DNA of 43,984 nucleotides, taken from an uncultured Bacteroidota bacterium. GTDB taxonomy: Bacteria; Bacteroidota; Bacteroidia; Chitinophagales; LD1. Below the pieces are notes generated by a model. The model worked only from the letters and a program-made list of their open reading frames with translations. It was not told the origin of the DNA and did not search any database. Positions 1 to 43,984 of the stretch are shown piece after piece. Numbering within the stretch: the stretch's first letter is position 1; each line of letters begins with the position of its first letter. The stretch covers positions 1 through 43,984 of the forward strand of contig CAIOTH010000052.1 in assembly GCA_903861145.1 (NCBI GenBank). The letters are read 5' to 3'. Made by a program: the position numbers and the translations under genes.

Positions 1-309
<309 letters not shown>

Positions 310-444
310 TTATTATTCCTAAATTACAAAAATGATAACTTTGGCTTTGCACTACCGCCAAATTGGCAATGCTAAAGAGGCACGAAAATAACAGAATTAA
401 CGATTCTTTCGAGGCTGCGGCTTGGTACAGAAACATAAGTTAAC

Positions 445-1425
445 ATGGCTTTAAGGCGTAATGAAAAATACATTTTTAACACCCATACCCTCAGCTACGA
501 AAAGGCTGTTATTGGATGGGGTACCCGTATTTTCAGGTTTGCCGCTTTTATCATTGCCGCGCTGGTGTTTTCACTGGGTATATCAACCATTTATTACAAG
601 TTCTTCGATTCGCCTAAAGAGAAGATTTTAAAGGTGGAGTTGAACGAAATGAAAGACCAGTATTACGTATTAAACCAGGAGGTAAACAGGCTTTCGACGG
701 TTTTAGATGGCTTACATTACCGCGATGGCAATGTTTACCGTGTAATGTTTGAAGCCGAACCCATTAGCAACGACGAATGGCAGGCGGGCTCGGGCGGCGT
801 TAACAAATACCACTACCTCGAAAAATATGACAACGGCGACCTCATAAAGGACCTTTCGGTAAAGGTAGATAAGCTTAAAAAGCAAATGGTAATTCAGAGC
901 AAAAGCTATGACCAGATTGCTGATTTGATAAAGAACCAGCAAAAGATGTTATCGTCTATTCCATCGATACAACCAGTACCTAACAGAAATTTGGAACGTA
1001 TGGCATCGGGCTACGGATGGCGGGTTGACCCCATTTATAAAATACAGGAGTTTCATAAGGGTATGGATTTTACCTGTCCCATTGGCACGCAGGTGCACGT
1101 TACCGGCGATGGTACTGTTGAAACTGTTGACTTTAGCTATGGTGGTTATGGAAACGAGGTAATTGTTAACCATGGTTTTGGCTATCGCACACGGTATGCC
1201 CACCTTTCAAAATTTAATGTAAGGCCCGGCCAAAAGCTGAAACGTGGTGATGTAATCGGCTATTCGGGTAACACAGGTAAATCAACAGGCCCGCATGTGC
1301 ATTACGAGGTAATGAAAAACGGCGAGGTACTTAACCCAGTTTACTTTTACTATAACGACCTTAAGGACTCCGACTTTGAGAAAATGTTGAAAATTTCTAA
1401 CAACCCTGGCCAAACGCTTGATTAA
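445..1425 (+). CDS. M23 (LytM) family metallopeptidase, membrane anchored
   Basis: Predicted periplasmic peptidoglycan endopeptidase of 326 residues. One membrane helix at about residues 31-51 follows a basic N-terminus. A coiled-coil-like stretch covers about 60-170. The C-terminal LytM domain at about 185-300 has the zinc ligands H204-xxx-D208 (HKGMD), H253 (YAHL) and the H284-V-H286 signature (GPHVHYE), so the enzyme looks active. It is divergent from alaS and is followed 36 bases later by a MerR-type gene in the same direction, so the two may be cotranscribed. Such coiled-coil M23 proteins usually act in cell wall remodelling or division; the exact substrate bond cannot be read from the sequence. 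Confidence 0.93.
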   Translation: MALRRNEKYIFNTHTLSYEKAVIGWGTRIFRFAAFIIAALVFSLGISTIYYKFFDSPKEKILKVELNEMKDQYYVLNQEVNRLSTVLDGLHYRDGNVYRVMFEAEPISNDEWQAGSGGVNKYHYLEKYDNGDLIKDLSVKVDKLKKQMVIQSKSYDQIADLIKNQQKMLSSIPSIQPVPNRNLERMASGYGWRVDPIYKIQEFHKGMDFTCPIGTQVHVTGDGTVETVDFSYGGYGNEVIVNHGFGYRTRYAHLSKFNVRPGQKLKRGDVIGYSGNTGKSTGPHVHYEVMKNGEVLNPVYFYYNDLKDSDFEKMLKISNNPGQTLD

Positions 1426-1461
1426 TATTACACTGCAAAGGATTTCCTGTTAATTCGATTT

Positions 1462-1800
1462 ATGGCGTGGAAAGAAAAAGAGATAGAGAAACTATATTAC
1501 TCCATTGGTGAAGTGGCGGCTATGCTTGATGTAAACACATCATTAATTCGCTATTGGGAAAGAGAGTTTGATTTATTATCGCCTAAAAAAAATGCCAACG
1601 GTGACCGCTTTTTTACCAAAGAAGATATCGAAATAACGAAGCTAATTTATTATTTAGTACGTGAAAAAGGTTATACCCTTGAGGGGGCAAAATCGCGCCT
1701 GAAAACAGATATTGAACTCACCAAAAAGAAATTCAAACTGATTGAACGTTTGAAAAAAATACGTGGCTTTTTGGAAGAGTTGAAAGAACAAGTTGGCTAA
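1462..1800 (+). CDS. MerR family transcriptional regulator
   Basis: A 112-residue DNA-binding protein. The MerR winged helix-turn-helix occupies about residues 10-80: YYSIGEVAAMLDVNTSLIRYW, then EREFDLLSPKKNANGDRFFTKEDIEIT. A short helical tail (about 85-110) would dimerise it. There is no cysteine-rich or drug-binding effector domain, so no inducer can be proposed. It follows the M23 peptidase at 36 bases and its last four bases overlap the last bases of the convergent barrel gene. The family normally binds as a dimer within promoters with long spacers; the target here is unknown. Confidence 0.92.
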   Translation: MAWKEKEIEKLYYSIGEVAAMLDVNTSLIRYWEREFDLLSPKKNANGDRFFTKEDIEITKLIYYLVREKGYTLEGAKSRLKTDIELTKKKFKLIERLKKIRGFLEELKEQVG

Positions 1801-3518
1801 AACACGTATGTTCTTCGCGCCAGGTTTATTCTAAATCCAATATTGAACATAAAAGAACTAATACTTGGAGTTGGATTATTGACTGACTTAACCGTGGAAA
1901 AATCGCGGTATAAAATGCTGGCATCAAAATTTATGTTATGCCAAATTTGATAAGTTGCCAAAAGCTCAAGGTAGTTGATTGTTCCCTTTACTCCCTGGCC
2001 CATTTTGTTTCCGTACAAGCTGTTAACCAATGTTCCCCCACCCGATGGCGTAAAAATATCTCCGCCGTAATTGCTTAAGTTGCCATTTGCAAGCAAAGTA
2101 TCCCCGCCAACCCGCGCAACAAAGTACTTAAGGTTGAATGAAAGTTTAGGGGCAGGCTGATAACGCAGGTTAATGATAAATTCGTAAAAATTAGCGCCAA
2201 GTGGGTCACCCAGGGGCTGATTGTAGTTGGTATAATCAATAGTCCCTGCATCGTGGGTATAGGTATATGGCCTAACATAATTAAACTCTAACTGGGCATC
2301 AAGGTTGGGCACAATATCAATGTATTTAACGCCGGCCTGTACCCCCCATTTGTTAGCCCACCAGCCGTTGTTGCTAAAAAAATTCTTCACGTTAAACTCA
2401 TCCAATAACAGCTGCCCATATAGCGAAGCATGACTTGCGATATTGATTTTTATATCCCCACCAACCACCACGTTATCGGGGCTGCCCAGCGAGTGCTCAA
2501 CTGCCCGATAGAAAATAATAGGGTTAAGATACTGAAACTCAAATCCATTACCCCGGCTTAAAATAACATTCTCAAAAAGGCCCATATTAAGCCAATGCGT
2601 TGCCTGCAGGCTAAGGTGGTGCATGGCCATATATTTTTTAGGTAGCAACTGGTCTGCACCCCGGGTATATTGATCAGTTAACTCGGCATATATATTATCA
2701 TAGTTAAACCGCCAGAAGTGAATATTGAACCGGAGAAACAGATATGGCGCAGAGAAATCAGACAGAAAAAGGGAGCGCTGCCCATCGCCAATAAAAAATT
2801 TATCGCGGCCAAAGCTTATGTTCATGTACTTCAAAACATTTACATTGATATAGCCGCGAGCATCAAAGTAATCTATACCATCCTTAAACTTAAAAATGTT
2901 AGAACTGTAATCTTTCCAATAACTCTGGCCAGGCACAAAGCGATACGGGCCAGTGGTAACCACGTTTGCAACATACAAGGGAGGCCGCTCATCATTACCA
3001 GTGGCATTAAAATAAAAGCTGAACACCTGTTTAATATTCCCTCGGACTTCTAATCCCACCTGCCTGTTAAACAAAAAGCGCCCCCCACCGGCACTTTCTC
3101 CCCCAACAATAGCCCCCAGCATAGGGTTAATCCGCAAATTCCACAGTCCTTTCTTTTTAGAGCTAACCGAAAAGAAACTGGCCGGCTCTGTATACAACTT
3201 CCTCCATAAAGGGCGTTTGGTTTGACTATGCAAACTATCCAGCCACTCAGGGTTTTCATCAATCAAATACTGAAGTTGCGATTTTTGAACTTTGTTAAAC
3301 CGGATATTCGAAAGTAAAATTGATTCAGCTACTTTAGCCACGTCACCTCTGTAATAAGGCTTATCAACGGTAAATTCAACAGGGGCTATCTTGCCATACT
3401 TTATATCAAGCCTGTCCATAAACACATAGCTATCGGTACCGAGGTTAATAGATGTGCCTTGTGAAAATGCATGTAAACCAAACGCGAGAAAAAGAAAAAC
3501 GGTTAAAAGTCTCTGCAT
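1797..3518 (-). CDS. Outer membrane beta-barrel, capsule assembly Wzi / gliding RemB-like
   Basis: Predicted outer membrane protein of 573 residues. I place the start at 3518, because an ordinary signal peptide then follows (MQRLLTVFLFLAFGLHAFSQ); an upstream in-frame start at 3557 would put 13 extra residues before it. The body is rich in alternating aromatic/polar strands, and the middle contains the motif-like stretch NVILSRGNGFEFQYLNPIIF typical of Wzi-type capsule assembly proteins and the RemB-like proteins of gliding Bacteroidota. It ends FNIGFRINLARRTYVF, an aromatic C-terminus fitting a barrel. Role is inferred: surface polysaccharide attachment or gliding-associated. Its 3' end overlaps the merR-type gene tail-to-tail by four bases and no terminator is visible. 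Confidence 0.8.
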   Translation of the reverse strand: MQRLLTVFLFLAFGLHAFSQGTSINLGTDSYVFMDRLDIKYGKIAPVEFTVDKPYYRGDVAKVAESILLSNIRFNKVQKSQLQYLIDENPEWLDSLHSQTKRPLWRKLYTEPASFFSVSSKKKGLWNLRINPMLGAIVGGESAGGGRFLFNRQVGLEVRGNIKQVFSFYFNATGNDERPPLYVANVVTTGPYRFVPGQSYWKDYSSNIFKFKDGIDYFDARGYINVNVLKYMNISFGRDKFFIGDGQRSLFLSDFSAPYLFLRFNIHFWRFNYDNIYAELTDQYTRGADQLLPKKYMAMHHLSLQATHWLNMGLFENVILSRGNGFEFQYLNPIIFYRAVEHSLGSPDNVVVGGDIKINIASHASLYGQLLLDEFNVKNFFSNNGWWANKWGVQAGVKYIDIVPNLDAQLEFNYVRPYTYTHDAGTIDYTNYNQPLGDPLGANFYEFIINLRYQPAPKLSFNLKYFVARVGGDTLLANGNLSNYGGDIFTPSGGGTLVNSLYGNKMGQGVKGTINYLELLATYQIWHNINFDASILYRDFSTVKSVNNPTPSISSFMFNIGFRINLARRTYVF

Positions 3519-3612
3519 ACAAATTTTGAACTGCGTGGAAGCCTGTAATAGCGCCAAACCTAAATTAAATTTGGGTTCTTAGCAAATAGCATCCATTAAT
3601 TTGAACACTCCG

Positions 3613-4188
3613 TCAGCCTTTAATAACTTTTCCTTTTGTCATTCTATAAAAAGTCAGCAGCCAAAGTGCCACAGCTATAATAAAAGTCTGAACCGCTAAC
3701 AAACTCCATTTAAGCGAAGTAAAAAGTGATGATATTGTGGCCAGCCTATCAGAAATATCGGGGTAGCCTTTTAACATACTCACTATACAGGCATTTTCAC
3801 TATAGTCAGCAAGCATTACTAAAAACGGCAACAAATGAATATACCTGATTCGAAAACCGTAGGGTGCCAGCAACTTAAAAACCCATCCCATTATCATCAA
3901 AAACAAAAAGGTATAGGAAATCGGATAGAACGTATCGGCAATCAATTCAAACTTAGCGGCAAACGCACGTCCATTATCCCCGTATTGCGAAATAATAGCC
4001 CTCGCCTTTTCGGGTGTATAGCCAAATTGTAAATCAAGTATCTCAACATTTTTACCACTTATTTGCTGCATCATTTGCGCGCCTTTGGGCATAACTACGG
4101 CGCCAAAAACAATGTAAATTAACAGTGCGGCAACAAAGGTTTTCCAACCGGCAATGCGCCAAAAGAAATCGGCAATTTTCTGTAACAT
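3613..4188 (-). CDS. Integral membrane protein of unknown function
   Basis: 191 residues with about four hydrophobic helices (about 17-35, 85-107, 117-135 and 160-180) and a larger loop at about 36-80 containing FGYTPEKARAIISQYGDNGR. The C-terminus is basic (FYRMTKGKVIKG). I do not recognise a characterised family; similar four-helix proteins are scattered in bacteria without known function. It lies between the Wzi-like gene and the divergent msrB and shares the strand of the former, 94 bases upstream of that gene's start. Confidence 0.72.
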   Translation of the reverse strand: MLQKIADFFWRIAGWKTFVAALLIYIVFGAVVMPKGAQMMQQISGKNVEILDLQFGYTPEKARAIISQYGDNGRAFAAKFELIADTFYPISYTFLFLMIMGWVFKLLAPYGFRIRYIHLLPFLVMLADYSENACIVSMLKGYPDISDRLATISSLFTSLKWSLLAVQTFIIAVALWLLTFYRMTKGKVIKG

Positions 4189-4272
4189 AAAAACAATGTA
4201 ATTAAAAATCTGTTAATTGGGTACGGGTTGTAAGGTAGTGCATAAACCTACGTCCAATAACTAAAAGCAATT

Positions 4273-4803
4273 ATGAAAATCGCTTCCTTCGTTTTAGTAA
4301 TTTTAAGTCTGGCACTCATATCGTGCGGACAGAAAACAATTACATCACAACAAAAAAATACTCAAGCATCTAAAAACAATACAATGAATACCGAAAATCA
4401 CGATTCGACACAAGTAACGAAAACAGAGGAAGACTGGAAGAATTTATTAAGCCCTGAACAATACAGGGTATTACGCGAAAAAGGAACAGAAGCCCCTTTT
4501 ACCGGCAAATACTATCTTAACAAGGATAAGGGTGTTTATGTATGCGCTGCCTGCGGAAACGAACTATTTACATCCGATATGAAATTTGAATCATCGTGCG
4601 GATGGCCGAGTTTTGACAAAGAGATTGCAGGTGGCAAAATCAAAACGATTATCGACACTTCACACGGCATGGTTAGAACCGAAATAGTATGCGCAAAGTG
4701 TGGCTCTCACTTAGGGCATTTGTTTGATGATGGGCCTACTGCAACCGGTGAGCGTTATTGCGTAAATTCTCTATCTCTCGGTTTTAAGAAGGAAGAAAAA
4801 TAG
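4273..4803 (+). CDS. msrB: Peptide-methionine (R)-S-oxide reductase, lipoprotein form
   Basis: Reduces methionine-R-sulfoxide in proteins. The 176-residue protein begins with a lipoprotein signal whose lipobox is LISC (Cys18), followed by a Ser/Thr/Asn-rich linker, so it should work on the periplasmic side, repairing envelope proteins. The SelR domain is complete at about 52-172: structural zinc cysteines C91/C94 (CAACG) and C140/C143 (CAKCG), the SSCGWPSF substrate segment, and catalytic C163 in RYCVNS. No MsrA domain is fused. It is divergent from the four-helix membrane protein gene. Family and residues are directly visible; localisation is inferred from the lipobox. Confidence 0.95.
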
Positions 4804-4930
4804 CGATTAACACTCCACTCGCTTTTCGCAATGTCATCATTTACAATAAAGGATGTTATTGTTAGAGGCGCCCAAAATCATCAGCTCATTGCATTAAATT
4901 TTGTACTTTCAGCTCTACTAAAAGTATAAA

Positions 4931-5725
4931 ATGGCTGTAAAGAAAAGGGCTGCAGGCGCTAAAAATAAAAAGGGAACCATACAAAAATCGGATGTTGAAA
5001 TGAAGCGACATCTGATTAATAAATACCGGGCACTTGTAGCCGAAAGGTATGACTACAAAAACGTAAAGAAGAATTTAAAACTGCCCGAAAACATCACTCC
5101 TGAAATAGTTGAGTCTCTAAGACAGTACTTCTTAACCAACTTATATCCTGAACCTGCGCAGCGTGAAAAACTGGATGCGGCATTTTCTGAACTTGAAAAC
5201 TATGTAATGCATCCCGCAAAGGTTTGGGATTTACTAGGCAATATTACGAGCGCTATTTTTAAGTTCGGCTTCCAGTTCCCGGCAGCCATTAAAGCGGGGC
5301 TTATTTCCTTAGAGGCATACACCTCTGCCAATCATTTTGAAAATACGCTCACATCAGCTGCACTTCAAAAAAAGCTTACTATACCCGTTACCGATAAGCA
5401 GTTTTACGATTGCCTTATTGCAATACCCCAAAAAGACCTGTATAAGTTTATAAGCGAGCTTGAGCAATTGTTTGCTTCATTTACAAACACCAATCTGTTG
5501 GGCAAAACCATCAGTATTATGGAAGATGTAATTGCAAAAATGAAGGCAAAAAACAACATGTACAGTGGCCATGAAATCGAAGCAATCGAACTTGGCCTCG
5601 ACATCATGCGCAAGGGATACGACCTCTTCATCGTTTATGATGACGATATGAAAAAGGAAATACTTCAGCTAATAACCGACAGCGAAAAAAAGTTTATTGA
5701 TAACTTATATACCGGCGAATATTAA
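4931..5725 (+). CDS. Conserved hypothetical protein, helical
   Basis: 264 residues, no signal peptide and no membrane helix, so cytoplasmic. The first 20 residues are Lys/Ala-rich (MAVKKRAAGAKNKKG), resembling a nucleic-acid-binding tail. The rest is predicted mostly helical with regular Leu/Ile spacing. I recognise no catalytic motif. The start is the only ATG near the end of a likely leader that contains a promoter-like TACTTTCA. It is convergent with the T9SS protein at 5736, only ten bases away. A lineage-specific Bacteroidota protein is the best description. Confidence 0.7.
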   Translation: MAVKKRAAGAKNKKGTIQKSDVEMKRHLINKYRALVAERYDYKNVKKNLKLPENITPEIVESLRQYFLTNLYPEPAQREKLDAAFSELENYVMHPAKVWDLLGNITSAIFKFGFQFPAAIKAGLISLEAYTSANHFENTLTSAALQKKLTIPVTDKQFYDCLIAIPQKDLYKFISELEQLFASFTNTNLLGKTISIMEDVIAKMKAKNNMYSGHEIEAIELGLDIMRKGYDLFIVYDDDMKKEILQLITDSEKKFIDNLYTGEY

Positions 5726-5735
5726 ATCTCCGGTT

Positions 5736-6632
5736 TTAATCCTTCACAATCTTTCTGACAGCGTAAGAGTCGCCCACCTGTAGCTTAACCAGGTATACAC
5801 CCGCCGATAAACCACTCAAATTAAATGAGCGATTAAAGCCACCGGCACTTAAATTTTCATGAAGCATACCTTTGACCACCTTGCCATCCAAATCGATAAG
5901 GTTGGCAATTACCATACAATTTTTTTTCAGGTTAAATGAAACCTGAATATGTTCATCAAAAAGTGTAGGGAACACCGAAAGGGCGTTGAGTTGATTTTCA
6001 ATACTGCCAACACCGGCAAGTCCCGACCATCCAACTGTTTTATGAGCCACAAAAATCGAATCACCCGAGTTTGTATCCGTATCTACGCCGGCATTCCCTG
6101 CGTAATAAAAAGTAACCGGCCCTTCATAAGTAGTAGGCGCTGTCCATGTAAAGGTCCATACTCTATTGCTATCCGCATTATGATGCGCAACGAAATTATA
6201 GGTTGTTGATATAAGCGAAGTATTTATCGGATTAAGAATAGCAAAATTAGTTACCTCAACCCCCTCCCCTGCCGTGGCATCCATTGTGCTGTCCACTGCT
6301 GTAAGTTCAAATCCATGTACAGCACTAGGGCTGGTTGCAATCATTCTTAAAAAATACTTTACCCCGGGCGTATAAGTTGTAACACCTGAAAATACTTCAG
6401 TTAAAGATTGTGTATCCGTACCCATTTGTAAAATGAAATTGGTACTATCATGAAACGCCGTGAAACTTGAGTGACAAAAAGTACAATTCAGAGGACTCTG
6501 ATAAGGATTAGGATCATCGCAATAATATCCCGGCGGCTGAACCTTATGCGACTTCAAATCAGTGGTTGAAAACAAAACAAGCAGAAATGCCGTAAATGAT
6601 AAAAATAAAATCAGGGGTCTCTTTTTAAACAT
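5736..6632 (-). CDS. T9SS-sorted secreted protein with CxxCH motif (choice-of-anchor V / Reeler-like)
   Basis: Secreted protein of 298 residues: signal peptide (RPLILFLSFTAFLLVLF), then a short cysteine region with a haem-binding-like motif CTFCH at about residues 50-55, then a beta-rich Reeler-like 'choice-of-anchor V' domain at about 65-205, and a T9SS type A sorting domain at about 215-298 (SVFPTLFDEHIQVSF ... GVYLVKLQVGDSYAVRKIVKD). The family is usually cell-surface or released, with unknown ligand. The same N-terminal arrangement recurs in the 1005-residue protein ending at 25716. Whether CxxCH carries covalent haem cannot be decided from sequence. Confidence 0.85.
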   Translation of the reverse strand: MFKKRPLILFLSFTAFLLVLFSTTDLKSHKVQPPGYYCDDPNPYQSPLNCTFCHSSFTAFHDSTNFILQMGTDTQSLTEVFSGVTTYTPGVKYFLRMIATSPSAVHGFELTAVDSTMDATAGEGVEVTNFAILNPINTSLISTTYNFVAHHNADSNRVWTFTWTAPTTYEGPVTFYYAGNAGVDTDTNSGDSIFVAHKTVGWSGLAGVGSIENQLNALSVFPTLFDEHIQVSFNLKKNCMVIANLIDLDGKVVKGMLHENLSAGGFNRSFNLSGLSAGVYLVKLQVGDSYAVRKIVKD

Positions 6633-6707
6633 ATCGCTTAACCTTTTAAAGAAGAATGTAGGATAATTTTGATTGAATACTGCAATATAATATTTTCTGA
6701 TACCAGA

Positions 6708-7277
6708 CTAAAATTTAACATAGGCGCTGAAAATTTTGATGGCGATAGCCAGCAGCACAACTCCGAAAAACTTCTTAATTGCAGCTAACCCTGTTTTGCC
6801 AAGCCTTCTCTCTATCCATCCCATTGAGCGCAGCACAATATAAACTATAAACACATTGATAATAATGCCAATCAAAATCTCCCAAACGCCGTAAACCGAG
6901 CGGAGAGATATGATAGTGGTAAGAGTTCCAGAACCGGCTATTAATGGAAATGCCAGCGGTATAAAATTACCGGAATGAGCTTCATCGGGATTTGTTTTAA
7001 AAAGATTGATGCCTAATATCATCTCCATGGCAAGAATAAATATTACCACCGAGCCCGCCAGCGCGAACGATTTTACATCTATGCCTACCAGGTGTAAAAA
7101 AGTTTCGCCCATAAAAAGAAAGAAGATCATGAGTGCTCCGGCAGAAATTGAAGCAATAGCGGGGCTAAAGTTTTTTAGATGTTGCCTTACACCAATAATG
7201 GCAGGCAGACCACCCACAATATCAATTATGGCAAACAAAGTAAACGTAACTGTAACTACTGATTTAAAAGAGAACAT
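6708..7277 (-). CDS. MarC family integral membrane protein
   Basis: 189 residues with six hydrophobic helices and typical MarC features: IDIVGGLPAIIGV near the N-terminus, FLFMGETFLHLVGIDVKSFALAGSVVIFILAMEM-type helices in the middle (about 50-85), and PLAFPLIAGSGTLTTII at about 107-123. The length matches the family (about 190-220). MarC proteins sit in the inner membrane; despite the historical name, a role in multiple antibiotic resistance is not supported for E. coli MarC and the transported substrate is unknown. Flanked by unrelated genes on the same strand with 60-75 base gaps. Confidence 0.92.
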   Translation of the reverse strand: MFSFKSVVTVTFTLFAIIDIVGGLPAIIGVRQHLKNFSPAIASISAGALMIFFLFMGETFLHLVGIDVKSFALAGSVVIFILAMEMILGINLFKTNPDEAHSGNFIPLAFPLIAGSGTLTTIISLRSVYGVWEILIGIIINVFIVYIVLRSMGWIERRLGKTGLAAIKKFFGVVLLAIAIKIFSAYVKF

Positions 7278-7336
7278 AGTATGAAAATATAAAAACTTCT
7301 ATTTCACTTAATATGTGCTACATAATTAAACTAACC

Positions 7337-7801
7337 TTATGAGTCTGACTTTTTCTCCAGGTGCTCAAGTATGCGCAAAATCAAAGCATTTTGGTTTTCC
7401 AGGTGCATCAATATGTTTTCAATCTCTAGTTCGGCCTTGGTATTAACCTCAAAATCAGCTTCAGCACGCGTATCGGCATGGTCAGCCTGTGTATTTTGAC
7501 CAACCATAATTAATGGCATTAGCAAAATTTGAATCAGGTTAGAAAGAAACAACCATAATACAAACGCAGGATAGGGGTCAAACCGAAGGGCTTTCGGCCC
7601 CAGTGTATTCCAACCCAACCAAATAAAGGTCCAGCCAAAAATGATAAGAAAGAAACCCATGCTGCCTACATGGTCAGTTATCCAGCACGCCAGTTTATCT
7701 ATACGGCTTAACTCTTTTTTCTTCCTTTTATAGATGTCTGCAATAGGCTGAAAAAGCGTTCTTAACTCTTCAATAGTTTTGGGCTTAATAGGTTCCATCA
7801 T
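7337..7801 (-). CDS. DUF1003 membrane protein
   Basis: 154 residues with two adjacent membrane helices (about 47-68 and 80-105) and the DUF1003 signature: FFLIIFGWTFIWLGWNTLG, FDPYPAFVLWLFLSNLIQ, then MVGQNTQADHADTRAEADF. A charged helical C-terminus (about 120-154) follows. The family is widespread and uncharacterised, expected in the inner membrane. Two adjacent ATGs could start it (7801 and 7798). It lies between MarC and the cold-shock gene on the same strand, but a terminator at 7863-7892 separates it from the latter. Confidence 0.9.
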   Translation of the reverse strand: MMEPIKPKTIEELRTLFQPIADIYKRKKKELSRIDKLACWITDHVGSMGFFLIIFGWTFIWLGWNTLGPKALRFDPYPAFVLWLFLSNLIQILLMPLIMVGQNTQADHADTRAEADFEVNTKAELEIENILMHLENQNALILRILEHLEKKSDS

Positions 7802-7862
7802 TGTATTTTAGGTATTTATTATACTTGCTTTTAACAAAAATAAATATGGCTTTGTTTCAGGC

Positions 7863-7892
7863 AAAAAAAAGAGCCTCACAATTGTGAAGCTC
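7863..7892 (-). terminator. Intrinsic terminator of the cold-shock gene
   Basis: On the minus strand GAGCTTCACAATTGTGAGGCTC folds on itself with a wobble pair, and eight Ts follow directly (the A tract 7863-7870 on plus). It starts 27 bases past the stop codon of the cold-shock gene, the expected place. Confidence 0.85.
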
Positions 7893-7918
7893 AAGATCTG
7901 AATGATATCAAATTTTAG

Positions 7919-8110
7919 TTATGCTAACTTAACGTTGGCTGCATTCAATCCCTTTTTTCCTTCCTGGAGTTCAAAGGTTACTTCGTCGCCTTCTTTAATT
8001 TGATTAACAAGACCTGATACGTGAACAAAGTATTCTTTATCGGAGTCGTTATCCTTGATAAATCCGAAACCCTTTGCTTCATTAAAAAACTTTACTTTTC
8101 CTTTTTGCAT
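7919..8110 (-). CDS. Cold-shock domain protein (CspA type)
   Basis: A 63-residue OB-fold RNA chaperone: MQKGKVKFFNEAKGFGFIKD with the RNP1-like GFGFI, then the RNP2-like YFVHVSGL, and ending GLNAANVKLA. The usual family length is 65-70 residues. I choose the start at 8110 because the family begins there. An in-frame start at 8173 would add 21 atypical residues and would place the promoter box TATCTTTG (minus strand, 8133-8140) inside the gene. With that promoter the leader is only about 20 bases, unlike the long cold-regulated leader of E. coli cspA, so constitutive expression is likely. Confidence 0.94.
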   Translation of the reverse strand: MQKGKVKFFNEAKGFGFIKDNDSDKEYFVHVSGLVNQIKEGDEVTFELQEGKKGLNAANVKLA

Positions 8111-8132
8111 AAAATATTTAATTAAATTTCGC

Positions 8133-8140
8133 CAAAGATA
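8133..8140 (-). promoter_or_regulatory. TAnnTTTG promoter box of the cold-shock gene
   Basis: Minus strand reads TATCTTTG, an exact match to the Bacteroidota -7 element, 22 bases before the chosen ATG at 8110. No good -33 TTTG is seen at 19 bases. It argues for the shorter cold-shock start. Confidence 0.6.
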
Positions 8141-8280
8141 AACATAATTCTCAATTATTGACCATTTAGCCAAAAAAATATCGATTTCCTATATCTGATA
8201 CAGCTAAATTTGTCCTAAATCACCTGTTGTAATATTTCCTAAATCAGTGCTAAATATGATTAATACATGGCAAAGTGCTG

Positions 8281-8373
8281 TATATTCGCGCCAGGTGCCA
8301 AACCTTTTCTGTAAACCACCGAAAGAGGGTTTGCAGAAAGCGCGGGCAGTGGTGAAAGCCATTGCCCTTTTTT
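8281..8373 (+). ncRNA. Candidate small RNA or leader RNA with own promoter and terminator
   Basis: In the 345-base gap between the cold-shock and isomerase genes. A promoter-like TATATTCG box lies at 8281-8288, so a transcript would start near 8291-8294. A 12-pair stem follows (TTTCTGTAAACC 8306-8317 with GGTTTGCAGAAA 8328-8339) closed by a ten-base loop 8318-8327 containing GAAA. Then comes a nine-pair hairpin (GGGCAGTGG 8344-8352 with CCATTGCCC 8359-8367) and six Ts, a clear intrinsic terminator. CGCGC 8287-8291 could also pair with GCGCG 8340-8344. The unpaired TGCC at 8296-8299 could pair with GGCA at 8345-8348, opening the terminator, so a riboswitch-like attenuator for the downstream gene is an alternative. 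It matches no RNA family I know; it lacks SRP, 6S and tmRNA hallmarks. Confidence 0.6.
8344..8373 (+). terminator. Intrinsic terminator of the candidate small RNA
   Basis: Nine-pair hairpin with one G-T pair, six-base loop TGAAAG, followed by TTTTTT. It stands 83 bases before the ATG of the isomerase gene, so it either ends an independent RNA or attenuates that gene. Confidence 0.82.
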
Positions 8374-8455
8374 AATCTCAGCGTTGTGGCGCTTGTCCCT
8401 CCGCCTTTAACTCGAAAGATTTTCCTTTATTTGTCAGCAATCTTTAACACAAAAT

Positions 8456-9448
8456 ATGTTCAACTTAATCAAAGATTTCCCAACACAATTATTACAAGCC
8501 GTTGAAATTGGCGAAAAAGCCGGGCTTAGGTCCAAATTCGATAACCCAATTACCAACGTCGTGGTTTGTGGCTTGGGGGGCTCGGGTATTGGCGGCGATG
8601 TGCTTTCCGAACTTCTACGTGGCGAACTTGGTGTTCCTATAATTGTAGTTAAGGGATATTCATTGCCGGCCTTCGTTAACAAATCTACCCTACTTATCCT
8701 TTGCTCTTATTCCGGCAATACCGAAGAAACCCTTTCATGTGCCCGCGATGCCGTTAAAAAAGGCATACAGGCAACCTGCGTTTCATCAGGCGGTAAGCTG
8801 GCCGAAATTGCAATTAAGCATAACTACGATTTGATTACAATACCATCGGGCTTCCCCCCACGCACTTGTTTGGGTTATGCGGTGGCACAGTTGTTTTTCA
8901 TCTTAAAACATCACGGGCTTATCGGTAAGGACTTTAAAGATAACCTTATCCGCAGCGCCTCGTTTATGCAGCTCGAGCAACAAAAAATACGGGAAGATGC
9001 CGAGTTTTTAGCTGCTCAAATAATGCACAAACCCATTATTGTTTACGCCGAGGACAAATATCAAAGTGTTGCGTTAAGGCTAAAACAACAAATAAACGAA
9101 AACGCCAAAGGCCATTGCTGGCTCAACGTTTTGCCCGAGCTAAACCACAACGAGTTGGTTGGCTGGAGCAAGGCTAACCCCAACCTGGCAATGCTTGTTA
9201 TACGCACCGATGATGAACACCCGCGTAATGCATTGCGCATTGCCTTTACCGAAAACGTATTGAGCAAACTACCTCAGCCGTTCTTCGAGATACGCGCCAA
9301 GGGGCACGATACCTACGAAAAACATTTCTACCTCATTCACTTCAGCGATTGGCTATCTTATCACCTTGCATTAATGCAAGGCTACGACCCGTTCGATATT
9401 GAAGTGTTGAATAAATTGAAGAGCCACTTAACCGCTATAACCGAATAA
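8456..9448 (+). CDS. SIS-domain sugar-phosphate isomerase (phosphoglucose/phosphomannose isomerase type)
   Basis: 330-residue cytoplasmic enzyme interconverting glucose-6-P or mannose-6-P with fructose-6-P. The N-terminal SIS domain has VVVCGLGGSGIGGDVLSELL at about 35-54, and CSYSGNTEETLSC at about 82-94 binds the sugar phosphate. The C-terminal half carries LPELNHNELVGWS, the His/Glu region seen in archaeal-type bifunctional PGI/PMI enzymes. Length fits that family. It would feed mannose and glycan precursors, sensible beside the envelope glycan genes further on. A candidate structured RNA with terminator lies just upstream. Substrate specificity is family inference. Confidence 0.88.
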   Translation: MFNLIKDFPTQLLQAVEIGEKAGLRSKFDNPITNVVVCGLGGSGIGGDVLSELLRGELGVPIIVVKGYSLPAFVNKSTLLILCSYSGNTEETLSCARDAVKKGIQATCVSSGGKLAEIAIKHNYDLITIPSGFPPRTCLGYAVAQLFFILKHHGLIGKDFKDNLIRSASFMQLEQQKIREDAEFLAAQIMHKPIIVYAEDKYQSVALRLKQQINENAKGHCWLNVLPELNHNELVGWSKANPNLAMLVIRTDDEHPRNALRIAFTENVLSKLPQPFFEIRAKGHDTYEKHFYLIHFSDWLSYHLALMQGYDPFDIEVLNKLKSHLTAITE

Positions 9449-9481
9449 CAATCCGCTGCTAAACCGGCTCTGGCTCTGGTT

Positions 9482-9495
9482 TCCCCTTTAGGGGA
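9482..9495. repeat. Short palindrome in the isomerase-rluD gap
   Basis: TCCCCTTTAGGGGA, five-pair stem with a four-base loop, in an otherwise C/G-run-rich 83-base gap. There is no T tract, so it is not a convincing terminator. It resembles the short dispersed palindromes common between Bacteroidota genes; no second copy was found in this window. Confidence 0.35.
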
Positions 9496-9531
9496 CGGAA
9501 GGGGCAGGCTACTAGCATTAACTAACGCACT

Positions 9532-10611
9532 ATGAAAAATGATTTGATTGAAGAAGATGATTTGAGCGCAACTACCGGCGAGCAGGGCGATGATTTGGTT
9601 GAACTGGTTACTCTTAAAATCGACAACGGGCAAACACCTGTGCGCATCGATAAATTTTTGCACGCCCATTTGGGCAATAACGTAAGCCGTACCAAAATAC
9701 AAAGTGCTGCCGATGCCGGTAGCATACAGGTAAATGGCAAGCCGGTTAAATCCAGCTATAAAATAAGGCCAGCCGATGATATACTCCTCATCATGCCTAA
9801 GCATGCTGAGAATTACGACCTGGTGCCGGAAAATATTCCTATTGACGTAGTATATGAAGATGATGACGTTATCATCATCAACAAATCGCCTGAAATAGTA
9901 GTTCACCCCGGCCTTGGCAACCCGCGCGGAACGCTTATTAACGCTGTGCTTTGGCATTTTAAAGGACTGCCAAAGGGTAAGGAAGAGTTTCGCCCGGGTT
10001 TGGTTCATCGGTTAGATAAAGGCACCAGTGGCTTAATCATATTGGGTAAAACCGAATTTGCCCTTTCGCACCTCGCAAAACAGTTTTTCGACCGCACCAT
10101 TAAACGCAAGTACGTTGCGCTGGTATGGGGCGATTTAAAAGAGGAAGAAGGCACCATAACCGGTAACATCGGTCGCGATACCCGCGAGCGTATGCAAATG
10201 GAAGTTTACCCCGATGGCGACAAAGGCAAACACGCCGTTACGCATTACAAGGTTTTAGAGCGCCTAAACTACGTTACACTTGTTGAATGTAGATTAGAGA
10301 CCGGCCGCACACACCAAATACGTGTGCACATGAAACACATTGGACACACCTTGTTTAACGATACCCGATACGGCGGCGATAAAATTTTAAAAGGCACCGT
10401 ATATTCAAAATACAAGCAGTTTATCGAAAACTGTTTTACCATCATGCCTCGCCAGGCGCTGCATGCAGCAACCCTTGGCTTCATTCACCCTGGCACCGGT
10501 AAAGAAATGTTTTTTGAATCGCCACTACCAACCGAATTCAACTCCGTACTAGACAAATGGCGCAAGTACTGGACCAATCCAAATGCTGCTGTGGCGGAGG
10601 TGGAGGAATAG
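9532..10611 (+). CDS. rluD: RluD-type 23S rRNA pseudouridine synthase
   Basis: 359-residue RNA-modifying enzyme. An S4 RNA-binding domain lies at about 30-90 (VRIDKFLHAHLGNNVSRTKIQ), and the RsuA/RluA catalytic domain at about 105-320 with the signature HRLDKGTSG, whose aspartate (D162) is the nucleophile. RTHQIRVHMKHIGH at about 260-273 is the second conserved motif. The C-terminal extension is acidic. RluD isomerises uridines in helix 69 of 23S rRNA; RluA/RluC paralogues are hard to exclude from sequence alone, although the S4 plus length favours RluD. It converges on the DUF1501 gene with only ten bases between stops. Confidence 0.92.
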   Translation: MKNDLIEEDDLSATTGEQGDDLVELVTLKIDNGQTPVRIDKFLHAHLGNNVSRTKIQSAADAGSIQVNGKPVKSSYKIRPADDILLIMPKHAENYDLVPENIPIDVVYEDDDVIIINKSPEIVVHPGLGNPRGTLINAVLWHFKGLPKGKEEFRPGLVHRLDKGTSGLIILGKTEFALSHLAKQFFDRTIKRKYVALVWGDLKEEEGTITGNIGRDTRERMQMEVYPDGDKGKHAVTHYKVLERLNYVTLVECRLETGRTHQIRVHMKHIGHTLFNDTRYGGDKILKGTVYSKYKQFIENCFTIMPRQALHAATLGFIHPGTGKEMFFESPLPTEFNSVLDKWRKYWTNPNAAVAEVEE

Positions 10612-10621
10612 GTTTAAACTC

Positions 10622-12208
10622 TTACATTACTAACATCTTCTGCGTAAACTTCTGTTCGCCCTGGCGCAGGGTGTAGAAGTAAATGCCTTTGGACATGCTG
10701 TGCGTATCAACCTGTATTTGATAAGTGCCCGGCGCGTATGTTCCCTCAACCAGTGTTTCAACTTCTTTACCTACGTCATCATACAATTTCATTTGTATGC
10801 TGCCACCGGTGGTGCTAAATTCAATAACCGTGGTCGAATTGGTAGGGTTAGGGTAATTACGCAAAACATCGTCGCTATTACTTAGTTTATTTATACCGGT
10901 AGTGGTGCTGCAACTTGAGTTAACCAAATCTAACAGTGGAAACGAGCCACCTAACATAGATGCACTCAAAGCATCATCCGAAACACAGAACCAGTCTTTC
11001 AATACCGTTGAGTAAATGGACCGGAAATCCTGCTGCATGGCAATGTTATCGTTCACAGTCGCATTGGCAGGTATAACCGGGTTGGTACCCAGCAAACCGG
11101 CTTTCACCTGGCTACCAAATAAAAACACAGGCTCAGCAGTACCGTGGTCAGTACCCTGGCTGCCGTTAGAAATTATCCTTCTTCCAAACTCCGAAAAAGT
11201 CATTCCCAGCACTCTATCCTGCTTGCCCATCAACGTTATATCATCCTGGAAAGCATTTACTGCCGTTGAGAATTGTGCCAACAAATCAGCATGGTTACCA
11301 TTTTGGTTACCGCTTACATCAACTTGCGAACTATGCGTATCGAAACTGCCTATACTTACCATGTACACTTTGGTTTGCAGGCCGCCGCCTATTAGCTGCG
11401 CTACAATTTTTAATTGGTCAGCCAGGCCATTGGTACCCGCTGTTGGATAAAGCGTAGATAAATTAGCCTGTGCCGTAGCAGCATTTTTTATAACCGTTGC
11501 GTACGATTGAGTTTGTAATGATGTCTCTCGCAAAAAACTCAATTCATGTCCTGCAGGTGTATTTGGCGCAGATGGTGTAGTGCCCGACGTAAGCTGATAA
11601 AAGCTTGATGAACTGGTAATAGCTATACCCATGCTGGCAGCCGGCCCCTGCAATGCTGTTGAAACCGTTGAACCAATTTGCAAAGCCAATGGGTCTGGCG
11701 CTGTTGAGTTTGGGTAACCGGTGGGGTAACCGGTATATTCCTGGTCTAAATAGCGGCCCACCCAACCAGTTGGCGGGGGTGTTGCATCATTAGACCCGGT
11801 AAGCCATATATCCGTAGCCTCAAAGTGCGAAAAGTTAGGATTAGGGTAGCTTACGCCCTGCACAATAGCCACCTTCTGCTCATTAAACAGCGCCTGTATT
11901 TCGGGCATTGACGGATGCAATCCGGTTACAGTATATCCGCTCAATGCAAGCACCAGGTTGGCCGGTATCAAAATATTAGCTCTCGCAGTTGATAGCGCAG
12001 AATACTGGTCTAGCGGAATAACAGTATTTAAACCATCGTTACCACCGGTTAGCTGTATAATAACAAGCACCTTATCATTCTCTGTCGACGAGCGCAAAAG
12101 TTTTTCAAACACACTTCCCTTACCAAAGGCTTTAATAGTAAAACCATTCATCAAAAACGGAACAGTTGCAACCGGTAAGGCACGTCGTAAAAAGGTTCTC
12201 CTCTTCAT
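10622..12208 (-). CDS. DUF1501 protein with Tat-like signal and T9SS sorting domain
   Basis: 528 residues. The N-terminus MKRRTFLRRALPVATVPFL looks like a twin-arginine (Tat) type signal. The DUF1501 body (about 45-430) has VLVIIQLTGGNDGLNTVIPL, GGGLQTKVYMVSIGSFDTHSSQ and FSEFGRRI, the HxxxGRR-like features of this sulfatase-fold family. A T9SS type A sorting domain closes the protein (about 445-528, YPNPTNSTTVIEF ... GIYFYTLRQGEQKF). It lies 53 bases downstream of the DUF1800 gene on the same strand; these two families are usually neighbours and probably form one functional unit. The role is unknown; a surface-exposed or secreted enzyme is inferred. Confidence 0.9.
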   Translation of the reverse strand: MKRRTFLRRALPVATVPFLMNGFTIKAFGKGSVFEKLLRSSTENDKVLVIIQLTGGNDGLNTVIPLDQYSALSTARANILIPANLVLALSGYTVTGLHPSMPEIQALFNEQKVAIVQGVSYPNPNFSHFEATDIWLTGSNDATPPPTGWVGRYLDQEYTGYPTGYPNSTAPDPLALQIGSTVSTALQGPAASMGIAITSSSSFYQLTSGTTPSAPNTPAGHELSFLRETSLQTQSYATVIKNAATAQANLSTLYPTAGTNGLADQLKIVAQLIGGGLQTKVYMVSIGSFDTHSSQVDVSGNQNGNHADLLAQFSTAVNAFQDDITLMGKQDRVLGMTFSEFGRRIISNGSQGTDHGTAEPVFLFGSQVKAGLLGTNPVIPANATVNDNIAMQQDFRSIYSTVLKDWFCVSDDALSASMLGGSFPLLDLVNSSCSTTTGINKLSNSDDVLRNYPNPTNSTTVIEFSTTGGSIQMKLYDDVGKEVETLVEGTYAPGTYQIQVDTHSMSKGIYFYTLRQGEQKFTQKMLVM

Positions 12209-12261
12209 TTTTATTTTTTTAAAGTGTTACTCTAAAAGTCTTTTACTATTCTGTTTCCTGG

Positions 12262-13965
12262 TTAAATCAACTGGTATTCCGCCATATCCATTAAGTACGA
12301 AAGCATAGCACGCAACCTGCTCGAACAGGTATTTTGATAAGTGGTATTGGTAGGATTGGCAATATATTGGTTCCACGCGCTGGTCCAATAAGCATCGTTG
12401 GTTTGACCCGAGAGCAAAGTTGTTTTCAAAAAGGCAGTTTGCGTTGCTCCCAAATCATTAGGGCTTAGCAAGGCCGCACAATCTGCAATTAATTGGTTCG
12501 GGTCGCTGGGGTTAGTAAGCTGTGCCGTAAAAGCAAGGAAATCAATTTTCAAATTAACACCACTCCTCGTAATCCCCGCCGATGAACTAAACCCATCGGT
12601 ATATTCATTACGCAATGGCAAAGTATCGCTGTTTATCCATAACTCATGAAACTGCGGCTCTTGGTAATATGCCGGCCAGCCTGCCACGTTAGGCGGGTCA
12701 CCGGGATCCAAGGCCAGTGTTTGCAGCATACCTACAATAATATTCCAGCCCTTATACTGGCTTACATAATTTGTAGCATCCGGAAACGTAATATTAAATT
12801 GCCTGCATACCCCAACTACATGGTCAATCGGGTTCTTAATATGGCAACCAACATTGTTCGGGTCGAAAAAGTGCTGACTTTTAAGCAGCGCACTCATAAC
12901 CGGTACCATATCAAAGTTGTTCTGCACCATTACATTGGCCAAAGGCGTAATAACATTGGTTTCAATGTTATCATCAATGTTGTAATAAATAAACCACCGG
13001 TACAGGTTGCGGCATAAAAACTTAGCCGCCTCTACCTGCTGAAAAATCATATCAATGTACAAATCGGTTTCGTTAGCACCATTGGCACCGGTCTGCCCTG
13101 CAATAACCGTGTTATTGTAGAATGCCGAAAACTGCTTGCTGCTTGTATCGTGTTTAGCAGAGTTAAACGATGAACTAATGGTAGCCCTGCTATCCTTCCA
13201 ACCGGTTAGTACCTTGGCCGCCATTTCAACATCACTCTGCGTATACAGCGAATTAGGCCCCTTACCCACGGTAAAAAGCTCTTGCGATTCTCTGCCAAAG
13301 TTTTCATTCGGGTTGGTAAGCGTGTTCGTATCGCCATTTAAATACACCAACATACAGGGGTCGGTAACAATCTGCCGCATCAAATATTTAAAATTACCCA
13401 ACGAGTTGGCGCGCAATAAAGCCAGGTATTTGTAGCTATAGCGTGCATCATTTACCGTAGCCATCTGTGTTGAAAAATGATTATGCCAAAACAAAGTCAT
13501 CTTTTCGGTAATGTTGCGGTTTTGATTAAGCATTAAACCAACCCACCATTGTTTAAGGCTTTGTTTTCTGCTGGGGTTAAACGTACCGTAAGCTGCATTT
13601 ACCCAGGTACTACCCGCAGGCACATCGGGGTCAATATTAGTCCCGTTATTATAGGCGTTTATTGGCGGATTGGGTGTAGTTGCCGGTGTAAGCAGCGCAG
13701 CTACCACCTGGTCAAGCGTCATACCCGCAAAATAATTCAGGTCGGCCTGTGTAACGCCAAACATAGTACGGCGCAATAAGTGTATCAGTTGCGCTTGCTT
13801 AAAAGTGCCGGTGTATTCATCAATCCCCGAGGCAGATTTTTGGTCGAATTGCGGCTTGGTTTTATTGGCGAACTCATTTACCGGTGCCTGTTTGGCAACA
13901 ACATCCTCAGGTATGTTACCCGAAATAGCTGCACCTAAAAATTCAGAGCGTTTAATTGGATCCAT
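12262..13965 (-). CDS. DUF1800 protein
   Basis: 567 residues. Typical DUF1800 features: AQLIHLLRRTMFGVT near residue 60, MTLFWHNHFSTQ at about 165-176, and NFGRESQELFTVGKG followed by a long helical region. I use the ATG at 13965; the two extra residues upstream would need a TTG start. No classical signal peptide is visible, in contrast to its DUF1501 partner, which follows 53 bases downstream and is likely cotranscribed. The DUF1800-DUF1501 pairing is known across Bacteroidota, Planctomycetota and Proteobacteria, but its biochemical role is not established. Confidence 0.9.
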   Translation of the reverse strand: MDPIKRSEFLGAAISGNIPEDVVAKQAPVNEFANKTKPQFDQKSASGIDEYTGTFKQAQLIHLLRRTMFGVTQADLNYFAGMTLDQVVAALLTPATTPNPPINAYNNGTNIDPDVPAGSTWVNAAYGTFNPSRKQSLKQWWVGLMLNQNRNITEKMTLFWHNHFSTQMATVNDARYSYKYLALLRANSLGNFKYLMRQIVTDPCMLVYLNGDTNTLTNPNENFGRESQELFTVGKGPNSLYTQSDVEMAAKVLTGWKDSRATISSSFNSAKHDTSSKQFSAFYNNTVIAGQTGANGANETDLYIDMIFQQVEAAKFLCRNLYRWFIYYNIDDNIETNVITPLANVMVQNNFDMVPVMSALLKSQHFFDPNNVGCHIKNPIDHVVGVCRQFNITFPDATNYVSQYKGWNIIVGMLQTLALDPGDPPNVAGWPAYYQEPQFHELWINSDTLPLRNEYTDGFSSSAGITRSGVNLKIDFLAFTAQLTNPSDPNQLIADCAALLSPNDLGATQTAFLKTTLLSGQTNDAYWTSAWNQYIANPTNTTYQNTCSSRLRAMLSYLMDMAEYQLI

Positions 13966-14086
13966 AAGCAAACATGTTTTGAAGAAGGAATTTCGATATT
14001 TGACTTAAATCTAAAAACAAAGTTTAATCGGCTCTTGCTTTTAACGTTTTGATCGCTAAGTATATTTACAATAAATAAATGGATAC

Positions 14087-14845
14087 ATGATTCGAAGAAT
14101 TTGTCTTATCCTGGTTTGGCAACTTTTTATCTTCTCGGCTTCTTGCCAACCGTTCACGTCTCCATATAAGCTATCGCTGGCAGTCGATATCCCCATTAGC
14201 ACCAACAGTGTGGCTTTACTTGGCACATCTTACCTCATTGGCAAAACATGGGATGTACCATCTAAACAAAGCATAGCATTCTTAAACCGCGATTCCATCA
14301 ACAAATTCGACCGCGGGGCCACCCGGCAAAATTCAAAAATGGCTGGCTATCTAAGCGATTTTACCATTTACGCCGCAGTTGCTTTACCATTACTACAGCT
14401 CATCAATAAAAATTCGAGAAAAGATTTTGGCAAAGTAGCTACCATAAGCGCCGAAACATTTACAGTCAATCTCGCCTTCACCGAATTATTCAAAGAAACC
14501 ATCAGGCGAAAACGTCCGTTACTCTACAACCCCGATATACCGGTTGATAAAAAATGGAAGAAGGATAATTTCAACTCTTTCTACTCGGGCCATACGTCAA
14601 CAGTATCTGCAATGAGCTTCAGCTTTGCTGAAATGTACGCCGATTATAACCCGCATTCAAAGTTAAAGCCAATGGTGTGGAGTATGTGCGCGGTTTTCCC
14701 GATTTTAACCGGTGTGTTACGCTACAAAGCCGGCAAACACTTTTGGATCGATGTAATTACAGGCTACATAGCCGGCGCAGTAGTAGGCCTGGCAACACCC
14801 TATGTGCACAATGCCAAACTAGGTTACAATCAACGAATGAATTGA
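14087..14845 (+). CDS. PAP2 family phosphatase, exported
   Basis: 252 residues with a signal or anchor (about 4-20) and the three acid phosphatase motifs complete: K136-x6-R143-P144, S167-G-H169-TS, and R212-x5-H218-x3-D222. Such enzymes dephosphorylate lipid phosphates (for example undecaprenyl pyrophosphate or phosphatidic acid) or act on soluble phosphate esters in the periplasm. It has fewer strong membrane helices than typical six-helix BacA-like PAP2 enzymes, so a membrane-associated periplasmic enzyme is likely. It converges on ribBA with two bases between stops. A near-promoter box TATATTTA lies about 26 bases upstream. Confidence 0.88.
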   Translation: MIRRICLILVWQLFIFSASCQPFTSPYKLSLAVDIPISTNSVALLGTSYLIGKTWDVPSKQSIAFLNRDSINKFDRGATRQNSKMAGYLSDFTIYAAVALPLLQLINKNSRKDFGKVATISAETFTVNLAFTELFKETIRRKRPLLYNPDIPVDKKWKKDNFNSFYSGHTSTVSAMSFSFAEMYADYNPHSKLKPMVWSMCAVFPILTGVLRYKAGKHFWIDVITGYIAGAVVGLATPYVHNAKLGYNQRMN

Positions 14846-14847
14846 AC

Positions 14848-16119
14848 CTAAACAGCTCTCTTCTTCGGAGCAGGCTTAACAACCCGTTTAGCAGGTTTCG
14901 CCTTTTCAATAATATTTAAAATATCATGCCCCGCCTTATCGCGCTTACTTTGAAGGTATTTCTTGTTGTGCTTGTTGGGTGCAATTTCAATAGCCACGTT
15001 ATCTACAATTTCCAACCCGTAACCAATTAAGCCCACACGTTTTTTAGGGTTGTTCGTCATCAGCTTCATTTTCGAAATACCCAGGTCGTTCAATATTTGT
15101 GCACCAACGCCATAATCACGGGCATCCATAGGCAAACCAAGTCGTAGGTTCGCCTCATAAGTGTCAAGCCCTTGCTCCTGCAATTGATACGCTTTTAGTT
15201 TGTTCAATAGCCCAATGCCGCGGCCCTCTTGCTGCATGTATAGCACCACACCCTTTCCTTCCTTTTCAATACGCTGTAAAGCCACTGCCAACTGGTCGCC
15301 ACAATCGCAACGCATTGAGCCCATAATATCACCGGTAAGGCATGATGAGTGCACTCTTACCAGCACCGGTTCATTCTTTTTCCAGGTACCCTTAAAAATT
15401 GCAAGGTGCGGTTCGGTGCCACCTACCTGCGAGTAAGCCCTTACTCTAAAGTGTCCGTATTTACTTGGCAAGTCAACCTCCACCTCGCGGTTCACAAGGC
15501 GGTCGTGTTTCATCCGGTATTCAATCAAATCCTTTATCGAAATAATTTTGAGCTTAAGCTTTTTCGCAATCTGCAATAGCTGCGGCATACGTGCCATGCT
15601 ACCATCCGCATTCATCACCTCGACCAAGACACCCGCCTCTTCAAAACCTGCCATGCGCGCTAGGTCTACTGTGGCTTCGGTGTGCCCCGCACGCCTCAAA
15701 ACCCCACCTGTTTTAGCTATCAGCGGAAATATATGCCCTGGCTTTGCAAAATCACCCGGGCGCGCATCTCTATTTACCAAGTGCAATACAGTCTTTGCCC
15801 TATCATGTGCCGATATACCGGTAGTGCATCCATCCCCCAACAAATCCACCGAAACGGTAAATGCAGTTTCGTGGTTAGATGAGTTTTTCTGAACCATCAA
15901 AGGCAAATCCAACTTAGCGCATAACTCTTCACTCATCGGCATGCAAATCAATCCGCGTCCATGTGTTGCCATAAAGTTTATCATTTGCGGCGTAACCTTA
16001 CGGGCGGCACCTATAAAATCGCCCTCGTTTTCACGGTCTTCGTCGTCAACAACAATAATCAGTTTGCCATTTCTAATATCTTCAATCGCTTCGGGTATGG
16101 TATTTAGTTTGCTTTTCAT
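14848..16119 (-). CDS. ribBA: Bifunctional DHBP synthase / GTP cyclohydrolase II
   Basis: 423-residue fusion making both precursors of riboflavin. The N-terminal RibB part (about 1-205) has DDEDRENEGDFIGAA and GHTEATVDLARMAG. The C-terminal RibA part (about 210-400) has the zinc cysteines of SSCLTGDIMGSMRCDCGDQL, the GRGIGL loop and DYGVGAQILNDLGI. A basic tail (KPAKRVVKPAPKKRAV) extends past the usual end. A box close to the TAnnTTTG consensus (TATACTTTG, plus 16143-16151) lies upstream on the minus strand. No FMN riboswitch is present in the 156-base leader region. It stands alone, not in a rib cluster. Confidence 0.97.
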   Translation of the reverse strand: MKSKLNTIPEAIEDIRNGKLIIVVDDEDRENEGDFIGAARKVTPQMINFMATHGRGLICMPMSEELCAKLDLPLMVQKNSSNHETAFTVSVDLLGDGCTTGISAHDRAKTVLHLVNRDARPGDFAKPGHIFPLIAKTGGVLRRAGHTEATVDLARMAGFEEAGVLVEVMNADGSMARMPQLLQIAKKLKLKIISIKDLIEYRMKHDRLVNREVEVDLPSKYGHFRVRAYSQVGGTEPHLAIFKGTWKKNEPVLVRVHSSCLTGDIMGSMRCDCGDQLAVALQRIEKEGKGVVLYMQQEGRGIGLLNKLKAYQLQEQGLDTYEANLRLGLPMDARDYGVGAQILNDLGISKMKLMTNNPKKRVGLIGYGLEIVDNVAIEIAPNKHNKKYLQSKRDKAGHDILNIIEKAKPAKRVVKPAPKKRAV

Positions 16120-16275
16120 TTTACAAGTGGGTTAAGGTGTTCAAAGTATATTCTCTCCAGTGTTATTTCCCCGAAATCTTCTTATTTAGAATCACTCTAA
16201 ATACTAAAGAATGGTTTATTTTCAATTATTCCAATTAAATGCTCCTGATTTTTCTCATCCTTCATTATCAACTTA

Positions 16276-17472
16276 TTATACAGTTCTTTTCGTCGGGCTC
16301 CAGGTACTGGTTTTAATGCCCTTGGTATACATCAAAAACCCATTAACCAAGGCAAGATTCATAGTGTAGAAGTACGAGGCCAACCGCAAAACAAACAGGT
16401 GAATACCCATCTTTTTTAAAGCTGCATCTACAACAGGCGAAAGCAGCAACAAGTTCTGTAAAACGAAGGTAAAAATGTAAAAACCACCATGCTTCAAAAG
16501 CAAGGCATTAGCTATGTAGGCAGCCACAATAAACACCGGCCCAAACCACCGTATAACCTTGTGTGAAAGAAAACAGAAAGACACCGCATTAAACCCAAAT
16601 AACAGCGGCCAATAAACGCTCAGGTTTTGAAAGTTCCCCGCCTGTATCCTCGATTTACGTTTAAACTCCTCTCCCACCTCGGTCGATACATCTTCGTAGC
16701 AAACCGCGTTCAATTCACTAATGGCCTTCTTCTTGCTTTTGAAAACATTCATGCTCAGGTAAAAATCCTCCATCAGGTAATTTTTAGGTATTTCAACCCA
16801 GCAATCGGCGCGCATGGCATAGCAGGCGCCAAAGGCACCCATCATGCTGCCCCAGTTAAGCCCTTCCTGGTATTTCATTTTGTTTTCGCGTTGTATGTAG
16901 CTTTTTTCCTGGTGGGCAATTCCTTCGGCGGTTACACCTCGATTCAAAATATTGGCGGCAACCTGGCCAATTTGAAGCTGCTTAAAATGCTTCACCATTT
17001 CAAAAATGGTGGTTGCAGTAAACATTACGTTGGCATCAGTAAAAATCAAAATATCCTTAGTCGGGTTCAAAACGGTACTCCCTAGCTCAGTTATCAGTTT
17101 GTTAATAACTCCCGATTTCCCATTCCGCACAACAAATTTGAAAAACCTTATTTGCTCGTACTTTGCCGCAAACTCATCAACAATTGCATTGGTCTCATCC
17201 GTCGAATTATCCGAACCTATATAAACCCTCAGCTTTTGAAACGGGTAAGTAGTATTCATAACACTCTCTAACTTCTCCCTTATTACCTTCTGCTCATTAA
17301 AAACCGAAAAAACAAGATAGACCATTGGCAAATCCTCATCCCTTACTCCATATACTATTGCATTCTCTTTTTTACCCGTCGAAAACACCTTTAGCAACAC
17401 CGGAAACAACACATACGAGTGAAACACTAGCCCCACCGACAGCCAAAAAATAATTTCAGCAACAATAATCAT
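16276..17472 (-). CDS. Family 2 glycosyltransferase, membrane bound
   Basis: 398-residue inverting glycosyltransferase. One N-terminal helix (about 3-25) is followed by a GT-A domain (about 48-285) with GSDNSTDETNAIV, the DxD-like TDANVM and a late RIQAGNF motif analogous to QxxRW. Three C-terminal helices (about 290-385) tie it to the inner membrane, as in processive synthases and exopolysaccharide transferases. Its start overlaps the stop of the upstream GT4 gene in a TAATG, so the two are translationally coupled and likely act on one glycan. The product cannot be read from sequence. Confidence 0.9.
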   Translation of the reverse strand: MIIVAEIIFWLSVGLVFHSYVLFPVLLKVFSTGKKENAIVYGVRDEDLPMVYLVFSVFNEQKVIREKLESVMNTTYPFQKLRVYIGSDNSTDETNAIVDEFAAKYEQIRFFKFVVRNGKSGVINKLITELGSTVLNPTKDILIFTDANVMFTATTIFEMVKHFKQLQIGQVAANILNRGVTAEGIAHQEKSYIQRENKMKYQEGLNWGSMMGAFGACYAMRADCWVEIPKNYLMEDFYLSMNVFKSKKKAISELNAVCYEDVSTEVGEEFKRKSRIQAGNFQNLSVYWPLLFGFNAVSFCFLSHKVIRWFGPVFIVAAYIANALLLKHGGFYIFTFVLQNLLLLSPVVDAALKKMGIHLFVLRLASYFYTMNLALVNGFLMYTKGIKTSTWSPTKRTV

Positions 17473-18668
17473 TAGCTTAATTCGGGTTTACAAAATTGAA
17501 GCAATGCTGCGCTGATTTTGCGGTTATCGTATTTTTCACTCACCAGTTTTTGCGCGTTCTTGCCAAGGGCACTCCTCACATTTTTCTCTTGAAGCACTTT
17601 GATAATTGCGTTGGCAAACTTCGTAGCATCATCGGCTATCAAAATATCAAGCCCATCGGTATAAGCAAGACTTTCCGCACCAACGGTTGTACTGACTATT
17701 GCCCTTCCCAACGCCATGGCTTCAACAATTTTAACCCGCATTCCACTACCTGCAAACAATGGCACAATGCTCACCGCCTTCGATAAAATAAATTCCTGTG
17801 CATTATCCACCTCGCCGACAACAACCAATCCTTTCACATTATGGCTCTTTATCTCTGCCGGAAAATTCCTTCCTGCAAGGTAAAACTTTGCATTGGGTAT
17901 TTGCGCTGTAACCTGTGGCCAAACTTTTTCAATAAACCAATCTATACCCTCGCGGTTAGGCATCCAATCCATACCGCCAATAAAGGCTACCGCATTTTCT
18001 TCAGTATCACTTATCTCCGGCGGTATATCAAAAACATAACCAATAGGCAATGGCATATTTGGCAAAGTGCAGCCGTACTTCATAAAAATATTCATGTCGG
18101 TGGCCGATACCGGCACCAGTACATCGGCTAAATTAATATGGCTCAATTCAAAGTGCTTAATACGCTTGGCCAATAATCCCAGATACCATTTTTTAAAAGG
18201 TTTCTTCTCAGTTTCATGCAGGCGCTCCCAAATAACAAACTCAACATTATGCGGTCTTAAAGCAACTTTAGCTTTTGTATGCTTTCTTATAACATCTATA
18301 TACCGCATCAAATAAATGCCCTCCAGCAAAATCAAATCAAAATTGCCTTTATCCAATGTTTCAGCTATTTTTTGTTCAAAGGCTTTCAAATAAAACCGCT
18401 CAATGTTATATGACTTATCGGTAAAAAGGTTCAAAAACGCATCAACAGCTTTAATATCAGTGTTAATGTCAACCGCCTCAAATTTGGCCAGCTTGGCAAC
18501 CTCTGCCGGCAATTTATCGAGGGGGAAATAGTGTTTATTGGTGTTTAAAGACAGCACAGTAACATGGTGCCCCAAATCGGCAAAACCCTTGGTTAAGTTG
18601 AAAATGCCAATAACTTCGCCGTCTTTAACAGGCCAGGGAAATTTCTTGGTAATTTGTAAAATGTTCAC
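17472..18668 (-). CDS. GT4-type glycosyltransferase
   Basis: 398-residue GT-B fold enzyme. The N-terminal Rossmann domain begins MNILQITKKFPWPVKDGE and contains LRPHNVEFVIWERLH. The C-terminal nucleotide-sugar domain has FIGGMDWMPNREGIDWFI, FYLAGRNFP and the GT4 E-x7-E region VPLFAGSGMRVKIVEAMALGRAIVST (about 305-330). It is cytoplasmic or peripheral. First gene of a two-gene operon with the GT2 gene (TAATG coupling). On the minus strand a TACATTTG promoter box at 18688-18695 lies 20 bases before the start, interleaved with a plus-strand box for the next gene. Confidence 0.92.
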   Translation of the reverse strand: MNILQITKKFPWPVKDGEVIGIFNLTKGFADLGHHVTVLSLNTNKHYFPLDKLPAEVAKLAKFEAVDINTDIKAVDAFLNLFTDKSYNIERFYLKAFEQKIAETLDKGNFDLILLEGIYLMRYIDVIRKHTKAKVALRPHNVEFVIWERLHETEKKPFKKWYLGLLAKRIKHFELSHINLADVLVPVSATDMNIFMKYGCTLPNMPLPIGYVFDIPPEISDTEENAVAFIGGMDWMPNREGIDWFIEKVWPQVTAQIPNAKFYLAGRNFPAEIKSHNVKGLVVVGEVDNAQEFILSKAVSIVPLFAGSGMRVKIVEAMALGRAIVSTTVGAESLAYTDGLDILIADDATKFANAIIKVLQEKNVRSALGKNAQKLVSEKYDNRKISAALLQFCKPELS

Positions 18669-18695
18669 TTATGTTACTTTTGCGCCGCAAATGTA
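18653..18695. promoter_or_regulatory. Overlapping convergent promoter boxes between divergent glycosyltransferase genes
   Basis: Plus strand: TTTG (18653-18656), 18-base spacer, TACTTTTG (18675-18682), facing the GT2 gene at 18776. Minus strand: TACATTTG (18688-18695), facing the GT4 gene at 18668. Both boxes lie in an imperfect palindrome, TACTTTTGCGCCGCAAATGTA (18675-18695), so two polymerases would collide or exclude each other. The plus promoter's -33 element lies inside the GT4 coding start. Confidence 0.55.
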
Positions 18696-18775
18696 TTAAA
18701 AGCGCCGAAGTGCAGGGCAGTTGTAACGGGTTGCTTTTATGCTATTGCTTAATTACTTAACTCAAAATACAGAGA

Positions 18776-19516
18776 ATGTATAACGGAAAAAAAGTTGCTG
18801 TTGTTTTACCGGCTTATAACGCAGCCAACACCCTCGAAATTACTTACAAAGAAATTCCACTTGATATAGTGGACGAGGTAATATTGGTGGATGACGCCAG
18901 TAAAGATAATACCGTTGAGGTAGGTAAAGCCCTTGGCATAAAGCACATTATTTCGCACGAAAAGAATAAAGGCTATGGTGGCAATCAAAAAACGTGCTAT
19001 TCAAAAGCCCTTGAGTTAAACGCCGATATAGTTGTAATGCTACACCCCGATTACCAATACACCCCAAAACTTTTGGTAGCTATGATTAGCATTATCGGCA
19101 ACGATGTATACCCGGTAGTTTTAGGCTCGCGCATATTAGGCGGAGGAGCATTAAAAGGTGGTATGCCAAAGTATAAATACATTTTTAACCGCTTCCTTAC
19201 CCTAACTCAAAATGTGCTGTTGGGCGAAAAGCTATCAGAATATCACACAGGTTACCGTGCTTTTAGCAAACAGGTTTTGACTTCAATACACTTTATGCGC
19301 AATAGCGATGATTTTGTGTTCGATAACCAAATGCTATCGCAAATTTTTTACGCCGGTTTCGAAATAGCCGAGGTTACCTGCCCTACTAAATATTTCCCCG
19401 AGGCCAGCTCTATCAACTTTAGCCGTAGCTTGACTTATGGTATAGGTTGCTTAAAGGTATCAGCCATACACCGCCTCTGCAAGTGGGGGGTTATGAAGAG
19501 TGAGTTGTATGCCTAG
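18776..19516 (+). CDS. Family 2 glycosyltransferase, polyprenyl-phosphate sugar transferase type
   Basis: 246-residue GT-A enzyme resembling dolichol-phosphate mannosyltransferase: VAVVLPAYNAANTLEITYKEI at the start, VILVDDASKDNTVEVGKAL at about 36-54, HEKNKGYGGNQKTCYSKAL at about 61-79 and MLHPDYQYTPKLL at about 90-102 (DxD equivalent). No membrane helices, so a soluble or peripheral catalytic domain, which may transfer a sugar to a lipid carrier for use by an ArnT-like enzyme such as that at 23998. It is divergent from the GT4-GT2 operon and overlaps the next small membrane gene by 17 bases (8 bases if that gene starts at its second ATG). Confidence 0.9.
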   Translation: MYNGKKVAVVLPAYNAANTLEITYKEIPLDIVDEVILVDDASKDNTVEVGKALGIKHIISHEKNKGYGGNQKTCYSKALELNADIVVMLHPDYQYTPKLLVAMISIIGNDVYPVVLGSRILGGGALKGGMPKYKYIFNRFLTLTQNVLLGEKLSEYHTGYRAFSKQVLTSIHFMRNSDDFVFDNQMLSQIFYAGFEIAEVTCPTKYFPEASSINFSRSLTYGIGCLKVSAIHRLCKWGVMKSELYA

Positions 19517-19805
19517 GCTCAACACAATAATCAAATTCGCAATAATATCAGTTGGAATAATCCTTTTGGTTTCGGCGGGCATTTTGGGTTTGGATCATTA
19601 TTTGTCCATTCCAGACAGCCTTGGTTACTTCGCTTTTGATGCAATTATTGTCTCAATGGTAACCGCCCTGTTTCTTTCACTTATAACCATGGGTTTGCTT
19701 TTTTTTGATAAATCTGAAAGCAACCCTTTATTTTATCTTTTGCTGGCCGCTATTGCTGAATTCATAATACCCTTTGCAATTCTTTCTCATGTGATGGCCT
19801 GTTAA
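19500..19805 (+). CDS. Small membrane protein, three helices
   Basis: 101 residues (98 if the second ATG at 19509 is used) with three hydrophobic helices at about 12-29, 45-68 and 76-98. No recognised family. It overlaps the end of the preceding glycosyltransferase gene and is probably cotranslated with it, which hints at a role in the same lipid-linked sugar pathway, but nothing in its sequence confirms this. Its hydrophobic pattern and gene overlap make it a believable gene rather than a chance frame. Confidence 0.62.
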   Translation: MSCMPRLNTIIKFAIISVGIILLVSAGILGLDHYLSIPDSLGYFAFDAIIVSMVTALFLSLITMGLLFFDKSESNPLFYLLLAAIAEFIIPFAILSHVMAC

Positions 19806-19819
19806 CTATTGCTTCGGAT

Positions 19820-20266
19820 TTACTTCCAAAACTTCCAGCTCTTTTCCTTTTCTACCGGCGCGCTTAGCTGCTCTTGGTACCAGCCCTCCGTTAGTTTTAC
19901 AGCATTTATCAGTATTTCCACCAATTCGCGGGGAGGCCCTTCCGACTCTGCCCCATAAATAACCCTAAACGAGTAGTCAACCTCCTTAGGCCCCTGAAAA
20001 ATCATAGTTAAGGTGCAATCTGCGCCCATTCTGTTGGTCTTTCGCATTACCCCGCTATAACTAAATATTTCTTCGTTAATGGTCATCATCAGGGCCTCAA
20101 AATGGCCTTGGTTCGAAACGCCCCGGTGTAGGGGCAAATCGCTGGTAAGATTTCCATCGCCTTTGCGGTCAATATTACCGTCTTTTGCCAGTAAAATAAA
20201 AAGAGAGGTTTTATCGCCAACCTCAAGGGTAATTAAAATCTTATCAATTAAAAGCTTTTCGTGCAT
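19820..20266 (-). CDS. Hypothetical protein
   Basis: 148 residues, soluble, no signal peptide. Predicted alpha/beta, with ILITLEVGDKTSLFILLAKDGNIDRKGDG near the start and a lysine/tryptophan-rich end (EKEKSWKFWK). No family recognised. It converges on the small membrane gene with 14 bases between stops and is divergent from the START-like gene. Codon use matches the neighbourhood and the frame is clean, so it is probably real. Function unknown. Confidence 0.65.
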   Translation of the reverse strand: MHEKLLIDKILITLEVGDKTSLFILLAKDGNIDRKGDGNLTSDLPLHRGVSNQGHFEALMMTINEEIFSYSGVMRKTNRMGADCTLTMIFQGPKEVDYSFRVIYGAESEGPPRELVEILINAVKLTEGWYQEQLSAPVEKEKSWKFWK

Positions 20267-20392
20267 ACCACCGTTTATAATATGAATCTAAAATTTTATT
20301 GCCTACGTCCCAAAAAAATGTCTAACGCCCCGTATTTAGCCCACAAAACAGCCCCCGGCATTTGGGCTTAGATTTCCCCGTTTAAAAAAAAT

Positions 20393-20422
20393 TTTGCGGT
20401 TACGATTTATTTTCTATTCTTG
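20393..20422 (+). promoter_or_regulatory. Promoter of the START-like gene
   Basis: TTTG (20393-20396), 18-base spacer, TATTCTTG (20415-20422; one mismatch to TAnnTTTG), 44 bases before the ATG. Good spacing for a Bacteroidota primary sigma promoter. Confidence 0.5.
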
Positions 20423-20466
20423 CAGCGTTACATCTTAACGTTAATTTGTGATTTGAATTACTGATA

Positions 20467-20847
20467 ATGGCACGCAAAAAATTTACCGCAGAATATATCG
20501 TCCGCTCATCCCCCTCGATATTATTTGAATTTTTGACTCAAACCAGTAGCCTGGCACAATGGTTTTCAGACTATTGCGACTCGCAGGGCGATATTTTCAT
20601 TTTTGGATGGGGCGGCTCATTTCAACGCGCCCGCCAGTCGGAAGTAATTGATGATGAATTTGTAAAATACCATTGGGAAGGCGGAAAAAAGGAAGAGTTC
20701 TTTTCTTTCCGGGTTTACAAATCCGAAATTTCAAACGATACCATCCTCGAAATAACCGATTTTGCCGAGGCCAAAGAAATTAAAGACCAAACTTTACTTT
20801 GGGATAAGCAAATTGATGATTTGAAGCACGCTATCGGAGCCATGTAA
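20467..20847 (+). CDS. START-like domain protein
   Basis: 126-residue cytoplasmic protein of the AHSA1/START-like superfamily: KFTAEYIVRSSPSILFEFLTQTSSLAQWFSDYCD, the internal GWGGSFQRA turn and a C-terminal helix (LLWDKQIDDLKHAIGAM). The fold normally holds a hydrophobic ligand. In Bacteroidota this small protein is typically followed by an LptF/LptG-type permease, as here (132 bases further on), suggesting but not proving a link to lipid or LPS handling. It has its own promoter-like sequence at 20393-20422. Confidence 0.85.
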   Translation: MARKKFTAEYIVRSSPSILFEFLTQTSSLAQWFSDYCDSQGDIFIFGWGGSFQRARQSEVIDDEFVKYHWEGGKKEEFFSFRVYKSEISNDTILEITDFAEAKEIKDQTLLWDKQIDDLKHAIGAM

Positions 20848-20930
20848 TTGGGCAATTCGATAAAGGGCCAATCCGATAATGAATACCTTCAGGCATTTAA
20901 TTGCCGAATTACCAAATTACCGAATTAAGC
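20848..20930. repeat. AT-rich imperfect palindromic intergenic repeat
   Basis: The gap between the START-like and LptF/G genes has a left part (AATTGGGCAATTCGATAA) that partly matches the reverse complement of the right part (tandem AATTACCAAATTACCGAATTAA units, 20900-20926). It resembles the low-complexity palindromic spacers found between Bacteroidota genes. No T-tract terminator. Confidence 0.35.
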
Positions 20931-20979
20931 CATCCTCATCTCATACTTCTTTGTTTAGATTTGCGTTTACTGAACTGCC

Positions 20980-22422
20980 ATGAAGAAGCTTGATACTTTA
21001 GTAATTAAAAGTTTTATCGGCCCGCTCATTCTTACCTTTTGCATAGCGCAATTTGTGCTGGTAATGCAGTTTTTATGGAAGTATATTGATGATTTAGTAG
21101 GCAAAGGGCTTAATACCTGGGTGCTGATACAGTTACTGGCTTATGCCTCGGCCCGCTTGGTTCCCCTGGCATTACCCCTGGCGGTTTTGCTCGCCTCCAT
21201 CATGACCTACGGCTCGTTTGGTGAGCACTTTGAACTTACAGCTGTCAAATCAGCAGGTATATCGCTGCTTAGGTTTATGCAGCCCTTAGTTATAACGGTT
21301 ACGGGCATCAGCATTTTTGCCTTTTACTTTAGCAACAACCTGTTGCCCATGGCCAATTTAAAGTTTAGTGCTTTGTTGTACGATATCAGGCATCAAAAAC
21401 CCACTATGGCCCTTAAGCCCGGTATTTTTTACAGCGGCATTGATGGTTTTTTTATAAAAACTACCGAGAAGGACGACAAAACAAACACCCTCTTCAACAT
21501 TACCGTTTACGACCACACCAGCGGCCATGGCGACGACCACGTAATTACCGCCGAAAAAGGTAAAATGCTACAGGACGAAGATGAAATGGCACTAACACTG
21601 CTATTGGAAAATGGCAAACAATACCGCGAAGTTGACCCTAAAGACCCCAAGGTTAACAACTACGAAATGATTAGCACCTCCTTCGCTTCGTGGGAGAAAC
21701 GCTTCGACCTTTCGCAATTTAAATTGAGCAGAACAGATGAGTCGTTTTTTAAGGACTTGAAGCAAATGATGAACCTGAAACAGCTTTACGGCGAAATTGA
21801 CACCATCAACTTAGAAGCTACCAATCTTAAAAAAGGATTGATAGGTTACATGGTTCCCTACCTCAACATGAAAAAGTTTGGTATTGATACCTTAAAAAAA
21901 GATGCCGCCATTGCTCCGGTTAAATTCGATTCGGTGGCCGAGTTATTGGTACCGTACGACCGGGCAAAAAAAATACAGATAATGGAAGTGGCCATGAACA
22001 ATGCGCGCAACATTAAAAACTACGCCGATGTAACCACCAAACAAATTGATTTTAAAAACCACGATTTGGTGACGCACATGGTTGAGGTATACCGAAAATT
22101 TACGCTGTCAATTGCCTGCCTGGTATTATTCTTTATTGGCGCACCTCTCGGTTCTATCATCAGGCGCGGTGGTTTGGGTTGGCCCTTGTTTTACAGCGTA
22201 ATCTTTTTCATTATTTACCACATCACCTCGTTAACCGGCGAAAAACTGGCCGAAAACGACGTATTAACCGGCTTTACAGGTATGTGGCTCTCAACGTTTA
22301 TCTTAACGCCCGTTGGCCTGTTTCTAACATTAAAAGCCACTAACGATTCAAAAATTTACAGTGCCGAATACTATCGTACTTTGTTCCATCGCGTGTTTAA
22401 ACCAAAAGCCAAAATAGCTTAG
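20980..22422 (+). CDS. LptF/LptG (YjgP/YjgQ) family permease
   Basis: 480-residue inner membrane component of the LPS export ABC machine, which lifts LPS from the inner membrane to the Lpt bridge. Helices at about 10-30, 50-75 and 100-120, then a large periplasmic beta region (about 125-370), then three helices at about 375-465, the standard layout. It begins MKKLDTLVIKSFIGPLILTF, and the NNLLPMANLKFSALLYDIR segment after the third helix is characteristic. LptF and LptG cannot be told apart here. Neighbours: START-like protein upstream, a YD-like hypothetical 20 bases downstream. The length is greater than the usual 350-370 residues because of a longer periplasmic part, as seen in other Bacteroidota. 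Confidence 0.92.
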   Translation: MKKLDTLVIKSFIGPLILTFCIAQFVLVMQFLWKYIDDLVGKGLNTWVLIQLLAYASARLVPLALPLAVLLASIMTYGSFGEHFELTAVKSAGISLLRFMQPLVITVTGISIFAFYFSNNLLPMANLKFSALLYDIRHQKPTMALKPGIFYSGIDGFFIKTTEKDDKTNTLFNITVYDHTSGHGDDHVITAEKGKMLQDEDEMALTLLLENGKQYREVDPKDPKVNNYEMISTSFASWEKRFDLSQFKLSRTDESFFKDLKQMMNLKQLYGEIDTINLEATNLKKGLIGYMVPYLNMKKFGIDTLKKDAAIAPVKFDSVAELLVPYDRAKKIQIMEVAMNNARNIKNYADVTTKQIDFKNHDLVTHMVEVYRKFTLSIACLVLFFIGAPLGSIIRRGGLGWPLFYSVIFFIIYHITSLTGEKLAENDVLTGFTGMWLSTFILTPVGLFLTLKATNDSKIYSAEYYRTLFHRVFKPKAKIA

Positions 22423-22442
22423 AGAATTTCAACCAAAGAGTT

Positions 22443-23327
22443 ATGAAATGGCCTAATCCGAAAATATCAAAAAAATCCTTTACCGTCTGCGTTATTGGGT
22501 GGTTCCTTTTTCCCTCAACGAGTTTCGAAAAAACCGGGCAAAACGATTTAAAACGAGATAACCTCATAGGCAAAGTAAAAATCGTCGAGGAAATAGATTA
22601 TAAAGCGCATAATGAGGACGGGGTTATTGCAATGGGCACAGTAACCGACAAAACCTCCACTAGTTATAATGCTGAGGGTATTGAAGTCAAAATTGTCTAT
22701 CACAATTATGAAATCGAACGAGGGAAGGACTTTGGAGGTACCGACCTTTTTTCAGTTAACAATAAGGGGCAGAAAATTGCTTGCGCGCACACTAGAAGCA
22801 ACGGCAATTGGACTGATAGCTCATTCTACGACGCCCATGGCAACAAAATTAGATGTATCAGCTACAATGCAGATAGTTCGGTTCATTATATAACCTCACT
22901 GCAATTTGATAAAAAGGGTAGGGAAATAGAAAACACCATCTCTTATCCGGCTAAAACAGAAATTGAGGTATCCATTACAACTGAGATAAATTACGATGAC
23001 AGTAAAGGATTAATTGAAAGCAAATCTTATAAAACCGGTGATACAGCCCATTTACAAGGTCGCGAAATCGAATTTCTGAATGATGTTGGAATTCCAATAG
23101 AATCACGATTTTATAATAGGCAGGGAAATTTTGCAGAGAAATCAGTTGTTACCTACGATGGTTATGGCAATCAAGTAAGCCAGTACGTTACAGATTCTCT
23201 AGGTAGTATTATGCGTAAACAAAAATGGGAATATGAATATGACAAAACAGGTAATTGGATAAAAAGGATTTTTTATCATTCCGACAAACCATTAAGCATT
23301 ACCGTTAGAAAATTAAAGTATTATTAG
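22443..23327 (+). CDS. Hypothetical exported protein with YD-like repeats
   Basis: 294 residues. A short hydrophobic segment (KSFTVCVIGWFLFPSTSF, about 12-29) suggests a weak signal. The rest is made of short repeating units of about 20-30 residues with YD/YN-DxxGN patterns (SFYDAHGNKI, QFDKKGREI, TYDGYGNQV, YEYDKTGNWI), the kind that builds beta-strand ladders in RHS/YD or MORN-like proteins. No toxin domain. It is more AT-rich than its neighbours and separates the LptF/G gene from the PAP2-ArnT pair, so it may be a later insertion. Function unknown. Confidence 0.68.
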   Translation: MKWPNPKISKKSFTVCVIGWFLFPSTSFEKTGQNDLKRDNLIGKVKIVEEIDYKAHNEDGVIAMGTVTDKTSTSYNAEGIEVKIVYHNYEIERGKDFGGTDLFSVNNKGQKIACAHTRSNGNWTDSSFYDAHGNKIRCISYNADSSVHYITSLQFDKKGREIENTISYPAKTEIEVSITTEINYDDSKGLIESKSYKTGDTAHLQGREIEFLNDVGIPIESRFYNRQGNFAEKSVVTYDGYGNQVSQYVTDSLGSIMRKQKWEYEYDKTGNWIKRIFYHSDKPLSITVRKLKYY

Positions 23328-23353
23328 GCATTCAACTGAAAAGTCAAATCTTC

Positions 23354-24001
23354 TTGAAACAATTTCTTCAACAAAACAAAATATTCCTCATCCTCTACCT
23401 GCTATTTTTAATGGCTGGTGGCGCATTGATTTTGAATTACGAGCAGGGTCACGAAATTATTCTTTTCAGTTCGTTGCATACCCCACTATTCGACCAGGTA
23501 TTTAAATACACCACCAAATTAGCCGAGGCCCCAATGTTACTTTTAATTGTAATAGTAGCTATTAGGTTTAGCTATGGCAAAGGCTTATTGCTTGGTTTAA
23601 ATGCCCTGCTGGTATTTGGGGTTACAGCCCTGTTAAAGGGCATCGCCTTCGCTAACCAGGTTCGCCCTTCGGTTTTTTTTGAGGGTAAAGAGCACCTCAA
23701 CTTTGTTCAAGGTGTCGAAATATACAGGTACCACAGTTTTCCTTCAGGACATACCTCATCAGCTTTTGCCCTGTTTTTTTTAATGAGCATTCTGTTTAAA
23801 GATAAAAAATGGGCACCGGTGTTTTTTATACTGTCATTAATGGTGGGTATTTCGCGGGTATACTTATTGGAACACTTTTTTCGCGATGTTTACGCCGGTT
23901 CGCTGATTGGCATGTTGTGTACAACTGCTTTTTATTTAACTTTCGGTGAATCGCGGTTTTATAAAAGTATTGTTTGGCGAGATAAAGCCCTTTGGCAATG
24001 A
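23354..24001 (+). CDS. PAP2 family membrane phosphatase
   Basis: 215 residues, about five to six helices. All three acid phosphatase motifs are present: K-x6-RP in KGIAFANQVRP (about 97-107), PSGHTSS (about 131-137) and SRVYLLEHFFRDV (about 175-187). This multi-helix form fits undecaprenyl-pyrophosphate or lipid A phosphatase activity on the periplasmic face. The start is a TTG at 23354; the next ATG would remove most of the first helix. It overlaps the ArnT-like gene in an ATGA, so the two are translationally coupled and probably act on the same lipid. Confidence 0.88.
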   Translation: MKQFLQQNKIFLILYLLFLMAGGALILNYEQGHEIILFSSLHTPLFDQVFKYTTKLAEAPMLLLIVIVAIRFSYGKGLLLGLNALLVFGVTALLKGIAFANQVRPSVFFEGKEHLNFVQGVEIYRYHSFPSGHTSSAFALFFLMSILFKDKKWAPVFFILSLMVGISRVYLLEHFFRDVYAGSLIGMLCTTAFYLTFGESRFYKSIVWRDKALWQ

Positions 24002-25641
24002 TAGATAGGTTACTGAAAGAAATTCGTCAATTCCCCACACAGTTTTTTTTGCTGGTAATTGGGGCCCTCCTGTTTATTCCTTACCTCGGCAACGTTCACC
24101 TTTTCGATTGGGATGAAATAAACTTTGCCGAAAGCGCCCGCGAAATGCTCTTAACGCACAACTATCATATTGTGCAAATAGATTTTCAGCCGTTTTACGA
24201 AAAGCCGCCATTTTTCATCTGGTTGCAGGCACTCTCTATGCACTACTTAGGGGTAAATGAATATGCTGCGCGGCTGCCAAACGCCATTTGTGGTGTCATT
24301 ACCATGCTGGTAGTGTTTAATGTGGGCCGCAATGTTTTTAAGTCGCAGTTCGGTGTGCTATGGGCACTTATGTTTGCGTGCTCCATTCTACCGCAGATAT
24401 ATTTTAAGTCGGGCATTATCGACCCTGTGTTTAATCTTTTAATCTTTTTGGGCATTTATTTTCTATACCGGGTCTCGCTCCATAATGATTTTGAACACCC
24501 ACGCGATAGGGCAAGCAACCGCCGCAGGCACTTACTACTCTCCGCCTTGTTTATTGGCCTTGCCACGCTTACCAAAGGGCCTGTGGCTATACTATTGACT
24601 GTACTGACCGCAACTACCTATTTTATAGTTAACCGGGGCAAATTAAGGCTGGGGTTTGGCGATATGATAACGTGGTGGTTCATCGTTTTTGTGGTGGTTG
24701 TTGCCTGGCTTAGCATGGAATCGCGCCAAAGCGGGTTAACGTTTGTAAAGGAGTTTATAAAATACCAGGTTGAATTGTTTAGCACCGAAGGTGCAGGGCA
24801 TGGAGGGCCATTTTATTACCATTGGCCTATATTGCTATTTGGGGTGTTTCCGGCATCAGCCCTCATTTTTGATTCATTCAAAAAAAACGAATTAGACGAC
24901 ACCGACCAGCGCTTTTTTAAACGTTGGATGATTTACCTGTTACTGGTTGTGCTGATTGTTTTTTCGGTGGTAAAAACCAAAATCGTTCACTACTCAAGCC
25001 TGTGCTATTTCCCCATAACCTTCCTGGCGGCTTACTATCTCAATTATTTTTTAGATGGGAAAATGCGTTGGACATGGAGGCAAACCGTGCCCGTATTTGC
25101 CATTTGTCTTAGCATAGTAACAGCATTAACCGGCGGTATCTTCCTCATTCAACACCCCTACCTGATTACTTATTATGTAAAAGATGATTTTGCAAAGGCC
25201 TGCCTTAATACACCTGTGTACTGGAGCAACAACGATATCAGGTTTGGTATTGGTTACCTGATAGCCATGATTATTAGCATTACTTTAATTGAAATGAAAA
25301 ACCGCCGTTGGGGTATTTACTTAATGGTTATAAGCAGCGCCTTATTCATTAACACCGTTATGGTTTTTATTGTGCCCCGGGTTGAACGTTATTCTCAACG
25401 CGATATGATTGAATTTCTCGAATCGAAGAAAAACGAAAATTGCATTGTTGAAACCGCAGGCTTTAAAAGTTATGCCCAGTTTTTTTATGCCGCCAAACCC
25501 ATTCCATCGTCCAACGATAATAACAAAGTTCATTACATTGTTACCAAAGCAAATAAGGTTAGCGAGTTGCTGCGCGATAACCCTAAAGCCATTGAAATTG
25601 GAAGAAAAAACGGATGGGTTTTCTTTAAAAAGAATCCATAA
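23998..25641 (+). CDS. ArnT-like glycosyltransferase (GT83/GT39 type)
   Basis: 547-residue multi-helix GT-C enzyme that would transfer a sugar from a polyprenyl phosphate carrier to a lipid or protein on the periplasmic side. The first periplasmic loop carries the expected acidic motif, LFDWDEINFAESAREML (about 27-43), followed by about twelve helices and a short C-terminal periplasmic region. I use the ATG at 23998, giving the ATGA overlap with the PAP2 gene; an upstream TTG at 23992 would add two residues. Lipid A modification (as ArnT) or glycan assembly are both possible. A strong bidirectional terminator follows. Confidence 0.88.
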   Translation: MIDRLLKEIRQFPTQFFLLVIGALLFIPYLGNVHLFDWDEINFAESAREMLLTHNYHIVQIDFQPFYEKPPFFIWLQALSMHYLGVNEYAARLPNAICGVITMLVVFNVGRNVFKSQFGVLWALMFACSILPQIYFKSGIIDPVFNLLIFLGIYFLYRVSLHNDFEHPRDRASNRRRHLLLSALFIGLATLTKGPVAILLTVLTATTYFIVNRGKLRLGFGDMITWWFIVFVVVVAWLSMESRQSGLTFVKEFIKYQVELFSTEGAGHGGPFYYHWPILLFGVFPASALIFDSFKKNELDDTDQRFFKRWMIYLLLVVLIVFSVVKTKIVHYSSLCYFPITFLAAYYLNYFLDGKMRWTWRQTVPVFAICLSIVTALTGGIFLIQHPYLITYYVKDDFAKACLNTPVYWSNNDIRFGIGYLIAMIISITLIEMKNRRWGIYLMVISSALFINTVMVFIVPRVERYSQRDMIEFLESKKNENCIVETAGFKSYAQFFYAAKPIPSSNDNNKVHYIVTKANKVSELLRDNPKAIEIGRKNGWVFFKKNP

Positions 25642-25656
25642 GTTTTCATCTACTTT

Positions 25657-25697
25657 ATAAAACACAAAAGCCCCGTTATGGGGCTTTTGTGTTTTAT
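25657..25697. terminator. Bidirectional terminator between converging genes
   Basis: A perfect 18-pair stem with a five-base loop: ATAAAACACAAAAGCCCC (25657-25674) and its complement (25680-25697), with A runs on one side and T runs on the other. It serves both the ArnT-like gene (plus) and the Ig-repeat protein gene (minus), whose stop lies 18 bases beyond. Confidence 0.93.
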
Positions 25698-25715
25698 AAT
25701 TTCAACCGAATATTT

Positions 25716-28700
25716 CTATCGGCCTACAATCAATTTGCGATAAACGCTGGCTTCATTTTGGCTAATCTGCACCAGGTAAATGCCGGTGGCAATACCGGTC
25801 ATATCTATCGAAATTTTTTCACCCGATACCGGTGTGTTATCACTTGCAATTAGCACACGGCCTTTCATATCAAGCAGGCGAACTGCAACTTTTCCTTCGC
25901 CAATCGAACCTTTAAAATCCACGAACAAAGTATTATCAACCGGGTTGGGGTAAACAGAAATACCTGCTAATGCCGATGGCTCTGCAATACCTGCAAATGT
26001 TACATCGTAAGGTGTTGAAATATTTTGGCAACCATGTATATCAGTAACCTCAACAGTATAATTACCATTGCCCGGAGGAGTTAACCTTTGGCTACTTGCT
26101 CCACCAACCGAAATATTATTTACATACCACTGGTAAAAACTACCCGGCGATGAAACCAGTATGCCAGAGCTATCAACAACGTTGGCTACCGGTGCAGCAA
26201 ACACGTTCATAGTTAAACTGTTTGAAGAAGCGGTATTAGGGCTTGCACATGATAAAGTACTGGTAACAGAACAGTTGATAACATCTCCGTCAACCAGGCC
26301 ATTATCAATATAAGCAGCTGAGCCGTTTCCAACAGTATTCCCATTTTTGCTCCATTGATATACCGGGCTCGAACCGCCGTTTACTGCCGTTGCATTAAAA
26401 GTAACACCAACACCCTGGCAAATATTTAAGCCAACATTCGAACTAACACTCACAACTGCTGGCCCACCTTGAACCACGCTAAATGTCAACGGGCTTGAAA
26501 CTACAACCTGTTGCGAAACACAGGTTGAACTTGATGTAAGCTGCACAATGTAAACATCACCGTTAGCTATTGATGATGGAGAATAAGTAGCCGAAGTAGC
26601 GCCTGATATATTATTCCCGTTCTTCATCCACTGATAAGCAGGCGATGAGCCACCATTAACCGGCGTAGCGTTTAACGTTCCGCTTTGCCCGTTGCAGATA
26701 GATGTGCCCACCGAAGATGATAAAATTACAGTTGCAGTACCACCGGTTGATACGCTAATATTAATAATATTAGAAGTAGCGGTTGTAGGAGATGCACATG
26801 ATGAACTTGATGTAAGCACTACCGAAATGGCCGCGCTGTTTCCTAACGTAGAGCTTGAGTAAGTAGACGATGTTGCCCCACTAATGGCGGTGCCACCATT
26901 ATACCACTGATATGTAGGTGAACTTCCGCCGTTAACCGGCGAAGCTGTAAAAGTCACATTCTGCCCCGAACATATCGAGGTGCCCGAGCCCGATATAATA
27001 GTTACCGCAGGAGTTATAGCACCCGAGATATTGATAGTAATTGCGTTTGAGGTAGCATTGCTGGTTGTGACACATTGCGAATTAGAAACAATTTTGCAGG
27101 TTATAACATCACCGTTAGCAAAGGTAGTTGACGAATAAGTTGAGCTGGTTGCCCCGTTTATGGCTGTGTTGCCTTTATACCACTGGTATGTAGGCGCTGT
27201 ACCCCCATTAACCGGTGTTGCTGTAAACGTTACATTTTGGCCTGAGCAAACACTATTACCCGGGCTTGCGGCAATTGAAACAGATGCCGCGCCATTGGCA
27301 GTTATAGTAAATGTAATTGCGTTTGAAGTAGCCGTTGTTGTTGAAAGACATGAGGCATTTGAAGTTAATATGCAGGTAATAATATTGCTATTGGCGAGCG
27401 TAGTAGTACTATAAGTTGAAGCCGTTGCACCGCTAATAGCAGAACCGTTTTTGTACCATTGATATGTTGGCGACGTGCCACCGTTAGTTGGTGTAGCTGT
27501 CAACGTTACGCTTTGGCCCGAGCAAATTGAACTACCTGCTCCCGATGCTATGCTAACCGATGGCGTAACCGATGTCACAATACTTATGGTTATTGAATTT
27601 GACGTAGCGGTACTGGTAGTCGGGCAACTTGCGTTTGAAGTAAGCACACAAGTAATTATCGAATTATTAGCAAGGCTCGTGCTGGAATAGGTTGAAGATG
27701 TTGCTCCTGATATTACACTGCCATTATTCTTCCATTGATACGTTGGTGCAGTTCCGCCATTGGTAGGTGTTGCGGTAAACGTTACGCTTTGGCCTGAGCA
27801 TATGCTGGTAGTTGTAGAGGTAATACTAACCGAGGGTGTTACCGATGCATTAACTGTTACCGTTATGGTATTCGATGTGGCAGGGTTGCCGGTTACCCCA
27901 GTAAGATTTGATGTCATAACGCAGGTAACCGCATTCGAACCCGCAGCCAGTGTAGTTGTGCTAAATGTGGAAGAAGTAGCCCCGCTAACGGCAGTGCCAT
28001 TAACCTTCCATTGATACGTTGGTGCTGTACCTCCATTGGTTGGTGTTGCACCAAACGTTACACTGCTTCCCGAGCAGATTGAAGTGCCGCCGGATGTTTC
28101 AGAAATACTAACACTTGCAGCCGGTGCAACCGCGGTTGCCTCGGTAATAGTTACCGGGGTTGCAACCTGGTATTTAGAGGTGCTTTGACTGCTGGCCTCA
28201 TTCATAACCCCGTAAATAATTACTGAGCCGGATCCCGAAGCCGGGGCTGTCCATGGCACAGACTCTACATAAGTACTTCCGTTACCACCTGTTCCGCTTG
28301 TGGCAGTAATTGCCCGGCTTTGCTCAATAACATCTTCTGGCAAACCCGAGTTTGCTGCGGTTGTAAGTTGAACATACGTTGGCAACGTGCCCCATGTGCC
28401 AATACTTGTTGCACTGCCGGTACCTGCACCAGATGATTTTACCACTGCTACTTGAAAACCAAAATGGGTTAAACTGGTAGTACTTGTATTTGTAGCCGAA
28501 ATTTTAACAGTATAACTTGCACCCGGATGGTAAGATGTGACAGCAACTCCAGCCGAGTCTAACTCTACCTTAACATTATCGGTACCGGAACCATGGCAAC
28601 TACCACATCCGCCGCTACCGCCCGATGCCTTTGTTCCATCAATACCCCCGTTATTGGCGGCCCCCCCCTGATAGGAATAAACAATTACCGAAACCAGTGC

Positions 28701-28733
28701 TGCGAAAACTGTAAGTAAAATTCCCTTCTTCAT
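25716..28733 (-). CDS. T9SS-secreted adhesin-like protein: CxxCH, Reeler-like domain, seven Ig-like repeats
   Basis: 1005 residues. I choose the ATG at 28733, which gives a clean signal peptide (MKKGILLTVFAALVSVIVYS). An upstream start at 28838 would add 35 residues and would place a promoter box (minus TACTTTCG, 28777-28784) inside the gene. Order: CGSCH motif at about residue 43, choice-of-anchor V/Reeler-like domain at about 50-200, seven Ig-like repeats of exactly 92 residues (about 207-850) each with SICSGQ and PTYQW, a shorter degenerate eighth unit, and a T9SS type A sorting domain (about 920-1005, SVYPNPVDNTLFVDF ... YLVQIS). Probably surface exposed; ligand unknown. Confidence 0.9.
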   Translation of the reverse strand: MKKGILLTVFAALVSVIVYSYQGGAANNGGIDGTKASGGSGGCGSCHGSGTDNVKVELDSAGVAVTSYHPGASYTVKISATNTSTTSLTHFGFQVAVVKSSGAGTGSATSIGTWGTLPTYVQLTTAANSGLPEDVIEQSRAITATSGTGGNGSTYVESVPWTAPASGSGSVIIYGVMNEASSQSTSKYQVATPVTITEATAVAPAASVSISETSGGTSICSGSSVTFGATPTNGGTAPTYQWKVNGTAVSGATSSTFSTTTLAAGSNAVTCVMTSNLTGVTGNPATSNTITVTVNASVTPSVSITSTTTSICSGQSVTFTATPTNGGTAPTYQWKNNGSVISGATSSTYSSTSLANNSIITCVLTSNASCPTTSTATSNSITISIVTSVTPSVSIASGAGSSICSGQSVTLTATPTNGGTSPTYQWYKNGSAISGATASTYSTTTLANSNIITCILTSNASCLSTTTATSNAITFTITANGAASVSIAASPGNSVCSGQNVTFTATPVNGGTAPTYQWYKGNTAINGATSSTYSSTTFANGDVITCKIVSNSQCVTTSNATSNAITINISGAITPAVTIISGSGTSICSGQNVTFTASPVNGGSSPTYQWYNGGTAISGATSSTYSSSTLGNSAAISVVLTSSSSCASPTTATSNIINISVSTGGTATVILSSSVGTSICNGQSGTLNATPVNGGSSPAYQWMKNGNNISGATSATYSPSSIANGDVYIVQLTSSSTCVSQQVVVSSPLTFSVVQGGPAVVSVSSNVGLNICQGVGVTFNATAVNGGSSPVYQWSKNGNTVGNGSAAYIDNGLVDGDVINCSVTSTLSCASPNTASSNSLTMNVFAAPVANVVDSSGILVSSPGSFYQWYVNNISVGGASSQRLTPPGNGNYTVEVTDIHGCQNISTPYDVTFAGIAEPSALAGISVYPNPVDNTLFVDFKGSIGEGKVAVRLLDMKGRVLIASDNTPVSGEKISIDMTGIATGIYLVQISQNEASVYRKLIVGR
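26184..28115 (-). repeat. Seven tandem 276-base coding repeats (Ig-like)
   Basis: The codons for YQW recur at plus 28008, 27732, 27456, 27180, 26904, 26628 and 26352: six intervals, all exactly 276 bases, although the repeat sequences have diverged. Boundaries are set from the SVSI-like start of each unit. Confidence 0.9.
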
Positions 28734-28882
28734 ATAAACTACATTGTTTAAAAGTTTAGCAATAATTTTTGCAAAGCGAAAGTAAGCTTTGTGCAGAATT
28801 TCCGCTCTCAAAATACCTCTTTTCGAGGTTATCATCAAATTCTCAAAATAAGATGCACATATTAATTTGTTTTATTCCACAA

Positions 28883-29443
28883 TTACACTCTGTCAATTAC
28901 CCCCTTGGCCATTAAAATACTGGCCACTGACAGTCCATCGCGTATTTCATTACGCAGCACCATTTGGTAGACGTCATTAAATGGTAACTTCTTAACAACC
29001 AATTGTTCATCTTCCTCCGGTTCTGCTTCAACGTGTTTAAGCCCACGGGCAATATAGGTGTACGATACCTCATCAGTTGTCGAGTTTGAAAGTTGCATTT
29101 CCAATATCATTTCAAAACTTTGCGCTTCTAAACCTGCCTCTTCAATTAATTCACGCCTGGCGGTATCAACAAGCGAAGTTCCTTTGGGACAGCCTCCTTC
29201 AATTACTTCCCATTCGTAACTATCTAATGGATAACGATATTGGCCTACAATCCAGGTATTATTATCCTCGTCCAACGGAATGATAGCTATTGCACAGGTT
29301 TTAAAGCGCACCACCCCATAAATACCATCCTTCCCCGCAGGGTTTAATACTTTGTCCTCTACAATCTTTATCCAGGGGTTTTCGTACTTTACCTCACTAC
29401 TCAACCTTGTCCACGGGTTAGTAGCTTTATTCATCTTCATCAT
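28883..29443 (-). CDS. NUDIX hydrolase, ADP-ribose pyrophosphatase-like
   Basis: 186-residue hydrolase of nucleoside-diphosphate-linked compounds. The N-terminal strand region contains ENPWIKIVEDKVLNPAGKDG, as in ADP-ribose pyrophosphatases. The Nudix box at about 83-105 ends RRELIEEAGL with the catalytic REL-x-EE part intact, but the first glutamate of the box (position 7) is Thr89 (GGCPKGTSLVD). Three ATGs could start it (29443, 29440 and 29434). It is last in a run nth - CDF - methyltransferase - NUDIX on one strand, with gaps of 5, 48 and 9 bases, which looks like an operon. Confidence 0.88.
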   Translation of the reverse strand: MMKMNKATNPWTRLSSEVKYENPWIKIVEDKVLNPAGKDGIYGVVRFKTCAIAIIPLDEDNNTWIVGQYRYPLDSYEWEVIEGGCPKGTSLVDTARRELIEEAGLEAQSFEMILEMQLSNSTTDEVSYTYIARGLKHVEAEPEEDEQLVVKKLPFNDVYQMVLRNEIRDGLSVASILMAKGVIDRV

Positions 29444-29452
29444 AAAAGTAAT

Positions 29453-30226
29453 TTAGGCGGATTTTACCCGTGCGGTTACAAAAATTGATGTACTCAAAAA
29501 AGGAACCGAAGTTGTATTATTCCCAAAAACATGTTTCACCAAAAAGCGCTTTAACGCGCCTTCTTTTAAAACATCCATGGGTGCAGTAATCAGTTTAGTT
29601 TCTAAAACTTCAAAACCGTTTTCTTCCAAAAGCCTGATAATGCGAGGACGGGTGTAAATGCGCGCATTGGCAAAACGTTCATGTATTGGTTTAGGCAACC
29701 AGCTAAAAAATGGCAACCGGTTCCATGGCAACAAAGGCAAGCGCGCCCCGTGTGTTTCAAAAATCCACCATTTATTGGGCACCGAAATCGCACAAAGGGC
29801 ACCGGGCTTAAGCCATTTGGTAATTCGTTTTATACTGCGATCATCATTAAAATGTTCAATCACTTCAAAGCAAATCAACCGGTCAAACTTTTCAGCTGCA
29901 GCATTTCCTTCAAACAAATCCTGCTCTTCAATATTTTTTATAACAACGCTGCTATTAGTAATACCGCGTTCCTTTTTTATTTCTTCAAAAACCTTTTTAT
30001 GCCCCTCATAAATATCAACGCCAATGCATTCCCTCATTTCGCCGCTCATTAACAAAAGCGTGGCGCCGTTACCGCAACCAATTTCAAGCAAACGCAAATT
30101 CTTATCGCAGAAATCCGGTATCTCTTTTACCAATTCAGCACGTCGGGTTATAATCTTATCTGTATGGTCGGCGGGTCTGCCTAAATAGTGTTCCCCTTCA
30201 AAAAGTGTTTCATCAACTCTGGTCAT
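29453..30226 (-). CDS. Class I SAM-dependent methyltransferase
   Basis: 257 residues. The SAM-binding motif I is LLEIGCGNGATLLLMSG (about 45-61), motif II IGVDIYEG, and motif IV DRLICFEVIEHFNDD (about 116-130), as in the Methyltransf_11/UbiG/SpsF-like group. The C-terminus (about 160-250) is basic and aromatic with possible membrane contact. The substrate cannot be assigned; enzymes of this kind often modify lipids or sugars. It sits nine bases upstream of the NUDIX gene and 48 bases downstream of the CDF gene. Confidence 0.86.
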   Translation of the reverse strand: MTRVDETLFEGEHYLGRPADHTDKIITRRAELVKEIPDFCDKNLRLLEIGCGNGATLLLMSGEMRECIGVDIYEGHKKVFEEIKKERGITNSSVVIKNIEEQDLFEGNAAAEKFDRLICFEVIEHFNDDRSIKRITKWLKPGALCAISVPNKWWIFETHGARLPLLPWNRLPFFSWLPKPIHERFANARIYTRPRIIRLLEENGFEVLETKLITAPMDVLKEGALKRFLVKHVFGNNTTSVPFLSTSIFVTARVKSA

Positions 30227-30274
30227 CTGTTACTTTTTATCCTCTTCTTATAAATCAGCTTTCAAATTTACTTA

Positions 30275-31276
30275 TCAGGTTAGTTCGCTTCCGTGCTTCT
30301 TATTGTGCCTTAAAATTTCAGCATTCCATTCAATTTTTCGCTTAAACGGACGCTGCCTTACTTTGCAATCCTCAATCATACAAATAGGACAAGATTGCGG
30401 CACGCACGAATCGCCATGAATGAAAAACTCAACCCTTTGGCCGTGTTGCTGGTTAATAATGGCTGCAATTTTTTCAATTTCATTATGCGCCGCCTCTAAT
30501 GTAAAATACCAGGGCAAAGTAACATGACAATCAACATGCAATTTATTACCAAACTGAATTACGCGTAAATTGTGTACATCAATCCACTCCGGCTTGCGCT
30601 GCGCAATAATATTATCTACTATGCTTTGAATAATGGCTTCATCAGCTTCATCCATTATTCCCGCAATTGATTTGCGCGCCAGTTTTACCCCCATGTAAAT
30701 AATGAGCAAGCCAAAAATGATGGCAACAATATTATCCAGTAGGTTCTGTTTGGTTAAAATAATAAGTACCAGGCCTACAATAATGCCAAACGAAGTGTAT
30801 GCATCTGATTTAAGGTGTTGCCCATCTGCCTTTAAAGTCATTGAATTATTGCTTTTGCCAACACGTACCAACCACATACCCATTCCAAAATTCACAAAGC
30901 CCGATACGATTATAATTACTATACCAATATCTAAATGCTCTAACTCAGATGGATTAAAAAACGCAATTGAAGATTTGACAATAATTCCGGCACCGGCCAA
31001 TACAATCAAAATCCCTTCAAGTCCCGCCGAAATAAACTCAACCTTGCCGTGGCCGTATGGGTGATCAAAATCTTTGGGCTTTGATGATAGGTGAAGGCTG
31101 TATAGAGCAAAACAACCGGTTAACACATTTACAATAGATTCCAGCGCATCGGTAAAAATGGTATTTGAATGCGTGTAGAAGAATGCCGCAAACTTGGCAA
31201 TAAGCAATACTACTCCAACAACAACCGCAAAAAGCTGAATGCGAAAACCATTTTTATCGGGATGTGTAGTTGCCAA
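30275..31276 (-). CDS. Cation diffusion facilitator (CDF) transporter
   Basis: 333 residues, inner membrane antiporter exporting a divalent metal (zinc, iron, manganese or cobalt) for protons. Six helices: FAVVVGVVLLIAKFAAFFYTHSNTIFTDALES (about 13-44), then HPYGHGKVEF after helix 2 and DAYTSFGIIVGLVLII (about 155-170; H-x3-D type site replaced by DGQHLKSDAYTSF). The cytoplasmic C-terminal domain ends in an unusual cysteine-rich tail, HGDSCVPQSCPICMIEDC (about 290-308), possibly metal binding. It starts five bases after the nth stop, so it is likely cotranscribed with nth. Confidence 0.9.
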   Translation of the reverse strand: MATTHPDKNGFRIQLFAVVVGVVLLIAKFAAFFYTHSNTIFTDALESIVNVLTGCFALYSLHLSSKPKDFDHPYGHGKVEFISAGLEGILIVLAGAGIIVKSSIAFFNPSELEHLDIGIVIIIVSGFVNFGMGMWLVRVGKSNNSMTLKADGQHLKSDAYTSFGIIVGLVLIILTKQNLLDNIVAIIFGLLIIYMGVKLARKSIAGIMDEADEAIIQSIVDNIIAQRKPEWIDVHNLRVIQFGNKLHVDCHVTLPWYFTLEAAHNEIEKIAAIINQQHGQRVEFFIHGDSCVPQSCPICMIEDCKVRQRPFKRKIEWNAEILRHNKKHGSELT

Positions 31277-31281
31277 GTGTT

Positions 31282-31896
31282 TTAAATTTTACTGCAAATA
31301 GGGCACTGTTCAATAACATGGCCACGTGCCGGGCAATATTCCCGGCCGAAATAAATAATTTGTAAATGTAGTTTGTTCCACAACTTTTCAGGAAACAAAC
31401 GCTTTGCATCCTTCTCAGTTTGCTCAACGCTTTTGCCATTGGTTAAATGCCAGCGGGTCATTAACCGGTGTATATGGGTATCAACCGGAAATGCCGGTGT
31501 ATGAAATATCTGGGCCATAACAACAGAAGCTGTTTTGTGTCCCACCCCCGGCAAATGCTCTAACTCTTCAAAAGTATTGGGCACCTTACCGTGGTGTTTA
31601 TCAAGTAAAATTACCGACAAACCATGTATGGCTTTGGCCTTGGCCGGCGATAAGCCACACGGTCTAATAATTTCCTGAATCTCTTTTATTGAAAGTTTCG
31701 CCATGCCCTGTGGTGTATCAGCTTTTTTGAAAAGGAGCGGGGTAATCAGGTTCACTCTCTTATCTGTGCATTGGGCCGATAGCAAAACGGCAATCAGCAT
31801 GGTATAGGCATCCTTATGATCAAGCGGAATTGCGGGGGCTGGATATAACCCTTCCAGTTTTTCAATAATAAACTCTACCCGATCCTTTTTAGTCAT
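31282..31896 (-). CDS. nth: Endonuclease III (DNA glycosylase/AP lyase), atypical C-terminus
   Basis: 204-residue base-excision-repair enzyme removing oxidised pyrimidines. The helix-hairpin-helix motif LPGVGHKTASVVMA carries catalytic Lys121, and Asp139 follows in VDTHIHRL, both as in E. coli Nth. The C-terminus has C188, C198 and C201 followed by SKI and the stop, instead of the C-x6-C-x2-C-x5-C iron-sulfur motif: the first spacing is nine residues and the fourth cysteine is missing. So the 4Fe-4S cluster is probably absent or altered. It heads the apparent operon and is separated from the T9SS gene by a terminator at 31910-31937. Confidence 0.92.
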   Translation of the reverse strand: MTKKDRVEFIIEKLEGLYPAPAIPLDHKDAYTMLIAVLLSAQCTDKRVNLITPLLFKKADTPQGMAKLSIKEIQEIIRPCGLSPAKAKAIHGLSVILLDKHHGKVPNTFEELEHLPGVGHKTASVVMAQIFHTPAFPVDTHIHRLMTRWHLTNGKSVEQTEKDAKRLFPEKLWNKLHLQIIYFGREYCPARGHVIEQCPICSKI

Positions 31897-31909
31897 TGGC
31901 CAAAAATAA

Positions 31910-31937
31910 AAAGTCCCCCGATGCTTCGGAGGACTTT
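31910..31937. terminator. Terminator downstream of the small T9SS gene
   Basis: Stem AAAGTCC-x-CCGA / TCGG-x-GGACTTT with a four-base loop. On the minus strand it is followed by CTTTTTATTTTTG-like T runs, 23 bases after the stop of the gene ending at 31960. The plus side is also T rich, so it may act both ways. Confidence 0.8.
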
Positions 31938-31959
31938 ATTTTATTTGTAAGCTTCTAAA

Positions 31960-32790
31960 TTATCTCATTTGCACCATCTGGGTGCTATAAACATCTGCAT
32001 CAACACTCAGTTTTACAATATAAATACCGCTCATGGTGCTAAATTTTGCAGCGTTAAAGTTTAAATTATAGCTACCTGCATTTTGGCTACCTTCAAATAA
32101 CGAGGTAATCATTTTACCCTCTAAATCATAAACCCCCACTTTCACCTTGGCATCCTTTTCTAAACTGTAACTGATATTGGCATTATCAACAAAAGGGTTC
32201 GGATAAACATCAATATTCATTTTGCTCTCAGCAGTTGTTTCAACAGTTGAAGCCGCCAAGGATGAAAGTGCGGCTATATTACTACTGTTATCTACCTTAC
32301 TAAGATTTGTTTCGCCCCCGCTGCATGGGTAATTATAAATTTCCATATAGCTTGAAGTTGCCCCTAACAGGCTAATATTATCTCCGCTTCTGGCAAAACT
32401 CAATTCTCCGCTTTTAAAGCACCATATTTTACCCTGCGGGCGAATAGCATTTTGAACGGCATATTCTCTAAACTGAAGTTTGTTACCAATTAATACTCCT
32501 TCTAGCTTCATATCGGCAAAATCACCGTTGGCACTAATAATAGTGGAGGTACCTGTAATGATGTCCCCATCCTGTTTAAGGTCAAATTCGTACTGAAAAA
32601 TTTCGGCATAGGCTTTTTTATCGGCTGTATACTGCATTCTTTTTCCGCTCCATTTGCCATTCAGGTCAAGCTTGGCCACCTGGTTAGCAGATAGCATTTG
32701 AACCTTAGGATCTTCGGCCCTGGCTGAAAAATTGAACGCTATTAATAACAAACAGGCAAATACGGTTGTAGTAAAACGTGTCATAAGCAT
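31960..32790 (-). CDS. Small T9SS-sorted secreted protein
   Basis: 276 residues (274 if the second ATG at 32784 is used). Signal peptide (MTRFTTTVFACLLLIAFNFS, cleaved near ARA-ED), a beta-rich domain at about 45-160 of the lipocalin-like kind (LNGKWSGKRMQYTADKK ... FEYDLKQDGDIITGT-like strands), a Ser/Ala linker, and a T9SS type A sorting domain at about 190-276 (DVYPNPFVDNANISY ... YIVKLSVDADVYSTQM). Exported to the surface or medium. Minus-strand promoter box TAATTTTG at 32892-32899, about 100 bases upstream. No function recognised. Confidence 0.85.
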   Translation of the reverse strand: MLMTRFTTTVFACLLLIAFNFSARAEDPKVQMLSANQVAKLDLNGKWSGKRMQYTADKKAYAEIFQYEFDLKQDGDIITGTSTIISANGDFADMKLEGVLIGNKLQFREYAVQNAIRPQGKIWCFKSGELSFARSGDNISLLGATSSYMEIYNYPCSGGETNLSKVDNSSNIAALSSLAASTVETTAESKMNIDVYPNPFVDNANISYSLEKDAKVKVGVYDLEGKMITSLFEGSQNAGSYNLNFNAAKFSTMSGIYIVKLSVDADVYSTQMVQMR

Positions 32791-32891
32791 TGGTTTTAAT
32801 GATTGAGTCGATATAACCTTAGATTAGGAACGTGGTGGAATTCCATACGGAAAATAAGAAAATTTTATGCGGTAATGAAAAAATAATTTCG

Positions 32892-32899
32892 CAAAATTA
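32892..32899 (-). promoter_or_regulatory. TAnnTTTG box upstream of the small T9SS gene
   Basis: Minus strand TAATTTTG, exact match to the -7 consensus, in the 248-base gap 32791-33038. No properly spaced -33 TTTG. I see nothing else in this gap except a short TGGAATTCCA palindrome near 32835. Confidence 0.45.
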
Positions 32900-33038
32900 T
32901 ACACCTGTCATTGTTAAGCCAGGACAATTCACCTATTCAAAATCGTGTTTCATATTGCAATAAACTGCACATCAAGTAGTTGCAAATTTCAATATTTTAA
33001 ATTCGGGCATACAAAACCTGTATAAAAAATGTTTAACT

Positions 33039-34187
33039 CTATATATCCAACATCATTTCAGCAAGGTTCTCCCCTATTTCGCTGCCCATAGCCACCCCCA
33101 TTCCACCCATCCGAACTGCCAAACTAACACGATTAGAATGCTGCTTAAGTATTGGAAATTTAGTGTCCGCAAAAGCCATGATCCCGGTCCACCAGTCGGC
33201 TATTTTAAACTTTACACCCGGCAGTATTATATGCTGCAACTTATCTGTAAGGTCAGCACGTATCTTTTCGTTAAATTCAAAAAGGGTTGTTTCCTCTCCG
33301 GCAAAATCAATATTTCTTCCGCCGCCAAATAAAACACTATCACCTAAACGCCTGAAATAATAGTATCCCTTATCAAAGTGATATATCCCCTTAAACCGCA
33401 AACCCGGTATCGGTTCAGTAATTAAAACCTGTCCCCGTCCCGGTTTAATATCCAGCTCTGGGTACAATTGCCTTGTAAAAGCATTGGTACATACACCCAG
33501 CTTACTAGCACTGAAACTAATCTCCTCATTCAAATAATTGTGTTTCACAATCACATTAACCGTGTTTTGCTCCTCTTCTATTGTACTTACCTCACATCCT
33601 GTTTTTATTTCAATACCACTGGTTAAGCACAGGTCAATCAAGGCGCGCATCATCATACCGCTGTTCAATTCGCCCTCAAAATTATTTCTAACAATGTATT
33701 TCACGTTGTTTTCATCAAAACCAAAATCAGCCTTCTTATTGCTATAAGTAAATGCTTCAAAGGCTTTTTCGCCCAAAACGCTCTTTAGCTTTTCGTTCAC
33801 CTCATCAATCCGGCCAATTGCGCCGGTTTGCTCCGGGCTATTATTAATCAACTCCCAACTGCCGTTTTCGGCATATCCTATTTTATCATCGCCAAGGCGC
33901 TTTCGTAATTTTTGAAGGCCCTTTTGTCGTAATGCAACCAGTTGCAAAAGCTCATCCTCCTTCATTATGCGCAGGTCGTCAATAATTTCTGTAAGGCTGC
34001 CGGTACAGGCAAAACCGGCATTTTTAGTACTTGCCCCGGTTGGTAAAACACCCCGCTCAAGTACCAGCACCCTGGTTTTGGGTGCTTTTTCTTTTATAGC
34101 CATGGCGGTTGATAGGCCAACTATGCCCCCGCCAATAATTATCATATCATAATGAAGCAACGATTGCTTCTCCCAAAAAGAAAGCAT
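33039..34187 (-). CDS. FAD-dependent oxidoreductase (DAO family)
   Basis: 382 residues. The Rossmann dinucleotide motif is YDMIIIGGGIVGLSTAMAI (about 13-31) followed by VLVLERG, and TGASTKNAGFACTGS (about 50-64) is typical of D-amino-acid oxidase-like enzymes. KPGRGQVLITEPI (about 248-260) and a late WWTGIMAFADTKFPIL complete the fold. Probably oxidises an amino acid or related amine in the cytoplasm; specificity is not visible. The start at 34187 places 12 residues before the Rossmann strand. Solitary gene between the T9SS and SWIB genes. Confidence 0.88.
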   Translation of the reverse strand: MLSFWEKQSLLHYDMIIIGGGIVGLSTAMAIKEKAPKTRVLVLERGVLPTGASTKNAGFACTGSLTEIIDDLRIMKEDELLQLVALRQKGLQKLRKRLGDDKIGYAENGSWELINNSPEQTGAIGRIDEVNEKLKSVLGEKAFEAFTYSNKKADFGFDENNVKYIVRNNFEGELNSGMMMRALIDLCLTSGIEIKTGCEVSTIEEEQNTVNVIVKHNYLNEEISFSASKLGVCTNAFTRQLYPELDIKPGRGQVLITEPIPGLRFKGIYHFDKGYYYFRRLGDSVLFGGGRNIDFAGEETTLFEFNEKIRADLTDKLQHIILPGVKFKIADWWTGIMAFADTKFPILKQHSNRVSLAVRMGGMGVAMGSEIGENLAEMMLDI

Positions 34188-34351
34188 AACACCAGGTTTA
34201 ATTTATCGCAACAAAATTAAAATTTCAGCCGCGCAAAATCCTACTTAATAAGTAGAGAATTATGTGCTGATTTTTTTGCTTTTAAAATCGCATTAAAAAC
34301 ACCAATGAAAAAGGCCAAAAAATGCCTCTTAAAACACCCACAGGTATGTGG

Positions 34352-34392
34352 AAAAAAAAATTGCCTGACTGTAAACAGGCAGGCAATTTTTT
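34352..34392. terminator. Bidirectional terminator near the SWIB gene
   Basis: Stem AATTGCCTG-A-CTG / CAG-G-CAGGCAATT with loop TAAA, nine As before and six Ts after. It ends the SWIB gene on the minus strand (38 bases past its stop). In the 242-base gap 34188-34429 I see nothing else. Confidence 0.9.
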
Positions 34393-34429
34393 AAACAATA
34401 AAACAAATTTCATTGCTAAAAGGGGGAGC

Positions 34430-34780
34430 TTACGATAAGTGTTTGTTGATGTGTTTAGCCATTTCAAACATGCTTACTGTCTTCTTTCCACCGAATACTT
34501 TTGTAAGGGCAGCATCACCGTTGATGTTACGTCTTTCTTTAGCATCCTGAAGTTTGTTTTTCTTAATGTAATCCCAAACTTTCTTAGTCACTTCAGTGCG
34601 TGGAAGTGGCTTAGAGCCTACGATTGCGGCTAATGCTTCACCAATGTTCATTGGTTTCATGAATGCTGCATTCGGTTTTCTTTTTGCCTTGGCTTTTACT
34701 GGTTTTGCTGCCTTAGCTGCTTTCTTTGCAGGAGCCTTTTTTGCTGCTGCTTTTTTTGCTGGTGCCTTTTTGGTTGCCAT
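34430..34780 (-). CDS. SWIB/MDM2 domain protein with histone-H1-like tail
   Basis: 116 residues in two parts. The first 35 are almost only Ala, Lys and Pro in AAKKAPAKK repeats, like the C-terminal tail of histone H1 and the bacterial HU/Hc1 tails, so DNA or RNA binding is expected. Residues about 38-116 form the SWIB domain (KPMNIGEALAAIVGSKPLPRTEVTKKVWDYI ... FGGKKTVSMFEMAKHINKHL), known from chromatin remodellers and from Chlamydia and Bacteroidota proteins. Probably a nucleoid-associated protein. Textbook promoter: TTTG-N19-TACATTTG at 34812-34842. Confidence 0.93.
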   Translation of the reverse strand: MATKKAPAKKAAAKKAPAKKAAKAAKPVKAKAKRKPNAAFMKPMNIGEALAAIVGSKPLPRTEVTKKVWDYIKKNKLQDAKERRNINGDAALTKVFGGKKTVSMFEMAKHINKHLS

Positions 34781-34811
34781 ACAATTGGTTTTAGTGATTA
34801 AATAATTATTC

Positions 34812-34842
34812 CAAATGTATCGAATTACAATAGCTAGCCAAA
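34812..34842 (-). promoter_or_regulatory. Consensus Bacteroidota promoter of the SWIB gene
   Basis: On the minus strand TTTG (plus 34839-34842), exactly 19 bases, then TACATTTG (plus 34812-34819). This matches the TTTG-N19-TAnnTTTG consensus fully and stands 31 bases before the ATG, so the gene is probably strongly expressed. Confidence 0.8.
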
Positions 34843-34899
34843 TAGGTTATGCACATCTGTGTGTTTTATGCTGGGGAGCGCCTAGGGAAACAGGAGAAG

Positions 34900-35056
34900 G
34901 TATTTAGTATCAAGTATTAAGTATTTAGACCCTAAATTTCAGCGAATAAATGGGCTGGTTTTCGACCTTTATTTTGCGCTGGCTTCACCAAGCCATCCTT
35001 TCAAAAATATTGTCAAATCCCTCAAGTCTTAATACTTAATACTAACTACTAAATAC
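34900..35056. repeat. 157-base element with 31-base inverted ends (MITE-like)
   Basis: The left arm 34900-34930 (GTATTTAGTATCAAGTATTA...) and the right arm 35026-35056, read in reverse complement, agree at 27 of 31 positions. The interior includes a GGCTT-CACC-AAGCC hairpin (34981-34994) and no coding frame. It lies in the 318-base gap between SWIB and pyrR, just upstream of the pyrR promoter box. It could be a non-autonomous transposon remnant or a large palindromic spacer. No target duplication is clear and no second copy is in the window. Confidence 0.6.
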
Positions 35057-35074
35057 TGGTTTGCAGTAAAAGAT

Positions 35075-35082
35075 TATATTTG
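35075..35082 (+). promoter_or_regulatory. TAnnTTTG box of pyrR-pyrB
   Basis: TATATTTG, exact consensus, 17 bases before the pyrR ATG; no TTTG at 19 bases upstream. The leader is too short for a PyrR-type attenuator, so regulation by RNA attenuation before pyrR looks unlikely. Confidence 0.6.
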
Positions 35083-35098
35083 CGCCACCAAATAAACG

Positions 35099-35644
35099 AT
35101 GCAGCCCAGAGTAATACTAGATAGCAAAAAACTCAACTTTACCATCACCCGCTTCTGCCATCAGTTAATTGAACAACATAAAGACTTTAGTAAATCGGCC
35201 ATTATAGGCGTGCAGCCCCGCGGCGTAATGCTGGCCGACCGGGTGCACAAAAAGCTTTCAGAAATTTTAGATAAGAAGGACATTAACTACGGTAAGCTGG
35301 ATATAACCTTTTACCGCGATGACTTTAGGATTAAGAGCAAACCCATGATTGCCGATAAAACCGAAATCGAATTTTCGCTGGAGGGCAAGAACATTATTTT
35401 GGTGGATGATGTGCTTTACACTGGCCGCACCATCCGCTCAGCCCTCGATGCTATGCTGGATTATGGCCGCCCTGATGATGTTGAATTGCTGGTGCTTGTA
35501 GATAGGCGATTACACAGGCACTTACCCATACAGGCTAAATATGTAGGTAAGATTGTTGACTCTATTACCACCGAAAAGGTAAAAGTGGAATGGAAAGAAA
35601 CCGACGGAGCCGATAAGGTTTGGATTATTGAAGACAAAGATTAA
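35099..35644 (+). CDS. pyrR: PyrR-type phosphoribosyltransferase
   Basis: 181-residue uracil phosphoribosyltransferase family protein that in other bacteria also binds pyr mRNA. The PRPP-binding signature is VDDVLYTGRT at 102-111, with IIGVQPRGVMLADRV near 35-49 and FYRDDFR at 71-77 as in PyrR. It is followed by pyrB after 23 bases, the classical pyrimidine gene pair. Whether it keeps RNA-regulatory function is uncertain, because the leader from the visible promoter is only a few bases long. Enzyme assignment is secure. Confidence 0.94.
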   Translation: MQPRVILDSKKLNFTITRFCHQLIEQHKDFSKSAIIGVQPRGVMLADRVHKKLSEILDKKDINYGKLDITFYRDDFRIKSKPMIADKTEIEFSLEGKNIILVDDVLYTGRTIRSALDAMLDYGRPDDVELLVLVDRRLHRHLPIQAKYVGKIVDSITTEKVKVEWKETDGADKVWIIEDKD

Positions 35645-35667
35645 ATCAAGATAAAGAAACAAGGTCA

Positions 35668-36591
35668 ATGAGCGCACTAAGCCAGAAACACTTAATCGGA
35701 CTTAAATACCTCCAGAAATCAGACATTGACCTCATTTTTCAAACCGCCGATAATTTTAAAGATGTATTACAGCGGCCGATTAAAAAAGTTCCTTCTCTAC
35801 GCGATATTACCATAGCCAACCTGTTTTTTGAAGATTCAACCCGCACACGTATATCGTTTGAACTGGCCGAAAAAAGATTAAGCGCCGATACCATTAATTT
35901 TTCAGCCTCCGGCTCATCAGTAAAAAAAGGAGAAACACTTTTAGATACGGTGCGCAACATACTTGCCATGAAGGTAGATATGATTGTAATGCGCCACTCC
36001 AGCTCGGGCGCCCCCAATTTTATTGCCAAGCACATTAACGCCAACATACTAAACGCCGGCGACGGAACACATGAACATCCCACCCAGGGTTTGTTAGATG
36101 GCTACTCCGTCCGCGAAAAGTTTGGCGAATTAAAAGGATTGAACTACCTCATTATAGGCGATATTAAGCATAGTAGGGTGGCAGGATCAGATATACCGCT
36201 GATGCTTAAAATGGGGGCTAAAGTAAAGGTTTGCGGGCCTCCCACGCTTATACCTAAGTATATAGAAGAGTTAGGTGTTACTTACGAACCCAACCTGCGC
36301 AAAGCACTTGAATGGTGCGATGTTGCCAACGTGCTGCGCATACAATTAGAGCGCATGGATATTAAATTCATCCCATCACTCCGCGAATATTCGCTGTTCT
36401 ATGGTGTAAATAAAGAGTTGCTTGACTCTATCCCCAAAAAGATAACCATTATGCACCCCGGCCCCATTAACCGCGGTGTGGAATTAAACAGCGATGTAGC
36501 CGATTCAAAACAATCCATCATCCTGCAACAGGTTGAAAACGGAGTGGCCATAAGGATGGCGGCGCTGTATTTGTTGGGGGGGAGGAATTAG
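35668..36591 (+). CDS. pyrB: Aspartate carbamoyltransferase catalytic subunit
   Basis: 307 residues; joins carbamoyl phosphate and aspartate in the first committed step of pyrimidine synthesis. The carbamoyl phosphate loop is FFEDSTRTRISFEL (about 53-66), followed by SSVKKGETLLDT (about 83-94), THEHPTQGLLDG (about 135-146) and, near the end, MHPGPINRGVE (about 263-273). All catalytic signatures are intact and the length is typical. It lies 23 bases after pyrR in the same operon. No pyrI-type regulatory subunit follows; the next gene is an unrelated secreted protein. Confidence 0.97.
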   Translation: MSALSQKHLIGLKYLQKSDIDLIFQTADNFKDVLQRPIKKVPSLRDITIANLFFEDSTRTRISFELAEKRLSADTINFSASGSSVKKGETLLDTVRNILAMKVDMIVMRHSSSGAPNFIAKHINANILNAGDGTHEHPTQGLLDGYSVREKFGELKGLNYLIIGDIKHSRVAGSDIPLMLKMGAKVKVCGPPTLIPKYIEELGVTYEPNLRKALEWCDVANVLRIQLERMDIKFIPSLREYSLFYGVNKELLDSIPKKITIMHPGPINRGVELNSDVADSKQSIILQQVENGVAIRMAALYLLGGRN

Positions 36592-36738
36592 GGTCATATC
36601 TGAATTTGTTGCTAAAGTTTTGCAATAAAACCTTAACCGTTTTCTTTACAGCTCAGTTCTAGGCCTAGACTCCTGGCAAGTTAAGCCACGTTCCACTCTC
36701 CCATTTACCCAAAGGTCCAACTCGTTTTGTTAAACCCC

Positions 36739-36767
36739 TTGCCAAATCTGAACTAAGTTATAATTTG
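36739..36767 (+). promoter_or_regulatory. Possible promoter of the collagen-like gene
   Basis: TTG (36739-36741), about 17 bases, TATAATTTG (36759-36767), near consensus with one extra base, 22 bases before the chosen ATG. It also overlaps the upstream in-frame start at 36765, which supports the later start. The rest of the gap from 36592 shows nothing. Confidence 0.4.
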
Positions 36768-36788
36768 CTCTTCGCTAAAAATAAACAC

Positions 36789-38240
36789 ATGAAAAAATCA
36801 TTGCTTCTACTAGCCATTGCTTTGCAGGTAATTGCAAGGGTTAACGCACAATCTCCCCAGTTAATGAATTACCAGGCAGTTGCACGAAATAACTCCGGTG
36901 CAGCAGTTGCAAACGCAACACAGGTTATTTTAACTTTCACCATTCATGATCAAAGTCCAATCGGCTCGGTTGTTTATACAGAGACTGATACCGCCATTAG
37001 TAATGCGTTTGGTTTAGTTACTACTGAAATAGGGCATAATGTAAGTTTGGGTGCAATAAGTTGGGGCAGCGGCGCCAAATACCTTGCGGTTGATGCCAAC
37101 ATTGGTAACACAGGTTTTACAAGCATGGGCACCGCACAGCTAATAAGTGTTCCATATGCATTGTATGCAGCAAACGGAGGCTCGCAAGGCGCTACGGGCC
37201 CAACAGGTCCTACTGGGGCATCGGGTGTAACAGGTTCAGGTGGTGGCTCAACAGGGCCTACGGGTCCTACAGGGGCTACCGGTAACACAGGTACTGGTGG
37301 TGGCGCAACCGGTGGAACGGGCCTCACAGGGCCTACCGGACCAACCGGAACCGGTAGTGGTTCGGGCACCTTGAATTATGTTTCAAAATTTACGCCCAAT
37401 GGCACAACGCTGGGTAACTCGCAGATATATGACAATGGCAATTACATAGGCATAGGCACTTCTTCACCTTCTGCCAAATTAACCGTTACCGGCCCAAGCA
37501 ACAATCCAGTTAACCAGTCGGTGCAGGTAACCATTTCATCTGCCAGCGGTGAAAATGAAGGAGTAAATTCCGTTGCCAATGGCGTTACTTCATCACAAAA
37601 CTTCGCCGGCATTTTTAAAGCGCGCAACTCTTCCTTTTCAAATGTGGCTGTGTATGCCATTTCCGATTCGAGCACGGCTAGCGGGTTAAATAATATTGCT
37701 ATTTACGCCGACGCAACTTGCACCAACTGTGTGCAAAGCACCACCAGCTACGCCGGTGAGTTTATTGGCGACCTTGATGTGCAGGGCAACCTTTCAAAAA
37801 CCGGTGGCTCATTTAAAATTGACCATCCGCAAGACCCTGCTAATAAATACCTGATACATAGTTTTGTTGAAAGTCCGGATATGATGAATATCTATAACGG
37901 CAACGTTATAACCGACCAGGCAGGAGAAGCGTTTGTTCAATTGCCCTCTTATTTCGAGGCCGAAAACATTGATTTCAGGTACCAGTTAACCGCTATAGGC
38001 GGACCGGCGCTTATTTGGGTGGCCGATGAGATAAAGGGAAATACTTTTAGAGTCAAATCAGATAAACCCGGTGTTAAAATAAGCTGGCAGGTAACCGGTG
38101 TTCGCAATGATATTTGGGCACAAAAACATCGCATAGTTGATGAAGTTGATAAGGGCGCGAACAGAGGTAAATATCTGCACCCCGATTTATTCGGCAAGCC
38201 TAAAACCGACCGTATTAATTATATACAACCGGCTAAATAA
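36789..38240 (+). CDS. Secreted protein with collagen-like GxT repeats
   Basis: 483 residues from the ATG at 36789, which gives a clean signal peptide (MKKSLLLLAIALQVIARVNA). An upstream start at 36765 would add eight charged residues. The N-terminal domain (about 20-125, SPQLMNYQAVARNNSGAAVANATQ) resembles the fibre-like family seen before many Bacteroidota collagen-like segments. Residues about 130-191 are Gly-x-x triplets rich in GPTGPTG and GATG. A beta-rich middle and a conserved C-terminal domain follow (FKIDHPQDPANKYLIHSFVESPDMMNIYNG, then VKISWQVTG). No T9SS sorting domain is visible. Probably a trimeric surface fibre; function unknown. Confidence 0.85.
   Translation: MKKSLLLLAIALQVIARVNAQSPQLMNYQAVARNNSGAAVANATQVILTFTIHDQSPIGSVVYTETDTAISNAFGLVTTEIGHNVSLGAISWGSGAKYLAVDANIGNTGFTSMGTAQLISVPYALYAANGGSQGATGPTGPTGASGVTGSGGGSTGPTGPTGATGNTGTGGGATGGTGLTGPTGPTGTGSGSGTLNYVSKFTPNGTTLGNSQIYDNGNYIGIGTSSPSAKLTVTGPSNNPVNQSVQVTISSASGENEGVNSVANGVTSSQNFAGIFKARNSSFSNVAVYAISDSSTASGLNNIAIYADATCTNCVQSTTSYAGEFIGDLDVQGNLSKTGGSFKIDHPQDPANKYLIHSFVESPDMMNIYNGNVITDQAGEAFVQLPSYFEAENIDFRYQLTAIGGPALIWVADEIKGNTFRVKSDKPGVKISWQVTGVRNDIWAQKHRIVDEVDKGANRGKYLHPDLFGKPKTDRINYIQPAK
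37180..37362 (+). repeat. Collagen-like triplet repeat region
   Basis: About 60 residues of Gly-x-x triplets (GPTGPTGAS, STGPTGPTGAT, GLTGPTGPTGT) interrupted by Gly/Ser spacers, encoded by low-complexity G/C-rich DNA. Such tracts can expand or shrink by slippage. Confidence 0.85.
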
Positions 38241-38245
38241 GCCAT

Positions 38246-38276
38246 AAAAAAGCGGACCAATTTATTCCGTTTTTTT
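38246..38276. terminator. Terminator between converging genes
   Basis: AAAAAA-G-CGGA ... TCCG-TTTTTTT: a short stem with A runs before and T runs after, six bases past the stop of the collagen-like gene and 19 bases from the stop of the converging T9SS gene. The stem is short, so strength is uncertain. Confidence 0.6.
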
Positions 38277-38294
38277 GTGGTTCCCTTGTAAGTT

Positions 38295-41200
38295 TTAATG
38301 CACCACCACAAATCTGCCCGTATTCATTATTCGTTTATTTTGAATAACGTTGTAAAAATAAGCACCCGAAGGCAAATAGCTGGTTGTAATTTGAAGGTTG
38401 CTGGTTGTTTCCAATTGATATTGCCCGGCCGAACGACCCAACTCGTCCATTATTTCAATATAAACTACGTCATTGCCCCTCTTTCCAATACTGAAGTTAA
38501 TATAATCGGAAGTAGGATTAGGCCCAACCTTTACCGAAACGTAATCGTCATCGGTAACATCGTCAACGCCGGTATATTCACTGCCCCTTAGCGGTGAGGC
38601 CGTTTGAGTTGTTATTACAATGCTGGTAACTGGGTGTATTTCATTCCACCCATGGTCGTTATCAGTAATATAGCTACCAGTAACCTTTACGTGCTCACCC
38701 ACATTTGGAATATAAACTGTATTCACAAAACCATGGCACGACGATACTGCATCAGCCTGGGTAACAGTTGTGGCGCATATTGGTTCCACAACTAAATCGC
38801 CGTATTGGTTTGCAACATTCCCGCTATTCAATAACGAACTAAAGGCAGCGTCAACATTTACACGAATATGAATGTCGCCGTCAGCTTCATAAATCAGGTG
38901 ATCTACCGTTCCGGTTACATAAGTACAGGTATCATGAATAATAAGACGATAGTTGTTATACACGTGACTCCACAACGAAAAATCACACACCGATGCATTT
39001 GATTGCTGGGTTTGCTTCCAGCAGTTGGTAATAGGTGCTGCCTGGGCAGAACTACCGGCATGCCCCAATTTATACATGTCCTCAACGGTTCTTAAAACAC
39101 TAAAATGGTTAATTGTACTTGTGTCAGTACCCCGCTTAACCATTTGTCCTCCAAAAACTGTTAGTATCAAATTGCTAGAAGAAAGATCGTCTTCATCCCA
39201 GGTCAGAATCAATAAGCTGTTGTGTGTTTCGGCCCAAAGAAGATAAGGACGCACATTTGTTTGATACCATGTGTCGCCGAGAGTAATGGGGCCATTGCCA
39301 GTACCGTTGTGCATATCATTATTCAGGTTGGGCACCACTATCGAAACCGTTGGCAAATTGGCATAGTTTGTTGGGAATGCTGTAAACGGCTGGTTGGTAG
39401 TTGATAATATCTGATTAGTTCCTGTTCCAACCCAGTTAGCAGCAGGGTTATGTTTGCGCGCATAGTTACCTGAAGTAGCTCCATCAAAACCCACGCTGGG
39501 CAAATCTTCCGAATAAGTGGTATAAGTAAGATTAGAATCTAACAACTCGCGGGCAAGATTGGCGGTTGTAAACGGATAATTGGTAGGAACGTTATCGGTT
39601 GTCATGCCCTGATGATTACCCGAGAACAGATCAAGATAATTTGGTTGGCTGGGGTGTTCAATTGCATAAGAACTGCTAAATGTTGTGGCATCAGTATCGC
39701 TCATTAAAGCATTGATATTGGGCGCTGCAGAAGAACCCACAATATTGCCATAACTATGGTTTTCCATGATTACTATTACCACATGGTCCGGCCTCGGAAG
39801 AGCTGCAGAAGTAACAAAGGTAGAAGATGCGGAATAAGCGCTTGTACTTGTCCCTGAACATTTTACCTGCACCTGAAACTCGTAGGTTGTTCCTGCAACA
39901 AGGCTGGTTATACTTTTCGAGTTGGTTGTTGATGTTGTTGCTGTCCAGGTGGTGGTGCCCGCTATTCGATATTGAATATTGTAGCCGGTAGCCCCTACAA
40001 TAGCCAACCAGTTAAGCGTAGCGCTGACCATAGTTATATTGGATACCGAAAAACCCAAAGGAGGGCTTGAGCAGGCCCCTGTAGTTGAAAATGTATCGGA
40101 GGGAGAAAATGCACTGGTATTACCGCCCGAGCAAAGGGTTTGCACCTGAAACTCATAGTGAGTAGATGGCGTTAGGGCCGAAATAGCATAAGTAAGAGAA
40201 CCCGACGTATCAGTAGTCCAGCCACTAGTTCCTGCAACTCTGTATTGAACATTATAACGCACGGCACCAGCAACAGCGTTCCAATTAACAAGAGCTGTTG
40301 TAGACGTGATATTGCTAACGGTTAATCCCGTTGGAACCGCACAACCACCGCCGGTAGGCGCTGTTGTAAAAACACCCGAAGTTGAAAAATTACCCGGCAC
40401 ACCGCCAGTACAAACCGTTTGCACCTGGAAATCGTAATTGGTTGCCGGGATTAATCCCGAAATGGCCAACGTATTAGTGGTGGACGTTGAAGTGGTCCAC
40501 GTGGTAGTACCTACCACCCGGTAACGCACATTATAACTTGCAGCACCTGTAACAGCACCCCAGTTAAGCATCGCGGTGTTACTGGTTATATTGGTTATAG
40601 TAAGATTAGTTGGCGTAGGACAGACAGGGCCCGTGGTAAAAGTTGTAAGGGTTGAAAAACTACTTTGCCCTGCCGCACAAACCGTTTGCACCTGGAACTG
40701 ATAAGTTGCCCCTGACGTTAAACCTGTAACCGACAACGAATTGACAGTTGATGTGGCGGTTGTCCAGGTGCTGGTGCCTACCACTCGATATTGAACACTA
40801 TAACTATGGGCGCCCAATGACACATTCCAGTTCAGTTTGGCCGAGGTGGCCGTTATATTGCTGGCCGATAAGGTTGAAGGTGCATTGCAGTTTAAAATAC
40901 CCGTGGAGGTAGAAAAATTTCCCGGGCTTGAATAATTACCAGTTACGTTACCGGGACACACAGCTTGAACCTGAAATTGGTAAAGATTACCTGCCGATAA
41001 GCCAGCAATACTTAATGAGTTGGTGTTTGAGGTTGTGGTGGTCCAGGTTGTGGTTCCAACTTTTCTGTACTGCACATTATAACTTACAGCACCGGTAATA
41101 GCTGACCAATTTAATGTGACTGAAGTGGTACCAACATTGGTAGCAGGCAATAAAGTTGGCACCGCCAACAATATAATTACCGACGTGCTTGTGCTACACG

Positions 41201-42233
41201 CATTGGCATCTCTAACGGTAACTGAATAAGTATTGGCAGCAAGATTAGTTGCCGTTGCCACTGTTTGGCTGTTACTCCACAAATAGCTATAAGCCATTGT
41301 ACCTCCGCTGACACTTACGGTGGCAGTTCCCGTATTGCCTGTGCAACCGGTATTGGTTTGGGCGTTTATGTTAGCCGACAACACGGAAGGTTCATTAACC
41401 GTTGCGCTTGCAGTGACTGAACAACCACCGTTGGCCGTAACAATAAGTGTATAAACACCGCCAGGCAAGCCACTAATATTTTGTGTAGTGGCTCCATTGC
41501 TCCACAAATAAGAGAATGGCGTTGAGCCGCCTGAGGTAGCAAGGTTAACTGCACCGTTCCCCAAGCCGTTACAGGTTACGCCTGAGGCTGAAGCCGTTAA
41601 GGAGGGTGGCGTGCATGATGAAATTGATGACACCGTGCCGTTTATTAAGAGGTTTAAAATTTGTTCAGTACCCGCCGTACTTGTAGCACCAAACCCAAAT
41701 ATTCTGAATTTTAAAGTTGCCGGAGCATTTACCGTAAACGGAATAGTCCAGCTTAAAGTAGAACCTGCTGCACAACTTGCCGATGGATTTGCCTGGTTAG
41801 ACCCCTGGTCAACCCAGGTAGTGCCCCCATCAATACTATATGCAAATCGTATTGATACCGGGCCAGAAGCCGACCTTCTTAAATCAGCCTGAAAACCGGT
41901 AACATTTAAACCGTAACCGCTTGCAGGGGTAACCGAAGTTTCAACTGCTGAAAGTGCAGATGAATAAGTTGTAACAGTAGAAAACGTTGTTGATGAAAAG
42001 CCGGTGCTACAAGGAGTGCCGGCGATGGCAGTACCGTTTACCCTTGCCAATGCAGTACCTGTTGCGTTAGCGGCAACAGTATTGAGCGCCCCTGTAGTTG
42101 AATTAGTGTAGGACAGGATTTGCGAATAACCCATAGAAACAGAGCCAAGAAATAAAATGGCTAGAATAGTCTTAAAAGCACGTGGGCTGTTAAGCAACCT
42201 GCAAAGTACTGAGCCGGGGAAATTTACCTGCAT
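38295..42233 (-). CDS. Large T9SS protein: SprB-like repeats, five Fn3 domains, phosphoesterase
   Basis: 1312 residues. Signal peptide with a long N-region (FKTILAILFLGSVSMGYSQ). A beta domain lies at about 45-200. Two SprB-like repeats (about 205-350) carry YLWSNG and YSVTVRDANAC. Five Fn3 domains (about 355-810) each have YNVQYR-x-VGTTTW and YQFQVQ. A PF04185-type phosphoesterase (about 813-1075) starts PRPDHVVIVIMENHSYGNI, has HPSQPNYLDLFSGNHQG, LTWDEDD and NHFSVLRTVEDMY, so the metal site looks intact. An OB-fold-like part (about 1090-1210, DNDHGWNEIHPVTSI) and a T9SS sorting domain (about 1230-1312, VGPNPTSDYINFS) end it. Probably an exported phosphatase or phospholipase C anchored at or released from the surface. 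Confidence 0.88.
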   Translation of the reverse strand: MQVNFPGSVLCRLLNSPRAFKTILAILFLGSVSMGYSQILSYTNSTTGALNTVAANATGTALARVNGTAIAGTPCSTGFSSTTFSTVTTYSSALSAVETSVTPASGYGLNVTGFQADLRRSASGPVSIRFAYSIDGGTTWVDQGSNQANPSASCAAGSTLSWTIPFTVNAPATLKFRIFGFGATSTAGTEQILNLLINGTVSSISSCTPPSLTASASGVTCNGLGNGAVNLATSGGSTPFSYLWSNGATTQNISGLPGGVYTLIVTANGGCSVTASATVNEPSVLSANINAQTNTGCTGNTGTATVSVSGGTMAYSYLWSNSQTVATATNLAANTYSVTVRDANACSTSTSVIILLAVPTLLPATNVGTTSVTLNWSAITGAVSYNVQYRKVGTTTWTTTTSNTNSLSIAGLSAGNLYQFQVQAVCPGNVTGNYSSPGNFSTSTGILNCNAPSTLSASNITATSAKLNWNVSLGAHSYSVQYRVVGTSTWTTATSTVNSLSVTGLTSGATYQFQVQTVCAAGQSSFSTLTTFTTGPVCPTPTNLTITNITSNTAMLNWGAVTGAASYNVRYRVVGTTTWTTSTSTTNTLAISGLIPATNYDFQVQTVCTGGVPGNFSTSGVFTTAPTGGGCAVPTGLTVSNITSTTALVNWNAVAGAVRYNVQYRVAGTSGWTTDTSGSLTYAISALTPSTHYEFQVQTLCSGGNTSAFSPSDTFSTTGACSSPPLGFSVSNITMVSATLNWLAIVGATGYNIQYRIAGTTTWTATTSTTNSKSITSLVAGTTYEFQVQVKCSGTSTSAYSASSTFVTSAALPRPDHVVIVIMENHSYGNIVGSSAAPNINALMSDTDATTFSSSYAIEHPSQPNYLDLFSGNHQGMTTDNVPTNYPFTTANLARELLDSNLTYTTYSEDLPSVGFDGATSGNYARKHNPAANWVGTGTNQILSTTNQPFTAFPTNYANLPTVSIVVPNLNNDMHNGTGNGPITLGDTWYQTNVRPYLLWAETHNSLLILTWDEDDLSSSNLILTVFGGQMVKRGTDTSTINHFSVLRTVEDMYKLGHAGSSAQAAPITNCWKQTQQSNASVCDFSLWSHVYNNYRLIIHDTCTYVTGTVDHLIYEADGDIHIRVNVDAAFSSLLNSGNVANQYGDLVVEPICATTVTQADAVSSCHGFVNTVYIPNVGEHVKVTGSYITDNDHGWNEIHPVTSIVITTQTASPLRGSEYTGVDDVTDDDYVSVKVGPNPTSDYINFSIGKRGNDVVYIEIMDELGRSAGQYQLETTSNLQITTSYLPSGAYFYNVIQNKRIMNTGRFVVVH

Positions 42234-42380
42234 AACCTTTATGTTTTAATCCCCAAAAACAGGGCAACATCAAATCTACCTTAAACTTGTAAAAAATTAA
42301 GTATCAGGTTGTTAAAAGTGTGGATAAGGGTTTGAGCCTGCAGCCCGGGTTTTAACAAATATGAGGTGTGATAAAAAAAA

Positions 42381-42764
42381 TTAAACCCCAAAGGCGTCAC
42401 CTAACTCCCTACGGTTCTTCTTAGTTGGTCGGCCTTGTTTGCTCTGGCGCTTACCGGTATAATCAATAAAAGCTGAGTCTGCTTTCTTGATTATTTCCTC
42501 TTCCGGCGTAAGGTCAACGTAATAGTTAATGGCTTCGGCGTATTGAACGCGTTGGTGTAACAAACCGGTTACTTCAATAATCCATTTTCGGGCTTCGGTT
42601 TTAATTTCGAAACGGTCGGCAATGCTTACGGGTTTGCTGGCTTTAATATCTAGCCCGTTGCTTTTTACCTTTCCGGCGGCTATAGCATCGGCGGCCTGTG
42701 TCCGGGTTTTAAAAATGCGTATAGCCCATAAGTATTTATCTACCCTAAGCTTTTCTGCGTTCAT
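42381..42764 (-). CDS. S4-domain RNA-binding protein (Hsp15-like)
   Basis: 127 residues. The S4 domain at about 6-65 (RVDKYLWAIRIFKTRTQAADAIAAGKVKSNG) matches ribosome-associated heat shock protein Hsp15, which binds stalled 50S subunits carrying peptidyl-tRNA. The C-terminal tail is basic (GKRQSKQGRPTKKNRREL), as in that family. Its ATG overlaps the stop of the upstream gene in an ATGA, so the two are translationally coupled. Function assigned by family only. Confidence 0.9.
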   Translation of the reverse strand: MNAEKLRVDKYLWAIRIFKTRTQAADAIAAGKVKSNGLDIKASKPVSIADRFEIKTEARKWIIEVTGLLHQRVQYAEAINYYVDLTPEEEIIKKADSAFIDYTGKRQSKQGRPTKKNRRELGDAFGV

Positions 42765-43580
42765 TTTACAGCAGGGGCCTCTTCGGGGTAACCAAACAAG
42801 CGTTTTTGTTTTACAATATCAGCAACGGTATCGGGCACCATTTGCTCCCAACCCTTTTCGCCCGATTTTATCATTTGTATAACCTTAGGCGAAAATATCT
42901 GCATCACATCTTTATTGTAACCCTTCAAGTCAACCAAAAAACCGTTTTGGCATAAATGAATAAACAGGTGTTTCAGGCTCTCCGGAATTTTCAGGTTTTC
43001 GGTAGTTATTACCGGCTTATCCTTTTCGGGCTGATACGGATAAACCAACATTTGCGCATTGCGCATAAATATTTCGCCAAAATAATGCAGCAATTCGCCA
43101 GGGCCGGTTTTGTAATACTTCTCGTTAAACAACTCAACAATGTTCAATATGCCCAGTATAATACCAATGCTTTGAGGTTTGCACCGGTCAAGATAGTTAA
43201 CCAAAACATCATGCTTGTGGCAATTAGAAACCATAACGGTGTAACCCAGGCTGCAAAGAATATCGGCCCGGTCTAAAAAATCCTTCGTATCAAAATCACC
43301 ATCCCCCGACAAGTTGTTCAAGGTAATTTCGGCCAGCAAAACCAAATCATCGGTATCGCCCTGCTGGCTTTTAAAATACTCCATGCCACAGCGCATCATA
43401 TCCTCGTTAACTTTTGTTACCGGCCTGAACCTGCCACGAAGGCAAAGAATATTCTTTTTATACAGCAAATCTTTGGGTTGGTAGGCATCCTTATCGGCAC
43501 CAAAAATAGTACCATCGGTATATCGCTTTTTAACCAGCTGCAATGCCAGGAGTCGGTTATCTATTTTGTCGAAGTAAGGC
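42761..43580 (-). pseudogene. C-terminal part of a conserved protein, apparently 5'-truncated
   Basis: I do not recognise a named function. The reading frame stays open from about 43592, past the first usable start (a TTG at 43543). The upstream part (PYFDKIDNRLLALQLVKKRYTDG) already reads like the interior of a soluble protein, which continues LLYKKNILCLRGRFRPVTKVN, SLGYTVMVSNCHKHDVL, FNEKYYKTGPGELLHYFGEIF and ends KRLFGYPEEAPAVK. My inference is that the N-terminal part is missing: the preceding DNA on the same strand belongs to a recombinase fragment, with the join near 43579. Translation could still begin at the TTG and give 260 residues. Coupled by ATGA to the S4 gene. Confidence 0.6.
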
Positions 43581-43728
43581 CCGTTGCGGGGTCAAACTCC
43601 TTTTCTTTCAGGTAGGTTTTAAGTCCAATATCCTTAAATTTTGTTCCTGTGTAAATCCTGACTACTAAAGGATAAGTTTCATCCTGTAGCTTTCTTCTTT
43701 TGTCCAAAAGGACTTTAAATGTGCTCAT
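43561..43728 (-). pseudogene. Truncated tyrosine recombinase: arm-binding domain only
   Basis: A 55-residue frame, MSTFKVLLDKRRKLQDETYP then LVVRIYTGTKFKDIGLKTYL and KEKEFDPATG, then a short junk end (LTSTK) and a stop. The first 50 residues match the N-terminal arm-type DNA-binding domain of Bacteroidota integrases (full length about 400 residues). The core-binding and catalytic domains (R...HxxR...Y) are absent. The sequence changes abruptly after the ATG of FDPATG to that of another gene. Two 11-base direct repeats lie just upstream (43758-43779), as expected for arm sites. A relic or a misjoined end. Confidence 0.75.
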
Positions 43729-43757
43729 GGTTTGTGGTTAAACCAAGCTCACACAAA

Positions 43758-43779
43758 ATTTGCAAGTCATTTGCAAGTT
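43758..43779. repeat. Tandem 11-base direct repeat upstream of the recombinase fragment
   Basis: ATTTGCAAGTC (43758-43768) followed directly by ATTTGCAAGTT (43769-43779). Located 30 bases before the recombinase ATG; a candidate pair of arm-type sites bound by the adjacent domain, or part of its promoter. Confidence 0.5.
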
Positions 43780-43818
43780 AAACCCTGAAAACAGTTACTT
43801 TTTTTAGCGAAAAAAATT

Positions 43819-43826
43819 TACTTTTG
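43819..43826 (+). promoter_or_regulatory. TAnnTTTG box of the Arg-type tRNA half
   Basis: TACTTTTG, exact consensus, ending 12 bases before the tRNA 5' end at 43839. No TTTG at 19 bases upstream. The spacing fits a tRNA promoter with a short leader. Confidence 0.6.
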
Positions 43827-43838
43827 CGCCCGTTCAAC

Positions 43839-43882
43839 GACCCGGTAGCTCAGCTGGATAGAGCAACAGTTTTCGAGACTGT
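43839..43882 (+). pseudogene. 5' half of a tRNA gene (Arg-type), 3' half missing
   Basis: Acceptor strand GACCCGG (43839-43845), TA, D-stem GCTC/GAGC with loop AGCTGGATA, then anticodon stem ACAGT/ACTGT (43866-43870, 43878-43882). After this the expected T-arm (GGTTCGAATCC-like) and acceptor complement CCGGGTC are absent; instead the sequence is the reverse complement of another tRNA. As written the loop would give anticodon TCG, but that loop belongs to the opposite-strand tRNA-Ser, so the original identity is uncertain; the D-arm fits tRNA-Arg. Confidence 0.72.
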
Positions 43883-43909
43883 TCCATTCAACCGCTCTGG
43901 CATCTTTCC
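43866..43909 (-). pseudogene. 5' half of tRNA-Ser(CGA), 3' half missing
   Basis: Minus strand: acceptor GGAAAGA (43909 down to 43903), TG, the D-arm CCAGAGCGGTTGAATGG typical of tRNA-Ser, then anticodon stem ACAGT, loop CTCGAAA (anticodon CGA) and ACTGT. The long variable arm, T-arm and 3' acceptor strand that must follow are replaced by the reverse complement of the Arg-type tRNA half. A promoter-like TATATTCG lies at 43915-43922 on the minus strand. Confidence 0.78.
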
Positions 43910-43914
43910 GGGGA

Positions 43915-43922
43915 CGAATATA
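43915..43922 (-). promoter_or_regulatory. Promoter-like TATATTCG of the tRNA-Ser half
   Basis: Minus strand TATATTCG, five bases before the tRNA-Ser 5' end. It is the same variant box as that in front of the candidate small RNA at 8281-8288. Confidence 0.45.
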
Positions 43923-43955
43923 GGGCATTCGCAAATACTTATTTATTAAAAACCC

Positions 43956-43984
43956 ATGGCTATTCCTTTCGTCAGCTTTGCGTA
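43956..43984 (+). CDS. Possible start of a gene cut by the window edge
   Basis: ATG at 43956 opens a frame MAIPFVSFA to the end of the window, only nine codons. The sequence IPFVSF resembles the start of DegT/DnrJ-type sugar aminotransferases, but this is too short to claim. Divergent from the tRNA-Ser half. Confidence 0.2.

Follow-up and report, generated by a model that had tools for sequence, protein, structure and literature searches.

The window is the whole stretch of DNA analysed, 43,984 nucleotides, and it is a complete contig (C52), one of 174 in a 4.70 Mb bin (completeness 98.65%, contamination 1.83%). Within its last 146 bases, two tRNA halves are fused head-to-head. On the plus strand, positions 43839-43882 read as a tRNA-Arg-like 5' half including the anticodon arm; on the minus strand, positions 43909-43866 give the 5' half and anticodon arm of tRNA-Ser(CGA), in the same letters as on another contig of the bin, C40. 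The letters thus bear out the two halves given in a preliminary description of this DNA, along with the promoter-like box it placed before each: TACTTTTG for tRNA-Arg (43819-43826, plus strand) and TATATTCG for tRNA-Ser (43922-43915, minus strand). Either TTACTTTTG or TTATTTTTG stands upstream of tRNA-Arg in several relatives. Neither ARAGORN nor Rfam at its gathering threshold called any tRNA in the window.

Relatives identify the Arg gene. Among the loci fetched, all 11 whole copies are tRNA-Arg(TCT), as is one more copy cut by a contig end. The anticodon arm ACAGT-TTTCTAA-ACTGT occurs in four of the whole copies and in the cut one, whereas the reversed arm of tRNA-Ser(CGA) reads ACAGT-TTTCGAG-ACTGT. 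The two arms are alike at 15 of 17 bases, and nine of these form an exact run, ACAGTTTTC (43866-43874), common to tRNA-Arg(TCT) and reversed tRNA-Ser(CGA). The anticodon stem-loop had been described as shared over its full 17 bases, which does not hold for the real tRNA-Arg(TCT). The join lies within the nine-base run: positions 43839-43874 on the plus strand are the 5' part of tRNA-Arg(TCT), a gene that is whole in the relatives, and from 43875 onward the sequence is that of tRNA-Ser. Because the exact run covers only 43866-43874, the apparent TCG anticodon of the 'Arg' half is Ser sequence beyond the join.

We compared 34 tRNA sequences, of which 32 belong to the bin and two are the Arg(TCT) gene of a relative and the Ser half on C40, and found an inverted shared run of at least 9 bases in 14 of 561 pairs. 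Judged from these sequences, a 9-base microhomology is in the upper tail of tRNA pairs yet not rare, and the anticodon arm is a fair, not unusual, place for mispriming.

The terminal 119 bases of the contig (43866-43984) also belong to another locus. They match the minus strand of C40:7953-8071 with 100% identity; the identity begins at the first base of the shared run and is exactly 119 bases long, as a 120-base version does not match. On C40 the Ser 5' half crosses the junction and continues as the variable arm and T arm of Ser, with no tRNA-Arg. The preliminary description had both tRNAs lacking their 3' halves, which is correct inside the window and fails for Ser once C40 is considered.

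Overlaps between other contig ends suggest how such a tail could arise in assembly. Among 61 contig ends compared, clean overlaps were found for six pairs, every one exactly 141 bases long; seven of the 61 ends were chosen for an earlier sequence match, a choice that favours finding overlaps. The ends of C63, C93, C124 and C125 carry a common dispersed repeat, without a clean overlap. According to a passage in PMC9784204, the default k values of MEGAHIT are 21, 29, 39, 59, 79, 99, 119 and 141; a passage in PMC9878933 gives a different list, from 49 to 149, under stated default settings. The lengths 119 and 141 are adjacent k values in the list as it appears in PMC9784204, and the other clean overlaps are 141 bases long. 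The bin may have been assembled with MEGAHIT at default k, and the tail would fit a path that merged with C40 at k = 119 and went no further at k = 141, leaving C40 continuous. We infer this from a single case: no other overlap among the ends compared is 119 bases long, and this one stops inside C40, not at the C40 terminus.

We consider the fused tRNA halves to be a contig-end artefact, a microhomology chimera formed in library preparation or assembly, with a probability of roughly 80%. In such a chimera, a tRNA-Arg(TCT) strand that ends in ACAGTTTTC would pair with its complement in tRNA-Ser(CGA), GAAAACTGT. If library preparation or amplification then copied this strand toward the Ser 5' end, presumably by a template switch, exactly the head-to-head product would result. 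A de Bruijn assembler would then follow the chimeric path, merge with the tRNA-Ser path and halt one k-mer (119 bases) later. The observations behind this reading are the position at a contig end, the 119-base identity to C40, the 9-base microhomology, an Arg 3' half not found in the bin and the Ser path crossing the junction. Several points count against it: a 9-base join requires that some reads, or a gap-filling step, contained the join, the 119-base overlap is a single case that ends inside C40, and the tRNA-Ser on C40 is itself abnormal, so that C40 is not a clean reference.

Whole tRNA-Ser(CGA) genes are present in 8 of 8 relative loci fetched for it, and in six relatives (G009, G010, G012, G013, G016 and G017) tRNA-Arg(TCT) and tRNA-Ser(CGA) are on separate contigs. 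In the bin, the 32 intact tRNAs include only ACG and CCG as Arg types. Checks proposed with the preliminary description were a search for intact copies of both tRNAs and for the reciprocal product, in which the 3' halves would be joined. No tRNA-Arg(TCT) was found elsewhere in the bin and the Ser gene continues on C40 in abnormal form; the bin, which may be incomplete, contains no 3' half of tRNA-Arg(TCT) at up to 3 mismatches and no reciprocal junction was found in it. The codons read by this tRNA are in use, with AGA (52) and AGG (61) making up 113 of 9973 codons in 22 long ORFs of the window (at least 250 codons from ATG, picked mechanically), so the organism should possess tRNA-Arg(TCT). 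Most likely the gene was lost by assembly at the end of this contig. Since tRNA-Asp is likewise absent from the intact tRNAs, the bin loses tRNAs elsewhere too, and absence is weak evidence for gene loss.

The join was also sought outside the bin. One scan each of genome_contigs and viral_contigs, collections that may omit this genome or others very near it, gave no match to the junction pattern. When positions 42350-43984 of the window were compared with 60 genomes, none of the matches listed from outside its own genome covers both halves. Of the two origins first put forward, an integrase-mediated inversion and a misassembly through an 8-9 base shared sequence, it is the latter that best fits the contig end, the 119-base overlap, the Ser path on C40, the failure to find an Arg 3' half or reciprocal product in the bin and the empty scans of two collections.

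The abnormality of the C40 tRNA-Ser is a 46-base double hairpin in its T arm (C40:8095-8140); the gene goes uncalled by ARAGORN, its 3' end and acceptor do not pair, and C40 ends 113 bases beyond the part shared with the window. The hairpin pattern occurs in 2 of 298 genomes of the order, in three copies, all at the same T-arm place of tRNA-Ser sequences from two species of the genus. The other two copies are in G014 (C1:109-154 and 537-582, minus strand), and because the same insertion occurs twice in tRNA-Ser genes there, the C40 insertion is probably real. It may be a hairpin insertion targeted to tRNA-Ser. In G014, an ORF matching GIY-YIG in Pfam has an intact tRNA-Ser(GGA) on one side and a 3' remnant of tRNA-Ser(CGA) on the other. 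Another contig end of the bin (C17:1-70) has a tRNA 5' half, Lys with anticodon CTT by eye, that, once past the anticodon arm, gives way to hairpin-like sequence that is not tRNA.

A truncated tyrosine recombinase does lie near the fusion, as had been reported: the fragment (43583-43728, minus strand) starts 110 bases from tRNA-Arg and comprises only the N-terminal Arm-DNA-bind_5 part. Over 209 bases that include sequence upstream of it, the fragment shares 92% identity with the region of an intact integrase on C34, a tyrosine recombinase of 401 aa that adjoins an intact tRNA-Gly(CCC). On C34 (50500-56500, local 2541-3903) the Arm-DNA-bind_5 recombinase is divergent from the 5' end of this tRNA-Gly(CCC). 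The usual place of an integrase is the 3' end of a tRNA. Among five relative loci fetched, integrase-related sequences are 5' of and divergent from the tRNA in four (tRNA-Gly three times, tRNA-Met once); at the fifth, the related sequence is on the 3' side of tRNA-Lys. This integrase family thus lies near tRNAs, and its use of anticodon loops is only putative. A search of genome_contigs for relatives of the C34 integrase gave 78 stretches matching the pattern and 0 confirmed, so the attachment site of the family could not be derived from named genomes. Integration into an anticodon loop by a C34-type integrase was considered and set aside, as a search of C34 from 35000 to its end (108397) turned up no duplicate of the tRNA-Gly 5' part.

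The integrase fragment is part of a second suspicious join, at about 43583 and within 402 bases of the contig end. Here the N-terminal integrase piece abuts, on the minus strand, aa 199-473 of a conserved protein that matches no Pfam family (42761-43588, the C-terminal part). A search of the bin gave no N-terminal part of this protein, which is whole in G012 and starts there 125 bases from tRNA-Arg(TCT). The join at 43583 is either a real deletion or another chimera.

Several biological origins have to be weighed against a chimera. A real rearrangement might be present in part of the population, arising where the inverted Arg(TCT) and Ser(CGA) anticodon arms recombine or allow a template switch in vivo, and coexisting with the unrearranged form. 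The join is exact at a hairpin whose two versions are alike at 15 of 17 bases, the other form is seen on C40, and the hairpin insertions in tRNA genes of the genus suggest that hairpin events may occur there. We nevertheless regard this as unlikely, because the bin yielded neither the reciprocal product nor the Arg 3' half, and because the window stops after 119 bases of Ser sequence whereas C40 is continuous. Slightly less probable still is the proposition that two unlike tRNA genes were truly joined in inverted orientation, at low frequency and through their anticodon hairpins, by in vivo hairpin template switching or an integrase, in a genus with tRNA hairpin insertions. As a special case of a population rearrangement, a tyrosine recombinase acting on anticodon loops could be the agent; the integrase fragment beginning so close to tRNA-Arg speaks for it, as does the finding that all five relative loci fetched have related sequences next to a tRNA. 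Such an agent is very improbable, since the fragment in the window is the arm-binding part alone, its intact C34 relative is beside a whole tRNA with no duplicated tRNA half found on C34:35000-108397, and the exact shared run is just 9 bases. The integrase-mediated inversion of the preliminary description gains no positive support.

We rejected a fusion fixed in the genome, with both tRNA genes lost, as the least credible reading. The contig does show the fusion, and a search of the bin gave no further tRNA-Arg(TCT), but AGA and AGG codons are used with no alternative tRNA found to read them, the unfused tRNA-Ser path is present on C40, and the bin is without other needed tRNAs such as Asp, so that the absence weighs little. 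A chimeric contig end can mimic a tRNA rearrangement made by an integrase and can even yield a false anticodon; for contig ends of this kind, a comparison with the other contigs of the bin should come first. If the fusion is an artefact, as we think, it has little biological weight. If it is real, it would be evidence that unlike tRNA genes can undergo inversion in a bacterium by way of their anticodon hairpins.

Three known systems resemble the fusion. In split tRNA genes of the Nanoarchaeum type, the 5' half has no adjacent 3' half, and the 5' half here likewise has no neighbouring 3' half. In contrast to those genes, no 3' half gene was found elsewhere in the bin, for which reason we rejected a split tRNA gene, and the copies in relatives are whole (11 of 11). 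A passage of PMC1855051 describes amplification chimeras as typically joined in inverted orientation over 2-21 complementary bases. The fusion shares with these multiple displacement amplification chimeras, as far as that passage describes them, the inverted segments and the short complementary run, here of 9 bases; it differs in that neither closeness of the two segments in the genome nor amplification of the sample is established. In Thermococcus, part of PMC5495485 describes an integrase-driven inversion between tRNA genes, and within the part available the inversion of an unlike Leu/Thr pair was not detected. There the integrase was shown to be active, while the window contains only an integrase fragment and no reciprocal junction was found. 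As in the Thermococcus case excerpted from PMC5495485, where an integrase is the agent, the breakpoints are inside oppositely oriented tRNA genes, and this inversion is the nearest biological parallel should the event be real.
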